Source: Oleispira sp. (GTDB taxonomy: Bacteria > Pseudomonadota > Gammaproteobacteria > Pseudomonadales > Oceanobacteraceae). Taken from it: a stretch of 64,000 bases of DNA. Made by a program: the position numbers and the translations under genes. Below are positions 1 through 64,000 of this stretch, piece after piece (the stretch's first letter is position 1; the number at the start of each line of letters is the position of its first letter). The notes under the pieces were generated by a model that saw only the letters and a list, made by a program, of their open reading frames with translations, did no database searches and had not been told where the DNA came from. The stretch covers positions 1 through 64,000 of the forward strand of contig JAESQF010000096.1 in assembly GCA_016765295.1 (NCBI GenBank). The letters are read 5' to 3'.

Positions 1-2
1 AA

Positions 3-602
3 TTCGATCAGATTAAACATCGCTTAGTCGGCGAACGTACTCGCCGTACCTTCCGCTTAGGTGACAAGGTATCGATCCAAGTGATGAGTGTATCTCTTGA
101 TGATCGCAAGATTGATTTTGCCCTAGCGGCGGCTCCGGGTGAAGTAGCTCCAATCACCACCGCTGAGTTTCGTCAGAATAAAAAGTCTGGTGGGAAGAAA
201 GAACATAAACGTCCAGTATCACGTCGCCCTGCTAGTTCTGACAATGAAGCTGGCGGAGACAAGAGTGGCGAACCAAAGAAACGCCGCGGACCACGTCGTA
301 ATGGTCGTAAGAAAACCACTAACACGGGCAGCAAGAATATCGGCGGCGCTAACAAGTCTGAGATAAGTAACTCTGCTGATCAGCAAGCCAGTACCACTGG
401 CGGTAGCAACTCTAGCTCTAACAAGCCGGCGAAAAAGAAAAAACGCCCAATGTCTAAGCGCCAGAAGTTAAATGGTGCCGCCGCTAAATCGAAGAACCAA
501 AGTGCTGACGCATCTTCTAAGTCCAAGAATCGTAAGCCGAAGAAACCTGGTTCAGCGAAGAAGAAAGCTAAAAAATCAAATGCCAAAGCGCATATCGCTT
601 AG
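3..602 (+). CDS. rnr: Ribonuclease R, C-terminal part (5' end outside window)
   Basis: This reading frame is open at the left edge, and only the last 199 codons are present. The first ~40 residues match the end of the RNase R S1 RNA-binding domain (an HRLVGERTRRTFRLGD-like segment, then DDRKIDFAL). The remaining ~155 residues are a low-complexity tail of Lys, Ser, Asn and Gly with many KKK/RRK clusters. RNase R is a 3'-5' exoribonuclease that degrades structured RNA and takes part in tmRNA-linked decay. Basic tails are known in the family, and this one is long. It lies directly upstream of rlmB, the usual rnr–rlmB pairing in gamma-proteobacteria. The catalytic RNB domain cannot be seen here. 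Confidence 0.9.
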   Translation, partial: FDQIKHRLVGERTRRTFRLGDKVSIQVMSVSLDDRKIDFALAAAPGEVAPITTAEFRQNKKSGGKKEHKRPVSRRPASSDNEAGGDKSGEPKKRRGPRRNGRKKTTNTGSKNIGGANKSEISNSADQQASTTGGSNSSSNKPAKKKKRPMSKRQKLNGAAAKSKNQSADASSKSKNRKPKKPGSAKKKAKKSNAKAHIA

Positions 603-641
603 GGCTGTAATTAAGCATGCCCTTTGCTTATAGGAAATAGA

Positions 642-1379
642 ATGAAACTTGAGATCGTTTACGGCATTCATGCCGTAATGACACTATTACAACGCAGCCC
701 AGACCAAGTGACTGAGCTGTGGGTACTTAAAAGCCGTGACGATAAGCGTATGCAAGACATTGTCGAGCTGGCCGAAGCACAAGAAATTCCGATCATGGAA
801 ACCAACAAAGGCCTTTTAAGTCAAAAAGCCGATGGTAACCATCAGGGCGTTATTGCCATGCGTTATCCTCAGCGTGGTTATAGCGAAAAGAATTTAGATG
901 AAGAATTGGATAAGATTGAAGGTGTTCCGTTAATTCTTGTTTTAGACGGCGTTACTGATCCACATAACCTAGGTGCTTGCTTACGTACAGCAGATGCCGC
1001 CGGTGTTCACATGGTAATTGCGCCGAAAGATAACTCTGCTCCTTTAAATTCCGTTGCTAGCAAAATTGCTTGTGGTGCTGCCGAAGCGGTTCCTTATATT
1101 CAGGTGACTAATCTTTCGCGTACGTTAAAGGATTTACAGCAACGCGGAATCTGGATTACCGGTACTGCGGGTGAAGCAACGCAGTCGGTTTATCAAGCTG
1201 ATCTGAAAGGCCCGACAGCATTAGTCATGGGCGCAGAAGGTAAAGGCATGCGTCGCTTAACCCGCGAGAATTGTGATTATTTAATTAATATTCCAATGGC
1301 TGGCGAAGTTAGTTCTTTAAACGTATCGGTGGCAACCGGTGTGTGTTTATTTGAAATCATACGTCAGCGTGCAAGCTAA
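642..1379 (+). CDS. rlmB: 23S rRNA (guanosine-2'-O-)-methyltransferase RlmB
   Basis: SpoU-family (SPOUT) methyltransferase of 245 residues, close to the family length (243 in E. coli). It 2'-O-methylates a single guanosine in domain V of 23S rRNA using AdoMet. The N-terminal substrate-binding domain starts YGIHAVMTLLQ. The catalytic domain has the three SpoU motifs: LVLDGVTDPHNLGACLRTADAAG, LVMGAEGKGMRR, and IPMAGEVSSLNVSVATGVCLFE. The ATG at 642 was chosen because AGGAAA sits just upstream and the protein then starts like known RlmB. An in-frame TTG at 624 has no such support. It follows rnr by 39 bases and is probably co-transcribed with it. Confidence 0.95.
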   Translation: MKLEIVYGIHAVMTLLQRSPDQVTELWVLKSRDDKRMQDIVELAEAQEIPIMETNKGLLSQKADGNHQGVIAMRYPQRGYSEKNLDEELDKIEGVPLILVLDGVTDPHNLGACLRTADAAGVHMVIAPKDNSAPLNSVASKIACGAAEAVPYIQVTNLSRTLKDLQQRGIWITGTAGEATQSVYQADLKGPTALVMGAEGKGMRRLTRENCDYLINIPMAGEVSSLNVSVATGVCLFEIIRQRAS

Positions 1380-1427
1380 CAACGTTTCAATATACGCGGC
1401 ACTCAGATTTAAGAGCAAGGAAATACA

Positions 1428-2492
1428 ATGGATTGGTGGCAAGATTTAGTTCAGCAGAATTACGATTGGTTATGGGAAGCAGGATTGGCACTTCTCATAA
1501 CATTAGCGGTGGCATTAGCTTGGCGCTCATTTCGCAAGCGCTTAGCGCCTGTTATCACCAAAAGTAAAAATCGCTGGGACGACATTGCTCTCCATGCCTT
1601 TGGTATTCCCGTCAATTGGCTAATTATTATTATCGGCGGCTCTTGGTTTGCAGATATAACCGCACGCCATTACAGCTCAGAAATAATCAATAGTATTCCT
1701 ATTGCTCGCCAACTTGCTGCTTTAGTAGTTATTGCTTGGGGTGTTTGGCGCTTAATTTCGAGTATTGAAACCAAGCAACTGGATAAGGGGAATGACCCGA
1801 CTACCGTTCAATTGGTAGGCAAGGTTACCAAACTAACGCTAACCATTTTGATCGTCTTACCTATTTTTCAAATTTTTGGTATTTCAATATCCGGCATGCT
1901 GGCCTTTGGTGGCATGGGTGGCTTGATTGTTGGTATGGCGGCTAAAGATTTATTAGCTAATTTTTTCGGTTCAATCATGATCTATCTTGATCGTCCGTTT
2001 AAAGTCGGTGACTGGATTCGCTCTCCTGATCGTAACATTGAAGGCACTGTTGAAAAAATTGGTTTTCGTTTAACCGTGATTCGTACCTTTGATAAGCGCC
2101 CACTTTATGTGCCCAATTCGGTTTTCACAAATATCGCTGTTGAAAACCCATCGCGCATGAAAAATCGCCGCATCAAAGAAACCATTGGCGTGCGCTATCA
2201 GGATGCAAAAAAACTACCGTTAATTCTAGATGATGTTCGCACTATGTTAGAGCAGCATGACGATATTGATGCCAAGCAAACATTAATCGTTAACCTTAAT
2301 AGCTTTGCCGCATCGAGTTTAGATTTCTTTATTTATACTTTTACCAAAACGACAGACTGGGTTCAGTATCATCATATTAAACAAGATGTGATGTTAAAAG
2401 TTTTAGATATTATTCATAAGCATGAAGCGGATTGTGCTTTTCCTACGCAGACATTGCATATTGATTCTATGCCCGAAGGATTGAGTCGGTAA
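1428..2492 (+). CDS. MscS-family mechanosensitive ion channel
   Basis: Inner-membrane protein of 354 residues with about four hydrophobic segments (around 17-32, 55-75, 88-108, 130-155). These are followed by the MscS pore and upper-beta region: a glycine-rich GGMGGLIVGMAAKDLLANFFG helix, then PFKVGDWIRSPDRNIEGTVEKIGFR and VPNSVFTNIAVENPSR. Family members open under membrane tension and release solutes during hypo-osmotic shock. The size and extra N-terminal helices are closer to the YbdG/YnaI-type than to the minimal MscS. AAGGAA precedes the ATG. It stands alone between rlmB and a bidirectional terminator. Ion selectivity cannot be told from the sequence. Confidence 0.88.
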   Translation: MDWWQDLVQQNYDWLWEAGLALLITLAVALAWRSFRKRLAPVITKSKNRWDDIALHAFGIPVNWLIIIIGGSWFADITARHYSSEIINSIPIARQLAALVVIAWGVWRLISSIETKQLDKGNDPTTVQLVGKVTKLTLTILIVLPIFQIFGISISGMLAFGGMGGLIVGMAAKDLLANFFGSIMIYLDRPFKVGDWIRSPDRNIEGTVEKIGFRLTVIRTFDKRPLYVPNSVFTNIAVENPSRMKNRRIKETIGVRYQDAKKLPLILDDVRTMLEQHDDIDAKQTLIVNLNSFAASSLDFFIYTFTKTTDWVQYHHIKQDVMLKVLDIIHKHEADCAFPTQTLHIDSMPEGLSR

Positions 2493-2538
2493 GATTAGTG
2501 CACTAGTCGCTTAAAGAGAATCATCAAATTCTACTGAT

Positions 2539-2577
2539 AAAAAAACCGTAATCCGATATTCGCATTACGGTTTTTTT
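2539..2577. terminator. Bidirectional rho-independent terminator
   Basis: A run of A and ACCGTAAT pair with ATTACGGT and a run of T around an 11-nt loop. U-runs exist in both directions. It ends the MscS-type gene (+) and the lipoprotein gene (-), which converge here. Confidence 0.85.
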
Positions 2578-2615
2578 ACTTTTGTATTCTGAACTAAAGT
2601 TTTGCCTCTTGATTT

Positions 2616-3794
2616 TTATTCCGTAGGCTCTGCCACAACAGGTTCACTTAGCGCTAAGAAATCTGCTAAAGGTAAAACCTCTGGGGTTTCCGCACCTCTC
2701 TGCACACTCACAAACCCATCATTTCTAAACTCTACAGTAACAGTCATTGTATCAACATCCGTATTTTGATGTTCCAAGGTTAGAGTTCCTGATGGCTCGC
2801 CTTTCAAAGAAATATCCATATCAGACCAAGTCACCTCAGTATTTCTATTAGTACCGCCACCCATTGCAGCATTTGCCATGGTTTTTGCAGAGAAATTATA
2901 GGTATAAGTAACAACTTGCTTATCATCGTCACCACAGGTCTCTACAGGTATTGATTTAAGGTCCATATCTGTGAATTTGGTATAAAGGTAGAAGTTATTT
3001 ATACCATCTCCCTCTTGCGTCCCTACCTCAGAGCTACGCATTCCCTGCTGTTCAACTCGCTGATACTTCGTACCATTACAATCGAGGTCAGTCGTTGAGA
3101 AATCAACATACGATTCATATTCATGATCAAAGAAGAAGGTTGAAATATCGCTTTGGAAAAGGTAATCGGTAAAATCCTTTAAAATTGGATCATCATCTTC
3201 ATCTAAAATAGGAAGACCATCCTGATCAAAAGTAGGAGCTGAATCAACGGCTGAAATAATTGTACTGGTTTTGTTTTTAGTGAGATCAGTGAAGTCGGTT
3301 CTCGCAGTGGAATTAAAGAAACCATCAAAATATTGCCCAGCAACGGTACCGTCTTGACAAGCAATACCTTGGCTCTTTTGTGTATTTTCTTTTATTAGCC
3401 AATCACTTTCACACGGAGTTGGGTCTCCTCCCTCAATCTCATAGCATATGTCACCCAACTGCTCAGCAACCATGCGACCACTAATATTACAGTCACGATC
3501 AGCATCAACCCGCAGCAGGTTTACTAACGCATCAAAGGCCGCTAGTTGATTGGTAAATACCAATCTCAGCATACTACTTTTCGTAATCACACGATAAGCA
3601 TGAGAAGCATTCGTCACGTAGTTTTCAGCTGTCCATTCAACCTCTGTAATTTCTTTATTGATTTCAATCGGTGCAATAACAGGGGCAGGGCCAGAAACAG
3701 TTGAAGAGCTGTTACCTGAGCAAGCGGCTAATAGACCAACCAAACTAATGGCTGCACTCAGTTTTAAGGGTTTTAATAAAGCATTCAATTGCAT
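2616..3794 (-). CDS. Hypothetical acidic lipoprotein
   Basis: No family recognised. The 392-residue product begins with a signal peptide and a clear lipobox (LVGLLAAC, Cys at about residue 25) followed by a Ser/Gly linker, so it should be exported and lipid-anchored, probably to the outer membrane. The mature part is acidic, rich in Asp/Thr, and has several cysteines that could form disulfides (DRDCN, DICYE, TPCES, GIACQDG, DLDCNG, VETCGDDD). An Asp-rich stretch (ILDEDDDP) could bind calcium. It is a single gene between two plus-strand operons. A role in the cell envelope is inferred only from export. Confidence 0.75.
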   Translation of the reverse strand: MQLNALLKPLKLSAAISLVGLLAACSGNSSSTVSGPAPVIAPIEINKEITEVEWTAENYVTNASHAYRVITKSSMLRLVFTNQLAAFDALVNLLRVDADRDCNISGRMVAEQLGDICYEIEGGDPTPCESDWLIKENTQKSQGIACQDGTVAGQYFDGFFNSTARTDFTDLTKNKTSTIISAVDSAPTFDQDGLPILDEDDDPILKDFTDYLFQSDISTFFFDHEYESYVDFSTTDLDCNGTKYQRVEQQGMRSSEVGTQEGDGINNFYLYTKFTDMDLKSIPVETCGDDDKQVVTYTYNFSAKTMANAAMGGGTNRNTEVTWSDMDISLKGEPSGTLTLEHQNTDVDTMTVTVEFRNDGFVSVQRGAETPEVLPLADFLALSEPVVAEPTE

Positions 3795-3906
3795 GGTGAG
3801 TTCTCAATGGTTATTTTTTATTTGCCATCAGTGTAATTGAGTCGCCTCTAATGGCAAAGTTCAAACGCTGCTATTTACCGAATGCTCACACATATGGCTT
3901 ATTTGA

Positions 3907-3935
3907 TTGAAATTTATTCAACAGCCTGATAAAAT
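3907..3935 (+). promoter_or_regulatory. Sigma70-type promoter of the rpsF operon
   Basis: TTGAAA, 17 bases, then TAAAAT: five of six consensus bases in each box with ideal spacing. It lies about 140 bases upstream of rpsF, leaving a leader long enough for the S6:S18 element. Nothing else in the 280-base gap is as good. Confidence 0.7.
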
Positions 3936-4010
3936 CCGGCCTCATTTTTCTGTCTGAGACAGCTAAATCTGGCCTAGGTCAGTATTTATCGGTCATCAAG
4001 CAGAATCTCC

Positions 4011-4051
4011 TTGCCTTACCGCATCTTTATTTGAAGATATTGGAAGGCTAA
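4011..4051 (+). promoter_or_regulatory. S6:S18 ribosomal-protein autoregulatory leader (rpsF leader)
   Basis: In the rpsF leader, TTGCCTT (4011-4017) pairs with AAGGCTAA (4044-4051, one bulged base). Above it, an unpaired ACCG (4018-4021) precedes a hairpin CATCTT-loop-GAAGAT. The CCG bulge next to an apical hairpin is the signature of the mRNA motif bound by the S6:S18 complex in many bacteria, where it imitates the 16S rRNA site. It would let excess S6:S18 repress translation of rpsF-rpsR. The structure was read by eye. Confidence 0.75.
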
Positions 4052-4073
4052 ACAAACCATAAGGAGCCTAAGC

Positions 4074-4505
4074 ATGCGTCATTATGAAGTAGTGTTTTTG
4101 GTACACCCTGATCAAAGCGAACAAGTTTCAGCTATGATAGAACGTTATACTACGTCTATCGAAGAGTCTGAAGGCACAGTACACCGTATGGAAGATTGGG
4201 GCCGTCGTCACTTGGCATACCCAATCAACAACATCCATAAAGCTCATTACGTGTTGATGAACATCGAATGTTCTCAAGCCGTTCTTGACGAGCTAACGAC
4301 TTCTTTCCGTTATAACGATGCTGTTCTTCGTAACATGGTTATTCGTCGTGACGAAGCTGTTACTGAAGCATCGGCAGTTAAAGCGGCTGAAAGCCGTGAT
4401 GACCGTCGTCGTGATGACCGTCGCCCTGAAGCACCTGCTGCTCCAGTCGCTGACGCACCAGTAACTGAAGAAGCCGCTGCTCCTGCAGCTGCTGAAGAAG
4501 AATAG
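4074..4505 (+). CDS. rpsF: 30S ribosomal protein S6
   Basis: bS6, 143 residues. The ferredoxin-like core ([50 protein letters not shown]) occupies residues 1-100. It is followed by a low-complexity tail of RDD/DRR repeats, then Ala/Pro/Glu ending in EEE. S6 binds S18 in the platform of the 30S subunit. The tail ending in glutamates resembles that of E. coli S6, where RimK adds further glutamates; whether that happens here is inference. AAGGAG precedes the ATG. First gene of rpsF-rpsR-DUF2232-rplI. Confidence 0.97.
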
Positions 4506-4515
4506 GAGTTTCACC

Positions 4516-4743
4516 ATGGCACGTTTTTTCCGTCGTCGTAAGTTCTGCCGTTTCACTGCTGAAAATGTTGTAGAGATCGATTATAAAGATCTTGATACAT
4601 TGAAAGGCTATGTTACTGAAACTGGCAAAATTGTACCAAGCCGTATTACAGGTACTAATGCAAAGTATCAGCGTCAATTGTCTACTGCAATTAAACGCGC
4701 TCGTTACATTGCTTTATTGCCATACACTGACGCTCATAAATAA
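4516..4743 (+). CDS. rpsR: 30S ribosomal protein S18
   Basis: bS18, 75 residues, the normal length. It has the basic N-terminus [16 protein letters not shown], the core [25 protein letters not shown], and the conserved end [23 protein letters not shown]. It forms a heterodimer with S6 in the 30S platform. The gene begins 10 bases after rpsF with AGGAG in the gap, so translation is likely coupled and both products fall under the leader element upstream. Confidence 0.98.
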
Positions 4744-4760
4744 GCGACGGTATTGTAATA

Positions 4761-5618
4761 ATGTTTAAAGCCCTAGCTAAATGGAGCATGGATAGACCGC
4801 TGAACGCAATCATTGCGATTGTTGCGACGCTTTTTATTCCCCTATTATTTTGGCTAGGCGCTGCTCTAATGGCGCTTTCTATATTGCGTCACGGAGCAAA
4901 AGAAGCCGCCAATGTGGTTTTGTGGGGTAGCTTACCGGTTTTTGCTTGGTTAGCTATGGGGGATTCAACGCCTCTAATCACAGCCCTTGGCGCTTCGACT
5001 TTAGCGATTATCTTACGTTCTAGTGTTGATCTTAGATTAACGTTAATGAGCGCAAGTGGAATCGGTGTGTTGATTTATTTTGCCCTGCCTTTGTTAATGC
5101 CTGAGGTATTAGCGGAAGTTCAGAAGCAAAGTGAAGTCATGTTAGAAGAAGCTTTAAAGGATAACCTTGAGCTTTGGCATAGCATTCAACCTAAAGTTGG
5201 CCCCCTAATGGTTGGGGCATTGGCTGCAGTGCAAACTATGGTCATGGTTTTGTGTCTTTTATTAGCGCGCTGGTGGCAAGCTGCTTTCTATAACCCCGGT
5301 GGTTATAGTGAAGAATTCCATCCTTTAAGATTGCCTGTCGGTTATACCGCAAGCGTGGTCTTATTATTGGTTTTTGGCTCTAGTCTTCCTCCGCTCATTA
5401 GTGGCACTTTACCTATATTAATCATTCCTCTGGTCATTGCAGGTGTTGCACTTGTACACGGCATTGTCGGGATGAAGAACTTAGGTGGACAATGGCTGTT
5501 TGCGTTTTATATAAGCGTATTTTTATTCGGCCCCTACCTATTTACATTACTAATTTTTCTCGCGCTTATCGATAGCATTATCGACATTCGGGGCAGACTA
5601 AAAGACACAGTTGATTGA
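4761..5618 (+). CDS. DUF2232 family membrane protein
   Basis: Polytopic inner-membrane protein of 285 residues with about seven or eight hydrophobic segments and few charged loops. A gene of this family sits between rpsR and rplI in many gamma-proteobacteria (YybS-like, DUF2232), and position plus topology support that assignment. Its function is not established. A soluble stretch around residues 115-145 ([20 protein letters not shown]) may be periplasmic or cytoplasmic. It starts 17 bases after rpsR and ends 40 bases before rplI, so it is part of the ribosomal operon and will be highly transcribed. Confidence 0.85.
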
Positions 5619-5658
5619 GCCCAAAAGGCTTCAACTCTGTAGTGCTAAGGATATTATC

Positions 5659-6108
5659 ATGAAAGTTATTTTATTAGAAAAAGTTGCAAAGTTAGGCGGT
5701 CTTGGTGACAGCGTAAACGTTAAGCCTGGTTTCGCACGCAACTTCCTTTTGCCACAAGGCAAGGCAGTTCCTGCAACTAAAATAAACATCGAACAGTTTG
5801 AAACTCGTCGTGCCGAGCTTGAGAAAGCCGCTACTGCGAAGCTTACTGCTGCTCAAACTCGTAAGACTAAGATCGAAGAAATCGAACTTACTGTTGCTGT
5901 TAAATCTGGCGACGAAGGTAAGTTGTTCGGTTCATTGGGCAACCGTGACATCGCTGAGCTTGCTACTGAAGCTGGCGTTGAGTTGGCTAAAGCTGAAGTT
6001 CGCTTGCCGACTGGTCCGATCCGTAACGTTGGTGAGTTCGACATCACTATCCAGTTACACGCAGAAGTTTCTGCTACATTGAAGCTATTGGTTGTTGCTG
6101 AAGACTAA
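5659..6108 (+). CDS. rplI: 50S ribosomal protein L9
   Basis: bL9, 149 residues, identical in length to E. coli L9. The N-terminal 23S-binding domain reads [19 protein letters not shown] followed by [17 protein letters not shown] long connecting helix (residues ~42-75) leads to the C-terminal domain. The ATG at 5659 was chosen because it gives the canonical N-terminus and has AAGGAT upstream. Longer reading from a TTG at 5611 would overlap the previous gene and adds unconserved residues. Last gene of its operon. Confidence 0.97.
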
Positions 6109-6136
6109 TCTCTTCACTAGCACTAAGTTTCAGATT

Positions 6137-6174
6137 AAGGCACTATTAGCACACGCTATTAGTGCCTTTTTTTT
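6137..6174 (+). terminator. Rho-independent terminator after rplI
   Basis: AAGGCACTATTAGC pairs with GCTATTAGTGCCTT (one mismatch) around ACAC and is followed by eight T. It ends the rpsF operon. Confidence 0.9.
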
Positions 6175-6248
6175 GGTGCTCGATTATGCAATTAAGCAAG
6201 ATTGCTCTGCCCATAATCCCTCTCTAATTGATTAACGACCCATTGATA

Positions 6249-7637
6249 ATGACTGACCAAGCTGCTGACCAACAAAATTTATCTTTACGTACACCGCCGC
6301 ATTCAATAGACGCCGAGCAATCTGTTCTGGGTGGTTTATTATTGGATAATCGCGCTTGGGAATCAGTTTCAGAAGTATTAGAAGACACAGATTTTTATAG
6401 CCACAAGCACCGCAATATTTACCGTGCGATTAAGTCGTTAGTCGATCAAGAACAGCCGATTGATGTTGTTACCGTTGCCGAAGAATTAGAAGAGCTAGGT
6501 ACGCTAAGCGATGTGGGGGGTATCGCGTATTTAGGTGAACTCGCCGATATGACGCCTTCGACCGCCAACAGTGGTGCTTATGGCGTCATCGTTAAAGAAC
6601 GCTCGCAGCAACGTCGTTTAATCGAAGCCGCAGCCGATATATCACTTTCTGCCTATGAGCCAGAAGGTAAAAATTCCCTTGATATTCTTTCTGATGCTGA
6701 GCAAAAAATTGCTCAGATCGCCGAAGGTAATCGCAAAGAAGGTGGCCCTGTTATTGTTGGCCCCTTGCTAAAAAGCACACTAGATCAGTTAGACGAATTA
6801 TTTAATAAACCTGAAGGTTTGAGTGGTATAACGTCGGGTTTTACCGAAATTGATAACCGTACCTCTGGCTTCCAAAAAGCCGATATGATCGTAGTGGCAG
6901 GTCGTCCTTCGATGGGTAAAACCACCTACGCGATGAACTTGGTAGAAAATGCTTTAATCGCCACCAAGCGCCCTTGCATTGTATTTAGTATGGAGATGCC
7001 GTCTGAATCGATCGTTATGCGTATGTTATCTTCCATCGGCAAAATTGATCAGACTCGAATTCGAAGTGGTAAGTTAATTGAAGACGATTGGCCTAAGCTT
7101 TCGTCTGCGGTAAACATTCTAAAAGATTTACCTTTGTACATTGATGATACCCCAGCATTAACGCCACAAGATTTGCGCGCACGCTGTCGCAAAGTGTATC
7201 GTGAGAACGATAACGACCTTGCCCTTGTGATGGTCGACTATATGCAGCTAATGCAGGTTACAGGAGCTTCTGAGGGGCGTTCGCAAGAGATTTCTGAGAT
7301 CTCTCGTAGCATGAAGGCTATTGCCAAAGAATTTAGCTGCCCTATCATTGCCTTGTCTCAGTTAAACCGTGCTTTGGAGCAACGCCCCAATAAGCGCCCG
7401 GTAATGTCGGATCTACGTGAATCAGGCGCGATCGAGCAGGATGCCGATATTATCGCCTTTATTTATCGTGATGAAGTGTATAACGAAGATACCCCCGATA
7501 AAGGCATCGCCGAGATCATTACCGGCAAACACCGTAACGGCCCCATCGGCACCGACCGCTTAGCGTTCGTTGGTAAATATTCTCGCTTCGAGAATTTAGC
7601 AGCGGGCTATGAAGGCAATTGGGATGATGATGAATAA
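6249..7637 (+). CDS. dnaB: Replicative DNA helicase DnaB
   Basis: Hexameric 5'-3' helicase of the replication fork, 462 residues from the chosen ATG. The N-terminal domain begins PHSIDAEQSVLGGLLLDN. The RecA-like C-terminal domain carries Walker A GRPSMGKTT, Walker B region LALVMVDYMQLM, and SQLNRALEQRPNKRPVMSDLRESGAIEQDAD with the arginine finger region. The length matches the family (471 in E. coli). No strong ribosome-binding site is visible; a TTG at 6228 in the same frame is an alternative. A lambda P-like loader gene lies next door on the other strand. Confidence 0.96.
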   Translation: MTDQAADQQNLSLRTPPHSIDAEQSVLGGLLLDNRAWESVSEVLEDTDFYSHKHRNIYRAIKSLVDQEQPIDVVTVAEELEELGTLSDVGGIAYLGELADMTPSTANSGAYGVIVKERSQQRRLIEAAADISLSAYEPEGKNSLDILSDAEQKIAQIAEGNRKEGGPVIVGPLLKSTLDQLDELFNKPEGLSGITSGFTEIDNRTSGFQKADMIVVAGRPSMGKTTYAMNLVENALIATKRPCIVFSMEMPSESIVMRMLSSIGKIDQTRIRSGKLIEDDWPKLSSAVNILKDLPLYIDDTPALTPQDLRARCRKVYRENDNDLALVMVDYMQLMQVTGASEGRSQEISEISRSMKAIAKEFSCPIIALSQLNRALEQRPNKRPVMSDLRESGAIEQDADIIAFIYRDEVYNEDTPDKGIAEIITGKHRNGPIGTDRLAFVGKYSRFENLAAGYEGNWDDDE

Positions 7638-7732
7638 TCGGCAGGAAAGCCGATTATCACGAACTTTAGTTCGCCCGTAGGGCTGAATACACGGATGTAT
7701 GAAGTGAGTAGCTGTTTCTTTATTTAAGAAAC
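7634..7732 (+). other. Row of hairpins after dnaB
   Basis: Three inverted repeats follow one another. ATAATCGGC/GCCGATTAT (7634-7657) includes the dnaB stop codon. CGAACT/AGTTCG spans 7660-7673. GTTTCTT/AAGAAAC spans 7714-7732. None has a downstream T-run, so ordinary rho-independent termination is not shown. They could protect the dnaB mRNA 3' end or be part of a repeat element. Confidence 0.5.
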
Positions 7733-8024
7733 GCCGTGGCGCTTAAGCTTCCAACGATTCGCTCACAGATCGCTATTGGGCATCTCGTTCTGCGGCACGC
7801 TGTGAATACGTCGCTTCGCTCTCCCTGTAAGCTCGGCCACAGCATCCATGCTGCGGGACGGCCTTTAACAAGACACCCAATACCGATCCGCGAATCCAAG
7901 ATATTAATCCAGATACCCTTCATCAACTATCAAGGGCATGACGACTTATCCGTAGCGCATTAGCCGTTATTATTTTGAAGATATATTGCTATAGAATCTG
8001 ATAAAGCATTCGTGGTGATGTATT
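7733..8024. other. Non-coding stretch with inverted repeats, possible repeat remnant
   Basis: No convincing gene. A short open frame (7736-7963, +) has no ribosome-binding site, no recognisable family and a composition unlike its neighbours. The stretch contains GCTTAAGC (7742-7749) and the palindromic hairpin CAGCAT-CC-ATGCTG (7840-7853). A possible weak promoter TTGAAG-N17-CTGATA (7975-8003) points at the structured element that follows. It looks like a decayed or dispersed intergenic element, which a genome-wide repeat search would settle. Confidence 0.4.
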
Positions 8025-8129
8025 AGGTGGTTCGTTTTGGGGGCTTCCCGCAGCAGGGGCTGTGGAGAGCCCCCATGGTGAATACCTGCAACGGCTGGGG
8101 TTCACGGCGTCCCTCAAAAGGAACTACCT
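8025..8129 (+). ncRNA. Candidate structured RNA, three-way junction, unknown family
   Basis: An outer helix pairs 8025-8038 with 8116-8129 (13 of 14 positions, one of them G·U). Inside, hairpin one is GGGGGCT/AGCCCCC (8039-8045 with 8068-8074), a 2x2 internal loop, then CCGCAGC/GCTGTGG with an AGGG loop. Hairpin two is GTGAA/TTCAC (8078-8082 with 8101-8105). Both non-Watson-Crick pairs are G·U when read on the plus strand and would be A·C on the minus strand, which argues that the plus strand is transcribed. It matches no riboswitch, 6S, SRP or tmRNA consensus that I know. A 3' T-run is absent. Confidence 0.55.
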
Positions 8130-8175
8130 GATGCTGCGCATGTAAAACCTTAGCGTTACGGCACTTAACAAATAG

Positions 8176-8868
8176 CTAAAGTCCAGAATCCTTAAGAAGC
8201 TGCTTCATTTTCTTCTGTAAATCTTTGCGCTCAATAGGCTTTTCAATATGGTCAGGCAGCGCTTTCGGCAACTTAATTGTAATATCTTCACCCGCAGCAA
8301 CTCTCTCGATCAGCATCGCATAATTACGTTCAAATACAGGAAAGGCTTTCGCTTCAATACTATTAGCTAAGAAGAACCAATCACTAGAACGGCCGGCGTA
8401 ATAAACAGCAGGATGAGTCCATTTATATTCTTTCTTTGGAGAAGGTGCACGACAGGCTTCGATATAAGCGGAATGAGCATCGGGCATGCCCAATAATTTG
8501 TGAGCCGATGAGTTACAGGCTTCAACCACATCATGAACATTGGGTAAAAACTTTTGTTGTTTAACCACTTGCTCAGCGGCGAACATAATCGTTTCCGCAG
8601 GGTAGTCCAACAGTAAGCGGGCCCACAATTGCTTTGCCATAATCACCGTATCGTGATCAGGAAAGGCTTTTAGAAATTGATTATGATAATTAAAACGGAA
8701 CAGTTCAAAAATCTGATTAATCGCAGATTTCTGATCAATATCTAATGGCCGTTGAGCGCGATGTGCTTTCTCGCTACCAGTCTGTGTCGGTGAGACGCTG
8801 TCTGCTTGCTGCAGCTGTTGCGTAACCTGGTTCAGAATTGGATTGAGTACCGCTTTGCGATCCCGCAT
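8176..8868 (-). CDS. Lambda P-like replicative helicase loader
   Basis: A 230-residue protein resembling replication protein P of lambdoid phages. The core runs from QIFELFRFNYHNQFLKAFP through a QLWARLLLDYPAETI segment to QQKFLPNVHDVVEAC (compare FLPSPGQFVAWC in lambda P), a WTHPAVYYAGRSSDWFFLANS block, and VAAGEDITIKLPKALP near the C-terminus. Lambda P binds DnaB and delivers it to the origin. ATG 8868 was chosen because AGGTGG lies 8 bases upstream; a GTG at 8880 is possible. It overlaps the upstream DnaT-like gene by about 95 bases, so translation is coupled, and it converges on dnaB. It is probably a domesticated chromosomal loader, since no other phage genes are present. Confidence 0.75.
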   Translation of the reverse strand: MRDRKAVLNPILNQVTQQLQQADSVSPTQTGSEKAHRAQRPLDIDQKSAINQIFELFRFNYHNQFLKAFPDHDTVIMAKQLWARLLLDYPAETIMFAAEQVVKQQKFLPNVHDVVEACNSSAHKLLGMPDAHSAYIEACRAPSPKKEYKWTHPAVYYAGRSSDWFFLANSIEAKAFPVFERNYAMLIERVAAGEDITIKLPKALPDHIEKPIERKDLQKKMKQLLKDSGL

Positions 8869-10066
8869 TTGCCTTTCCACCTATTTGAGAGCCTTGGTTT
8901 AACTGCCTAGCCCACTGCTGCTTAACATACTGTAAGAATTTACTATTCCAACTGGTTTGCAACTGATTGGAATCACGCCAATACAATACAAACTCACCAA
9001 TTAGTCCCTGTGCATATTGCAGATCAATATGCGCCATAGCCAGAATATCATAACAGTCATTATCTGGCTGCCAATCATCACCAATGCGTGTGGGTACTGA
9101 AGAATGCTCTAGTGATGATGAGTAACGCGCCCATTGCTGGCGTGCATGCTGAATAAATTTGGTATTCCAGGTTTTATGCGCATCACCGCGTTCTTGCCAA
9201 TACAACACAAACTCAGGAATCGAATCTTGAATGAATTGTGGATCAATACCCGCACGTTGCAAAATTTGCTGCGCATCTAAACTCGGTTGCCACTGTTGAG
9301 CAATCGGCCCTGCTTCTTCACGACGCGCCTGAAAACGCTCTTGGCGATCAGGAGTTTGGGTATGACTGGTACTAAAAGACGCTTTCGCCGCTATTTTTTG
9401 CTGCTTTTTATGAGCATCGGTTTGGGTATAGACCCAATGCTTTTTGATATAGCGGAAGAACTGGGTATTCCAGTCATTACGGTTATTGCCATTTTCTCGC
9501 GCTTGCAGAATAAATTCATCCAACTTAGACAAACTATAGCTATCGGGAATTCCGTGCTGCTGTAGTCGATTCAAACCATCACGGGTCGGCTGCCACTGCT
9601 GCTGCATCGGTTGCTTTGAGGCTGCAGACTGCTGCATCATTTGATTAGACATCATCTGTCTAGTCGTTGATTGAGAAGCCGCTGACTTAGCCGCTATTGG
9701 TTGCCCCTGCTCGGTATTGGCTTGCGGTGCAGGCTGCTGCAGTGTTTGCCCTTCAGCCTGAGTTGATTGCTGCGCAAGAACTTGATTAGGAAAGCAAAAA
9801 ATCAACTGCGGCGCATCAGGAAATAGCGGCGAGATAAGCTGCACTAAACCCTTTTCATGCAAATGTCGTAAGACCAAGCGTATCTTCTGATCATCCCAGA
9901 ATGGAAAGACTTGGCGCACTTGTTCATTATTGATGTGCCACTGGATACCGCCCAAAGCCTGAGCAATATCATTCAGCCAAGTAAGGGCTATCGCCTCTTC
10001 CAAGCCAATGGTTGCGGCAAGTGCTGGGGAGAAAACCAAGGTTTTATCAGCAATCAATGGGTGCAT
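8774..10066 (-). CDS. Primosomal protein with three DnaT domains
   Basis: A 430-residue protein. Residues 1-95 look like a winged-helix domain (ALTWLNDIAQALGG, then KIRLVLRHLHEKGLVQLI). Residues 96-157 are a Gln/Ala/Ser-rich linker. Three tandem DnaT-type domains follow at about 158-211, 259-313 and 332-386, each opening with WQP and ending with a W.(T/S).(F).(Q/R)Y/HA-type segment (NDWNTQFFRYIKKHW, KTWNTKFIQHARQQW, TSWNSKFLQYVKQQW). E. coli DnaT has one such domain, which binds ssDNA and hands it over in PriA/DnaT/DnaC restart. It is transcribed divergently from alr and overlaps the lambda P-like gene. A DnaB-loading or replication-restart role is inferred from domains plus dnaB linkage. Confidence 0.75.
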   Translation of the reverse strand: MHPLIADKTLVFSPALAATIGLEEAIALTWLNDIAQALGGIQWHINNEQVRQVFPFWDDQKIRLVLRHLHEKGLVQLISPLFPDAPQLIFCFPNQVLAQQSTQAEGQTLQQPAPQANTEQGQPIAAKSAASQSTTRQMMSNQMMQQSAASKQPMQQQWQPTRDGLNRLQQHGIPDSYSLSKLDEFILQARENGNNRNDWNTQFFRYIKKHWVYTQTDAHKKQQKIAAKASFSTSHTQTPDRQERFQARREEAGPIAQQWQPSLDAQQILQRAGIDPQFIQDSIPEFVLYWQERGDAHKTWNTKFIQHARQQWARYSSSLEHSSVPTRIGDDWQPDNDCYDILAMAHIDLQYAQGLIGEFVLYWRDSNQLQTSWNSKFLQYVKQQWARQLNQGSQIGGKANAGSQSGTQSNSEPGYATAAASRQRLTDTDW

Positions 10067-10116
10067 GAATGTTATAACTCTATCAATTTGAGACGATCTT
10101 TTAAGCTTGGCGCTAG

Positions 10117-10144
10117 TTTACGACTGCGCAGCCTGACATAATAA
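10117..10144 (+). promoter_or_regulatory. Possible alr promoter
   Basis: TTTACG, 16 bases, TAATAA, about 40 bases upstream of alr in the gap shared with the divergent DnaT-like gene. Only a moderate match. Confidence 0.35.
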
Positions 10145-10184
10145 ACCCTACCCTAAATTTAGTCCCCTGATTTAAGCGAAATAT

Positions 10185-11264
10185 ATGGCCCGCTCGACTC
10201 AAGCAGTCATTAAGCTGCAGCATTTAAAAGATAATTACCAGCTGGCAAAAATACATAGCCAGCAAGCCTACGCGGTGGTTAAAGCAGATGCCTATGGTCA
10301 CGGACTCATTCCAACGGCTCAAGCACTGGTGGACGCCGATGGTTTAGCCGTCGCCTGTATGGATGAAGCACTGCAGTTACGCCACCACGGTATTCGTAAC
10401 CCTATCTTAGTATTAGAAGGCGGTTATGACGAAGAAGAATGGTTGGCCGCAATTGAGTATGACATTGAAATGGTTTTACACCACCAAAGCCAGCTTGCCA
10501 TTTTAATTGCTGAATCGCATTTTAAGAAACTCAAACTGTGGTTGAAAGTTGACTCCGGCATGAACCGCTTAGGTTTTCGTCTCAACGAGTGCCATGAAAT
10601 TTTTGAGCAATGCCATCATGCGGGTTTGAACATAAAGGTCTTGATGAGTCATTTCGCCTGCGCCGATGACTTATGCAGCGAGAAAACATTAAACCAATAT
10701 CAGTTAATTGAAGACATCTATCAACAGCAACAAGAATTCTGGCCCAAGCTAATTTTATCAACCAGTAACAGCGCCGCGATTATGGCTTGGCCTGAAGTTA
10801 GAGATCACATCAGCCGCCCTGGCATTATGCTTTACGGCAGCTCACCCCTTATTAAAACCAGCAAGCACTGCGATAAGTTAAAGCCCGTTATGATACTAAC
10901 CGCAAAGATCATTGCCAGCCATACGGTTACCGCGGGTGAAAGTATTGGTTATGGTGATAGCTGGGTTGCGGATAAAACAACTCGAGTCGGCATCGTTGCA
11001 ATTGGCTATGGCGATGGCTATCCACGCAGCGCACCGACAGGCACTCCCGTTTGGTGCCAAGGTAATCGCTTACACACCTTAGGCCGAGTCTCGATGGATA
11101 TGCTGTGTATCGACATTAGTGGGAAAACCGACATCGATGTGGGCAGTGAAGTAGAGCTTTGGGGGGAGAATATTAATGCTAATGAAGTTGCTAAGCTATG
11201 CAATACCATCAGCTATGAACTGTTTTGCCAGCTGACCCCGCGCGTGAAGCGAGTTTATAAATAA
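10185..11264 (+). CDS. alr: Alanine racemase
   Basis: PLP-dependent enzyme making D-alanine for peptidoglycan, 359 residues (E. coli 359). Lys33 in AYAVVKADAYGHG is the PLP Schiff-base lysine. SRPGIMLYGSSP and GIVAIGYGDGYPRS contain the conserved PLP-binding and catalytic-tyrosine regions, and RVSMDMLCIDIS is the substrate-side motif. In Pseudomonas and relatives alr follows dnaB; here the helicase-loader pair is inserted between them on the opposite strand. Confidence 0.95.
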   Translation: MARSTQAVIKLQHLKDNYQLAKIHSQQAYAVVKADAYGHGLIPTAQALVDADGLAVACMDEALQLRHHGIRNPILVLEGGYDEEEWLAAIEYDIEMVLHHQSQLAILIAESHFKKLKLWLKVDSGMNRLGFRLNECHEIFEQCHHAGLNIKVLMSHFACADDLCSEKTLNQYQLIEDIYQQQQEFWPKLILSTSNSAAIMAWPEVRDHISRPGIMLYGSSPLIKTSKHCDKLKPVMILTAKIIASHTVTAGESIGYGDSWVADKTTRVGIVAIGYGDGYPRSAPTGTPVWCQGNRLHTLGRVSMDMLCIDISGKTDIDVGSEVELWGENINANEVAKLCNTISYELFCQLTPRVKRVYK

Positions 11265-11271
11265 CAGACAT

Positions 11272-11304
11272 AAAAAAAGCGCTAATCAATAGCGCTTTCT
11301 TTTG
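11272..11304. terminator. Bidirectional terminator between alr and mqo
   Basis: AAAGCGCTA (11276-11284) pairs with TAGCGCTTT (11290-11298) around ATCAA. A-run before and T-rich tract after serve the convergent alr and mqo genes. Confidence 0.85.
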
Positions 11305-11348
11305 CCGACCTAGTTTGAACTTCAGCTCAAATCTACTTCAGTTCGAGT

Positions 11349-12830
11349 TTACTTTAGCTCAAGAGTACTCAAAGTATCTTCGCGAATTGTCTTTAGTAAC
11401 TCAGCATCTTCGATCAATGACTCACCATAAGATGGAATCATTGCCTTCAAGCGCTCTTTCCAGCCATCACTCTCAAGTTTATCGCTAAAGCAGCGCTCGA
11501 TCACATCAATCATGGTCTGTGTCGCAGTAGACGCACCCGGAGAGGCACCTAATAACGCAGCTAAAGTACCATCAGCCGCAGCAACAATTTCAGTACCAAA
11601 TTCTAGCTTGCCCTTACCCTTTTCATCTTTTTTGATGATCTGTACACGCTGGCCGGCATTGGCTAAGGTCCAATCTTCATCTTTAGCCGCTGGGAAGTAT
11701 TCACGTAATGAATTCATACGAGACTTATCTGATTGGAATACTTCACTAATCAGGTATTTAGTCAGCGCCATGTTATTCATGCCTACCGAAATCATAGGCT
11801 TTAAGTTATTGGCTTTAATAGAAGCTGGAAGATCCATATTGGAGCCTTGCTTCAAGAACTTAGTAGTGAAGCCTGCAAATGGACCAAACAATAACGCGCG
11901 CTCGCCATTAATAACTCGAGTATCTAAGTGTGGCACCGACATAGGGGGCGCACCAATAGCCGCTTTACCATACACTTTAGCGTGATGCTGATTTGCTACT
12001 TCAGGCTTAGTACAGACCAACCACTGGCCACTTACTGGGAAGCCGCCATAACCTTCACATTCTGGAATATCAGATTTCTGCAGAAGAGGTAAAGCACCAC
12101 CACCGGCACCTAAGAAAACAAACTTGGAGCGCACACGAGTCACTTCACCCGTTTTATTATCTTCTAATAATACCGACCAGCCACCTGTACTGCTGCGCTT
12201 CATGTCTTCTACGGAATGACCCAATAGCAGCTCAAAGTTATCTTGCTTCTCAAGATGAGAAACCATATTCCGCGCAAGGGAGCCAAAATCGACATCTGAA
12301 CCGTGCTGAACATTGGTTGCTGCGACAGGGTCTTTACCCTTACGCTCAGCCATCACTAATGGCATCCACTCAGCTAACTTAGCAGGATCTTCGCTGAATT
12401 CCATGCCCTTAAATAAATGATGGGCACTCATTAATTCATGACGTTGGCGTAAAAACTCAACGTTCTTCTTACCCCAAACAAAGCTCCTGTGCGGGGTACG
12501 ATTTATAAATTCTTTAGGACTTGGCAAAGCACCTGTTTTTACTAGGTGCGTCCAAAACTGCAAAGTCACTTCAAAAGAGGCATTGATTTCTAAGGCTTTA
12601 GAGATGTTAACCTTGCCTTCGCCTTCTTCTGGGGTGTAGTTCAATTCACAATAGGCGGCGTGACCAGTACCCGCGTTATTCCAGCCATCAGTACTCTCGT
12701 GAGCGACTTGATCAAGCCGTTCAACCATACAAATTTTTAGAGACGGATCTAGCTTGTTTAACATCATTGCTAGTGTTGTGCTCATCGCACCAGCACCTAC
12801 TAATAAGGCATCTACTGTCTTCACTGTCAT
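11349..12830 (-). CDS. mqo: Malate:quinone oxidoreductase
   Basis: FAD-dependent peripheral membrane enzyme that oxidises malate to oxaloacetate and passes electrons to quinone, bypassing NAD malate dehydrogenase. It has 493 residues from the ATG at 12830; a TTG two codons upstream is less likely. The FAD dinucleotide-binding motif is VGAGAMSTTLAMML. The typical DGWNNAGTGHAAYCELNYTPE, FVFLGAGGGALPLLQKS and FPVSGQWLVC motifs follow, and the C-terminus carries ALLGASPGASTATQTMIDVI. The length fits Mqo. It is a single gene on the minus strand with its own promoter. Confidence 0.96.
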   Translation of the reverse strand: MTVKTVDALLVGAGAMSTTLAMMLNKLDPSLKICMVERLDQVAHESTDGWNNAGTGHAAYCELNYTPEEGEGKVNISKALEINASFEVTLQFWTHLVKTGALPSPKEFINRTPHRSFVWGKKNVEFLRQRHELMSAHHLFKGMEFSEDPAKLAEWMPLVMAERKGKDPVAATNVQHGSDVDFGSLARNMVSHLEKQDNFELLLGHSVEDMKRSSTGGWSVLLEDNKTGEVTRVRSKFVFLGAGGGALPLLQKSDIPECEGYGGFPVSGQWLVCTKPEVANQHHAKVYGKAAIGAPPMSVPHLDTRVINGERALLFGPFAGFTTKFLKQGSNMDLPASIKANNLKPMISVGMNNMALTKYLISEVFQSDKSRMNSLREYFPAAKDEDWTLANAGQRVQIIKKDEKGKGKLEFGTEIVAAADGTLAALLGASPGASTATQTMIDVIERCFSDKLESDGWKERLKAMIPSYGESLIEDAELLKTIREDTLSTLELK

Positions 12831-12911
12831 TACCAATTCGCCTATCGCTATTGCTTAACATTCACCCATTTTTCGCGGCACATATTACACCAATTCACGA
12901 ATACTACCTAT

Positions 12912-12939
12912 AGGATAACTTCGGTAATTGATTCGTCAA
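12912..12939 (-). promoter_or_regulatory. Probable mqo promoter
   Basis: On the minus strand TTGACG, 16 bases, TATCCT, about 85 bases upstream of mqo. The -35 box matches five of six consensus bases. Confidence 0.5.
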
Positions 12940-12988
12940 GTTTGGTCATTGACCTTGTATTTAATAAATAAATATATTGCTAGAAATG

Positions 12989-13014
12989 AAAAAACCCGCA
13001 CGAGGCGGGCTTTT
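12989..13014 (-). terminator. Terminator after hemE
   Basis: On the minus strand GCCCGC, CTCGT, GCGGG then six T, 19 bases past the hemE stop. Confidence 0.85.
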
Positions 13015-13032
13015 GCAACGATTGAGCAACCG

Positions 13033-14097
13033 TTATTTATGCTGTTCGCGGCTCAATTCAACCACCGCTTCGATGAATGCACCGGCACGATCTGGGTCGA
13101 CAAACTGGTGAATTCCATGGCCAAGGTTAAATACATGACCTGTTCCTGGACCGTAGCTATTTAAGATACGCTGCACTTCTTTACGAATTGTTGCAGGAGA
13201 AGAATACAAAACAGAAGGATCCATATTACCCTGCAGTGCAACTCGGTCACCCACACGACTGCGGGCATTACCCATATCGGTCGTCCAATCGATACCTAGC
13301 GCATCACAACCGGTATCAGCCATAAGCTCTAACCACTGACCGCCACCTTTAGTGAACAAGATAACAGGCACCTTACGACCTTCATTTTCACGGGTTAAAC
13401 CGGCGACGATTTTTTTCATATACTTCAATGAAAACTCGCGATAACACACATCGCTTAAGCTGCCACCCCAAGTATCAAAAATCTGCACCGCTTGCGCACC
13501 GGCGGCGATTTGAGCATTCAAATACTCGGTCACAGAATCCGCTAATACATCCAATAACTGATGCATCACTTCTGGCGTATCGTACATCATGGCTTTTACA
13601 TGACGGAAGTCCTTCGAAGAACCACCTTCAACCATGTAGGTTGCCAAGGTCCAAGGACTGCCAGAGAAGCCAATAAGAGGAACACGGCCATTCAATTCAC
13701 GACGAATAGTACTCACCGCATCGGTCACATAAGGAAGATCTTTTGCGGTATTGGTCACTTTTAATGCCGCAACATCTTTCTCAGTACGCACGACCTTTTT
13801 GAAACGCGGGCCTTCACCCGTTTCAAAATATAAACCAAGACCCATCGCATCTGGAATGGTCAAAATATCAGAGAACAAAATCGCCGCATCCAAAGGATAA
13901 CGCTCAAGAGGCTGCATCGTTACTTCACAAGCGAACTCAGGGTTCTTACACAAGCTCATGAAATCACCGGCCGTCGAACGGCTAGCGCGATACTCTGGTA
14001 GGTAACGCCCTGCTTGGCGCATCATCCATACAGGCGTCTGGTCTACTGGTTCGCGCAATAATGCACGTAGAAAGCGATCGTTTTTTAGTTCTGACAT
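13033..14097 (-). CDS. hemE: Uroporphyrinogen decarboxylase
   Basis: Cytosolic haem-pathway enzyme that converts uroporphyrinogen III to coproporphyrinogen III without a cofactor; 354 residues, the normal size. The N-terminal signature [16 protein letters not shown] is complete, as are [15 protein letters not shown] with the catalytic Asp, [17 protein letters not shown], and the C-terminal [19 protein letters not shown]. It lies between mqo and an Ig-like lipoprotein gene, with no operon partner. The start ATG follows a purine-poor leader and is supported by family alignment. Confidence 0.97.
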
Positions 14098-14138
14098 GGA
14101 AAATTTCGACTTCAGATTTAAGATAGGAAATATAATAA

Positions 14139-14165
14139 CAAAAAACCCAGCGCTAGGCTGGGTTT
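14139..14165 (-). terminator. Terminator after the Ig-like lipoprotein gene
   Basis: On the minus strand AAACCCAGC pairs with GCTGGGTTT around five bases, followed by TTTTTTGTT. It lies just past the stop codon at 14183. Confidence 0.85.
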
Positions 14166-14182
14166 AGATCAAGAGTACAAGA

Positions 14183-16045
14183 TTAATTTACAATAAGACT
14201 GCCATTGATCCTTTTATTTTTTGTCGGTTGAAAATCAACATCAGGGACTAGCACTGTTGCAGCAGGAGTACCTGTTTTTGTTAACGTAATAGGGAACATA
14301 AAGCCTCTATTTAATGGATGGATCAGCTCAGCTGAAAAAATTCCATTAGTATTAGTAACCTCAAAGGCAGTAGTAGAAAAATTGTAATTGGCACCATCAT
14401 CTATTTGAAAACCAAACTTTGTAGTTACAGGAGGGGTATTGCCATTCTTGTCTGTCATAACAGCATATACTGTTGCAGGAGCTGTGACAGTAGTCACCGC
14501 CGTAAATGTATTAACTGATCGAGTGTAATATGTCATGTTAAACTCAGAAAAACCTGCGCTTTGCACAATCCTCAATGAATCCCTAACATACATTAAATTA
14601 GCACAGTGTCCGTCAATTTTAGCGGCTTCTGAACACAATACACCTTGGTATTTGGTTGGTGCAGCAGAATAAATAAAATCAGGTGCCAATTCAAAAAACT
14701 CTTCTGTTTTAGCTCCATTCTCATATACGCCATTATAATTATCATCACGAAAAACTTCTGGATGAGTTATAAATGCCTCACCAATATCAAAAACACCATT
14801 ACTATTTTTATCAGTGAAGCCTCCCTCGCCTAATGTATATGCAGTGATAGTAGTAAAACCATTAATATTTGTTTGCAATGTATAGCTGGTTGATGAGCTA
14901 TTAATAGCAGGCAGTGACTCATCGTTCTTCGTAGAACCTAGCCCAGATGGATACTCACCCGGTCGCGTCGCGCTACTCACCCATTGAACAGTACAGCCTC
15001 CAGCATCATCTGTCGTGCAAGTCGCAGGAATATTGCCACTTTCTGCTGTAAAATGAATAGTTGTTCCCACAGGAACTGGGTTATGAAAGCGGTCTGATGC
15101 ACGTACAGTTATGCCCACAGATGCACCCGAAATATCCCATGCAAAAGGGTTAAAACTATCGCTAGTTATTTCAAAATTACTCTGCTCAGCAATACCCGTT
15201 GATACTGAAATAGGCGTTGATGCAGTTTTAATCACTGTACCAGAATTTGTCGTAGTCGATGCAACAACCGATAATAAACCGTGCGTAGTGCCAGCGTTTA
15301 CTGTAGTTGTCACAACACCTTCCGCATCCGTTATGCCACTAACCGAAGAAAGGCTCGCACCAGCAGATGTTGACGACAAAGCAAAAGTGACCTCTTTACT
15401 TTCAAGAGGGTTTCCAAAATTATCTTTTACAGCAAATGTTACAACAGAGGTTGCCTGCAATGCACCATTACCAATACCTGCAAAACCTAGGCGAGCAACT
15501 TCATTACCTACAAAGCCTACTGATCCAACTTCAGCATTTTCAACCGTTACGTCCCCTGTTCCCAATGCGAGTGCAGTACTCGTATCCGCTACTGCAGGTG
15601 AGCCTGCTGCATTATATAAGGTTGCTGTAATTGCATCCGCTCCTGCGCAACCTATAGCTTTATAAGAGGTACTAACCTCTCCCGTTGTTGTTATCACCGT
15701 TTTAGGGGTAAAACTCGCTTTGGCCGGAGTTTTGCCTTCGCAGTTTGAGCTAAATACAACTGCATAAGACTTTGACGATATCAAAGCGTTGTTTTTAGTA
15801 ATATCAACCACTGAAGCGGTAATATTGGTGAGCCCTCCTGCTGAAAGCGCAGTAACCTGAATCGATAATAAATTACCTTCAAATGTCCCAGCACTACCGC
15901 GGCCGATGTTCGGCGTACCAACAGTTACGGCGCCTACAATTTCATCTGCAGTCGCACCCGTCGAGTCACTTGGACTGCCACCGCCACCGCATGCTATAAG
16001 TGAAAATGCTATAAGTGATATTGATGCTATTTTTATTGGATTCAT
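14183..16045 (-). CDS. Ig-like (Big_1, invasin-type) lipoprotein
   Basis: A 620-residue surface or periplasmic protein. The ATG at 16045 (AGGA upstream) gives a signal peptide with lipobox SLIACGGGGS, so the mature protein is lipid-anchored. At least two bacterial Ig-like group 1 modules are visible: FAVKDNFGNPLESKEVTFAL with the later GVVTTTVNAGTTHGLLSV, and VGITVRASDRFHNPVPVGTT with DDAGGCTVQW. A segment DKNSNGVFDIGEAF and DDNYNGVYENG resembles a calcium-binding Asp-rich loop. Such domains build rod-like adhesins. A longer start at 16105 lacks support. Exact function unknown. Confidence 0.78.
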   Translation of the reverse strand: MNPIKIASISLIAFSLIACGGGGSPSDSTGATADEIVGAVTVGTPNIGRGSAGTFEGNLLSIQVTALSAGGLTNITASVVDITKNNALISSKSYAVVFSSNCEGKTPAKASFTPKTVITTTGEVSTSYKAIGCAGADAITATLYNAAGSPAVADTSTALALGTGDVTVENAEVGSVGFVGNEVARLGFAGIGNGALQATSVVTFAVKDNFGNPLESKEVTFALSSTSAGASLSSVSGITDAEGVVTTTVNAGTTHGLLSVVASTTTNSGTVIKTASTPISVSTGIAEQSNFEITSDSFNPFAWDISGASVGITVRASDRFHNPVPVGTTIHFTAESGNIPATCTTDDAGGCTVQWVSSATRPGEYPSGLGSTKNDESLPAINSSSTSYTLQTNINGFTTITAYTLGEGGFTDKNSNGVFDIGEAFITHPEVFRDDNYNGVYENGAKTEEFFELAPDFIYSAAPTKYQGVLCSEAAKIDGHCANLMYVRDSLRIVQSAGFSEFNMTYYTRSVNTFTAVTTVTAPATVYAVMTDKNGNTPPVTTKFGFQIDDGANYNFSTTAFEVTNTNGIFSAELIHPLNRGFMFPITLTKTGTPAATVLVPDVDFQPTKNKRINGSLIVN

Positions 16046-16130
16046 TTTTCCTGCTCCGTCACGCGGTATATCCATGTACTGTATCATAAAGATAGAGCAT
16101 AACATTGGAAGTGGTTAGCAGACCAGAAAC

Positions 16131-16156
16131 AAAAAACGCGGCTTAAGCCGCGTTTT
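16131..16156 (-). terminator. Terminator after gltBD
   Basis: A perfect palindrome AAAACGCGGCTT/AAGCCGCGTTTT with a T-rich tract on the minus strand, downstream of gltD. It is symmetrical and could also act on the plus strand. Confidence 0.85.
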
Positions 16157-16209
16157 GTTACCACCTGTCTAAAACAGTCTTTATAAAAGCTGCTCTATAG
16201 GCAAAGAAA

Positions 16210-17640
<1,431 letters not shown>

Positions 17641-17700
17641 TCACTCGTCCGTGAGCCCTATTACCTATATAGCAAATGGGCTCAGCATTTATCAAAGCGC

Positions 17701-20700
17701 TTACTCTGGACGAGTGCGCATGTTATCTAGTAACTGCTGTAAATCCGCAGCTTTTGGCTTAACTAACCAGAACTTACCAATGAAATCGTCGAAATCCTCT
17801 AAGATTTCTTGACCCCAAGCACTGCCAGTTTCCGCAACGTATTCCGTGATCACACCACGTAAATGGTTACGGTAGCCTTCTGTTAGTTCATTGCCGATAC
17901 GGTTAATATCCACAAGTTCATGGTTATACTGATCAACAAAGCTATTATCTAGGTCAAGTACATAAGCGAAACCGCCCGTCATACCCGCACCGAAGTTATA
18001 GCCCGTCTTTCCTAATACGCAAACCATACCGCCTGTCATGTATTCACAACAGTGATCGCCTACGCCTTCAACTACCGCATGAGTACCTGAGTTACGAACA
18101 GCAAAACGTTCGCCAGCACGACCTGCGGCAAGCAATTTACCGCCCGTTGCGCCGTATAAACAAGTATTACCAATGATTGAAGTATCTTGCGATTTAAACT
18201 CAGAACACTTAGGTGGGTAAACAACCAGCTTACCGCCAGCCATGCCTTTACCAACGTAATCGTTAGCATCACCCTCAAGGCGCATTTCTAAACCGCCTGC
18301 ATTCCAAACACCCCAAGACTGACCAGCCGTACCCGTCAAGTTTAACTTGATCGGCGCAGATGCCATACCTTGGTTGCCGTGACGTTTAGCGATTTCGCCG
18401 GAAAGACGAGCACCGATAGAGCGATCACAGTTGGTCACGTTAAAGCTGAATTCGCCGCCTTTTTTGGCTTCGATTACAGCAATAGTCGCTTCTACCATTT
18501 TTTCTGCTAACAGCCCTTGGTCGAACGGCACATTGCGCTCAACTTTAACCGTATGAGGTTTATCAGCAGGAATATGATCATTGGCTAATAGCGGCGTTAA
18601 ATCTAAGCCTCGCTGCTTAGAGGTTGACCCTTCGATCATTTCTAGTAGATCAGTACGACCCACAAGCTCTTCCATCGTACGAACACCCATTTGGGCCATC
18701 CAGCTACGAATTTCTTCAGCAACAAAGTGGAAATAGTTTTGCACCATTTGTGCTGTGCCGATGTAATGCTTATCACGCAAGTTTTCGTTCTGCGTGGCAA
18801 CACCAGTCGCGCAGTTGTTTAAGTGGCAAATTCGTAAGAATTTACAACCTACTGCAACCATTGGCAAAGTACCAAAACCGAAGGATTCTGCACCCAGAAT
18901 AGCGCCTTTAACAACGTCTAAACCCGATTTCAAACCACCATCAGTCTGTACACGAACCTTGCCTCGCAAGTCGTTGGCACGCAATGCCTGATGAGCTTCT
19001 GCCAAACCAAGTTCCCATGGAGAACCTGCATATTTGATCGATGTTAATGGTGAAGCAGCTGTACCACCATCGTAACCAGAGATAGTAATCAAGTCAGCGT
19101 AAGCTTTCGCGACACCCGCTGCAATCGTACCTACACCCGGCTCCGATACTAGCTTCACAGAAACTAATGCGGTTGGATTAACTTGCTTCAAATCGAAAAT
19201 CAGCTGAGCTAAATCTTCAATGGAATATATATCGTGATGCGGTGGTGGTGAAATCAAAGTCACACCAGGAACCGAATAACGTAAGGTAGCGATTAGATCA
19301 TTAACCTTACCGCCTGGCAGCTGACCACCTTCACCCGGCTTCGCGCCTTGAGCTACTTTGATCTGCAATACGTCAGCGCTGGTTAAATAGTGCGGTGTGA
19401 CACCAAAACGTCCAGATGCAATTTGCTTGATCTTGGAGTTTTTGTTGGTGCCATAACGCTTAGGATCTTCACCACCTTCACCTGAGTTGGAACGTCCACC
19501 CAAGCCATTCATCGCTTCCGCTAGTGCTTCATGTGCTTCAGGCGACAACGCACCCAAAGACATCGCGGCAGTATCGAAACGTTTGAACAGCTCAGTAGCA
19601 GGTTCAACTTCAGAAATATCAATCGCTTTAACATCTTTACGCAATGCTAATAAGTCACGAATGGTTGCTACAGGACGGTTATTAACCAAGGCAGAGAAAC
19701 GATCGTAAGCTTTTTGATCATTCTGCTGTACTGCTTGCTGAATGTTCATGATCACTTCTGGATTGTACGCGTGGTATTCACCACCGTGTACATACTTCAA
19801 TAAACCACCTTGTTCTAGTGGCTTACGGGCAATCCAAGCATTCTGCTCAACCCACTCCAAGTCTTCTTGGAAATCGGCAAAGGTAGCACCTTCAATACGG
19901 CTACTTACGCCGACAAAACAAAGATCAATAATTTCTGTGCTCAAGCCAATCGCTTCAAATAACTGCGAGCCACGGTAAGAAGCAACGGTAGAGATGCCCA
20001 TTTTAGACAAGATTTTCATCAAGCCTTTACGGATACCTTTGCGGTAATTATGTTGCGACTTAAGAGGATCACCGAGCAACTCTTTGCTGCGATGCATATC
20101 TTCTAAAATTTCAAACGTCAACCATGGGTAAACCGCAGTAGCGCCGAAACCGAGTAATACGGCAAAGTGATGAGCATCACGAGCAGAACCGGTTTCAACC
20201 ACAATATTGGCATCACAACGCAAGCCTTTGGCTACAAGGTGGTGATGAACAGCACCCGTTGCCATAGACGCAGGAATGATCAACTCACCTTGAGTAACTT
20301 CACGGTCACTTAAAATCAAAATCACTGAGCCAGCACGAACTTGCTTTTCAGCTTCCGCAACTAGTGCTTCAATCGCCGCTTTAAGGCCAATATCTGCCTG
20401 GTAAGCCAGCTTAAGCGTAACGTCTTTAAAAGCGCTATTGCCAGTATTTTTTAAACCATGAAACTTAAGATGTGATAAAACAGGAGATGTCAGAATGATA
20501 CGCTCAGCGTGATCAGGCTTCTCTTCGAAAACGTTTTTTTCCCCACCGATGCAAGTTTCTAGCGACATCACAATAGCTTCACGCAATGGATCAATCGGCG
20601 GATTAGTTACCTGTGCAAACTTCTGGCGAAAATAATCTGATACATGACGAACTCGCTGAGACAGCACGGCCATAGGAGTATCATCACCCATAGACCCCGT

Positions 20701-22152
20701 AGCTTCTTGACCCGCTTCCGCCATTGGGCGTAATACTTGGTCACGCTCCTCAAAACTCACCAACTGTAGCTTTTGGTGCGCTTTTAATTCGTCAGCAGTA
20801 ATTGGCTGTTCTTTTTTAAACGACTGTAGCTGCAAGCGTGATTCAATACGAATTGAATGCTCTTTCAACCATTGCTTATAAGGCTGGCGCTGCTTCAATA
20901 AATCATCAATCGCCTCGGCGTCCAGGATGGTGCCAGTCTGGGTATCAATCGCTAGGATTTCACCCGGGCCTACACGACCTTTAGAAACCACATCTTCAGG
21001 CTTATAACTATGAACACCTATTTCAGAAGCAACGGTAATAAAATCGTCTTTGGTGATTACCCAGCGTGAAGGACGTAAGCCGTTACGATCGAGACCACAT
21101 ACTGCATATCGACCGTCAGTCATTACTAGACCAGCCGGACCATCCCAAGGCTCCATGTGCATGGAGTTGTATTCATAGAACGCACGTAAATCGGCATCCA
21201 TAGTTTCAACATTCTGCCATGCAGGGGGAATCATCATGCGAACCGCACGGAATAAGCCCATACCCCCAGTAACCAATAGCTCTAACATGTTATCCATTGA
21301 GGATGAGTCAGAACCCGTAGTATTTACAATAGGCTGTATCGAATCTAAGTTTGGCAGTAATTCACTTTCAAACTTGCTGCCACGTGCATTCGCCCAGTTA
21401 CGGTTACCACTAATGGTATTGATTTCACCATTATGCGCCAACATACGGAACGGCTGAGCCAAAGGCCAGCGCGGCTGTGTATTCGTCGAAAAACGTTGAT
21501 GAAAAACACAAATAGACGTTTCCAGGCGCTCATCAGCTAGATCTAGGAAAAAAGCAGGAAGGTCAACAGGCATGGTTAAGCCTTTATATGACAATACTTT
21601 TTCCGACAGACTCGCAATATAAAAATCTGGGAATTGGATTAGTGCTTTTTCAGTAAAGCGACGGCCATAAAACAGTTTTACCCCAAAGGCTTCACTGTCT
21701 AAGGTTTCATTAGCGGTAATAAATACCTGCTCGAAACGTGGCAAACAATCAATCGCCATAGGACCAAGGCAGTCATTATTAGTCGGCACTGTGCGCCAGC
21801 CTAATACGTTCAAGCCTTGTTCTGACATAGCCGTTTCTAACGCAGCTTTTTGCTGCGCATAGATCGCATCGTCAAGATCCATAAACAACATGCCGATAGC
21901 ATATTGCTCTGGCAAAGTAATGCCTTGCTCTTGCGCGACTGCACGCAAGAAGGAGTCTGGCTTTTGAATTAACATCCCACAACCGTCACCGGTCTTACCA
22001 TCTGCAGCAATACCACCTCGGTGGGTCATGCAGGTTAGGGAGTCAATCGCCGTCTCTAATAACTTATGGCTAGTTTGTCCCTTTAAATGGGCAATCAAAC
22101 CAAAACCACAGTTATCTTTAAAGTCACCTGGAGTATATAGACCAGTTCTCAT
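17701..22152 (-). CDS. gltB: Glutamate synthase (NADPH) large subunit
   Basis: A 1483-residue subunit that makes two glutamates from glutamine and 2-oxoglutarate. The N-terminal type II glutamine amidotransferase domain begins with Cys15 in [10 protein letters not shown], exposed after removal of a 14-residue propeptide. The central and FMN-binding synthase domains carry [30 protein letters not shown] and [30 protein letters not shown] supplies the 3Fe-4S cysteines. The C-terminal beta-helix has the repeated G-rich [16 protein letters not shown] and [22 protein letters not shown] pattern. With gltD it assimilates ammonium together with glutamine synthetase. Confidence 0.98.
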
Positions 22153-22247
22153 AGAACAGCTCTCATCAACAAAAAATTCAATAAATTCAAGGGCTTACAA
22201 GCGCCCGTCGCCCACAACATGAGCTGCGTACAGTCAAAAGGGAGCTT

Positions 22248-22276
22248 ATTCTACACGGATGAGGCGCGGGTCACAA
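22248..22276 (-). promoter_or_regulatory. Probable gltB promoter
   Basis: On the minus strand TTGTGA, 17 bases, TAGAAT, about 95 bases upstream of gltB. The rest of the 200-base gap between gltB and damX holds only the damX terminator. Confidence 0.55.
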
Positions 22277-22285
22277 ATCTAGATG

Positions 22286-22311
22286 ATAAAACTGGTTGTT
22301 TTCCAACCAGC
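22286..22311 (-). terminator. Probable terminator after damX
   Basis: On the minus strand CTGGTTG-GAAAA-CAACCAG followed by TTTTATC. It separates the pil-aro-damX run from gltBD. Confidence 0.65.
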
Positions 22312-22353
22312 CATGATGAGGAATTACTCGAGAGTGTAGTGATTCTGTATTAT

Positions 22354-23808
22354 TTATCGCGCATTCAATAGCTCTTGAATAGGCTCAATTGAGCGCACCC
22401 AAGGCTGCTGCTTACGTAATTTGGCGGGCAACTTGTCTACCGATTTTTTAGCGAGCGCTTTCGACTCAAAAGGCCCAGAAACCACAACAAACCATGATCT
22501 CCCCTTATGCTCAGTACGATATCTTAATAGCGGCCCTGCTTTGCTTTTGTTTTCCTGGATAAAAACTTTGGCGCTCTTTTCTGAGTACGAACCAAACAAC
22601 TGGGCAACAAAACTTGAGGAAGCTGCCGATATTAATGTTTGTTCAGCAGCACTGAATTTAGCTACAGCTTTTACAACCTCAACTTTCGACTCATTAAAAC
22701 TTCTCTTAGCCTTAATTGGTTTAGAGGTAGCTTGCTGAATTTCAATGGGATCTTGCTGCTTTGTCACTGGACTAGGAACTGTTTTATGACCCCCGAAAGA
22801 ATCAGTTCCTTGTATTTGTGCTACTTTCACAGTAACGGGTTCGATAAAATTAAAATCTATCTCTTCTTCAACAATATCATCAACGGGCTTAGCAACATTC
22901 GCTTTCGCCCCCCCTTCGACTTCAATCAGTACAGGCGCAGTCAATACTAGCGCTTCAATTTTCTGCGATGCTGGCTGAGTGTTTTTATATAAAAAGGATA
23001 CGACTAATATCGAGGCAACTAATACTATTGCCGCGATATGGGTAATAGGAAATTTTGTTTTTTCTTTAACGCTACTTTCAGCACCACCCTCTGCTAATCG
23101 CTGAGCAATATACATCAGCTTCCCTGGGCTACCATCGGATTGCTGCAGCATGTATTCGACCTGCTCACCACTCCACTCCTGCTGTGGAAATTGTTGCAGC
23201 AAGATAATTTCAGACTCATCTTCCGTTATAAAATCAACCTGCATAATATGTAGCGGGGCGTGAGGCTCAGGTAGCTCGAGCAAAACCTCTTCTAAAATAG
23301 GGGTTGCTAAAAACATTACATGCAATGCATTCGGCTGTATTAACGCCAATTGATTGAGGTGCATTAATGTTTGGTTACTGAGCTGGTCAGCTTGATCAAT
23401 TACTAATAAGAAAGATCCCTGCTGTTCCTCGACCAACTTTTCATAGAACTGAATTATCTGCTGCTCTAAAACAGCAACATCCTCTAAGGCAGCAAGATCT
23501 ATGTGTTGAGCGATTTGGTGCAATATATCCAGATAAGATAATGTAAAGTCCGCATCAATTAATAAACTCTGATCAGGATCTTCTCTACTTGCAATCAGGG
23601 CCTGGGAAATAAAAGTCTTGCCCGAGCCTTTCTCACCGCTAAATAAAATCAACAACTCACTGTATAGCGACAAATGCTGAAGCAGTTCTAGTTGCTTGTA
23701 TTGCGAAGCAGATAATGAAGGTGGGGAGAAGGGCGTCATTGAAATGGGACGTTCCTCAATATCCACGCTAGCTTCATCATCAAGCGCACTCATTGTTTCA
23801 GTGTCCAT
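22354..23808 (-). CDS. damX: DamX-like AAA ATPase with SPOR domain
   Basis: A 484-residue single-pass membrane protein. The N-terminal AAA/ExeA-like region has Walker A FSGEKGSGKTF (near residue 60) and a Walker B-like LLVIDQADQL. A transmembrane helix lies at about 250-270 (IAAIVLVASILVVSFLY). A linker leads to a C-terminal SPOR domain (FVAQLFGSYSEKSAKVFI ... WFVVVSGPFESKALAKK) that binds denuded septal peptidoglycan. DamX proteins localise to the division septum. The order aroK-aroB-damX is conserved with both E. coli and Pseudomonas. GGAGAGG precedes the ATG. Confidence 0.85.
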   Translation of the reverse strand: MDTETMSALDDEASVDIEERPISMTPFSPPSLSASQYKQLELLQHLSLYSELLILFSGEKGSGKTFISQALIASREDPDQSLLIDADFTLSYLDILHQIAQHIDLAALEDVAVLEQQIIQFYEKLVEEQQGSFLLVIDQADQLSNQTLMHLNQLALIQPNALHVMFLATPILEEVLLELPEPHAPLHIMQVDFITEDESEIILLQQFPQQEWSGEQVEYMLQQSDGSPGKLMYIAQRLAEGGAESSVKEKTKFPITHIAAIVLVASILVVSFLYKNTQPASQKIEALVLTAPVLIEVEGGAKANVAKPVDDIVEEEIDFNFIEPVTVKVAQIQGTDSFGGHKTVPSPVTKQQDPIEIQQATSKPIKAKRSFNESKVEVVKAVAKFSAAEQTLISAASSSFVAQLFGSYSEKSAKVFIQENKSKAGPLLRYRTEHKGRSWFVVVSGPFESKALAKKSVDKLPAKLRKQQPWVRSIEPIQELLNAR

Positions 23809-23835
23809 CAGCGCCCTCTCCTTAAATTAAAATAT

Positions 23836-24924
23836 TTATAAACCCAAGCGCTCACCGGCAGCCAAAGTTTGATGCAATGTATCTGTTGAAAAATCTGATG
23901 TGACCACAGCTTCGCCAATAGAACTTAATAATACCAAACGAAGCTTGCCATCCAGAACCTTCTTATCAATTTGCATTAAATCGATAAAATTCTGATTCGT
24001 CATTTCACTGGGTGGAATGCAAGGTAACTGTGCTCGCTTCAATAAGCTCTGTAAGCCGTGAACTTCTGTTTGCGTAATATTACCTAATCGCCAAGACATA
24101 TCAGCTGCCATCACCATACCGGCAGCAACAGCCTCACCATGGAGCCATACTCCATAGCCTTGATTGGTCTCAATAGCGTGGCCAAAAGTATGGCCGAAAT
24201 TTAAGATGGCTCGAATACCACCTTCTCTTTCATCTTCCGCAACTACCGCTGCTTTGTCTAAGCAACTTAACTCAACAGCCATTGCTAAAACAGCCGAATC
24301 ATAGCTAGCCAGGGCTTCCATGTTTTTTTCTAGCCACTGGTAGAATTCATAATTACAAATCAACCCATATTTGACGACTTCAGCTATACCTGCGGATAAC
24401 TCACGCTGCGGTAAAGTATTCAAAACAGATATATCAGCAATAACACACTTAGGCTGATAAAAAGCCCCAATCATGTTCTTACCCATTCGGTGATTGACTG
24501 CCGTCTTACCACCAACAGATGAATCTACCTGCGATAATAAAGTTGTTGGTACCTGAATAAAATCAACACCACGCTGATAACATGACGCGGCAAAACCTGT
24601 CATGTCCCCAATGACTCCACCACCTAATGCTATCAAGGTTGTCGTGCGATTATGGCGCTTCTCTAGCAAAGCATCAAAAATCAAATTCAAAGTATCAAGA
24701 TTTTTATATTCTTCGCCGTCAGGCAAAATAACTTCATCAACAGCGTAATCTGTTAATGCTGACTTAACCTGCTCTAGGTATAACGGCGCAACCGTTGTAT
24801 TTGTTACGATCATTACCTGCTTGCCTTTAATATAGGGGGCAAACAATTCTGTTTGATCAATTAACGACTGACCAATAAAAATAGGATAGCTACGATCGGC
24901 AAGATCAACTGTAAGTGTCTTCAT
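23836..24924 (-). CDS. aroB: 3-dehydroquinate synthase
   Basis: Second step of the shikimate pathway, converting DAHP to 3-dehydroquinate; NAD and metal dependent. It has 362 residues from the ATG at 24924, the normal size. Conserved motifs: [59 protein letters not shown], and metal-binding [13 protein letters not shown] plus [12 protein letters not shown] start at 24954 would extend further into aroK and adds unconserved residues. The chosen start already overlaps the aroK end by 20 bases, so translation of the two is coupled. Confidence 0.96.
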
Positions 24925-25459
24925 CACTGGCATCAATAATATTACTTTCGACAAGTCGCTTCATAATTTCGTTCACGACATTTTTAGGATTTCGCTGATC
25001 AGTTTGAATCACTATATCAGCAACCTCTTGATAAAGAGGATCTCGAATAGCAAACAGATCGCTTAATACTTGCTTAGGGCTTTCTGTTTGCAATAACGGG
25101 CGGTTTTTATCTCGACTGGTACGGGCAAGTTGCTGCTCAACAGATGTACGCAGATAAACAACCGTTCCACGACTGGCTAAATGCGTTCTGTTTTCAGCTC
25201 GCATCACGACACCACCACCGGTAGCTAACAGTATTCCAGACCTTTGAGTAAGATCATCAATAGCGCTTTCTTCGCGTACACGAAAACCATTTTCACCTTC
25301 TTTATCAAAGATCCAAGGGATGTTAGTACCGCAGCGTAATTCGATTTCGCGATCAGAATCTATAAATTCTAATTCTAACTCGCTAGATAAAAGACGACCG
25401 ATGGTGCTTTTTCCAGCCCCCATCGGTCCGATTAAATATAAATTTAACGTTTGTGACAT
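24905..25459 (-). CDS. aroK: Shikimate kinase
   Basis: Phosphorylates shikimate at O3 with ATP; 184 residues. Walker A is GPMGAGKST (residues 11-19). [10 protein letters not shown] contains the shikimate-binding Asp, FRVREESA the conserved Arg, and LATGGGVV the Walker B-type GGG motif. It lies 6 bases after the pilQ stop and overlaps aroB, so pilMNOPQ-aroKB is probably one transcript, as in Pseudomonas. Confidence 0.96.
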
Positions 25460-25465
25460 GTAATA

Positions 25466-27559
25466 TTAACGCGTACTCAATGTATCTTTAACAAGACGAG
25501 GAGTAACAAAGATTAAAAGTTCAGCTTTACTTTCTGTGTGCTCCGTACGGCGGAATAATACACCTAAGTATGGAATATCACCTAAGAATGGTGTCTTTGT
25601 TACCGCATTTGTTTCCTCTGAGCGGAAAATACCACCTAAAACAATGGTTTCACCGTTTTCAACCAAAACCTGAGTTTCCAAAGCATTGGTATCAATCGTT
25701 GGCCCTGCCGCAGTTATTTCACCGATAGAATCTTGATTTATTTTAAGGTCCATAATAATACGGTCATCAGGAGTAATCTGCGGCGTTACTTCCAGCCTCA
25801 GAACTGCTGATTTAAATGAGATAGAAGTTGCACCGCTTGAACTCGCTTCCTGATACGGAATCTCAGTACCTGACTGAATACTTGCCGTCTGACCGTCTGC
25901 AGTTATAACACGAGGCTGAGAAACAATTTCTGCATTACCATCAGTTTCTACTGCTGATAACTCAAGATCAAGTAAATAATCAAAGGTTTGAATCCCTACA
26001 GCTAATGAAGTTGCACCAACGTCACTGACACCTAAATCAACCACATAAGCATCAGGGAAAGAAATTGAACCTGGATCATCACCGTTAGCACGATCTGCTA
26101 ATATCTGGTTTGCTTCAGTAAGCGTCCCCTGACTACCACCAATCGTATTATTAGAGTTGCTATTCGCCTTTGCATGAGCCCCCCCCCAACGTATACCTAG
26201 TTTTTTACCAACACTGGTATTCGCAATCACGATACGGGCTTCAATGAGAACCTGACGCACGGGCACATCAAGCAAAGCTATCATTTCACGAATTTTATCA
26301 AGGTTTTCACCGGTATCCTTCATCAACAGAGTATTTGTGCGTTCATCGACAACCGCGCTGCCACGAGCAGACATAAGGCCACCTTCTGAGTTCAATAATG
26401 AAGCAATATCCGTCGCCTTGGCATAACGTAACTGAGCATATTCTGATAATAAAGGCGCCAACTCCGCGACTTGCTTAACCGCTTCCAATTCGATTTTCTC
26501 ACGAGCTGCAATCTCTTCTGCTGGGGCAACCAATAAGACATTACCCATTTGACGCTTGGCTAAACCCTTTGTCTTCAATACTAGATCCAACGCTTGATCC
26601 CAAGGAACATTCTGTAAGCGTAAAGTAATACCACCATCCACAGTGTCTGATGCGACTAAGTTTTGCCCGGTAAAATCAGCAATCAACTGCAATACAGCTC
26701 GCACATCTATGTTTTGGAAATTAAGTGATAGCTTTTCGCCGGTATAGGGAAATTCAGACTTGGCTAACTTTTCTTTTTCGGCTTTCGTTATTGGCTTAAC
26801 ATTTATCGACAGTACTCCGTCTGCTTGATAAGCCAGGTAATCATACTGCCCCTCAGGCTCGATATAAATAACGGTATCGGTACCTTCCATGTTGGCATCA
26901 ATAAACTTTACCGGAGTAGCAAAATCTACTACATCTAGACGGCGACGCATATTTTCAGGCAATACCGTATTTTTCAAGGTGACGATGATTTTTTTACCCT
27001 GCTGCTCAATATCAACATTGGCTCTTGGATTGCTTAATAAAATTTGAACCTGACCGTCTTTCTGCTCTCCTCGACGAAAGTCTATATTCATAACTCTACT
27101 ATTTCCGCTATTACTGTCACCTTGCTTGGTAGCAATACGTGCTTGGCTCTGCTGAGAGGCACCTACTGCTTTCCCCATTGAGACTAACAACCTATCTTCG
27201 GAACTTTCGATAGTATAAGGGACGAGTTGGGCAAGACTGACGATAACGCGCGCCCTACCCTTGGCATTTACTACTGTCGCCGTACGAGCATTACCAAAGC
27301 CAATCTTATGATATTTGCTTTTCAGCTTGCTATTAACACCCGGTAAATCTAATGAAATACGGGCCGGTTTCTCAATGGTATACCCACCTGCCGTTGGCGG
27401 TGGCCCATCAAAAATCAACTCCATCTGGGTAACATCCCCAGGCAAAGCCGTAAATTTTATATCTATCAAATCAGAAGCATGACTCGGCATACTTATGATT
27501 GTTGCTAGAATCACAGCAACAAATACCTGTGCTGCTTTACTAATACGGTGACTCATCAT
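25466..27559 (-). CDS. pilQ: Type IV pilus secretin PilQ
   Basis: Outer-membrane secretin through which the pilus passes, 697 residues. A signal peptide (residues ~1-28) precedes two AMIN-type peptidoglycan-binding regions (about 30-130 and 155-260). Next come the N0/STN domain (YTGEKLSLNFQNIDVRAVLQLIADFTGQNLV), an N1 domain (QLRYAKATDIASLLNS ... VDERTNTLLMKDT), and the secretin core ending with IVLGGIFRSEE and PFLGDIPYLGVLFRR. The start ATG abuts the pilP stop. Fifth gene of pilMNOPQ. Confidence 0.97.
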   Translation of the reverse strand: MMSHRISKAAQVFVAVILATIISMPSHASDLIDIKFTALPGDVTQMELIFDGPPPTAGGYTIEKPARISLDLPGVNSKLKSKYHKIGFGNARTATVVNAKGRARVIVSLAQLVPYTIESSEDRLLVSMGKAVGASQQSQARIATKQGDSNSGNSRVMNIDFRRGEQKDGQVQILLSNPRANVDIEQQGKKIIVTLKNTVLPENMRRRLDVVDFATPVKFIDANMEGTDTVIYIEPEGQYDYLAYQADGVLSINVKPITKAEKEKLAKSEFPYTGEKLSLNFQNIDVRAVLQLIADFTGQNLVASDTVDGGITLRLQNVPWDQALDLVLKTKGLAKRQMGNVLLVAPAEEIAAREKIELEAVKQVAELAPLLSEYAQLRYAKATDIASLLNSEGGLMSARGSAVVDERTNTLLMKDTGENLDKIREMIALLDVPVRQVLIEARIVIANTSVGKKLGIRWGGAHAKANSNSNNTIGGSQGTLTEANQILADRANGDDPGSISFPDAYVVDLGVSDVGATSLAVGIQTFDYLLDLELSAVETDGNAEIVSQPRVITADGQTASIQSGTEIPYQEASSSGATSISFKSAVLRLEVTPQITPDDRIIMDLKINQDSIGEITAAGPTIDTNALETQVLVENGETIVLGGIFRSEETNAVTKTPFLGDIPYLGVLFRRTEHTESKAELLIFVTPRLVKDTLSTR

Positions 27560-28093
27560 TTATTCCCCTTCCACACCAGCCAATACAAGTGAACGTGGAC
27601 GTTCAATCCAACCACCTACACCATTTGGAACAATTTCAATTATATCGATACGTTGCTGAGATATACTAACAACCCTGCCATGATTCTGACCGATAAAATA
27701 ACCTTCTTTTACTTTATGAATACCACTACTAGGCGCAGAAATTAAAGCCCATAAATGATTACTTTCACGTTTGATAGTACCTACCATAGAAAGTGATCCA
27801 AACGAGTACTGCTCAAGCTGTTCTTTTGAGCGATTAAGATCTGGCTTCACATTAGAGGTCGGCGCAATTGCTTTTGCAACCTGATCTAAATTTACCGGTA
27901 AATCAAACGGTGAACGTAAACCTGTGGCGCTATAACTAAACGCCTCATAAGGCTCAAACACCGGCAAGGGTTCAATCACACCTCTAGGTTGATTCATAAT
28001 TTCATCAACAAACTGTTTTAAATCCGTCGTTCCTGAAGGAACTCCACATGCCGCTAATAACGAGATCAGCATTAACAGTATAAGTTTTTTCAT
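27560..28093 (-). CDS. pilP: Type IV pilus alignment lipoprotein PilP
   Basis: A 177-residue inner-membrane lipoprotein. The chosen ATG (28093, GAGGGG upstream) gives MKKLILLMLISLLAACG with a lipobox. The C-terminal HR beta-domain (SLSMVGTIKRESNHLWALI, KVKEGYFIGQNHGRV) contacts the N0 domain of PilQ. It links the inner-membrane PilMNO platform to the secretin. An upstream in-frame start at 28108 would fall inside pilO and spoil the signal peptide. The start is one base past the pilO stop. Confidence 0.95.
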   Translation of the reverse strand: MKKLILLMLISLLAACGVPSGTTDLKQFVDEIMNQPRGVIEPLPVFEPYEAFSYSATGLRSPFDLPVNLDQVAKAIAPTSNVKPDLNRSKEQLEQYSFGSLSMVGTIKRESNHLWALISAPSSGIHKVKEGYFIGQNHGRVVSISQQRIDIIEIVPNGVGGWIERPRSLVLAGVEGE

Positions 28094-28094
28094 G

Positions 28095-28724
28095 TTAATC
28101 CCCCTCATTATAACGATAAGTTTTAGCCAATATTTTTAATGATAAAGAATCACTATCCTTACCTGTAGTACTGATAGAGAAGTCATGCAGGGTAACTATT
28201 CGTGGCAAAGAAGCGACTGACGAAACATAGGCTCCCAATTCATGATAGTCGCCCTCCACCTCAATTTGAATAGGAAGTTCATTATAGAACTCCGTGCTAA
28301 CCTGCTTCTGTGGTGAGATTACCTTAAGGTCCAAACCATTATTTAACGCGGCCAGTGAAATATCATCAATCAAACCAGGTACTTCTGTATCTCGAGGCAA
28401 CTGTTTAAGAATGGATTTGAAACTTTGTTCCATTTCTACCATCTGCGCTCTGTACTCATCAAGATTAGCAACCTGAAATGCTTTATTCTCAAAGTCTTCC
28501 TTCAGTTTCAGTTCTTGTTTAGACTCACGACTTAACTTTACCTGCATAGGCTCAAGCATCATAAAATAGCCACCCACTAAAATAGAGAGTGCTATTATTG
28601 TACAAAGTATGCTTTTACCTGCTGCTGGCCAAGAGCCCATATTCTCCCAGTCGATATCATTAACATCAAATTCATTAATTTTATCTAGATAAGGCTGCAG
28701 GTCGAACTTATTACTTTTCGCCAT
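28095..28724 (-). CDS. pilO: Type IV pilus inner membrane protein PilO
   Basis: A 209-residue bitopic protein with a short cytoplasmic N-terminus, one TM helix at about residues 36-56 (SILCTIIALSILVGGYFMML), a coiled-coil (ESKQELKLKEDFENKA) and a ferredoxin-like periplasmic domain. It forms heterodimers with PilN. Its ATG overlaps the pilN stop as TAATG, giving translational coupling. Confidence 0.95.
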   Translation of the reverse strand: MAKSNKFDLQPYLDKINEFDVNDIDWENMGSWPAAGKSILCTIIALSILVGGYFMMLEPMQVKLSRESKQELKLKEDFENKAFQVANLDEYRAQMVEMEQSFKSILKQLPRDTEVPGLIDDISLAALNNGLDLKVISPQKQVSTEFYNELPIQIEVEGDYHELGAYVSSVASLPRIVTLHDFSISTTGKDSDSLSLKILAKTYRYNEGD

Positions 28725-29280
28725 TATTCGTCCTCCTTATTCTTGTTTTTAGGATCGACCTGAACCATTGTCACTTCGAAAGTATTATAGCCATCCTTGC
28801 CTGCTTTCACGCTGATTAAATTCGGCGAATCAAACCAGTCAGAATCATCAAAATTACGCATCAAAGCAGCAACCCGGTTATTGGATTTCGCTCGCCCTTT
28901 AACCATAACCTGAGCACCTTTAATCTCTAAACTGGTGAAATATAAATCATCTGGAATAGAGCGAGCAATCTCATCGAACAAGCGAACAATAATAGGTCGA
29001 TTGCCTTGCAAATCTTGAATCAACTTCATTCGTTCTAATAATTGATCACGTTTATCACGCAACGCTTGTATTTCAGTTATCTGTTCACTCAATACCGCCA
29101 TTTCTTTTTGGATAAAGACATTACGATATTTTTGAGCTTTATATTGACTTTCAACTTGCCCAGTTACAAACCAAACAAGTGCCGCCGCTGCTATTGCAAC
29201 AGCAACTATGATACCGAGAAACTCTTGTTGACGCTCTTTGCGAAGCTCTTCGCGCCACGGTAATAAATTAATTTTAGCCA

Positions 29281-29281
<1 letters not shown>
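28724..29281 (-). CDS. pilN: Type IV pilus inner membrane protein PilN
   Basis: A 185-residue bitopic protein. The cytoplasmic N-terminus MAKINLLPWREELRKERQQEF holds the conserved INLLPWR motif that binds PilM. A TM helix lies at about 22-43, followed by a coiled coil and a ferredoxin-like periplasmic fold. Its start codon overlaps the pilM stop (TAATG), and pilO overlaps its own stop in the same way. Confidence 0.96.
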
Positions 29282-30360
<1,079 letters not shown>

Positions 30361-30414
30361 TCAAATTCACAGACTTGCGGAGCAAAGCTATTTCATCACA
30401 TGAATGTTGAACTC

Positions 30415-30444
30415 ATTATAAGCACAATCCTATTAAAAGAACAA
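30415..30444 (-). promoter_or_regulatory. Probable pilM operon promoter
   Basis: On the minus strand TTGTTC, 18 bases, TATAAT, about 65 bases upstream of pilM. A separate plus-strand TATAAT at 30453-30458 may serve mrcA, though no clear -35 goes with it. Confidence 0.5.
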
Positions 30445-30510
30445 AAAAGCCTTATAATAAGTCAGCCCGTTATAAGCGGCCTAACAATCAGCAGCATACA
30501 TGTATTCGTT

Positions 30511-33081
30511 ATGATGAATAGCAGTTCTCTCTCCAAAGTATTATTCTGGCTCATAGTGTCCATTTTTTCCGGAACTAGTTTGCTAATTTCAGCTGTCTAT
30601 CTGTACTTAACACCACAGCTGCCAAATATACAGTCACTTAAAAACATTGAACTTCAAATCCCCCTCAGAATTTATACTGAGAACGGACAGTTAATTAGCG
30701 AATTTGGCGAACAAAGAAGACGTCCCCTAGAATACAATGAAATCCCAGCACAATTTGTTAATGCTTTAATTGCAGCAGAAGATGACAGTTTTTTCCAGCA
30801 TAACGGCGTAGATATTAAAGGTCTTACTCGCGCAGCGATACAATTAATCAAAACGGGTAAAAAGAAATCTGGTGGTTCTACCATAACCATGCAGGTAGCA
30901 AAAAACTATTATCTATCCAGTGAAAAGACTTTCAGTCGTAAATTCACTGAAATATTATTGGCTTTAAAAATCGAACAAGAGCTATCGAAAGAAGAAATTC
31001 TTGAGCTTTATTTGAACAAAATCTATTTAGGTAAACGCGCGTATGGCATTGAGGCAGCTGCTCATGTTTATTACGGAGTTTCTGTTTCCGAGCTTAAACT
31101 CGCCCAGCTAGCCATGCTTGCAGGCCTACCTCAAGCTCCCTCCGCAGCTAACCCCATAAACAATCCAAAGCGCGCCAAAGATCGTCGGAACTATGTTTTA
31201 GCCCGTATGCACACGTTAGATTTCATTGACCAGCAAGAATTTAATGATGCCGCAAGAGCCCCCATTACTGCACGTTATCATGGTTTAGAGGCAGAAGTAG
31301 ATGCCCCTTATGTTGCCGAAATGGTGCGCCAACAATTATTAGAGCAATACGGTGATGGAATTTACCGTTTAGGCTATCGAGTTTATACAACCCTAGATGG
31401 CAAAGCCCAAAATAAAGCCAATCAAGCACTACAAACCGGACTATTAAAATACAATCGAGACCACGGCTGGCGCCAAGATAAAACTATTGAAATAGTTAAA
31501 CCCGTAAAGTTACAAATTTTTGATAATGAAATCACCTTAACGTGGGAATCCGAACTGGCCGAGGACAAAGATATAGACTGGCCGGCTACTATTAAAAAAT
31601 GGCAGCCTATATTAAATAAAAAAGGATCATACGGCCTCATTCATGCAGCCATTGTGGCTGAAGTTTTTGATAACGGCGCCTTAATAATTAGTGGTCAAAA
31701 AAAGTGGCACTGGCTGCCTTTTGCCGGTATTAAGTGGGCCAAACCCTACATCGATGTCAATCGTATTGGTCGCGAACCTAAAAATGCCCATACTGTTTTG
31801 CAGCAAGGACAAGTTATTTGGTTTAACTATCATGATGAATTTGGAATTCAGCTTGCCCAAATCCCAAAAGTGGAGGGGGCATTAATATCAATAGACCCAC
31901 AACAAGGCAGCATTCGTGCTCTTGTCGGTGGTTTCTCTTATGGCCTCAATAAATATAATCGAGTAACCCAAGCAGACCGCCAGCCCGGCTCTGCCTTTAA
32001 GCCCTTTATTTACAGCGCAGCCCTAGCAAACGGATTCACCCCCGCTAGCATAATCAATGATGCACCCGTAGTATTTAAAGACAAAGGGTTAGAAAATACC
32101 TGGCGCCCCCAAAATCACAATGGTAAGTTTTACGGCCCTACTCGCTTACGCGAAGCTTTATACAAGTCTCAAAATCTCGTTTCTATTCGTATTCTGAAAC
32201 AAGTAGGACCACGCCGAGCTGTTAACTACATCGCTCCTTTTGGTTTCCCGCGCAAAAAACTAAACAAAGACCTCTCTTTGGCCTTAGGCGCATCTGCGGT
32301 AACGCCATTAGAGTTAGCCACCGGCTATACCGTACTGGCTAATGGTGGCTTTAAAATTCAACCACACTTTATACACAGAATAGAGCTTAGGAATGACGAA
32401 GAGCCACTTTTTGTCGCACAACCCGTACTAGCCTGCATAGAGTGCAGCGCTGCAGCAGAACTCAATGATGCGACCACTAGCCATACTGAACCGCTAAACA
32501 TAAGCGATACAGAATTATTAAAGGCTATTGGCTCCACTGACAGCAACGAAAATCCGCAACTAGAGCAAGCTCCCATTCTCGCACCAAGAATAATGGATGA
32601 ACGCACTCATTACATAATGAACAATATGCTGCAAGATGTGATTACACGCGGTACGGGTAAACGAGCTTTAGCATTACAGAGAAGTGACCTAGCAGGAAAA
32701 ACGGGTACCACCAACGACCAAAAAGACGCTTGGTTCTCTGGCTATAACCGTGATTTAGTAACCAGTGTCTGGATCGGCTTCGACCAACCAAAGACCCTAG
32801 GACGCTGGGCTTTTGGTAGTAATACTGCACTCCCAGTCTGGGTTGACTACATGGGGACCATGCTAGCCAACAAAGAACAAAGACCCTTCTCACAACCCGC
32901 AGGTATATTAAGCGTGCGAATTGATCCTGAAACTGGCCTACAGGCTTATCCAGGGCAAAGAGATGCAATTTTCGAACTGTTTAAGCAAGAAGATGTGCCT
33001 GCTGCTGCAGATGTGAATGACAACTCACCAGGCAGCTTTGAAGAGGGCAGCGACGAAGATTCACCAGGGTTACTATTCTAA
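30511..33081 (+). CDS. mrcA: Penicillin-binding protein 1A
   Basis: Bifunctional class A PBP, 856 residues, polymerising and cross-linking peptidoglycan. A TM helix is at about 10-32. The GT51 glycosyltransferase domain has EDDSFFQHNGVD with the catalytic Glu, GGSTITMQVAKNYYL, and the usual LYLNKIYLG. An OB-like insert follows. The transpeptidase domain has the SxxK motif in PGSAFKPF, SQN, and KTGTT. ATG 30511 (or 30514) was chosen because it places the TM helix at the N-terminus; the open frame reaches back to 30400 without conserved sequence. It is divergent from pilM, as in Pseudomonas ponA. Confidence 0.95.
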   Translation: MMNSSSLSKVLFWLIVSIFSGTSLLISAVYLYLTPQLPNIQSLKNIELQIPLRIYTENGQLISEFGEQRRRPLEYNEIPAQFVNALIAAEDDSFFQHNGVDIKGLTRAAIQLIKTGKKKSGGSTITMQVAKNYYLSSEKTFSRKFTEILLALKIEQELSKEEILELYLNKIYLGKRAYGIEAAAHVYYGVSVSELKLAQLAMLAGLPQAPSAANPINNPKRAKDRRNYVLARMHTLDFIDQQEFNDAARAPITARYHGLEAEVDAPYVAEMVRQQLLEQYGDGIYRLGYRVYTTLDGKAQNKANQALQTGLLKYNRDHGWRQDKTIEIVKPVKLQIFDNEITLTWESELAEDKDIDWPATIKKWQPILNKKGSYGLIHAAIVAEVFDNGALIISGQKKWHWLPFAGIKWAKPYIDVNRIGREPKNAHTVLQQGQVIWFNYHDEFGIQLAQIPKVEGALISIDPQQGSIRALVGGFSYGLNKYNRVTQADRQPGSAFKPFIYSAALANGFTPASIINDAPVVFKDKGLENTWRPQNHNGKFYGPTRLREALYKSQNLVSIRILKQVGPRRAVNYIAPFGFPRKKLNKDLSLALGASAVTPLELATGYTVLANGGFKIQPHFIHRIELRNDEEPLFVAQPVLACIECSAAAELNDATTSHTEPLNISDTELLKAIGSTDSNENPQLEQAPILAPRIMDERTHYIMNNMLQDVITRGTGKRALALQRSDLAGKTGTTNDQKDAWFSGYNRDLVTSVWIGFDQPKTLGRWAFGSNTALPVWVDYMGTMLANKEQRPFSQPAGILSVRIDPETGLQAYPGQRDAIFELFKQEDVPAAADVNDNSPGSFEEGSDEDSPGLLF

Positions 33082-33150
33082 CCACACTATTAGCCCCTAG
33101 GGCGAATTACAGGGATGCTAAAACTGCAGCTCATAGCAAATTGCAGACAT

Positions 33151-33178
33151 AAAAAAACCGGCCTAAGCCGGTTTTTTT
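33151..33178. terminator. Bidirectional terminator between mrcA and maeB
   Basis: AAACCGGC-CTAA-GCCGGTTT flanked by runs of seven A and seven T. It serves both converging genes. Confidence 0.92.
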
Positions 33179-33217
33179 ATGTCTATCCAAAACTCACCAA
33201 CGATTAACTCTCTAATA

Positions 33218-34480
33218 TTAGATGTCGTCAACAGAGCTTAATGGGTAGTTAGCTGGGTAAGGCAGTTGAGCAACACCCGTATCAACCGCTGCCTTAGCAA
33301 CTGCTGCTGACACGATACCTAACAGACGAGCATCTGTTGGCTTAGGAATAATGTATTCACGACCTAGCTCTAAAGAAGTCAGTTCGTAGGCATCCAAAAC
33401 GTCCTGTGGAACAGGCTCTTTAGCCAAAGCAGCAATTGCGTAAGCCGCAGCCAACTTCATCTCTTCGTTAATCGCAGTAGCTCGAACGTCTAAAGCACCA
33501 CGGAAGATGAATGGGAAGCCAAGAACATTATTCACCTGGTTAGGATAGTCAGAACGGCCAGTCGACATAATCAAGTCATCACGAACTTCGTGCGCTAACG
33601 CCGGAGCAATTTCTGGATCAGGATTAGAACATGCGAAAACGATTGGGTTTGGCGCCATCTTTTTCAACAATTCAGGAGCCAACAAATTAGGACCCGATAG
33701 ACCTAGGAAGATATCAACACCTTCCATTGCATCAGCCAAAGTACGCTTATCAGTTTCAACAGCGAACATGGCTTTATACTGGTTAAGATCGTCACGACCA
33801 GAGTGAATCACACCTTTACGGTCACACATGAAGATGTTCTGAGGATTCATACCGGCAAGAATCAATAACTTAGAGCAAGATATTGCAGCAGCGCCGGCAC
33901 CTAATACCGCCATGGTAGCTTCTTCGATTTTCTTGCCTTGAATTTCAAGAGCGTTAATCATGCCCGCTACGGTTACGATAGCAGTACCGTGCTGGTCGTC
34001 GTGAAAAACAGGGATGCTGCACTGTTCGATAAGAACACGTTCGATTTCAAAACACTCAGGTGCTTTGATATCTTCTAGGTTAATACCACCAAAGGTATTA
34101 GCAATGCGACGCACAGTATCGATGAAAGCTTGTGGGCTTTCAGATTCAACTTCGATATCGATAGAATCAACACCGGCAAAACGTTTGAATAATAGTGATT
34201 TACCTTCCATCACTGGCTTAGAAGCCAATGGGCCAAGATTACCAAGACCTAAAATTGCAGTACCGTCAGTAATAACAGCCACTAGGTTACCCTTAGCCGT
34301 ATAGCGGTATGCATCTTCTGGGTTAGCAGCGATGGCTTTAACCGGCTCAGCAACACCTGGGCTGTAGGCTAGGGCTAGATCGCGAGCTGTTTCAGCAGGT
34401 GTCGTCAGCTCAACGCTGATTTTGCCTGGCTTTGGAAACTCATGATAATCGAGGGCAGCTTGCTTCATATCTTCAGACAT
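33218..34480 (-). CDS. maeB: Malic enzyme (short MaeB type)
   Basis: Decarboxylates malate to pyruvate with NAD(P); 420 residues. This covers the malic and NAD-binding domains only and lacks the C-terminal phosphotransacetylase-like domain of E. coli MaeB. Motifs: LAYSPGVAEPVKAI with the catalytic Tyr region, VITDGTAILGLGNLGP, KAPECFEIER, PVFHDDQHGTAIV with the metal-binding Asp, and VLGAGAAAISCSKLL for the dinucleotide. Cofactor preference cannot be fixed by eye. A gene of this type also follows ponA in Pseudomonas. Confidence 0.93.
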   Translation of the reverse strand: MSEDMKQAALDYHEFPKPGKISVELTTPAETARDLALAYSPGVAEPVKAIAANPEDAYRYTAKGNLVAVITDGTAILGLGNLGPLASKPVMEGKSLLFKRFAGVDSIDIEVESESPQAFIDTVRRIANTFGGINLEDIKAPECFEIERVLIEQCSIPVFHDDQHGTAIVTVAGMINALEIQGKKIEEATMAVLGAGAAAISCSKLLILAGMNPQNIFMCDRKGVIHSGRDDLNQYKAMFAVETDKRTLADAMEGVDIFLGLSGPNLLAPELLKKMAPNPIVFACSNPDPEIAPALAHEVRDDLIMSTGRSDYPNQVNNVLGFPFIFRGALDVRATAINEEMKLAAAYAIAALAKEPVPQDVLDAYELTSLELGREYIIPKPTDARLLGIVSAAVAKAAVDTGVAQLPYPANYPLSSVDDI

Positions 34481-34525
34481 TTTGCTCTTCCAATTGCGTA
34501 ATAATTAGGTGGAGAGAATAGCGTA

Positions 34526-34545
34526 AGCCAAACCCAAATTTGGCT
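34526..34545. repeat. Inverted repeat upstream of maeB
   Basis: AGCCAAA-CCCAAA-TTTGGCT, 46 bases before the maeB start. No T-run follows on either strand, so it may be a protein-binding site or a hairpin in the maeB leader. Confidence 0.35.
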
Positions 34546-34653
34546 CACATAAAAAGTAGGACATTAAATACCAAAATTTAGCCGAAAAATCCAGCAAAGC
34601 AGACAAATTCAGCGAAAATTGAGTGGTTTTTTGATGTTAGCCCACTTCAATCC

Positions 34654-36063
34654 CTAAACCGGAAAAATTGGCTCTAGGTGCTTATTAATAAAGCGACGAT
34701 TTGGATCCAAGCGCTGACGCAATTTTTTGAACGCTTGCCATTGAGGATAAAGCGCCGCAAATTCTGGCTCAGTTTTAGTATGCAGCTTCCCCCAATGAGG
34801 ACGGCCTTGGTAGCGATCAAAAATAGCTTCCATTTCAGCGAAATAAGGCATGTAGGGTTTATCATGAAAGTTATGCACAGAAATCGCAGCACCCGCGCGC
34901 TGATAAAACTGGCTCAACCAAATATCATCTTCACCCACGTAACGAAATTCAATGGGGAAAATGACATCGATATTTTTTTCTTTGATGGTATTGAGCACTT
35001 CGCGAAAACAGGCCAAGCCATCTGCCGCTGGCACCGTATACTCCATCTCGTTAAAACGCAGATCTCGCACGTTACCAAATATTTTATTCCACGGGCCATA
35101 GCGCTCCTCTACCCCCACCGTACGCGGTGCAATGCTCATTACCGCACCACGCAAAAAGGGCAAGGTATCAATCACGTCGGCCAAAGTTCGAAAAGTCTCA
35201 TAGGCATCACCACTAACAGCTTTCCCCTGCATGGCATCAGATTCTTGTTTTGTTACCTCATCAAACTCAATCAGTAATATATGATTAGCATGAGGCAAGC
35301 CATACGCTTCAAAGTGGCTCTTCGCTAAACGCAGCTCCTCCATCTTGGCAAAGGCCTCATCGATAGGCAGCATCTCAGAGCGTTCTTTTAAATAATAGGC
35401 ATCACGCATCTGCATAGTGATATCAGTAATAATACCTAAAGAGCCAATATTGCAACGCGCGGCATCAAAAATATCCTTATTCTCAAGCGCACTGCAATTA
35501 TAGGTTTCACCATTAGCGGCTACCAAAGTGAGGCCGGTAACATAACTGGAGAGTGAACCGAATTTTTGTCCAGTGCCATGAGTCGACGTCGCAATAGCCC
35601 CCGCCAGCGCTTGGGTATTAATATCAGGCATATTAATCATACCCAATTGGTTTTCCCAAAGATCATCCCCTAGCGCCGCTAAACGAGTTCCGGCACCAAT
35701 AGTGACCTCTTTCGTTGCTTGGTTGATATGACTTATACCGCGGAAGCGCGCCATCGATAACAAGGTTTCATCAGTAGGCACTAAGGAACTGAAGCTATGA
35801 CCTGCACCCACAGCTCGTATCTTACCCTCGGTTTCTTGCAGCAGCTTAACTAGGCCTTCTATATTACGAGGGCGAGCACGCTCAGCAGGATAACTCACCT
35901 GATTACCCGACCAGTTAGACCATGGCAAAACCCCGTCAATCGATAGCGGACTAGATACTGTTTCTGGAACCTTACTACAACCTGCCACTGTACTAGTAAC
36001 CAAGCTGGCCCCAGCAACTTTCAAGGCATGGCGACGACTGAGTTTAAAATCGTTAATCTTCAT
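34654..36063 (-). CDS. Tat-exported FAD-linked lactone oxidase/dehydrogenase (ALO/GULO family)
   Basis: A 469-residue VAO-type flavoprotein. The N-terminus SRRHALKVAGASLV is a twin-arginine signal and is followed by a lipobox-like TVAGC, so it should be a periplasmic lipoprotein exported folded with FAD. The FAD-binding domain has RAVGAGHSFSSLVPT, whose His is the usual covalent flavin site in this family, and ALAGAIATSTHGTGQ. The C-terminal ALO domain ends HWGKLHTKTEPEF ... LDPNRRFINKHLEPIF, like L-gulono-/D-arabinono-1,4-lactone oxidases. The substrate is unknown. It is 2 bases downstream of a cytochrome c gene, the likely electron acceptor. Confidence 0.85.
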   Translation of the reverse strand: MKINDFKLSRRHALKVAGASLVTSTVAGCSKVPETVSSPLSIDGVLPWSNWSGNQVSYPAERARPRNIEGLVKLLQETEGKIRAVGAGHSFSSLVPTDETLLSMARFRGISHINQATKEVTIGAGTRLAALGDDLWENQLGMINMPDINTQALAGAIATSTHGTGQKFGSLSSYVTGLTLVAANGETYNCSALENKDIFDAARCNIGSLGIITDITMQMRDAYYLKERSEMLPIDEAFAKMEELRLAKSHFEAYGLPHANHILLIEFDEVTKQESDAMQGKAVSGDAYETFRTLADVIDTLPFLRGAVMSIAPRTVGVEERYGPWNKIFGNVRDLRFNEMEYTVPAADGLACFREVLNTIKEKNIDVIFPIEFRYVGEDDIWLSQFYQRAGAAISVHNFHDKPYMPYFAEMEAIFDRYQGRPHWGKLHTKTEPEFAALYPQWQAFKKLRQRLDPNRRFINKHLEPIFPV

Positions 36064-36065
36064 AG

Positions 36066-36371
36066 TTAAGGCTTCTCCGTAGACATATAATCAATCAAGT
36101 CGACGAAATCTTGCTTTGTGCAATCGCTGCACATACCTAAAGGCGGCATACCATTAATACCACGCACTATATTGGCTAACAGCACATCATTGCCCTTAGC
36201 TAAGCGTTCAGACCAAACTGACACATCAAATGACTTTGGTGCATCGCCTATACCGCTACCATGACAAATCGTGCAACTGCTTTCATACAATTCAACCGTA
36301 AACGGATCGACTGCCCAGCTAGTGTAGGAACTGCATAGCAAAAGAGCTGAGCATAGAAATTTGGAGGGCAT
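36066..36371 (-). CDS. Small periplasmic class I cytochrome c
   Basis: A 101-residue protein. A signal peptide ends near SWA. The haem-binding motif is CTICH, and the probable axial Met lies in GMPPLGM. A second cysteine pair (MCSDC) like that of the cytochrome c5 group follows the Met. It is the first gene of a two-gene operon with the Tat-exported FAD oxidase, so it probably takes electrons from that enzyme and passes them to the respiratory chain. Confidence 0.87.
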   Translation of the reverse strand: MPSKFLCSALLLCSSYTSWAVDPFTVELYESSCTICHGSGIGDAPKSFDVSVWSERLAKGNDVLLANIVRGINGMPPLGMCSDCTKQDFVDLIDYMSTEKP

Positions 36372-36414
36372 TGGGAACTCACAAGAATGTAATTTTTATT
36401 ATTGTACGAATGTA

Positions 36415-36460
36415 CCAAAAAAGTAGAAGAAATCAAGTTATCACGTAATTTCTTCTACTT
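36415..36460 (-). terminator. Terminator after the Cpx-like operon
   Basis: A perfect 13-bp stem AAGTAGAAGAAAT / ATTTCTTCTACTT with a 14-nt loop and a T-run on the minus strand, just past the sensor kinase stop. Confidence 0.85.
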
Positions 36461-36494
36461 ATCAAACTGCAGAGTTAAAGATTTATACTAATTA

Positions 36495-37823
36495 TTAATG
36501 CCGAGCATGCTCCGGCCAAGTCCACTGAACAGAAAGGCCAGCGTCCTCGATATTGCTTGCTTTGACCTCACCATGATGCATATTAAGAATACGTTTCACC
36601 ATCGCTAAGCCAATACCATAACCACCAGAACCATGGCTTCGAGAGTGATCTGCTTGAGTAAAAGGTGCAAATATTTCTTCTAACTGCTCCTCTGCTACCC
36701 CCGGCCCCTGATCTGCAATGGCGAACGTTAGTTCACCCGCAGTATTCTCTAAGGTAATCGTTAAAATACCTCCCTCTGGGCTAAAGCGAATAGCATTGCG
36801 TAACACATTATCGAAAGCGCGCTGCATTAACACAGCATCAATATTACAAAAAATTTCTTCTTCTTTTAATTGCCAAGCCACTGAAATCTGCTTATGAGCT
36901 AATTCTAACTCTGCATCCTGCAGCCAAATTTTAAACAACTTCACCAAATCAAGCTTCTGGGTTGTTAGCTCCCCTTCCTGCTGTAGTTTAGCCAGATCAA
37001 GAATTTGAGTAATCAGATCTGCTACCTGATTGGCTGCGCGCTCAATGCGATCATGCTCTGCTTGCAGCGTATTTTCGCTGTCCTTTTTACGCGCAATACC
37101 TAAAGCGATTTGCAGACGGGTAAGCGGAGAGCGCAATTCATGAGAAACATCGCGTAATAATTGTCGATGGCTCTGCAATAATCGCTGTAGTGAATCGGCC
37201 ATATCAATAAATCCAACCGAAAGATCCCCTAGCTCATCACGTCGATTAAGGTTTGAACGTAATTCGGGTAAATCAAACTCACCTTCGCTTAATTGCTTAG
37301 TCGCCTGCTGCAAACGACGAATAGGATTGGTCAAATGCCACGCTAAAATAGCGCATAAAAATGACACCATTAATACTACGAGAAATGGAATCAGCCAGCG
37401 CTCCCCGTTATCAATTGAATGGCGCCAATGAAAACGAGTCACCGCGATATAAACTAGATCCCCATGCATGAGAGGGCCCATCATTATGTAGCCATCTTCC
37501 TGCCCCCATAACGATTGCTTTTCTGCAATCGCATGTTCATAGAACTCAGCGATGTCGTGGGGCACATCATTTAACTCAGCCACTTTAAACACAACGCTAT
37601 TCCAGCCAGGCTTCAACTTGCGCCACAGATTGCGCTTTTTAACTTTTAGTGGCGGCATATTTTTTGCGATCCGCTGCAACAAATGCTGTTCACGCATCTG
37701 CAAAGGGCGATGATAATCATCCTGCAGCCACTGAAAAGAAAGCGTGGCAACAGTCATGCAGAGGACAACAACAATCCAAAACCACAAGAAAATTTTAATG
37801 AATAATGAATTATGCCAGCGCAT
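36495..37823 (-). CDS. cpxA: CpxA-like sensor histidine kinase
   Basis: A 442-residue inner-membrane kinase: TM1 at about 8-28, a periplasmic domain to about 140, TM2 at about 143-163, HAMP (LTNPIRRLQQATKQL), HisKA with DVSHELRSPLTRLQ (phospho-His), and HATPase_c with N box NVLRNAIRFSP, DQGPGVAEE and GGYGIGLAMVKRI. The H-box and architecture are those of CpxA/RstB-type envelope stress sensors. The periplasmic domain is not typical enough to prove the Cpx signal. It follows the regulator gene by 14 bases. Confidence 0.8.
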   Translation of the reverse strand: MRWHNSLFIKIFLWFWIVVVLCMTVATLSFQWLQDDYHRPLQMREQHLLQRIAKNMPPLKVKKRNLWRKLKPGWNSVVFKVAELNDVPHDIAEFYEHAIAEKQSLWGQEDGYIMMGPLMHGDLVYIAVTRFHWRHSIDNGERWLIPFLVVLMVSFLCAILAWHLTNPIRRLQQATKQLSEGEFDLPELRSNLNRRDELGDLSVGFIDMADSLQRLLQSHRQLLRDVSHELRSPLTRLQIALGIARKKDSENTLQAEHDRIERAANQVADLITQILDLAKLQQEGELTTQKLDLVKLFKIWLQDAELELAHKQISVAWQLKEEEIFCNIDAVLMQRAFDNVLRNAIRFSPEGGILTITLENTAGELTFAIADQGPGVAEEQLEEIFAPFTQADHSRSHGSGGYGIGLAMVKRILNMHHGEVKASNIEDAGLSVQWTWPEHARH

Positions 37824-37837
37824 TTTTTAAACCTAAA

Positions 37838-38524
37838 TCAGTCTTGAACGAGAATATAACCTTGGCCACGTACAGTTTTTATATACGCCTTGCCATCCTG
37901 TCTTTCACCCAGTTTCTTACGCAAGTTGCTCACGTGCATATCAATACTGCGATCAAAAGCACTTAAGCGACGACCTAAAGCACTTTGCGACAGCACTTCT
38001 TTATCCACTATTTCACCAGCACTTTCTAATAAAGTTAAAAGAACGCCAAACTCTGCCCCTGTTAGCTCAACTTCTTCATCATTGAGTTTCACCGAGCGCG
38101 TTGCTTTATGCAGTTTCAAACCATCAACCTGCAACCAAGTATTAGCAACTTTAGGTTGCCCAGCTTCAATACGGCGAAACAGCGCCTTAATACGAGCCAC
38201 CAGCTCATGATGATGATAAGGCTTAGGGATATAATCATCCGCCCCGTGCTCCAAACCTAAAACACGATCAACACTCTCACCACGAGCCGTTAACATAATG
38301 ACTGGCAACATAGATTCTTTGCGCAAAGACTTCAAAACATCAAAGCCATTCATTTTTGGCAACATAACATCTAACAATACAAGATCATACTGACCCGTAA
38401 GCGCCGCCGCTAAACCCGACTCACCATCATGACACACACTTAAGTTATAGCCTTCCATTGCAAGGTATTCTTGCAATAATTCACCTAGTTCAAAGTCATC
38501 ATCAATTAATAATATTTGATACAT
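37838..38524 (-). CDS. cpxR: CpxR-like OmpR-family response regulator
   Basis: A 228-residue regulator. The receiver domain has the acidic pair in LLIDDDFELG, phospho-acceptor Asp in DLVLLDVMLP, Thr in VIMLTARGE and Lys in IPKPYHH. The C-terminal winged helix (VELTGAEFGVLLTLLES ... DRSIDMHVSNLRKKLG ... IKTVRGQGYIL) binds DNA. Linkage to and phosphorylation by the adjacent kinase is expected. The CpxR name rests on overall resemblance and the partner kinase, not on an observed operator. Confidence 0.82.
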   Translation of the reverse strand: MYQILLIDDDFELGELLQEYLAMEGYNLSVCHDGESGLAAALTGQYDLVLLDVMLPKMNGFDVLKSLRKESMLPVIMLTARGESVDRVLGLEHGADDYIPKPYHHHELVARIKALFRRIEAGQPKVANTWLQVDGLKLHKATRSVKLNDEEVELTGAEFGVLLTLLESAGEIVDKEVLSQSALGRRLSAFDRSIDMHVSNLRKKLGERQDGKAYIKTVRGQGYILVQD

Positions 38525-38619
38525 TTTATTTTCCTTTCACTGCAGCATCTACCTGCAAGAATACAAAGATAAGGTTTCTACTCTTCCCTATCTGATAAAT
38601 TTCATTTACTGCTAAGATA

Positions 38620-39645
38620 TTAATGCCCTAACAGTACCGCCAACCAACGATTGTTCTGGCTACTTTCTAAACCGATTTTCACCATCATGGTCAATGGTAT
38701 CGATAACAACATGCCAACAGGGCCAAAAACCCAACCCCAAAAAACCAATGAAACAAAAACCACGAAAGTGGATAAGTCTAATGATCGACCTAAATACCTC
38801 GGCTCTATTATGCTGCCAAAAATTGTATTAATGATCAGATAGATAAAAGCGATGACTAAAGATGTCATCGGCCCTAATTGAATCATAGCAATCAACATAG
38901 GCGGAACCGCTGCAATAATAGAGCCTATATTAGGAATATAATTCAACATAAAGGCGATTAAGGCCCATAAGATAGCATAATCAACCCCTAACAGAGTTAG
39001 CGCGATACCCGCACACACGCCCGTGCCAATACTGACCAAGGTTTTAATTAGCAGGTAGCGCTGCACTGAATCGCTGAAATTTTGAAAATGATCCAGTGCC
39101 AACGTTTGCTTACCTAAAGCACGTCTTACTTTATCAGGCAGCCCAGATGCTTCTAACAAGATAAAAATAACTGAAAACATAATAAGAAAGGTATTGGTTA
39201 ATACGCCACCCAAACCGCTGAATACCGAAGCGACCATCTTCATTGCCGCACCAGGATCTATATAATCAGTTAATAAAGTATTATCAACCTCTAACCCCAT
39301 ACCCTGTAGCCATACAACGGCAGCTTGCACCTGTTGTTGCAATTTTTGCTCATAAGAGGGTAAGTCTTGATAAAATGCAGATAGACTACTGCCGATAACC
39401 GTACTAAAAGTTGCCACTAGCAGCGTCAGCATGGTCACGACTAATAAAACAGACAGTGTAGAGGGTACTTTTTTAGTCCTTAGCCAAACCATTAAGGGGG
39501 TGCATAAAACGGCGATAAATATAGCTAAAAGAAAAGGTACTATCAATTGAGTAGAGGCCTTCATGCCTGCCACGATTATGACAAATGCGGCCCCCGAAAC
39601 CAAAACGCTGTTTGCCGCTAACGGCTTATTAAGATCCACATCCAT
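38620..39645 (-). CDS. AI-2E family transporter (PerM/TqsA-like)
   Basis: A 341-residue polytopic membrane protein with about seven or eight hydrophobic segments and the family pattern of paired N-terminal helices, a soluble amphipathic region (residues ~90-150) and the C-terminal signature ILWALIAFMLNYIPNIGSIIAAVPP. Members export diverse small molecules or act in Na+/H+ exchange; AI-2 transport has been shown only for TqsA-like members. AAGGGA precedes the ATG. Single gene, no operon partner. Confidence 0.85.
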   Translation of the reverse strand: MDVDLNKPLAANSVLVSGAAFVIIVAGMKASTQLIVPFLLAIFIAVLCTPLMVWLRTKKVPSTLSVLLVVTMLTLLVATFSTVIGSSLSAFYQDLPSYEQKLQQQVQAAVVWLQGMGLEVDNTLLTDYIDPGAAMKMVASVFSGLGGVLTNTFLIMFSVIFILLEASGLPDKVRRALGKQTLALDHFQNFSDSVQRYLLIKTLVSIGTGVCAGIALTLLGVDYAILWALIAFMLNYIPNIGSIIAAVPPMLIAMIQLGPMTSLVIAFIYLIINTIFGSIIEPRYLGRSLDLSTFVVFVSLVFWGWVFGPVGMLLSIPLTMMVKIGLESSQNNRWLAVLLGH

Positions 39646-39780
39646 TCCCTTTTCATTATTCTAGTAATTATTAAAACCACGACTTTAGTATTATTTACTA
39701 ACTTATCACTAGAGCCCTGCTCGCTAACCAATCAATAACTTCTAATCTTTTACAAGCCTGACTATTAAGAAGCATAATCC

Positions 39781-41751
39781 ATGGACTGTATAATCATCAG
39801 TGAAGATGACAAGTGGGCCCAGCAGTTAGAAGCCAAGTTATCACAAGCTAATATCCAAGTTGCACGCCATAGTAGCAAGAGTTATCCAACGACAGAAGAC
39901 ACTCTCTATCTTGTTGATGCCAACGGCCGCCAACCCGATATCGCTGATTGCGGTAAGCGTATTCTATTATTCACAGATCAACCTATTGAATCCAATGTAC
40001 TGCAGTTACCTAGAACTCATGCACCGCGATGGTTATTGAATCACCTCGGCATCGGCTGCCAAGGTCTGCCACTGACTTGGGGCGCTTCCGCAACCGAAGG
40101 CCAACTGATTGTAAACGAGCAGGGCATTATATTAAGCGCTAACGAAGTCATAGCCGTTTGTTTATCAGGCCCCGCTGAATATTGGCAAAATAAAACCATT
40201 GATCAAATTTTCCCCGACCTTACCGACAAAGCTCATTATTCCATTCGTCGCCAATTAAACAAACTTTGCCAGCAAGGTCAGCCTTGCAGTGGCCAGTTAC
40301 TCGCGGCAAAAAACCGCCTAGGTCGCAGCCGCCATTTAGAAGTCTGCGCCAGCAAACTCGTCGGCGGCCGATTTTTATTAAATTGTCGTGACGTTACTCA
40401 GCGTACCAGCAGTCATAAAGCAATGCGTCACAAAGCCCGCTTCGATGCCTTAACTGGACTCGCTAATCGCCAATTATTAATGGACCGATTACGTATGGCG
40501 CTGGCGCGCGGGAAACGCTTCCAGCGCCAACTTGCGGTTATGTATATCGACCTAGATCATTTCAAACCGATCAACGATACTTGGGGGCATGCCGCAGGGG
40601 ATGCCATTTTACGCGAAGCTAGCCTACGTATGAAAGACGCTGTGCGCGAAATTGATACCGTCGCTCGCTTAGGAGGCGATGAATTTATTATCGTCATTGA
40701 AGACTTAAAAGATCATCGAGATGCGGGAGTCATTGCCAAGCATGTACTAAATGCCTTAGCCAAGGTGTTCTGCTGGCAGCAACATGAGTTCTATATTGGC
40801 TGTAGCATCGGCATCTCCATTTCTAGCGATGATAAAGAAGATGCCAATAGTCTGATTGAAAAAGCAGATTTAGCCTTGTATCGGGCCAAAAACAAAGGCC
40901 GTCAACGTTTCGAATTTTGCACCCCTGAGCTAACGGCCCAGGCTCGCTACAAGCTGGTATTACAAGATGGCCTGCAGCAGGCGTTACAAGAAAATCAACT
41001 ACAGCTCTATTTTCAACCGATAGCCAATACCGGAAATAATCGAATTGAGGGGGCAGAAGTATTGCTGCGCTGGTTACATCCTAAAGTGGGCATGGTGCCA
41101 CCGAAAGATTTCATCCCCCTGTTAGAGCAAACAGGGCTAATCATTCCTGTGGGAGAGTGGCTGATAGAAAAAGCCTGCCAACAATGGGTGCATTGGAAGG
41201 CAACTGGCCTGCTCGACGAACAAGCCAGAATGAGTATCAATATATCCAATTGTCAATTCGCCTCCAAGCAACTCATTAGCTGCATTCAGCGCATCACCTC
41301 AAAGCTCGACATGCCAGCCAATACTTTAGCCCTCGAAATAAATGAAGAATTATTATTAAGCGATCCAAATCGCTTACAAACTATCTTCGAACAGCTCAAT
41401 TATTCTGGGGTTGATATTATTATTGATGATTTTGGACTAGGTAATACCTCCATCCACTCACTTTCACAGTTCAACCTCACCGCGATCAAATTAGAAAAAC
41501 CTCTAATAGAGTCTCTGACTAATAGTAATGGTAAAAATTCTTTAAGCGCTTTCTCAGATTTAGCTCACAGTCTAAATATTGCCATGATTGCAGAAGGAAT
41601 AGATGATTCAAATCAGCTTGAAACCCTTGCTAAATCTGGAATCGATAGTTATCAGGGGTACTCACTCTGCGCCCCAATGGACGCAATAAATTTTGAACAA
41701 TTCATCAGAAAACAAAATGAAATTGAAAATAAATTAACAATAATTGCCTAA
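39781..41751 (+). CDS. PAS-GGDEF-EAL protein, EAL probably degenerate
   Basis: A 656-residue cyclic-di-GMP signalling protein with no TM helix. Residues 1-95 look like a decayed receiver or other small alpha/beta domain. A PAS domain follows at about 105-205. The GGDEF domain is intact: GGDEF at 298-302 with an RxxD inhibitory site (REID) five residues before it. The EAL domain (about 395-650) reads EVL at 426-428 instead of EAL. The later motifs also differ (KLEK for KID-type, AEGID for AEGVE), while DDFG is kept. It is therefore probably a diguanylate cyclase with a c-di-GMP-sensing or inactive EAL. Confidence 0.87.
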   Translation: MDCIIISEDDKWAQQLEAKLSQANIQVARHSSKSYPTTEDTLYLVDANGRQPDIADCGKRILLFTDQPIESNVLQLPRTHAPRWLLNHLGIGCQGLPLTWGASATEGQLIVNEQGIILSANEVIAVCLSGPAEYWQNKTIDQIFPDLTDKAHYSIRRQLNKLCQQGQPCSGQLLAAKNRLGRSRHLEVCASKLVGGRFLLNCRDVTQRTSSHKAMRHKARFDALTGLANRQLLMDRLRMALARGKRFQRQLAVMYIDLDHFKPINDTWGHAAGDAILREASLRMKDAVREIDTVARLGGDEFIIVIEDLKDHRDAGVIAKHVLNALAKVFCWQQHEFYIGCSIGISISSDDKEDANSLIEKADLALYRAKNKGRQRFEFCTPELTAQARYKLVLQDGLQQALQENQLQLYFQPIANTGNNRIEGAEVLLRWLHPKVGMVPPKDFIPLLEQTGLIIPVGEWLIEKACQQWVHWKATGLLDEQARMSINISNCQFASKQLISCIQRITSKLDMPANTLALEINEELLLSDPNRLQTIFEQLNYSGVDIIIDDFGLGNTSIHSLSQFNLTAIKLEKPLIESLTNSNGKNSLSAFSDLAHSLNIAMIAEGIDDSNQLETLAKSGIDSYQGYSLCAPMDAINFEQFIRKQNEIENKLTIIA

Positions 41752-41756
41752 AGTAC

Positions 41757-41785
41757 TAGACACGATGAGTGAGTCTCTATACTAT
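41757..41785 (+). promoter_or_regulatory. Probable tRNA-Leu promoter
   Basis: TAGACA, 17 bases, TACTAT (an overlapping TATACT is also present), 12 bases before the tRNA 5' end. Confidence 0.45.
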
Positions 41786-41796
41786 GCGCAGCCTAA

Positions 41797-41881
41797 GCGG
41801 AAGTGGTGGAATTGGTAGACACGCTAGATTTAGGTTCTAGTGCCGTAAGGTGTGAGAGTTCAAGTCTCTCCTTCCGTACCA
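41797..41881 (+). tRNA. tRNA-Leu (UAG)
   Basis: An 85-nt cloverleaf. Acceptor GCGGAAG pairs with CTTCCGT (last pair G·U). The D arm contains GGTAGAC. The anticodon stem CTAGA/TCTAG encloses TTTAGGT, giving anticodon UAG (codons CUA and related). There is a long variable arm, the T arm GAGAG-TTCAAGT-CTCTC, and an encoded CCA end. Type II tRNA with a large variable arm, as expected for Leu. Confidence 0.96.
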
Positions 41882-41898
41882 AAATAAAGAATGAGAAC

Positions 41899-42255
41899 AT
41901 GCTAGCAGGACTATTTGCTCTTTTAGTTTTTCTTATTCTCGGAGAGGCAATCCAATCTTGGATTGCCATCCCCGTCCCTGGCTCGATCATCGGCATGGCT
42001 CTATTGCTGATTGTAATAATTTCTAGAAACAAATCCCCAAAAAATATTGAAATTGCAGCCAATAAACTTGCGCCGCTATTACCCCTATTTATTATTCCTA
42101 TTAGTGCCGGTTTAATCACTCAAGCCGATATTATTCAACAGCATGGCTTTAAGCTACTCGCTATTTTAACCATCAGCTTAATTCCTGGCGCCTTAGTAAC
42201 TGCCCTAATACTTAAAATGGGTAATCGACTTGCAAATAAGTCGAGTAATAAATAA
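41899..42255 (+). CDS. lrgA: CidA/LrgA family holin-like membrane protein
   Basis: A 118-residue membrane protein with four hydrophobic segments and the family motif PVPGSIIGMALL. The ATG at 41899 was chosen because any longer reading runs back into the tRNA-Leu gene. CidA/LrgA proteins are linked to murein hydrolase control, cell death and, in some bacteria, pyruvate or other metabolite transport together with LrgB. The gene begins 17 bases after the tRNA and its stop overlaps the lrgB start (TAATG). No clear ribosome-binding site is visible. Confidence 0.82.
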   Translation: MLAGLFALLVFLILGEAIQSWIAIPVPGSIIGMALLLIVIISRNKSPKNIEIAANKLAPLLPLFIIPISAGLITQADIIQQHGFKLLAILTISLIPGALVTALILKMGNRLANKSSNK

Positions 42256-42941
42256 TGCTAGCCAATATTTTACAGCAACCAACAACCTGGCTCACCATTA
42301 CTCTCGGCGCCTACCTGCTCGGCTTAAAACTCTATCAAGGCCTTAACCAAGCATCCTGGCTTCCTCCTGTTTTATCCGGCTTCCTAATCGTCACATCATT
42401 ATTATGGGTAACCGATACCCCTTATGCAGTCTATGAGCAAGGCGGCCAATTATTAAGCTTCTTCTTAGGCCCCGTAGTGGTCGGCCTAGCAGTGCCGTTG
42501 TTTTATCATGCTCATAAAATGAAAAAACAATTCATCACTATTTTAGTCGCCATTACTGTGGGTAGCCTAACCACAGTCGGTATCGCTATTGCATTAACTC
42601 ATTACTGGATCGGTATCGATATCATCACTACTACCATGGCGAGTAAATCTGTCACTACCCCAGTAGCCGTAGCCATTGCCGAACAAACCGGAGGGATCTC
42701 AGCCTTAGCAGCAGCATTTGTGATGACGACAGGTATTATCGGAGCGGCGATCATCCCCCAATTATTAAAAATATTCCGCCTTGATAGCCCACAAGCAACC
42801 GGTATTTCTCTCGGTGTTTGCGCCCATGCAGTAGGCACCAGTCGAGCGATTGAGCTAGGTCAAGAATATGCGGCCTATTCCGCGATGGCAATGACCGTAA
42901 CCGCGGGTTTACATGCGCTATTATTACCCTGGTTGCTTTAA
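42255..42941 (+). CDS. lrgB: LrgB family membrane protein
   Basis: A 228-residue membrane protein with about seven hydrophobic segments and the family signature SKSVTTPVAVAIAEQTGG, then GVCAHAVGTSRAIELG. Partner of the LrgA-type protein encoded immediately upstream. The pair is translationally coupled. In other bacteria LrgAB/CidAB affect autolysis or act as transporters of pyruvate or glycolate. Which applies here is not evident. Confidence 0.88.
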   Translation: MLANILQQPTTWLTITLGAYLLGLKLYQGLNQASWLPPVLSGFLIVTSLLWVTDTPYAVYEQGGQLLSFFLGPVVVGLAVPLFYHAHKMKKQFITILVAITVGSLTTVGIAIALTHYWIGIDIITTTMASKSVTTPVAVAIAEQTGGISALAAAFVMTTGIIGAAIIPQLLKIFRLDSPQATGISLGVCAHAVGTSRAIELGQEYAAYSAMAMTVTAGLHALLLPWLL

Positions 42942-43031
42942 ACTCCGGCCTTGGCGTTATATAGATGACGCTTCTGGCAATTAACACTATACTTTCCAAT
43001 GCAACATCGTCCGAACTCAAGGATTTAGATA

Positions 43032-45470
43032 ATGGGCAAGCGCTCCCACATTGTAATCATATTAGCCCTTTGTGCATTGCTCACTGTTATCTCTTTTTCA
43101 TGGTACATAGGTTTGCAGCAAGCCTACAATCAGCAAAAAGAAGCTCTACAAACTTTCGTAGAGGTTATCCAGCTACCCAAGAATCAACTAAATCATCAGC
43201 AACAAGTTGAGCTGGCCCAACAAAACAACATCCAGTTTTTTCAAGTATCTCGCGAACAGGGTGAGCTCATTAGCATCACCCCGAATACCAGTAGCCTCAA
43301 TAAAAGCTTAATCCTGCAAGCCCTTAAACAAGGTGATGGTTTCACGTCAAAAAACCATGCCGACATTATTTTTTACAAACATAAAATTGATGAAACAAGA
43401 ACCCACCTAGCCTCGACATCCTTGACAGAAGTACGTACTCAATACATCCAAAATACGCAATACAAAGTACTGATGCCAACCCTGGCTATCATTGCCTTTT
43501 TTATCGCGCTGCTCATTTCGCAACAACGTAAAAAAACCCAACGAAAACACTTCGATCAAGATCATAATAAAATTCGCACAGGGGTTTATCTAAAACTTGA
43601 TAGTAACTTTGATGTTATTGAATATAACGATGCATTTGAAGAAATGTTTCCTCATGCTTTAGGGAAACGTTTCAGTCAGATCGTAAAAGCGAATGAACAA
43701 GAAAAAATTGAACAGTACCTTAGCCAGGTTATCAGCAGCAAAACCTTAATCGACTTCGAATGCACCTTTATTCAGCAAGGTTCTGATGATCGTTCTGATA
43801 TAGACGAAAGTCGCTGGGCCATTAAAGCAAAACCTTTAGTACAAGACGACAGCATTTTTATCATTATATTTGCCGATGATATTAGTAAGCGCTATCACAT
43901 GGAACTTGAATTGCGTCATGAACGCAATCGCATGCGTACCTACCTGAATACTATGCATACTTTACTGGTAATTAGTGATCGTCAAGGACGAATCATTGAA
44001 GCCAATCAACAATTTATCAAGCTAATAGGCAGTGATGAACAACAGATACTCGGTAAACCGATTAATAATTTTTGCCCTAAACGCTGCCACCATCAAATTT
44101 ACAGCTACTTACGCAACATAAGCCCAAAAACCGATACTACTGTCTCTGCTGAATTTCCATTAATCGCAAAAACAGGCAAAGAATATACTATTGACTGGCG
44201 TATCACCTCGGTTCCTGGCAGCAACAGTAGTACCGATGATAGCGAAGAAATTTTATTAACCGGTTTAGATATCACAGAATCGGTAGCCAATAACCAAGCA
44301 CTAAAATCCGCCAACATACAAATTCGCGAAGCATTACACAGCGCCGAAAGTGCCAACCAAAGTAAAAGTGTTTTCTTAGCTAATATGAGCCATGAAATCC
44401 GTACTCCTATGAATGGTATTCTAGGTGCGACCGAGCTCATGCTAGACAAATCAGTTGACGAAGAACAGAAACAATACATAGACATTATTCACTCTTCGTC
44501 ACACGCACTGTTAGATATCATTAACGATATTCTTGATTTATCGAAAATCGAATCCGGTAACTTTGAACTTGAGCAAATTAATTTTGATCTGCATCAGCTG
44601 TGTAACGATGTATACCAGCTTTTCTCAGGTGCAGCCAAGCAAAAAGGCATACAAGTATTGTATTTTTATGGTGCAGATCTACCGCAATTCTGGATAGGTG
44701 ATCCTAATCGGATTAGACAGATATTAAACAACTTATTTAGTAATGCGCTTAAATTCACCCACCAAGGGCGCATTGATATTCGCGTGCAGGGCGAGCACAG
44801 AGACAACCACCAATTTGATTTAAAAATACAAATCAAAGACAGCGGCATTGGCATTGCGGAAAAGAAAATCGAACAAATCTTCTCTGCCTTCCAGCAAGCA
44901 GATACCAGCACCAGTCGCAAATACGGCGGTACCGGATTAGGCCTTACCATTAGCCAGCACCTAGCAAATGCTATGCAAGGAAAAATTGAGGTAGAAAGTG
45001 AACAAGGTATCGGCAGTACGTTTAGCCTAATTATTTCGATGAAACCTGGCATTGCCGAAACAGTCATTAAACGCAGCGGCCAAGAAAGAGATTATAAAGC
45101 TACGGTACTATTGGCTGAAGACAATGTGGTTAACGCTAAAATCGCCAGTAAAATCTTAGAGAAACTAGGGATCGAAGCGGTCGTAGTAGAAAATGGCGAG
45201 CTGGCTTTAAATCAAACCATGAATCGTAGCTTCGACCTTATCTTAATGGATATCAATATGCCGGTGATGGATGGCATTACTGCTGCCGAAAAAATTCGCG
45301 AATTGAGCTTTCCAAAAAACCAAGTGCCTATTCTTGCGCTTACTGCGAATGCCATGATGGAAGATAAAGAACGCTGCCTTAAAGCCGGCATGAACGGCTT
45401 TATCAGCAAGCCGATCAAGCTCAGCCGACTGGTAGAAGAGCTCGATAAAGTATTAACGACTAATGAATAG
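43032..45470 (+). CDS. Hybrid sensor histidine kinase with receiver domain
   Basis: An 812-residue membrane kinase. TM1 is at about 6-24, a small extracytoplasmic domain follows, then TM2 at about 150-166. Two PAS domains (about 180-290 and 300-415) lead to HisKA with His454 in MSHEIRTPMNGILG. HATPase_c carries NLFSNALKFTHQG, DSGIGIAEKKI and GGTGLGLTISQH. The C-terminal receiver carries Asp740 in LILMDINMPVMDG, an acidic patch AEDN and SKPI with the conserved Lys. Architecture resembles BarA/ArcB-like kinases without an Hpt domain, so an Hpt partner should exist elsewhere. No cognate regulator is adjacent. Confidence 0.93.
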   Translation: MGKRSHIVIILALCALLTVISFSWYIGLQQAYNQQKEALQTFVEVIQLPKNQLNHQQQVELAQQNNIQFFQVSREQGELISITPNTSSLNKSLILQALKQGDGFTSKNHADIIFYKHKIDETRTHLASTSLTEVRTQYIQNTQYKVLMPTLAIIAFFIALLISQQRKKTQRKHFDQDHNKIRTGVYLKLDSNFDVIEYNDAFEEMFPHALGKRFSQIVKANEQEKIEQYLSQVISSKTLIDFECTFIQQGSDDRSDIDESRWAIKAKPLVQDDSIFIIIFADDISKRYHMELELRHERNRMRTYLNTMHTLLVISDRQGRIIEANQQFIKLIGSDEQQILGKPINNFCPKRCHHQIYSYLRNISPKTDTTVSAEFPLIAKTGKEYTIDWRITSVPGSNSSTDDSEEILLTGLDITESVANNQALKSANIQIREALHSAESANQSKSVFLANMSHEIRTPMNGILGATELMLDKSVDEEQKQYIDIIHSSSHALLDIINDILDLSKIESGNFELEQINFDLHQLCNDVYQLFSGAAKQKGIQVLYFYGADLPQFWIGDPNRIRQILNNLFSNALKFTHQGRIDIRVQGEHRDNHQFDLKIQIKDSGIGIAEKKIEQIFSAFQQADTSTSRKYGGTGLGLTISQHLANAMQGKIEVESEQGIGSTFSLIISMKPGIAETVIKRSGQERDYKATVLLAEDNVVNAKIASKILEKLGIEAVVVENGELALNQTMNRSFDLILMDINMPVMDGITAAEKIRELSFPKNQVPILALTANAMMEDKERCLKAGMNGFISKPIKLSRLVEELDKVLTTNE

Positions 45471-45490
45471 AGACCAGCTCACTGCATTAA

Positions 45491-46033
45491 TCAGCGCTGC
45501 AAATAATCCCTAGCAAAATACAATGCACCAATAGCACGACCTTCCGTGCAATCGTCTCGCATTACCAACTCGTGTAAATTCGCAATCGGCCACCTCACTA
45601 ATTCTAGCGGCTCAGGTTCATCCCCTTCTAATACAGATGGGTACAAATCTTGGGCTAATAAAACATCAATGCCGCCTTTAATATAACTTGGGGACAAACT
45701 CATATGCTTTAAAAAGGTGAGCTTGCGCGCAGCAAAACCAATCTCTTCTTGTAGTTCGCGGTTTGCCGCCTCGAACATAGTCTCACCCAAATCAATCGCG
45801 CCCTTGGGCAGGGTTAGGGTATATTCTTCAATACCACCACCAAACTCACGAATCAAAGCAACGTGCTCATCATCCAGCATCGCCACCATCATTACCGCAC
45901 CCGAACCACCTGGGACTAAACGCTCATAGCTTCTTTCTACGCCATTACTAAAACGAAAATCCACCGCCTCTACGGTAAATAGACGACTTTGAGATACAAT
46001 TGACTGGTGTAAGATTTTTGGTTTTTCAGACAT
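45491..46033 (-). CDS. nudE: ADP compounds hydrolase NudE
   Basis: Nudix hydrolase of 180 residues, likely acting on ADP-ribose, Ap3A and NADH. The Nudix box reads GAIDLGETMFEAANRELQEE followed by IG, all key residues present. YERLVPGG, MSLSPSYIKGGIDVLLAQDLYPSVLEGDEPEPL match NudE closely. The ATG at 46033 was chosen because it aligns with the E. coli N-terminus (SEKPKIL); an ATG 24 bases upstream is also possible. It is divergent from yrfG, the same nudE-yrfG-hslR-hslO cluster as in E. coli. Confidence 0.92.
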   Translation of the reverse strand: MSEKPKILHQSIVSQSRLFTVEAVDFRFSNGVERSYERLVPGGSGAVMMVAMLDDEHVALIREFGGGIEEYTLTLPKGAIDLGETMFEAANRELQEEIGFAARKLTFLKHMSLSPSYIKGGIDVLLAQDLYPSVLEGDEPEPLELVRWPIANLHELVMRDDCTEGRAIGALYFARDYLQR

Positions 46034-46103
46034 AATAAACAAATCCCTATTTTTCATCTATTTCGAACTATCAACAATAGAATTCAGTATACCTGACTCA
46101 AAT

Positions 46104-46820
46104 ATGACAGATACCCAGCAGAAAAATTTACCACCAAAAGCTTTTACTGAGCAACAGTGGAATAACATCCATACCGTATTATTAGATATGGATGGCACCC
46201 TACTTGACCTGCATTTCGATAATTATTTTTGGCTGCAATTTATGCCGATAAAATATGCAGAGCTGTTCGGTGTCGATAATGAAGAAGCGCAGCAAATATT
46301 AAAGCAAGCGTCAGCAGAAACTCAAGGCACGTTAAATTGGTATTGCCTCGACTACTGGAGTGAGCGTCTAAGTATGCCCGTTGCAGAATTGAAGCATGAC
46401 ATCGTTGAAAAAATCCAGTATCGCCCGCATGTTAAAGACTTCCTGCAAATGCTGAAGCAGCAAGGAAAAAGAGCTGTCATCGTCACCAATGCGCACCGCG
46501 ATAGTGTGAACCTGAAAATGGCCCAAACGGGGTTAGATAAACTAGTCGACCGCATCATCAGCTCTCATGACTATCAGGAGCCAAAAGAAAGCCAAGCATT
46601 CTGGCAGCACCTACAACAAGACGAGCCGTTTAATCTCGAAAATACCTTGCTGATTGATGATAGCCAAGCAGTATTAAACTCCGCAAAAAAGTGGGGTTTC
46701 AAACACCTTTTGACCATCTTTCACCCAGACAGTCAAAAAGTACCGAATACCGATAGTGAACATCCAGGCATACATCATTTTGATGAACTCTTGTATGAAG
46801 AGCGGATAAAGAAAGACTAA
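46104..46820 (+). CDS. yrfG: GMP/IMP nucleotidase YrfG (HAD family)
   Basis: A 238-residue HAD phosphatase that releases phosphate from purine 5'-monophosphates. The nucleophile motif is LLDMDGTLLDLHFDNYFW. Motif II is VIVTNAHRDS, motif III a Lys in QEPKES, and motif IV LLIDDSQAVL. Size and neighbourhood (nudE, hslR, hslO) match YrfG. First gene of yrfG-hslR-hslO. Confidence 0.92.
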   Translation: MTDTQQKNLPPKAFTEQQWNNIHTVLLDMDGTLLDLHFDNYFWLQFMPIKYAELFGVDNEEAQQILKQASAETQGTLNWYCLDYWSERLSMPVAELKHDIVEKIQYRPHVKDFLQMLKQQGKRAVIVTNAHRDSVNLKMAQTGLDKLVDRIISSHDYQEPKESQAFWQHLQQDEPFNLENTLLIDDSQAVLNSAKKWGFKHLLTIFHPDSQKVPNTDSEHPGIHHFDELLYEERIKKD

Positions 46821-46860
46821 ATAGCAAGATAGGCCCGATTAATTAGGATACCGCTAAATA

Positions 46861-47271
46861 ATGAGCAAGCAGCAAACCAGCGATAACAAGAAAATACGCC
46901 TTGATAAATGGCTTTGGGCTGCGCGCTTTTATAAAACTCGCGCTATAGCCAAAGCGGCCGTAGAAGGTGGAAAGGTGCATTATGAAGGTCAGCGCTGCAA
47001 GGTTAGTAAAACCGTTGATCTCAATGCCAAGCTCACTATTCGCCAAGGTGTTGATGAAAAAACCATCATTATCAAAGACATTTCCGGTCAACGCCGTGGG
47101 GCTCCTGAAGCCCAAGCGTTATACGAAGAAACAGCCGATAGTATCAAGGCTCGCATGGACGCAACCGAACTTCGTCGGGTGATGCAACATGCCACGGCCG
47201 CCCCTGACCATCGCCCCAACAAAAAAGAGCGTCGTCAGATCCACCAGTTTAAGCACCAAAGTGAAATATGA
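46861..47271 (+). CDS. hslR: Ribosome-associated heat shock protein Hsp15
   Basis: A 136-residue RNA-binding protein. The S4 domain occupies residues 10-65 (RLDKWLWAARFYKTRAIAKAAVEGGKV and VNLDAKLTIRQG-like sequence). The basic C-terminal extension ends RPNKKERRQIHQFK, typical of Hsp15, which rescues free 50S subunits carrying nascent chains. It ends 7 bases before hslO. Confidence 0.94.
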   Translation: MSKQQTSDNKKIRLDKWLWAARFYKTRAIAKAAVEGGKVHYEGQRCKVSKTVDLNAKLTIRQGVDEKTIIIKDISGQRRGAPEAQALYEETADSIKARMDATELRRVMQHATAAPDHRPNKKERRQIHQFKHQSEI

Positions 47272-47278
47272 GTAACAT

Positions 47279-48124
47279 ATGAGTAACCTAGATAGCATGC
47301 AACGCTTTACCTTCGATAAAACCGATGTTCGGGGACAGCTTGTTGGCTTACATAAAAGTCTCAGCGCCGTATTATCCAAGCACGATTATCCAGCAGTGCT
47401 AAAAGTTGAACTCGGCAAGCTCATGGCCGCCAGTGCATTAATGAGTGCAACGCTAAAGTACGAAGGTCGCTTATGCCTGCAAGTGCGCCTGCCTGGTGAT
47501 GTCAGTTTGATTCAAGCCGAAACCACCAATACCGGTGAGATACGGGCTATTGCGCGCTATGATGAAGACAAAACAATTGACACAGTAGAACTGATCGGTG
47601 GTCAGCTCGTCATTACTCTAGAACCTGCTGTCGGTAAATCTTACCAAGGCATAGTGCCGTTAGAAAGCAATCAACTAAACGAAGCCTTTGAATACTACTT
47701 TAAGCAATCAGAGCAGTTAGGATCACGCTTTTGGTTAGAGTGCGATGGCACTATTGCTAGCGGCTTTATGCTGCAACAATTACCTGCTGTGGAAGGTTAT
47801 GATGTAGATGCTTGGGATAGACTGAGTCATCTCGCCAGCACCTTGAAAGACGAAGAGTTATTAACACTAAACAATGAGACCATCCTACACCGCCTTTACC
47901 ATGACGAAGAAGTGCGCCTGTATGATGAAGAAGATCTTCGCTTTGCCTGTACCTGCTCAAAAGAACGCATCGGTAATGCCATTGCACAAATGGGCCTTGA
48001 AGAGCTGATGGAGGTAATTGTCGAGCAAGGGAAAGTATCTGTCGATTGCCAGTTTTGCTTGCAGCATTATTCGTTTAATAAGGAACAAGTTGGCGATTTA
48101 TTTCCTGAAAAAAAACTACAATAA
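47279..48124 (+). CDS. hslO: Redox-regulated chaperone Hsp33
   Basis: A 281-residue holdase chaperone activated by oxidation. Zinc ligands Cys224 and Cys226 (CTC) and Cys257 and Cys260 (CQFC) form the redox switch at the C-terminus. The N-terminal domain starts QRFTFDKTDVRGQLV. The words ATGAGTAAC occur twice around the start (47268 and 47279); only the second is in frame. Third gene of the yrfG-hslR-hslO unit. Confidence 0.95.
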   Translation: MSNLDSMQRFTFDKTDVRGQLVGLHKSLSAVLSKHDYPAVLKVELGKLMAASALMSATLKYEGRLCLQVRLPGDVSLIQAETTNTGEIRAIARYDEDKTIDTVELIGGQLVITLEPAVGKSYQGIVPLESNQLNEAFEYYFKQSEQLGSRFWLECDGTIASGFMLQQLPAVEGYDVDAWDRLSHLASTLKDEELLTLNNETILHRLYHDEEVRLYDEEDLRFACTCSKERIGNAIAQMGLEELMEVIVEQGKVSVDCQFCLQHYSFNKEQVGDLFPEKKLQ

Positions 48125-48444
48125 TTAATTCAACAACGGGTAAAATTAGTAAATAAGTGCCAGATAATGGCATTTTTAGCACGAATACCGGCTTTTCTTT
48201 CTATGGATTTGCCGGTATTGAAAAAAAACTACAAGATTCCTTCCAAACCCGTCATCAAACGCCAACTATCACTCTCACTTATACCCAGCATTTACGGAGC
48301 CTCGGTTTTGTTAAGCCAAAAAATCTGGCATAATCCGCTACCTCAAATTATGGGTTCGTCCGATTATCATCTGGACGGTAAATACGATTCATTTGTGTAT
48401 GGCCAAAAGCGATACAGACATAACGAGACCCCTCGGGCACTATT
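48125..48444 (+). other. pckA leader region, no convincing gene
   Basis: A 320-base gap. GCCA-GATAA-TGGC followed by ATTTTT (about 48158-48178) could be a weak hslO terminator. A 9-bp inverted repeat AATACCGGC / GCCGGTATT (48184-48219) has no T-run. TTGTTA (48308-48313) and CATAAT (48329-48334) may be a poorly spaced pckA promoter. A 93-codon open frame (48167-48448) overlaps the pckA start, has no recognisable family or ribosome-binding site, and contains these signals, so I do not call it a gene. Confidence 0.5.
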
Positions 48445-49983
48445 ATGACCACATTTTATACTGATTTATCTGCTCCATTATTAGTTGAAAAAGCACTTGA
48501 GCGTGGCGAAGGCCGCCTACAAGACAACGGCGCGTTCGTTGTAACTACAGGTGTTCGTACTGGCCGTTCGCCAATGGATCGTTTCATTGTTGAAGAACCT
48601 AGCACTAAAGAAGCCATCGACTGGGGCGGTGTTAACCGTCCATTCGACGCTACAAAATTCGATGCCCTTTGGGATCGTGTTGAAGAATATTTCGCTAAAA
48701 CTGGCGGTTTCATCTCTAACCTACACGTAGGTTCTGACCCTGCTCATTACTTGCCAGTTAAATGCCAAACTGAAACAGCGTGGCAAAACCTGTTCGGTCG
48801 TAACCTATTTATCCGCCCTGAAACATTCAACCAAGCTGACAAAGAAGAATGGACTATTCTGAACTGCGCTAACTTTGAATGTGTTCCTGAGCGTGACGGT
48901 ACTAACTCTGATGGTGTTGTCATCATCAACTTCGCACAACGTAAAGTATTACTTGCTGGCATGCGTTACGCCGGTGAAATGAAGAAAGCGATGTTCTCTG
49001 TACAGAACTTCCTACTTCCTGAAAAAGACGTATTACCCATGCATTGCTCGGCAAACGTTGGCGAAGATGGCGATACTTGCTTGTTCTTCGGTTTGTCTGG
49101 TACCGGTAAAACTACCTTGTCTGCAGACCCTGAGCGTTACCTTATTGGTGATGACGAACATGGCTGGGGCAAAGGAACTGTATTCAATATCGAAGGTGGT
49201 TGCTACGCAAAAACTATCGATCTTTCGCAAAAGAATGAGCCAATCATTTGGGATGCGATCCGTTTCGGCGCTATCGTTGAAAACGTAATGATGGACGATG
49301 AACATCGTGTCGCTGATTACGCCGATACTAGCCTGACCGAAAATGGCCGTTGCGCATATCCTCTAGAGCACGTGGAAAAGCGCGTTCTAGAAAACAAAGG
49401 TGGCGAGCCAAAAGCCGTTATCTTCCTAACGTGCGATATGACCGGTGTTCTTCCTCCAGTTTCTGTTCTTACTAAAGAACAAGCGGCTTACCACTTCCTA
49501 AGTGGTTACACGGCGCTAGTAGGTTCTACTGAAATGGGCGGTACTCCTGGTCTTAAGTCAACGTTCTCGACTTGTTTCGGTGCTCCATTCTTCCCACGTC
49601 CAGCTGGCGAATACGCTGAGTTGTTGATGAAGCGTGTGACTGAATTTGATTCTCAAGTTTACCTTGTAAACACAGGTTGGACTGGCGGCGCTAACGGTAA
49701 AGGCGGTGAGCGTTTCTCTATCCCGACGACTCGTGCAGTGATCAGTGCCATTCAGAGCGGCGCTTTGCGTGATGCTGAAACTGAAACTCTACCTTTGTTT
49801 GGCTTAGAAGTTCCTAAGAGCCTAAACGGTGTTGACTCTAAGCTACTTAACCCAACAAAAGCTTGGGCTAACGAAGCTGATTGGACCGCAGCGGCTGAAG
49901 TATTGGCTAAGCAGTTCACAACTAACTTCGTTAAGTTCGATGTATCTGACGCTATCTTAGCGGCGGGTCCTACTGCTAAGTAA
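48445..49983 (+). CDS. pckA: Phosphoenolpyruvate carboxykinase (ATP)
   Basis: Gluconeogenic enzyme converting oxaloacetate and ATP to PEP and CO2; 512 residues, slightly shorter than E. coli (540). [17 protein letters not shown] is the substrate region. The kinase-1a P-loop is [14 protein letters not shown], kinase-2 and metal motif GDDEHGWG, and [17 protein letters not shown] with a later ATP-binding NTGWTGG also fit. Codon usage (many GTT, GCT, CGT) suggests strong expression. Own leader upstream and strong terminator downstream, so monocistronic. Confidence 0.97.
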
Positions 49984-49995
49984 GCGTTTAGTTAA

Positions 49996-50072
49996 AGTAG
50001 ATAACTTGCTTTATCTACTCAAGAAAGCCGCGTACAACTCAATTTAAAACTGGGTTATTCGCGGCTTTTTTT
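49996..50072 (+). terminator. Tandem hairpins and terminator after pckA
   Basis: The first hairpin AGTAGATAA / TTATCTACT lies at 49996-50019. The second, AAGCCGCG / CGCGGCTT (50025-50032 with 50060-50067) with a long loop, is followed by seven T. The second is the likely terminator. Confidence 0.8.
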
Positions 50073-50098
50073 CTGAAATTTAGTTTTCCTCACTAAAA

Positions 50099-50614
50099 TC
50101 ATGCACTTTTCTGCAAGTTCACCTTCTCTGTAAGAAAAGGAATTTCCAGCATAGATCTTATGCGCAATTCTTCTCGCACCACCTTCGGCGCGACATAATC
50201 TGAACACGCTAATGCCATCACAATTTTCATGCCTAACTGCGCTGTTTTAAAAGGCTTAATTAAATAGTCTGTTGCTACCAAATCAATCGAAGACTCAACT
50301 CGTGGCACATCCTTTTTTGCCATTAACAGAACAAAAGGAATCTCTGTCATAGCCACACTACCGCGCACCGTATGCAAAAGATCTAAACCAGACAACTCAT
50401 CTAACTGCCAGTCAGCAATAATCAAATCAATCGGCTGAACCCTCAGCATATCGACTGCTTGCAAGCCATCACCCACTTCAAATACGTAATCAAAACCCTT
50501 AGTGCGCAAAAAGGCCGCATGTAATGCCCGCAAAGACGGAGTATTGGTTACCATAAGAATTCTCTTACGCTTCAAACCATTAGGAATGTCTTCAGGACTA
50601 AAAGTTAAACTCAT
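50099..50614 (-). CDS. Stand-alone receiver-like protein, degenerate phosphorylation pocket
   Basis: A 171-residue protein with a CheY-like fold and no output domain. The presumed phospho-acceptor Asp (DLIIADWQLDELSG) and the conserved Lys (YLIKPFKTAQ) are present. The acidic pair after beta-1 is replaced by Thr-Asn (RILMVTNTPS), and the Thr/Ser after beta-4 is Met/Ala (FVLLMAKKD). It may therefore be a pseudo-receiver working without canonical Mg-dependent phosphorylation. A ~35-residue C-terminal extension has no recognisable domain. No kinase is adjacent. Partner unknown. Confidence 0.75.
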   Translation of the reverse strand: MSLTFSPEDIPNGLKRKRILMVTNTPSLRALHAAFLRTKGFDYVFEVGDGLQAVDMLRVQPIDLIIADWQLDELSGLDLLHTVRGSVAMTEIPFVLLMAKKDVPRVESSIDLVATDYLIKPFKTAQLGMKIVMALACSDYVAPKVVREELRIRSMLEIPFLTEKVNLQKSA

Positions 50615-50949
50615 TTAAATACCTACAAAGCGTCAGTGATCGAGCTAATTTTATTAATTACCTCACCTTCACTTAACGTTAGTACAGCAATCTAATGTAT
50701 CGAGGCGATTAGATGACAATTAGCGCCAATTTCAGCCATTTTCATGAGAGTTAGATCACAGTTTAGACAGTCAAATCTAAAAGCCTTTATTACTAGACCG
50801 ATAAGCGCTAATAAATTCATTTTTTATCCTCGAATATCCACCTTAGGGTCAGTATACTCAGGCTCAATATTTATCGTTTTCTCAATACATTATCAAACAT
50901 GTTGATCACTTTTAGTGACCTAACAGAGACATCGACACAGAGAGTAGTT
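50615..50949. other. Intergenic region between divergent receiver-like gene and tex
   Basis: 335 bases with no gene. It should hold the two divergent promoters. A TATACT at 50853-50858 is a possible tex -10 box with no good -35. ATCTAA/TTAGAT form a 6-bp inverted repeat around 50692-50716. Nothing else stands out. Confidence 0.4.
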
Positions 50950-53328
50950 ATGGATTCCATTTTCACCCGTATCGCCGCAGAACTGAACATTCGTCCGCAG
51001 CAAGTACAAGCCTCCGTTGCCTTATTAGATGAAGGTTCAACCGTGCCTTTTATTTCTCGCTACCGTAAAGAAGTCACGGGTGCCCTTGATGATACCCAAC
51101 TGCGTAATCTAGAAGAACGCTTACGCTACCTGCGTGAAATGGAAGATCGTCGTAGCACTATTATAAAAAGCATCGACGAACAAGGTAAGTTAAGCGACGA
51201 GCTTAAGCGCGACATTCTGAATGCCGATACCAAAACGCGCTTAGAAGATCTGTATTTACCGTATAAACAGAAGCGCCGTACCAAAGGTGCCATCGCCATC
51301 GAAGCGGGCCTTGAACCCTTAGCTAATACGTTGCGAGAAGATCCAAGCCAAACACCTGAAACACTGGCCACCAGCTTCACTGATGCCGAAACAGGTAAAG
51401 AGCACGGTATTGCCGATACCAAAGCGGCCCTTGATGGCGCTAAATACATTCTAATGGAACGCTTCGCCGAAGACGCAAACCTGATCAACAAGGTGCGTAC
51501 TTTCTTAAGACAAGAAGGCACTTTATCGGTTCGCCTAGTACCAGGAAAAGAACAAGAAGGCGCTAAATTCAGCGACTACTTTGAGCACGACGAAGCGCTT
51601 AAAGGTGTTCCAAGTCACCGCGCACTGGCGATTCTACGAGGCCGTAACGAAGGTGTATTGAGTTTCAGTATCGTCACTGGCGATCCAACTGACAAGCTAA
51701 CCCCTTCACCTTGCGAAGCCATGATTGCCGATCACTTTAATATCAAAAACGAAAGTCGCCCTGCCGATCGCTGGTTGCACGAAGTAGTCCGCTGGACTTG
51801 GCGTATTAAGCTATTAACTCACCTAGAAACTGAGCTAATGACCAATGTACGTGAAGCCGCTGAAGAGGAAGCGATTAAAGTATTCGGTCAGAACTTAAAA
51901 GATCTTATTTTAGCTGCCCCTGCTGGAGCTAAAGCCACCATAGGTTTAGATCCAGGTTTACGTACTGGGGTAAAAGTCGCGGTGGTTGATGCCACCGGTA
52001 AAGTGATCGATCACGACACCATTTACCCAACTCCGCCACAAAAAAGGTTAGCCGATTCAGCAAAAATCATCACGGCGCTAATCTTAAAGCACAACGTAGA
52101 ATTGATTTCGATTGGTAACGGCACCGGTAGTCGCGAAACCGATAAATTCGTTGGCGACATGATTAAAGCAAATCCTGCGTTGAAGAAAGTTCAGAAGATC
52201 ATGGTCAATGAAGCTGGCGCTTCTATTTACTCAGCGTCTGAATTGGCAGCGAAAGAATTCCCCAATCTAGACGTAACCATTCGTGGTGCTGTTTCTATTG
52301 CCCGTCGTCTACAAGATCCATTAGCCGAGCTAGTGAAAATCGAACCAAAATCAATTGGTGTTGGCCAGTATCAGCACGATGTAAACCAAACACAGCTAGC
52401 CCGCGCATTGAATGCGACGGTAGAAGATTGTGTAAACTCGGTCGGTGTCGATCTCAATATGGCCTCCGTGCCACTGCTTACTCGCGTATCCGGTTTGAAT
52501 ACCACCATCGCTAATAACATTGTTACTTACCGCGATGAAAATGGTGCTTTTAAATCCCGTAAAGAATTAAAAAACGTCCCTCGTTTAGGCGCAAAAACCT
52601 TCGAGCAAGCCGCTGGTTTCTTACGCATTCATAATGCCGAAAACCCACTAGACTCAAGTTCTGTTCATCCTGAAGCGTATGGCGTAGTAAAAGAAATCGC
52701 GAAACAATCAGGTCGTGACATTAAGAGCTTAATTGGTGATGGCTCTTTCTTAAAATCGGTCAACGCTGCTCAATATGCGACGGAATCTGTCGGTGAAATT
52801 ACCGTTAAAGATATTCTGACCGAATTAGTAAAACCTGGCCGCGACCCACGTCCAGAATTCAAATTTGCGACCTTCTTAGATGGCGTAGAAGAAATCAAAG
52901 ATCTACGGTTAAACATGGTATTAGAAGGCGTGATTACCAACGTGACCAACTTCGGCGCTTTTGTTGATGTCGGTGTTCACCAAGATGGTCTGCTGCATAT
53001 CTCTGCGATGTCGGATACTTTTATTAAAGACCCACGCGAAGTGGTAAAAGCCGGTGACATTGTCAAAGTGAAAGTGATGGAAGTTGATGCGCAGCGTAAG
53101 CGCATCGCACTTTCCATGCGTATGTCAGATGATGCTAACGAGTTGGCGAACGAAAAGGCGCCGGGCGAACGTAATAATCGCCGCGGCAATGGTCGTGGTA
53201 CGCAAACGACCAAAACCAGTTTTGGTCCTGGCAGCTCAAATAGTGGTAGTAATAAAGGCAATAACCCAAGCCAAGCACAAGGCGCGATGGCAAATGCTCT
53301 TGCCGCAGCCTTTAATAAGAAAAAGTAA
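50950..53328 (+). CDS. tex: Tex family RNA-binding transcriptional accessory protein
   Basis: A 792-residue protein. The ATG at 50950 was chosen because AGAGAG precedes it and the protein then begins like Tex ([34 protein letters not shown]). A YqgF/RNase H-like core has [18 protein letters not shown]. Helix-hairpin-helix motifs follow ([45 protein letters not shown]). The S1 domain ([27 protein letters not shown]) is near residues 650-720. A Gly/Asn/Arg-rich tail is disordered. Tex binds RNA and RNA polymerase in stress and toxin-gene expression. Confidence 0.95.
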
Positions 53329-53372
53329 GACGCTAGTAAGAGTGAAGTAAGAGCAAAAAATGATCGAATAAG

Positions 53373-53408
53373 CACTGAGCCATGGATTATCTTATCTATG
53401 GCACAGTG
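53373..53408 (+). other. Hairpin between tex and gshA
   Basis: CACTGAGCCAT pairs with ATGGCACAGTG (one A·A mismatch) around 14 bases. No T-run follows, so it may be a rho-associated or processing hairpin. Confidence 0.45.
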
Positions 53409-53425
53409 ATTACCACTCACCGCAC

Positions 53426-53454
53426 TTACCTCTCTCGAATCATTGCCCTATAAT
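53426..53454 (+). promoter_or_regulatory. Probable gshA promoter
   Basis: TTACCT, 17 bases, TATAAT (consensus -10 at 53449-53454). Transcription would begin near 53461, downstream of the first possible gshA start codon, which helps decide the start. Confidence 0.55.
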
Positions 53455-53490
53455 GCAAACAACTTTACGGCTCGCACATTGAGGCACCTC

Positions 53491-55071
53491 TTGGCTAATC
53501 CAACTTATAGCAATCTGTTATCGTCATTACGCGAACAGAACCAATTATCGCTACTGAATCGCATCCAGCGAGGTATTGAAAAAGAAGGGTTACGCTGTGA
53601 GCCTAATGGTCGCTTAAGCCAAGCACCACACCCCCAAGCACTGGGGTCTGCTTTAACACACCCAAGTATTACCACCGATTACTCTGAATCACTGCTTGAA
53701 TTTATTACCCCCGTTTTTGATAACGCCAAAGATACGCTGCAGTTTTTGCACAACTTGCATCAGTACACTTATCAAAACATTGGTGAAGAATTAATTTGGC
53801 CAGCGTCTATGCCATGCATTATCAATGGTGAAGAAAGCATTCCTATTGCGCAATTTGGCTACTCAAATTTAGGCCAACTCAAACATGCATATCGTCATGG
53901 TTTATGGCATCGCTATGGCCGCACGATGCAAGCGATTGCGGGCATTCATTACAACTTCTCCATGCCTGATGAACTTTGGCCATTGCTATTCAAAGAAGAG
54001 AAAAAAGAAACGGCCAACGACCAACAACTGCAAGACTTTATCTCCAATAAGTACTTCGGTTTAATTCGAAATTTCCGCCGCAACTCTTGGATCTTAAGCT
54101 ATTTATTTGGGGCTTCACCGGCGGTTTGTTCATCTTTCTTAGATGGCCAAGAACACCAACTAGATACCTTTAAAAAACATACTCGCTATCTGCCTTACGC
54201 AACCTCATTACGCATGAGCGATCTGGGCTATCAAAATAATGCCCAAGCCGAACTTATCGTTTGCTATAACAGCGTCGAAAACTATGTTGCAACTCTCTCA
54301 GAAGCCGTAACAAAACCTGTTGCTGCCTATGAAAAGATTGGTTTACAAGACGAAAATGGTCAGTTCAAACAACTGAACACCTGCCTTTTGCAGATCGAAA
54401 ATGAATACTACAGCGACATTCGCCCGAAGCGCATTGGCAACGGTGATGAAAAGCCACTACAAGCATTAGCCAATCATGGGGTTGAATATATTGAAGTGCG
54501 CTGCACCGATATTAATCCTTTCCTAAGCTTAGGCATGGATGAAACTCACATTCATTTCTTAGATTTATTTTTAACCCATTGTCTATTTTCCGACAGTCCA
54601 CAGATCACCAATGATGGCTATCGTGAAATCAAAGCCAATCAAAATTCTGCGGTGATGCAGGGGCGTGATCCTGAATTGAAGCTGAGCAAAGAGGGTGAAT
54701 CGATAGGTTTACGTCAATGGGGTAATGAACTGCTAGCAGACCTCGCCTCTTTAGCTTTATCAATGGATGAAGCCGCGGGTAACCGCCAATACAGTGATGC
54801 ATTAGCGCAGCAACAAGCGAAACTAGAAGATGCTTCGCTCACTCCGTCTGCGCAATATTTAGCAAAAATGAAAGAAGAAGATTTAGAGTTTGCCCAGCTG
54901 ACCCTTAAATTAGCAGAACAAAGAGCCGCAGATTTTAAGCAGCCACTCGATGAGCAGCTAAATAACGAAATGCAACTGCAAGCTCAGCAAAGCTTAATGC
55001 AGCAAGCGGAAATTGAAGCCGGTGATCAAATTGACTTCCCTAGCTTCCTCAAGCAATACCTCGCACGTTAA
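53491..55071 (+). CDS. gshA: Glutamate-cysteine ligase
   Basis: First enzyme of glutathione synthesis (class I, proteobacterial), 526 residues. Motifs: RIQRGIEKEGLRC, ALTHPSITTDYSESLLEFITP with metal-binding Glu, IAGIHYNFSMP, YLFGASPAVCSSF, LPYATSLRMSDLGYQN and VEYIEVRCTDINPF. Two TTG starts compete. The one at 53443 lies before the predicted transcription start; the one at 53491 has GAGG six bases upstream and gives a normal-length N-terminus, so it is preferred. The C-terminus is Gln/Leu-rich helical. Confidence 0.9.
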   Translation: MANPTYSNLLSSLREQNQLSLLNRIQRGIEKEGLRCEPNGRLSQAPHPQALGSALTHPSITTDYSESLLEFITPVFDNAKDTLQFLHNLHQYTYQNIGEELIWPASMPCIINGEESIPIAQFGYSNLGQLKHAYRHGLWHRYGRTMQAIAGIHYNFSMPDELWPLLFKEEKKETANDQQLQDFISNKYFGLIRNFRRNSWILSYLFGASPAVCSSFLDGQEHQLDTFKKHTRYLPYATSLRMSDLGYQNNAQAELIVCYNSVENYVATLSEAVTKPVAAYEKIGLQDENGQFKQLNTCLLQIENEYYSDIRPKRIGNGDEKPLQALANHGVEYIEVRCTDINPFLSLGMDETHIHFLDLFLTHCLFSDSPQITNDGYREIKANQNSAVMQGRDPELKLSKEGESIGLRQWGNELLADLASLALSMDEAAGNRQYSDALAQQQAKLEDASLTPSAQYLAKMKEEDLEFAQLTLKLAEQRAADFKQPLDEQLNNEMQLQAQQSLMQQAEIEAGDQIDFPSFLKQYLAR

Positions 55072-55122
55072 ATGCTTTGTTCATTAAATTCCTGCTCGTT
55101 AAAGAGCATTCGCGACTGACAT

Positions 55123-55154
55123 AAAAAAGGGTTATCAATCGATAACCCTTTTTT
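55123..55154. terminator. Bidirectional terminator after gshA
   Basis: A perfect 14-bp stem AAAAAAGGGTTATC-AATC-GATAACCCTTTTTT, serving gshA and the convergent FliL-like gene. Confidence 0.93.
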
Positions 55155-55192
55155 AGTTTAACAATACGGATACCTTCACCTTCTACTACGGG

Positions 55193-55591
55193 CTAGTTCT
55201 GTACCACAAAGTTTTCAAAATACAGATCATCAATCAAAGGCTTCCCTTCTAGCTCAGTCATCAACGCTCTAACTTCATCCAATGCAACTTTACGTAAAGT
55301 TTCTCGCCCTGCACTCGAATTCACGATATCACTGTCTTGAGCGGTTAATAGAAATACTAAGTTATTGCGAATGTAAGGACGGTGATTAGTCACAGCTCCC
55401 GCCGCCGCCGCACCATTAACTTTCAATGCAATTTCGGTACGTAAATATTTCATTCGCCCAGTATTGCCATAATTAACCACAAAAGCTGGGGTTAAATGGA
55501 TATACTTAGTTTCGCTCGCCTCAGCGGCTTGGGTGACATTAGCAAAAGAAAATACGATTAATCCTGCCAACGGCAGAAGAAATTTGAACAT
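55193..55591 (-). CDS. FliL-like periplasmic protein
   Basis: A 132-residue protein with a signal peptide (MFKFLLPLAGLIVFSF ... QAAEA) and a FliL-type SPFH-like domain (YIHLTPAFVVNYGNTGRMKYLRTEIALKV, RPYIRNNLVFLLTAQDSDIVNSSAGRETLRKVALDEV). True flagellar FliL keeps an uncleaved TM anchor and sits in a fli operon. This one looks soluble or only N-terminally anchored and lies alone beside gshA, as does a similar gene in Pseudomonas. Its function is unknown, possibly a stator- or membrane-complex accessory. Confidence 0.8.
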   Translation of the reverse strand: MFKFLLPLAGLIVFSFANVTQAAEASETKYIHLTPAFVVNYGNTGRMKYLRTEIALKVNGAAAAGAVTNHRPYIRNNLVFLLTAQDSDIVNSSAGRETLRKVALDEVRALMTELEGKPLIDDLYFENFVVQN

Positions 55592-55678
55592 ATTGCTTAC
55601 TCCTAGCTCTTAATAGCCATCATTCGATATCTAAAGAATAGAACAGTATCAATAATCAGAACGAAGAAAGGACACAGA

Positions 55679-56179
55679 ATGCGTATTAACCTCAAAATGC
55701 TTTGCTTAAGCGGCTTTTTTACCTGCATTGCGTTATTAGCCAGCGCTTATTATTTTCAATTCGCGCTCGAACTAGAACCCTGCCCTCTCTGTATTATGCA
55801 ACGCGTAGCAACCCTAATGGTGGCAGTCGGTTGTCTAGCGGGATTCTTTTTGATTAAAAAACCTATTGGGCTGCTTATCGCTTCCAGTTGGACCTTATTA
55901 TCATCCTTCTTTGGAATCTATCTAGCACACCACCACAACTGGCTACAGAACCTACCCGCAGACCAAGTGCCTTCTTGCGGGCCCAGCCTTGAGTACATGT
56001 TAGACGCCTTCCCTATAATGGAAGTCATAACGGTCCTATTGCGAGGTAATGGCAATTGTGCCGAAGTCTCTTGGAGCTTTGCCGGCATCTCTATGCCAGG
56101 TTGGTTACTGGTCTTCTTTATTGGCTTCGCCATCGCCTCTGCTTATGGCATTTTCGTTGCTTGGAAAGCACGTAAATAA
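55679..56179 (+). CDS. dsbB: Disulfide bond formation protein DsbB
   Basis: A 166-residue inner-membrane protein with four TM helices that reoxidises DsbA with quinone. The first periplasmic loop carries Cys35 and Cys38 (PCPLCIMQR). The second carries the pair in PSCGPS and GNGNCAEVSW. The conserved Arg for quinone binding follows CPLC. AAAGGA precedes the ATG. In Pseudomonas a dsbB-type gene (dsbH) is likewise next to algQ. Confidence 0.94.
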   Translation: MRINLKMLCLSGFFTCIALLASAYYFQFALELEPCPLCIMQRVATLMVAVGCLAGFFLIKKPIGLLIASSWTLLSSFFGIYLAHHHNWLQNLPADQVPSCGPSLEYMLDAFPIMEVITVLLRGNGNCAEVSWSFAGISMPGWLLVFFIGFAIASAYGIFVAWKARK

Positions 56180-56188
56180 TATTTTGTC

Positions 56189-56220
56189 ATAGCGGCTCAG
56201 AACATTGCCTGAGCTGCTAT
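56189..56220 (+). other. Hairpin after dsbB
   Basis: ATAGCGGCTCAG and CTGAGCTGCTAT pair (11 of 12 positions) around eight bases, 10 bases past the dsbB stop. No T-run follows, so termination would need Rho or a divergent mechanism. Confidence 0.45.
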
Positions 56221-56295
56221 AGAGCACTAGCACGCTTACAGCCCTATCAAGCACAGATATGTCAGTTTGCAAGCAAAAAAATTTCAAAAACTTAC

Positions 56296-56325
56296 TTGCA
56301 ACTAAGTGTCTAGCCTGACTATATT
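56296..56325 (+). promoter_or_regulatory. Probable rsd promoter
   Basis: TTGCAA, 18 bases, TATATT, about 38 bases upstream of the rsd start. Confidence 0.5.
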
Positions 56326-56363
56326 AGGGGTAAATCAGATCAAGAAGAAAAAGGAATTGGGGC

Positions 56364-56843
56364 ATGCTAGAAGGTTGCAAAACAGCACAAGAACGTTGGG
56401 GCGGAGTACATAAACTTATTGACGGTTGGTTGAACGAACGCCAAGACGTTATCGTACTTTATTGTGGAATTAATACGTTAAAGCCTTTCACTCCAAAAGA
56501 GACGCCGGTATCCATTAAAATTCAGGCATTCTGCCAGATATTAATGGATTATTGCTCAGCAGGACATTTTGAAATTTACCAACAGCTTATAGAAGAAGCG
56601 AAACTGTATGACGATGGCGGCACCGAGCTGGCAAATCGCGCGTACCCGGTACTAGAAGAAATGACGCAACAATGCGTCGACTTCAATGACAAATACGATT
56701 CTGCAGAACATTGTCTAGAAAAGATTACCGACCTTAGCAAAGATCTTTCAGAGCTAGGTGAAATGCTTAGCGAGCGCTTCGAACTAGAAGATCAACTGAT
56801 CGAAAAATTGCATAACGTTCATGGCGAACTTGTTGCTAGCTAA
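56364..56843 (+). CDS. rsd: Rsd/AlgQ family anti-sigma70 regulator
   Basis: A 159-residue all-helical protein. ERWGGVHKLIDGWLNERQDVIVLYCGI and the C-terminal helices (LSKDLSELGEMLSERFELEDQLIE) match Rsd/AlgQ. Rsd binds region 4 of RpoD and shifts polymerase toward alternative sigma factors in stationary phase; AlgQ in Pseudomonas affects alginate and virulence genes. AAGGAA precedes the ATG. The neighbours dsbB and algP mirror the Pseudomonas algQ locus. Confidence 0.92.
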   Translation: MLEGCKTAQERWGGVHKLIDGWLNERQDVIVLYCGINTLKPFTPKETPVSIKIQAFCQILMDYCSAGHFEIYQQLIEEAKLYDDGGTELANRAYPVLEEMTQQCVDFNDKYDSAEHCLEKITDLSKDLSELGEMLSERFELEDQLIEKLHNVHGELVAS

Positions 56844-56906
56844 TAAAGCGAAGCGCTAGATTTGAACTAAACTGACTTCATACTCGACCGTTTTTCAGGG
56901 ATGACT

Positions 56907-57869
56907 ATGAAGTCAGCACCACTAATACTCTCTTCACTATTTTGCAGCAGCTTATTACTTGCCGCCTGCGATACGGCTAAAAAACCTCAACGCTTCGACG
57001 AACTCACTAGCCAAGGTGCTTATTCTCTTTGCCTAAATCATGATGCAGGTTATGCATTTGCCGGTTCCATACATCATGGTGGTAGTCTTTGGCGCTTACA
57101 ACCATTCGACCGCCTGTATAATTGGAACCATAAAGCTGGAGAAAATAGCAGCATCATAAGTTGTGATTTTTCCCCCGAAGGTGATTTTGTTGCGACCACC
57201 GATAATCGCAGCATTGCCTTATGGAACCGTAAAACAGGTGAAGCCATCTGGTTATGGGATGCTCCCGGTAATATCCACGACATTAGCTTAAGTCCTTACG
57301 GGAAATACGCGTTACTCGCCATGTCCGACTATACCGCTACTTTATTCGATATTAAAAATGGCGGTATAAAACAGAAGTTACGTCATAAAGGCGTGGTATA
57401 TGACGTGAGTATGGACAACCAAGGAAAATTTGCAGCAAGCGCGAGCGATGATTCAAACGCACGAATCTGGGATCTCAATAGCGCCAAACAATTGCACTTA
57501 CTCAAACATAATAACCAGGTCCGCACTGCAGAAATATCTCCTGATGGACGTTTTGTTTTTACTTCTGCCTTAGGTGACCCTGGTCGTTTATGGGATAGCA
57601 AAACAGGAGAAGTAATCAGTGCATTTCCAATTAATAGTGGTTTTTATAGCAGTGCACGCTTTAGTAAAGACAGTTCACGATTATTGACGGGGTCTAGTGC
57701 TGGAAAAATCCAATTATGGCAAACTCAAACAGCCAAGCTTGAACAAACTTGGCAAGCAATACCAAAAAATAAATGGGTAAGCAATAACGTTCTTATTGAA
57801 GATGTTGCTTTTGCCAAGCAAGGTTATGTTGCTAGCGGCTCAAATGGACGCATTTTTTATCTAGAATGA
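56907..57869 (+). CDS. WD40-repeat lipoprotein
   Basis: A 320-residue lipoprotein. The ATG at 56907 (AGGG six bases before) gives a signal peptide with lipobox LLLAACD. The mature part is a beta-propeller with about six or seven WD40 blades, each with a D-G/N.FA.S pattern and ending W(D/N): DFSPEGDFVATTDNRSIALWNRKTG, SMDNQGKFAASASDDSNARIWD, EISPDGRFVFTSALGDPGRLWD, RFSKDSSRLLTGSSAGKIQLWQ. Such propellers are protein-interaction platforms. Partner unknown; it lies between rsd and a DUF4124 gene. Confidence 0.85.
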   Translation: MKSAPLILSSLFCSSLLLAACDTAKKPQRFDELTSQGAYSLCLNHDAGYAFAGSIHHGGSLWRLQPFDRLYNWNHKAGENSSIISCDFSPEGDFVATTDNRSIALWNRKTGEAIWLWDAPGNIHDISLSPYGKYALLAMSDYTATLFDIKNGGIKQKLRHKGVVYDVSMDNQGKFAASASDDSNARIWDLNSAKQLHLLKHNNQVRTAEISPDGRFVFTSALGDPGRLWDSKTGEVISAFPINSGFYSSARFSKDSSRLLTGSSAGKIQLWQTQTAKLEQTWQAIPKNKWVSNNVLIEDVAFAKQGYVASGSNGRIFYLE

Positions 57870-57913
57870 GCCGCGAATCACTAAGTTTTATAACCTCTTA
57901 GTTTTATAATCAC

Positions 57914-58390
57914 TTAGTGACCCTGAATTGCTCTCTCGATTTTCTTATTTCTATCATCCATTACTTGTTGCATATTATTCGCATCTTCCAACATTTTAGC
58001 GACCTTCTCAAAAGGTACCGTCATTGGCAGAGGTATTGAAGAAGTTTCTTCTTTAGCTTTATCCTTATTTTTTTCAGGCTCTTTCTCTTCTTCTTTCTCT
58101 ATCCGTAAACCTTGAATCAAGTTGGTATTGGTATTAACTGTGACCGTCTCGATATTATGACCAGGCTGGGGTTGATCAGAATAGTGCCAAGTGCCATCCT
58201 CTCCACGCCATTTATAAAATGTCTGACTGCTATTCGTGCTCGACTGTCCACTATTAGCTCCCTTAGAGTCAGACGAAAAATAATCTAATGGCGATTCCAT
58301 AAAAGGTGTGCCGTCGGGCTTCTTCATTAGCATTGGGCCGGCAAACGCAATAGCGATTAAAACCAACATAATAAAAATAGGGCGTTTCAT
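57914..58390 (-). CDS. DUF4124 domain protein, membrane-anchored
   Basis: A 158-residue protein. ATG 58390 was chosen because AAGGA lies 7 bases upstream. An N-terminal hydrophobic segment (IFIMLVLIAIAFAGPML) anchors or exports it. The DUF4124 motif (FYKWRGEDGTWHYSDQPQPG) is at about residues 65-85, a short beta-structured domain seen in many gamma-proteobacterial envelope proteins. An Lys/Glu-rich linker and a helical C-terminus follow. Function unknown. It is divergent from the ParA-like gene. Confidence 0.82.
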   Translation of the reverse strand: MKRPIFIMLVLIAIAFAGPMLMKKPDGTPFMESPLDYFSSDSKGANSGQSSTNSSQTFYKWRGEDGTWHYSDQPQPGHNIETVTVNTNTNLIQGLRIEKEEEKEPEKNKDKAKEETSSIPLPMTVPFEKVAKMLEDANNMQQVMDDRNKKIERAIQGH

Positions 58391-58434
58391 CCGTGATTCC
58401 TTCATCTGTATATAAACTCAAAGCATTATAGCCT

Positions 58435-59223
58435 ATGCTTAATATAAATAAGAAATATGGACCGATTAATACTGTTATGGACGATAGCATTGTAAGCCAA
58501 AAACAGGGGGTGAAGACGCATCAGCCTAACGTTCGAGTTGTTAGCCAAATGCAACCTATTCGAGTGCTTGTGGCGAATGCAAAAGGCGGCTGTGGTAAAA
58601 CGACCATGGCTACCAATATCGCCAGTTATTTCGCCACCCAAGGAGAAGGAACTGCCATCGTCGATTATGATCCGCAAGGATCAAGCATAGACTGGTTAGC
58701 CGCACGAGATCCTCATCTAGCAAAAATTACCGGCATCGCCGCTTTTAAAAACCAAAATTCAAATTCAACCCGTAGTTATAGCTTACGAGTGCCCTCGAAT
58801 ACATCTCGAGTCGTTTTCGATACCCCAGCGGGATTAAATGGCCACATATTATCCGACATGATCCAAACTTCTGACTTTATTGTGATTCCTGTTATTCCAT
58901 CAGCCATTGATATTCGTGCAGCAACCGGATTTATTCGCGAGGTATTATTGAGTCGAGCATTTCGCAGCAATAAAAAACCTATCGCCGTCATTGCCAACCG
59001 CGTGAAGAAAAATACGCTAATTTACCAGAAGCTTCAACGCTTCCTTAATAGCCTTAATATTCCTTTCATCGCCTCCTTTAGGGACACACAAAATTACGTT
59101 AGAGCATCCGAACACGGATTAGGTTTGGCAGATTTTAGTCAACGTGACCCAAAAGATAAACTCGAGTGGCAACCCATGTTGGAGTGGATTGAGCTACAAA
59201 TTCGTTCAAAACAGAAAAAATAA
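58435..59223 (+). CDS. Orphan ParA/MinD-family ATPase
   Basis: A 262-residue P-loop ATPase. The deviant Walker A is NAKGGCGKTTMATN with the signature Lys. AIVDYDPQGSSIDWLA is the A' motif, VVFDTPAG the Walker B-type motif, and VIPSAIDIRA a following switch region. No parB or partition site lies nearby, so it is an orphan. Relatives position polar or envelope machines, or chemosensory arrays. The start is uncertain: ATG 58435 gives a 38-residue extension before the conserved domain; ATG 58477 is a candidate. Confidence 0.85.
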   Translation: MLNINKKYGPINTVMDDSIVSQKQGVKTHQPNVRVVSQMQPIRVLVANAKGGCGKTTMATNIASYFATQGEGTAIVDYDPQGSSIDWLAARDPHLAKITGIAAFKNQNSNSTRSYSLRVPSNTSRVVFDTPAGLNGHILSDMIQTSDFIVIPVIPSAIDIRAATGFIREVLLSRAFRSNKKPIAVIANRVKKNTLIYQKLQRFLNSLNIPFIASFRDTQNYVRASEHGLGLADFSQRDPKDKLEWQPMLEWIELQIRSKQKK

Positions 59224-59250
59224 AAAGTTTTTGGCCAAAAAACTAATTTA
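59224..59250 (+). terminator. Possible weak terminator after the ParA-like gene
   Basis: AGTTTTTGG / CCAAAAAACT form a near-palindromic hairpin just past the stop, with only a broken T tract behind it. Confidence 0.35.
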
Positions 59251-59296
59251 AATTCTATTTTTCGCCTAAAATAATGGATAGTAATTTGCTTCTAAG

Positions 59297-59302
59297 TATA
59301 AT
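59297..59302 (+). promoter_or_regulatory. Consensus -10 box of algP
   Basis: TATAAT 39 bases before the algP start; no good -35 is present, so an activator may be needed. Confidence 0.4.
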
Positions 59303-59340
59303 TGCGCAGTCTATTTAAGTCAGTCCTCGAGGAAAACCCC

Positions 59341-60474
59341 ATGGCCGCTCGCAAAAGCACAACTAAAAAGCCTGCAGTAAAAAAAATCGCAGCTAAGAAA
59401 AACGTAGCTAAAAAAGCTCCAGCTAAAAAGGTTGCAGCTAAACAAGCTCCAACTCCTAAAGTTGTATTGAGCCCAGTTCAATTGTTGCAGAAAGATATTG
59501 CAGCTCTAGAAGTTAAACTAGAAAAAGCGCGCCAGAAAATGAGTTCTGATGCTGATAAAGCATTGGCTAAAGCTAAGTCTGCTCAAACTAAAGCGATTGC
59601 TGCTTTAGCGAAAGCGAACTCTGCTAAAAAGAAAGCGGCTGATAAAGCTAAAGCAAAGAAATCTGCTGCTACAGTTAAAGCTTTAGACGCTGCTAAAGCT
59701 AAAGTTGAAACAACTAAGCAAGCCGCTACTGCTGCTAAAGAAGTTTTCGCTGCCGCTAAACTAGCTGCAACGACTGCTAAAGCCGATGCTGATGCTGCTT
59801 CAACAATTGCTAAAGCAACTGCTGCTGTAGAAAAAGAACAGCAAAAATCTGCTGCTACTGCTGCCAAGAAGCAAGCTGTTGCTGATAAGAAAGCCGCTGC
59901 CGCTGCTGCTAAGAAAGCTGCCGCTGCTGCTAAGAAAGAAGCTGCTAAAGCTAAGAAAGCCGCTACTGCTGCTAAGCAAAAAGAAGCTGCTGCCGCTAAA
60001 AAAGCTGCTGCTAAAGCAAAGAAAGCCGCAACTTCTGCTAAGAAAAAAGAAGCCGTAGCTGCTAAGAAAGAAGCTGCTAAAGCTAAAAAAGCCGCTAAGA
60101 AGCCAGCTGCTAAGAAAACTGCTGCTAAGCCAGTAAAAAAAGAAGCTAAAAAAGTAGCTGCTAAGCCTGCTAAAAAAGTAGCCGCTAAAAAAGTCGCTAA
60201 GCCTGCTAAAACTGAAAAGAAAGCTGAAAAGAAAGTTGTTGCTAAGAAAGCGGCTAAACCTGCTAAAAAAGTAACGGCTAAGAAAGTAGTTGCTAAGAAA
60301 GCACCAGTAGCTAAACCTACTCCTGCTGCTAAGCCTGCTACAACTCAGTCTCTTGCAGGTGCGATCCACTCAGCTGCAGAAGCTAAGCCAGCAACAGCTG
60401 CTCCAGTAGCCGCTGAAGTTAAGCCAATGGCTCCTGCCTCTGGTAGCTTGTTCGCTCAGAACGAAAGCAAGTAA
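59341..60474 (+). CDS. algP: AlgP-like histone H1-like Lys/Ala-rich protein
   Basis: A 377-residue low-complexity protein. ATG 59341 was chosen because GAGGAAAA lies just upstream. The N-terminus (AARKSTTKKPAVKK) and the C-terminal half consist of AAKK/AKKP/PAKK-type repeats like eukaryotic histone H1 and Pseudomonas AlgP (AlgR3). The middle (about 40-170) is an Ala/Lys helical region that could form a coiled coil. Such proteins bind DNA without sequence specificity and affect alginate-type expression in Pseudomonas. The last 40 residues are less basic and end FAQNESK. Repeats at DNA level make this region prone to length variation. Confidence 0.85.
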   Translation: MAARKSTTKKPAVKKIAAKKNVAKKAPAKKVAAKQAPTPKVVLSPVQLLQKDIAALEVKLEKARQKMSSDADKALAKAKSAQTKAIAALAKANSAKKKAADKAKAKKSAATVKALDAAKAKVETTKQAATAAKEVFAAAKLAATTAKADADAASTIAKATAAVEKEQQKSAATAAKKQAVADKKAAAAAAKKAAAAAKKEAAKAKKAATAAKQKEAAAAKKAAAKAKKAATSAKKKEAVAAKKEAAKAKKAAKKPAAKKTAAKPVKKEAKKVAAKPAKKVAAKKVAKPAKTEKKAEKKVVAKKAAKPAKKVTAKKVVAKKAPVAKPTPAAKPATTQSLAGAIHSAAEAKPATAAPVAAEVKPMAPASGSLFAQNESK

Positions 60475-60480
60475 TTCGTT

Positions 60481-60563
60481 AAGGTCTTCTTTTTAAAGAA
60501 AACCTAACGTAAAAAAGGCCTAATGAAAGACTCCATTAAGAGTTTCATCATTAGGCCTTTTTT
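60481..60563. terminator. Tandem hairpins and bidirectional terminator after algP
   Basis: AGGT.TTCTTT/AAAGAA.ACCT forms a first hairpin (about 60482-60505). AAAAAAGGCCTAATGA pairs with TCATTAGGCCTTTTTT (60511-60563) with a further internal stem GAAA.ACTC/GAGTTTC. T-runs on both strands let it stop algP and the convergent phnX operon. Confidence 0.88.
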
Positions 60564-60597
60564 CGTTTTAGCCTCACTAAAAACTCCTCACAAAAAG

Positions 60598-61425
60598 CTA
60601 GGGCCTCTCACCCTTCGCTAATCTGCGATTCACATCAACAATCACCGCGGCTAAATCTGCGACCGAATCAATGACATAATGCGCGCCAACATTAAATAAG
60701 CGCCGCTCAGCTTTCTGCCGATACTCTTGCTGCTCATCATTAGAAAGCGCTTGCCAGGCATTACGATCCAAGCCCACTTCATTACCCGAACAACTCACAC
60801 CTACCGTCCACATACCTGCGCGTAAGCCCTCTTCAATACCAGGCAAGGTATCATCCACTTTAATACACGCATTCACATGGCCTACTTGCAACTCCATCGC
60901 AACTGTTAACGCCATATCAGGAAAAGGTCGACCACGAGTAACATCCGTCGCAAAAACCGTCGACGCAGGTGTATAACCCTGATCTTTCGCAGCCACTAAT
61001 GCCAGCGCCATCATGCCAGGACCATAACCGGTATTACTACCAATCTTAATTCCCGCGGCAACCAGCTCATCAAACATCGCCTTCCAACCAGGAATTAACT
61101 GACCACGATCCGCGACAATAGGGGTTTGAATCGGCGCAAACAAAGCGTATAAACGCTTAATATCATCTTCATTAGATGCCTGCCCTTTTACCGCCAACCA
61201 AGCGTCGGCAATACGAGGGTTCGCCAGCATACGACGAATATGTTCACTCTTCTCTGTGCCCATTGGTTCACGCGCTTCAGCTTGGCTAACGTCGATACCT
61301 TCCTCTTTAAACAATTCCATAAAGGCATAAACCGGCGCCAAAGAACCAAAATCGATGGTCGTTCCTGCCCAATCCAAAATCAAAGCCTCAACCGGGCCTG
61401 CACAAAAAACATCTGTTTTAAGCAT
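60598..61425 (-). CDS. phnX: Phosphonoacetaldehyde hydrolase
   Basis: HAD-superfamily phosphonatase, 275 residues, cleaving phosphonoacetaldehyde to acetaldehyde and phosphate. The nucleophile is Asp18 in ALILDWAGTT. Lys59 in PMGTEKSEHIRRML fits the Schiff-base lysine of the cap domain. Motif II/III residues (GSNTGYGPGMM, RGRPFPDMAL) and VDDTLPGIEEGLRAGMW for Mg binding are intact. Its start overlaps the HD-domain gene by 8 bases. Last gene of phnW-HD-phnX. Confidence 0.95.
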   Translation of the reverse strand: MLKTDVFCAGPVEALILDWAGTTIDFGSLAPVYAFMELFKEEGIDVSQAEAREPMGTEKSEHIRRMLANPRIADAWLAVKGQASNEDDIKRLYALFAPIQTPIVADRGQLIPGWKAMFDELVAAGIKIGSNTGYGPGMMALALVAAKDQGYTPASTVFATDVTRGRPFPDMALTVAMELQVGHVNACIKVDDTLPGIEEGLRAGMWTVGVSCSGNEVGLDRNAWQALSNDEQQEYRQKAERRLFNVGAHYVIDSVADLAAVIVDVNRRLAKGERP

Positions 61426-62026
61426 AAGTATTTCTCTCTTTCACAATACGAGTATGTTGAATTAATAGTTCATAAAAATCGTTTAAATCTACTTGGGAAA
61501 AACCGCTCTCTGCAATCTCAACTTGCTTGCCTCGCTCATCGTATTTACGCAGTAATAACGCATCTGCAAACCAAGGACTGGATTCAAATGCATGACAGGT
61601 ACTGGCATCCATAATTCCGCCCTGCAATAAAAAGCTATGATAAGAAGCCGCTGATAAACTCTGCCGGTAGCTTTCTTGCGTAGAAACTTGATAACGCTTG
61701 GCTGCGACGTGTAAACGCACAGGCTTGACGATTTCATCGGAAAAATGCTGAGCTAAAAAATGTGCACCGATTTTTTCGTGATAACCATTGCGATCCCCCT
61801 CTTCCGGATGCGCGCCAGTTTCGGTATACGTCAATAAATGGCCAATATCATGTAATAGCGCCGCCACCACAATATGACTCGGCGCGTTATCTTGTTGAGC
61901 AAACCAAGCACACTGCAAAGCATGCTCAAGCTGGCTCACCTCTTCTCCTAGAGACAAATGACCACATTGATGAAAAGGCGCCAAGACTGCATCCACTGAC
62001 TTACGCGCTAACGTTCTCAAGCGCAT
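61418..62026 (-). CDS. Phosphonate-associated HD-domain protein (PhnZ-like)
   Basis: A 202-residue HD-domain protein. QLEHALQCA, LLHDIGHLL, YHEKIGAHFL and VRLHVAAKRY provide the His/Asp metal ligands, with a further Asp around FADALLLRKYDERGK. This set matches the HD proteins of phosphonate operons, whose member PhnZ is a mixed-valent di-iron oxygenase cleaving the C-P bond of hydroxylated aminoethylphosphonate. No PhnY-type hydroxylase is visible here, so the substrate is unclear. It overlaps phnW by 26 bases and phnX by 8, forming a tightly coupled operon. Confidence 0.85.
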   Translation of the reverse strand: MRLRTLARKSVDAVLAPFHQCGHLSLGEEVSQLEHALQCAWFAQQDNAPSHIVVAALLHDIGHLLTYTETGAHPEEGDRNGYHEKIGAHFLAQHFSDEIVKPVRLHVAAKRYQVSTQESYRQSLSAASYHSFLLQGGIMDASTCHAFESSPWFADALLLRKYDERGKQVEIAESGFSQVDLNDFYELLIQHTRIVKERNTYA

Positions 62027-63155
62027 CTTCTTGCTCCCAAAATCTATGCTTAGCTAAAGCAACCAATAAGCGCTGCATATCCTCTGGATACACCTCACCA
62101 ATATGACCAATACGAAAGCACGGCGTCGCCGTCACCTTGCCGGGATAAATAACAAAACCTTCTTCTTTCAAACAGTCATACAGCTTTTTAAAATCAAACA
62201 GCTCAGAATCTGGGTATACAAAAGTCGAGATAAACGGAGATTGCTTGTCAGCATCAACCACACACTGAAAACCTTGCGCCTTCATGCCACGAATTAAGGT
62301 TTGATGATTGGCAACATAACGTTTAGCCCGCGCCTCAATTCCCCCTTCAAGATTTAATTCAGCTAACGCTTGCTGAAAGGCTCGAACCACATGGGTTGGT
62401 GACGTAAAGCGCCACTTCCCTTGGTTATCCTCCATGGTTTTCCACTGCGAAAATAAATCCAAACTCAAAGAACGCGCCCGACCTTCACACAATAAAAGCT
62501 CACTGCGCTTAGCAATCACAAAACCCATGCCCGGCACCCCTTGAATGCATTTATTCGCGCTGCTAATCAGAAAGTCGATGCCTAGATCCGCGACCTTAAT
62601 ATCAATGCCACCAAAAGAACTCATCGCATCGACCAGCAAAACTTTTCCCGCCGCTTTAACGATCGCAGCATAGCGTTCAAGCGGATTCAAAATCCCCGAA
62701 GTCGTTTCACAATGCACCATCGCAACGTGGGTAATATCCGCATCTTTTGCCAAGGTCTCCGCTAACACATCCGCCGCAATCCACTCGTGTTCCGCAACCT
62801 CTAAACTCACCACCGCAATCTTCAAATATTCAGCGATCTCAGCAATGCGTTTACCGTAAGCGCCGTTGATTAATACCAAGAGTTTGCCATCCCTAGGAAT
62901 CGCACTACCAATCGCACTCTCAACCGCAAACGTGCCACTGCCTTGCATCAATACCGTGCTGTAAGCAGTTTCACCATCGTTAGAAGTGATACTTGAACTC
63001 GCCAATGCCATATCAACCAACTGTTGGCGAATCGGCTGCACCACGCCCAAGTTGTAATCATCATCCCAAGTACACCAATCACGTAGCATGGTTTGCTTTA
63101 CGCTGGCACTGGTCGACAAAGGACCTGGGGTTAATAACAAATACGGATTTTTCAC
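62001..63155 (-). CDS. phnW: 2-aminoethylphosphonate-pyruvate transaminase
   Basis: Class V PLP aminotransferase, 384 residues, converting 2-aminoethylphosphonate and pyruvate to phosphonoacetaldehyde and alanine. LLLTPGPLSTSASVKQTMLRDWCTWD is typical of PhnW. The PLP lysine is in FLISSANKCIQGVPGMGF, LLVDAMSSFGGIDI holds the Asp, and VMLQGSGTFAVE-like residues lie near the N-terminus. The start codon is GTG with AGGGA seven bases upstream. First gene of the catabolic operon, with promoter and operator upstream. Confidence 0.95.
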   Translation of the reverse strand: MKNPYLLLTPGPLSTSASVKQTMLRDWCTWDDDYNLGVVQPIRQQLVDMALASSSITSNDGETAYSTVLMQGSGTFAVESAIGSAIPRDGKLLVLINGAYGKRIAEIAEYLKIAVVSLEVAEHEWIAADVLAETLAKDADITHVAMVHCETTSGILNPLERYAAIVKAAGKVLLVDAMSSFGGIDIKVADLGIDFLISSANKCIQGVPGMGFVIAKRSELLLCEGRARSLSLDLFSQWKTMEDNQGKWRFTSPTHVVRAFQQALAELNLEGGIEARAKRYVANHQTLIRGMKAQGFQCVVDADKQSPFISTFVYPDSELFDFKKLYDCLKEEGFVIYPGKVTATPCFRIGHIGEVYPEDMQRLLVALAKHRFWEQEDALENVSA

Positions 63156-63205
63156 AGCAACGTCCCTTCAAATAACTCGCATAAAATACAGCGGTCAAAA
63201 CCATT

Positions 63206-63217
63206 TGGTCTAGACCA
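63206..63217. promoter_or_regulatory. HutC-type GntR operator upstream of phnW
   Basis: The perfect palindrome TGGTCTAGACCA, the consensus operator core of HutC-subfamily GntR regulators (DasR/NagR type). It lies 10 bases downstream of the -10 box of the phnW promoter, where a bound repressor would block transcription. The adjacent regulator gene is of the matching UTRA type. Confidence 0.75.
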
Positions 63218-63226
63218 GATGCACAA

Positions 63227-63255
63227 ACTATAAAGACGCGATTAAGCTGAGGCAA
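63227..63255 (-). promoter_or_regulatory. Promoter of the phnW operon
   Basis: On the minus strand TTGCCT, 17 bases, TATAGT, with the operator palindrome straddling the expected start of transcription. Confidence 0.65.
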
Positions 63256-63350
63256 CGAAATTAAAATGAAGGTTTTGTGACAAAGAGGTTCAAGGGAGTT
63301 AGGGGATAAGTGCCCGCCTTATCGAGGAGAGGTCAGGCACAAAGAAAGCA

Positions 63351-63398
63351 AAATTGAGAGTGAAATTGAGAGTGAAATTGAGAGTGAAATTGAGAGTG
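63351..63398. repeat. Four tandem copies of a 12-bp repeat
   Basis: AAATTGAGAGTG is repeated four times without change, plus a partial fifth unit that runs into the stop codon of the regulator gene. It lies in the gap between the regulator and phnW. Confidence 0.9.
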
Positions 63399-63401
63399 AA
63401 A

Positions 63402-64000
63402 TTATTTGCTTGGAATGCTCAATTCAATGGCGCTATGAACCCAATATTCCTTATCGAATTCAAACGCTTTACGATCACCTTCGTAACGAATACGAGTGAC
63501 CTCAAGGCAAGGCGCACCATTAATAAGCGACAAACTTTCAGCCACCTGATCATACACAGCCGATACCCGAATACGGTTATCTTCATGACAAATCTGCACC
63601 GCATACTCCTCTTCCATCAAGACCGTTAACGATCCTTCAAGACGCGCCTTATTCAACTTTGGAAAACGCTGCTCGGGCAGATAAATCGTTTCAAACAAGA
63701 CCGGCCGACCATTTAAAGACCGCAACCGCACCAGCTCAATGACCTTCTCTTTCGCGACTAAGCCTAATGCTTCACGAGTCTCTGCTGGGCCTTTTATACA
63801 ACGCTGACTAATCAACTGAGTCGCAGGGGTTTTATTCTGTTGCGCGGCCAATAAATAGAAGTTAACCCGCGAAGAAGGGTCATAAACCAAACGCGAAGGC
63901 GCAACAAACCAACCGCGTCGGTTAGAACGATAAATCAGACCTTCCGCTTCTAACTTAGTCAACGCATCGCGTACGGTAATACGCGTACTGGAAAATTGCT
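63402..64000 (-). CDS. phnR: GntR family regulator with UTRA domain (PhnR-like), N-terminus outside window
   Basis: 199 codons are present and the frame is open at the right edge. The visible N-terminal part is the end of a GntR winged helix (STRITVRDALTKLEAEGLIYRSNRRGWFV). A UTRA ligand-binding domain follows (VIELVRLRSLNGRPVLFETIYLP ... CLEVTRIRYEGDRKAFEFDKEYW). It lies upstream of phnW on the same strand and probably represses the phosphonate genes, with the operator TGGTCTAGACCA between them. The effector would be 2-aminoethylphosphonate or a related compound (inference). Confidence 0.85.
   Translation of the reverse strand, partial: QFSSTRITVRDALTKLEAEGLIYRSNRRGWFVAPSRLVYDPSSRVNFYLLAAQQNKTPATQLISQRCIKGPAETREALGLVAKEKVIELVRLRSLNGRPVLFETIYLPEQRFPKLNKARLEGSLTVLMEEEYAVQICHEDNRIRVSAVYDQVAESLSLINGAPCLEVTRIRYEGDRKAFEFDKEYWVHSAIELSIPSK

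Follow-up and report, generated by a model that had tools for sequence, protein, structure and literature searches.

A worn repeat copy beside dnaB in Oleispira belongs to a large class of dispersed, structured repeats with CsrA-type loop motifs

Does the strongly folding stretch between dnaB and a helicase-loader gene of Oleispira sp. carry an RNA of its own, or does it represent something more widespread? In the window, the whole 64,000-nucleotide stretch of DNA that was analysed, the preliminary description had placed an unassigned structured RNA of about 105 nt at 8025-8129, probably made from the plus strand. The structure there is real and unusually stable, with a minimum free energy (MFE) of -55.3 kcal/mol on the plus strand against a mean of -39.66 (sd 3.73) for dinucleotide shuffles (z -4.19), of which 0 of 200 were as stable. 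The fold contains the 14-position outer helix as it had been described, with one mismatch (G.G) and one G.U. The first hairpin is present as well, but as 8+7 pairs round a 1x1 mismatch in the MFE fold and not as 7+7 base pairs round a 2x2 loop, and the second, GTGAA/TTCAC, forms in this copy but is no family feature, TTCAC being across 20 copies the bulge of another, covarying helix. The extent proposed lies inside the element but is too short: our model R1, which was built from 20 Oleispira copies, ends at 8015 and 8139 (98.3 bits; a second model introduced below, R2, gives 38.9 bits over 8033-8122). In this right copy, 8015-8139(+), the outer helix P1 pairs 8015-8038 with 8116-8139, hairpin H1 pairs 8048-8054 with 8059-8065 round a loop AGGG, and the family-type hairpin H2 pairs GCCCCC (8069-8074) with GGG (8098-8100) and GGC (8106-8108), leaving TTCAC (8101-8105) as a bulge; this family-type fold is 7 kcal/mol worse than the MFE (-58.2 against -65.2). 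The element lies, as had been said, between the 3' ends of convergent neighbours, dnaB (6228-7637, plus strand; Pfam DnaB and DnaB_C) and a helicase-loader-like gene of 234 aa (8176-8880, minus strand; Pfam Phage_lambda_P, 40 bits against a cut-off of 26). At gathering score Rfam finds a tRNA and no other family in the window, in accordance with the view that no known RNA class is involved.

The element is not confined to this place. BLAST of 7961-8160 against its own genome returns 38 places at E<=10, and the 13 at E<=0.001 together with R1 matches in all six genomes of the genus give the high copy number of a dispersed intergenic palindromic repeat. At E<=1, where both-strand matches to one place are included, R1 counts 72 in the window's genome and 29, 46, 49, 56 and 17 in the other five; the window's genome holds dozens of copies. 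With copies at many unrelated loci, the idea of an independent single-locus sRNA does not stand. The preliminary description had set against itself a dispersed repeat without conserved pairing: a dispersed repeat it is, but compensatory changes keep the pairing. The comparison of homologues that it had proposed, made on 20 Oleispira copies, gives both-side changes in 12 of 26 pairs (29 cells, where shuffles have 8.7 and none of 500 reaches as many), while sliding the pairing partner leaves at most 3 pairs. RNAalifold adds a helix of GCC-NNN with NNN-(UUCAC)-GGC, in which four of the six pairs have both-side changes in 4, 7, 3 and 5 of the 20 sequences.

A larger set was drawn from 46 sources (the window, 40 stretches round listed hits and five earlier loci), whose 112 matches were reduced to 89 non-overlapping copies of distinct sequence, each on its better strand and with orthologous copies in sister genomes counted separately. 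Over 23 P1 pairs these copies have 1564 Watson-Crick, 232 G.U and 19 A.C cells, a G.U fraction of 0.924, compared with a mean of 0.729 and a maximum of 0.805 in 20,000 null simulations, into which the choice of strand was built because the search keeps the better strand of each copy. The outer helix is therefore kept on one strand, as RNA or as single-stranded DNA, two states that the bias does not separate, and the wobble argument first made for the plus strand of a single copy holds throughout the family. The reported element has real, strand-specific, RNA-like structure but belongs, as a worn copy, to a large repeat class, and it is the class, not the window's copy, that is the interesting object. 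As far as can be read from sequence, family copies share P1 and the inner hairpins H1 and H2, pair on one strand, carry a CsrA-type loop motif and often stand as outward pairs near gene 3' ends.

On the sense strand, 87 of the 89 Oleispira copies have CA(N)GGA, 64 of them twice or more; on the antisense strand 5 copies have it. The mean is 1.80 per copy against 0.21 in shuffles. When 85 copies were folded, GGA lay in 106 of 206 sense hairpin loops but in 4 of 211 antisense ones, and it was absent from every MFE hairpin loop in 12 of the copies. Hexamers of the form ANGGAN are closed by three or more pairs in 112 of 225 cases, other hexamers in 534 of 8493, and the closing pair of these hexaloops is C-G at 70 of 83 distinct sites; copies of the class typically offer a C-G-closed ANGGAN hexaloop at two or more sites. 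The SELEX consensus of CsrA is given as RUACARGGAUGU with ACA and GGA fully conserved; in most ligands AC and GU pair round a loop of six bases, and for RsmE the motif is ANGGAN (accessible text of PMC7652899). The H2 hairpin, UACANGGAYGUA, matches this consensus closely. The right copy of the window is one of two among the 89 with no CA(N)GGA on either strand: its H1 loop reads AGGG and its H2 carries an insert. All 10 genomes checked, that of the window among them, encode CsrA. By lists compared by eye, so do 49 of 53 element-positive and 186 of 221 element-negative genomes of the class; one genome that is 98% complete and has nine matches gave no CsrA hit, and co-occurrence of the element with csrA is weak.

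The same architecture was found in other genera. The H2 pattern GCCTACANGGAYGTATTCACGGC is present in 17 of 369 genomes of the class (the reversed control gave 0 among the genomes listed), with the sample's highest count, 152 + 142 = 294 exact matches, in the 5.1-Mb genome of a gammaproteobacterium (G283); the joint pattern CANGGAYG..GCCTACANGGA occurs 53 + 55 times there and 27 + 29 times in G117 (control 0). Twenty loci were taken from this pattern search, 19 in other genera and one (L116) in the genome of the window; round the core of these loci lie 13 to 43 spanning pairs that are unrelated in sequence. Seventeen of the cores were aligned; L115 and L116 were left out for odd folds and L125 for its closeness to L108, and L117, whose fold is odd too, stayed in. 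In these 17 cores 91.3% of the cells are paired, 17 of 23 pairs have both-side changes, and covariation is 0.637 against 0.168 when shuffled and at most 0.185 when slid. H2 is invariant in this alignment because it was the search pattern. The GGA of H1 lay outside that pattern and is also invariant, with a C-G loop-closing pair in 15 of 17 cores, while the stem varies freely (7 C-G, 6 G-C, 2 U-A and 1 A-U at one pair); MFE folds of the 20 single sequences place GGA in the apical loop of H1 in 17 and form the full family H2 in 7. Stem sequences and lengths differ widely between genomes.

Model R2 was built from the 17 cores. At E<=1e-4 it has matches in 92 of the 244 genomes sampled from the order and in 53 of 274 from the class; the E-values of both models are rough, and both models lean towards motif-bearing copies. 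At E<=1e-6 R2 matches 13 of 200 genomes of the phylum, a sample not split by class, and all 13 lie within the same class. As 17 to 24 candidates were scored per genome in searches of more than 40 genomes, per-genome match counts are lower bounds. In a genus inferred to be one of Pseudomonas (g343), matches at E<=0.001 occur in 14 of 25 genomes, and the 19 loci read out of 20 (L169 was left out) differ in their H2 stem but have the same loops. One 75-base core had no match in plasmids, phages or E. coli. By reading, the 20 loci of g343 (L163-L182) have common flanks, GGAGGCC before and TTTTTCGCC..GGCGAAAAACCGGATG after, and a longer unit may include the repeat there. Six one-strand R2 matches at a spacing of about 227 bases in one genome (G428:C1:94432-95643) are possibly a tandem array of the element. 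The outer flanks of left-type copies (for example L003, L206 and L213) read as a common tail, AGTGCGGTT..AAACCAAAACCG, which could form a further hairpin outside the composite.

Composite here means two copies set back to back. Of 54 Oleispira units, 35 are pairs and 19 single, and the sense strands point outward in all 35 pairs; among the matches listed for five genomes of Pseudomonadaceae, some weak ones left out, outward orientation is seen in 34 of 38 close pairs. Because each strand of a composite carries one copy, a transcript that runs through it, from whichever side, passes first an antisense and then a sense copy. An ORF of at least 100 aa overlaps 4 of the 54 units. Gene context, taken from longest-ORF calls of at least 100 aa with copies of one place in sister genomes counted separately, could be read for 48 units after six with one geneless flank were dropped: 17 lie between rightward genes, 18 between leftward genes, 13 between convergent and none between divergent genes. 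The 15 single copies between co-directional genes show no strand preference, with 7 in the sense direction of those genes and 8 in the antisense direction. In two of four Pseudomonadaceae loci a sense copy precedes a frame, which we take to be gcvP or cysN. Context in other genera and in g343 (6 divergent among 30 non-overlapping cases, with 13 of 43 overlapped) was not used, the crude ORF caller there producing overlaps with many likely false ORFs.

The reading that we favour, by a modest degree of belief and on the pattern of loops, strands and positions, is that this is a dispersed modular repeat which makes CsrA/RsmA-binding RNA near gene ends, the repeats possibly acting as a distributed CsrA sponge. 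The sense strand would be transcribed, probably by read-through from a neighbouring gene; hairpins in the sense RNA would offer ANGGAN hexaloops to the CsrA/RsmA dimer; and the copies would jointly titrate CsrA or else recruit it for the protection or marking of transcript ends. More tentatively, gammaproteobacterial chromosomes could carry such a sponge, with more than 100 dispersed structured repeats in some genomes, two SELEX-grade hexaloops per RNA and, often, outward pairs exposing one from either side. If this were true, a repeat family would govern how much of a global post-transcriptional regulator is free, and, should optimal CsrA hairpins be many-copy in the 92 matching genomes of the order, the amount of free CsrA would vary with repeat load and with transcription past gene ends across the genome. 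A function would thereby also be found for a repeat class whose sole Rfam matches in the loci scanned are weak and lie on the opposite strand.

CsrA titration is usually described with a few dedicated sRNAs. CsrB/CsrC and RsmX/Y/Z, which titrate CsrA/RsmA, resemble the repeat in having several GGA-loop hairpins that match the CsrA consensus (accessible text of PMC7652899), but they are dedicated sRNA genes, whereas the repeat here is dispersed and has a long outer helix. The Rfam models of CsrB, RsmX/Y/Z and TwoAYGGAY had no match in the window at gathering score or in 19 loci of the repeat class at E<=1, a difference that separates the element also from the TwoAYGGAY RNA motif of Weinberg et al. 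(2010), which reportedly possesses two terminal loops. Two AYGGAY loops are also what the name suggests, and gammaproteobacteria are among the groups for which the motif is listed (accessible text of PMC2864571). Ysr224 (RF02770), a Yersinia sRNA whose reverse-complemented consensus contains the H1 and H2 motifs, has weak core matches in eight loci, the best of them scoring 31.6 bits (E 0.0027), but these stay far below its gathering score of 70 and are in all eight on the opposite strand. In the literature, judged by titles and the starts of abstracts with subscription papers mostly outside reach, no tie between a dispersed repeat and CsrA was met except a remark that intergenic sequences, among them a long palindromic region, came down with Rsm proteins of P. 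putida (accessible text of PMC7937890). The pull-down is suggestive, and those sequences may belong to the repeat class; if the sponge exists, it might explain their presence there. An integron attC site was also considered for the long inverted repeat; the attC boxes were not seen by eye.

The strongest competitor, which we hold unlikely and yet worth weighing, is an ordinary palindromic repeat of REP/BIME/ERIC/YPAL type that serves or tolerates transcript ends, as end structure, RNase target or stabiliser, its GGA loops being meant for another protein or for none. YPAL/RU-2, ERIC and REP/BIME are likewise dispersed, palindromic, intergenic and foldable as RNA (accessible parts of PMC2229807, PMC3733652 and PMC2267715), and other palindromic repeats are known downstream of genes and co-transcribed with them (PMC3733652, PMC2229807, same parts), which, with the lack of units between divergent genes and of strand preference among single copies, speaks for this explanation. 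It leaves unexplained why ANGGAN loops on one strand and their C-G closing pair are kept while stems vary; the accessible descriptions of these families mention no CsrA hexaloop (PMC2229807, PMC3733652, PMC2267715; CsrA is absent from the accessible text of the last), and it is by these descriptions that we set them apart.

In REP/RAYT systems and at the ends of IS200/IS605 elements it is hairpins of DNA that a transposase or recombinase recognises, and G.T pairs are better than A.C in single-stranded DNA too. A mobile repeat recognised in this manner would account for dispersed copies, outward pairs, replaced inner modules and the wobble bias alike. We nevertheless consider it improbable: the loop is the RNA motif of CsrA, and the wide differences in stems between genomes count against such recognition.

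At the dnaB locus itself, the right copy is one half of a composite whose second copy lies 126 bases to its left on the minus strand (7768-7888; R1 86.9 bits, R2 46.3 bits over 7785-7870), with its sense strand pointing away from the right copy and two CA(N)GGA motifs kept. Including outer tails, the composite spans about 7729-8162; by reading, the left tail is AAACGCCGT (7729-7737), common to many outer flanks of other copies, and the right one ACGGC (8158-8162), in many other copies ACGGCGTT. An imperfect inverted repeat, ATGACGACTTAT..ATTAGCCGTTAT, was read between the copies (7938-7970). It was considered as a bidirectional terminator, a reading dropped because a consensus scan of 7620-8200 shows no terminator-like site and 5 of 35 composites (10 loosely) have a clear GACGGC..GCCGTC central hairpin, which is thus no general feature. 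The stop codon of dnaB overlaps with a hairpin whose AGGAAA loop has a C-G closing pair (7634-7657, plus strand; fold of 7633-7716 with z -2.45, 5 of 200 shuffles as stable), and TACACGGATGTA at 7688-7699(+), a hairpin in the centroid fold and absent from the MFE, is the sole match of the window to TACANGGANGTA (0.04 expected; 4 of 100 shuffles contain one). On the CsrA-binding reading the right copy, its motif lost, should bind CsrA poorly or not at all, while the motif survives in its left partner and in the dnaB 3' region; if this locus binds CsrA, it would do so through these two rather than through the copy first reported.

A related Oleispira MAG (L031) also has a composite at this site; its inner module is a different one, and P1 shows a compensatory change from G-C to A-U. 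In the other three Oleispira- or Thalassolituus-titled loci compared (L032, L033 and L034), R1 has no match between dnaB and the loader gene; their gaps hold other DNA, so that no clean empty site speaks for insertion. That an independent sRNA or antisense gene sits here is very improbable, for although strong fold, strand-specific pairing and the composite in L031 would suit one, many copies lie at unrelated loci, the gaps of L032-L034 have none, the inner module of the right copy is replaced with its motif lost, and neither the promoter suggested near 7975-8003 nor a terminator appears in a consensus scan of 7620-8200 (0 sigma-70-like and 0 intrinsic-terminator-like sites; shuffles average 1.2 and 0.4).

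The two genes convergent with dnaB (8176-10066, minus strand) form a helicase-loader pair, the second of 430 aa with three DnaT-domain stretches. Close relatives of the first occur in 24 loci with mostly Oceanospirillaceae-type contig titles (Oleispira, Thalassolituus, Oceanobacter, Bacterioplanes and similar), the closest being an Oleispira MAG. Two ORFs within 7720-7963, of 68 aa on the minus and 75 aa on the plus strand, overlap the left copy and are probably spurious; such repeats may be annotated elsewhere as small hypothetical proteins.
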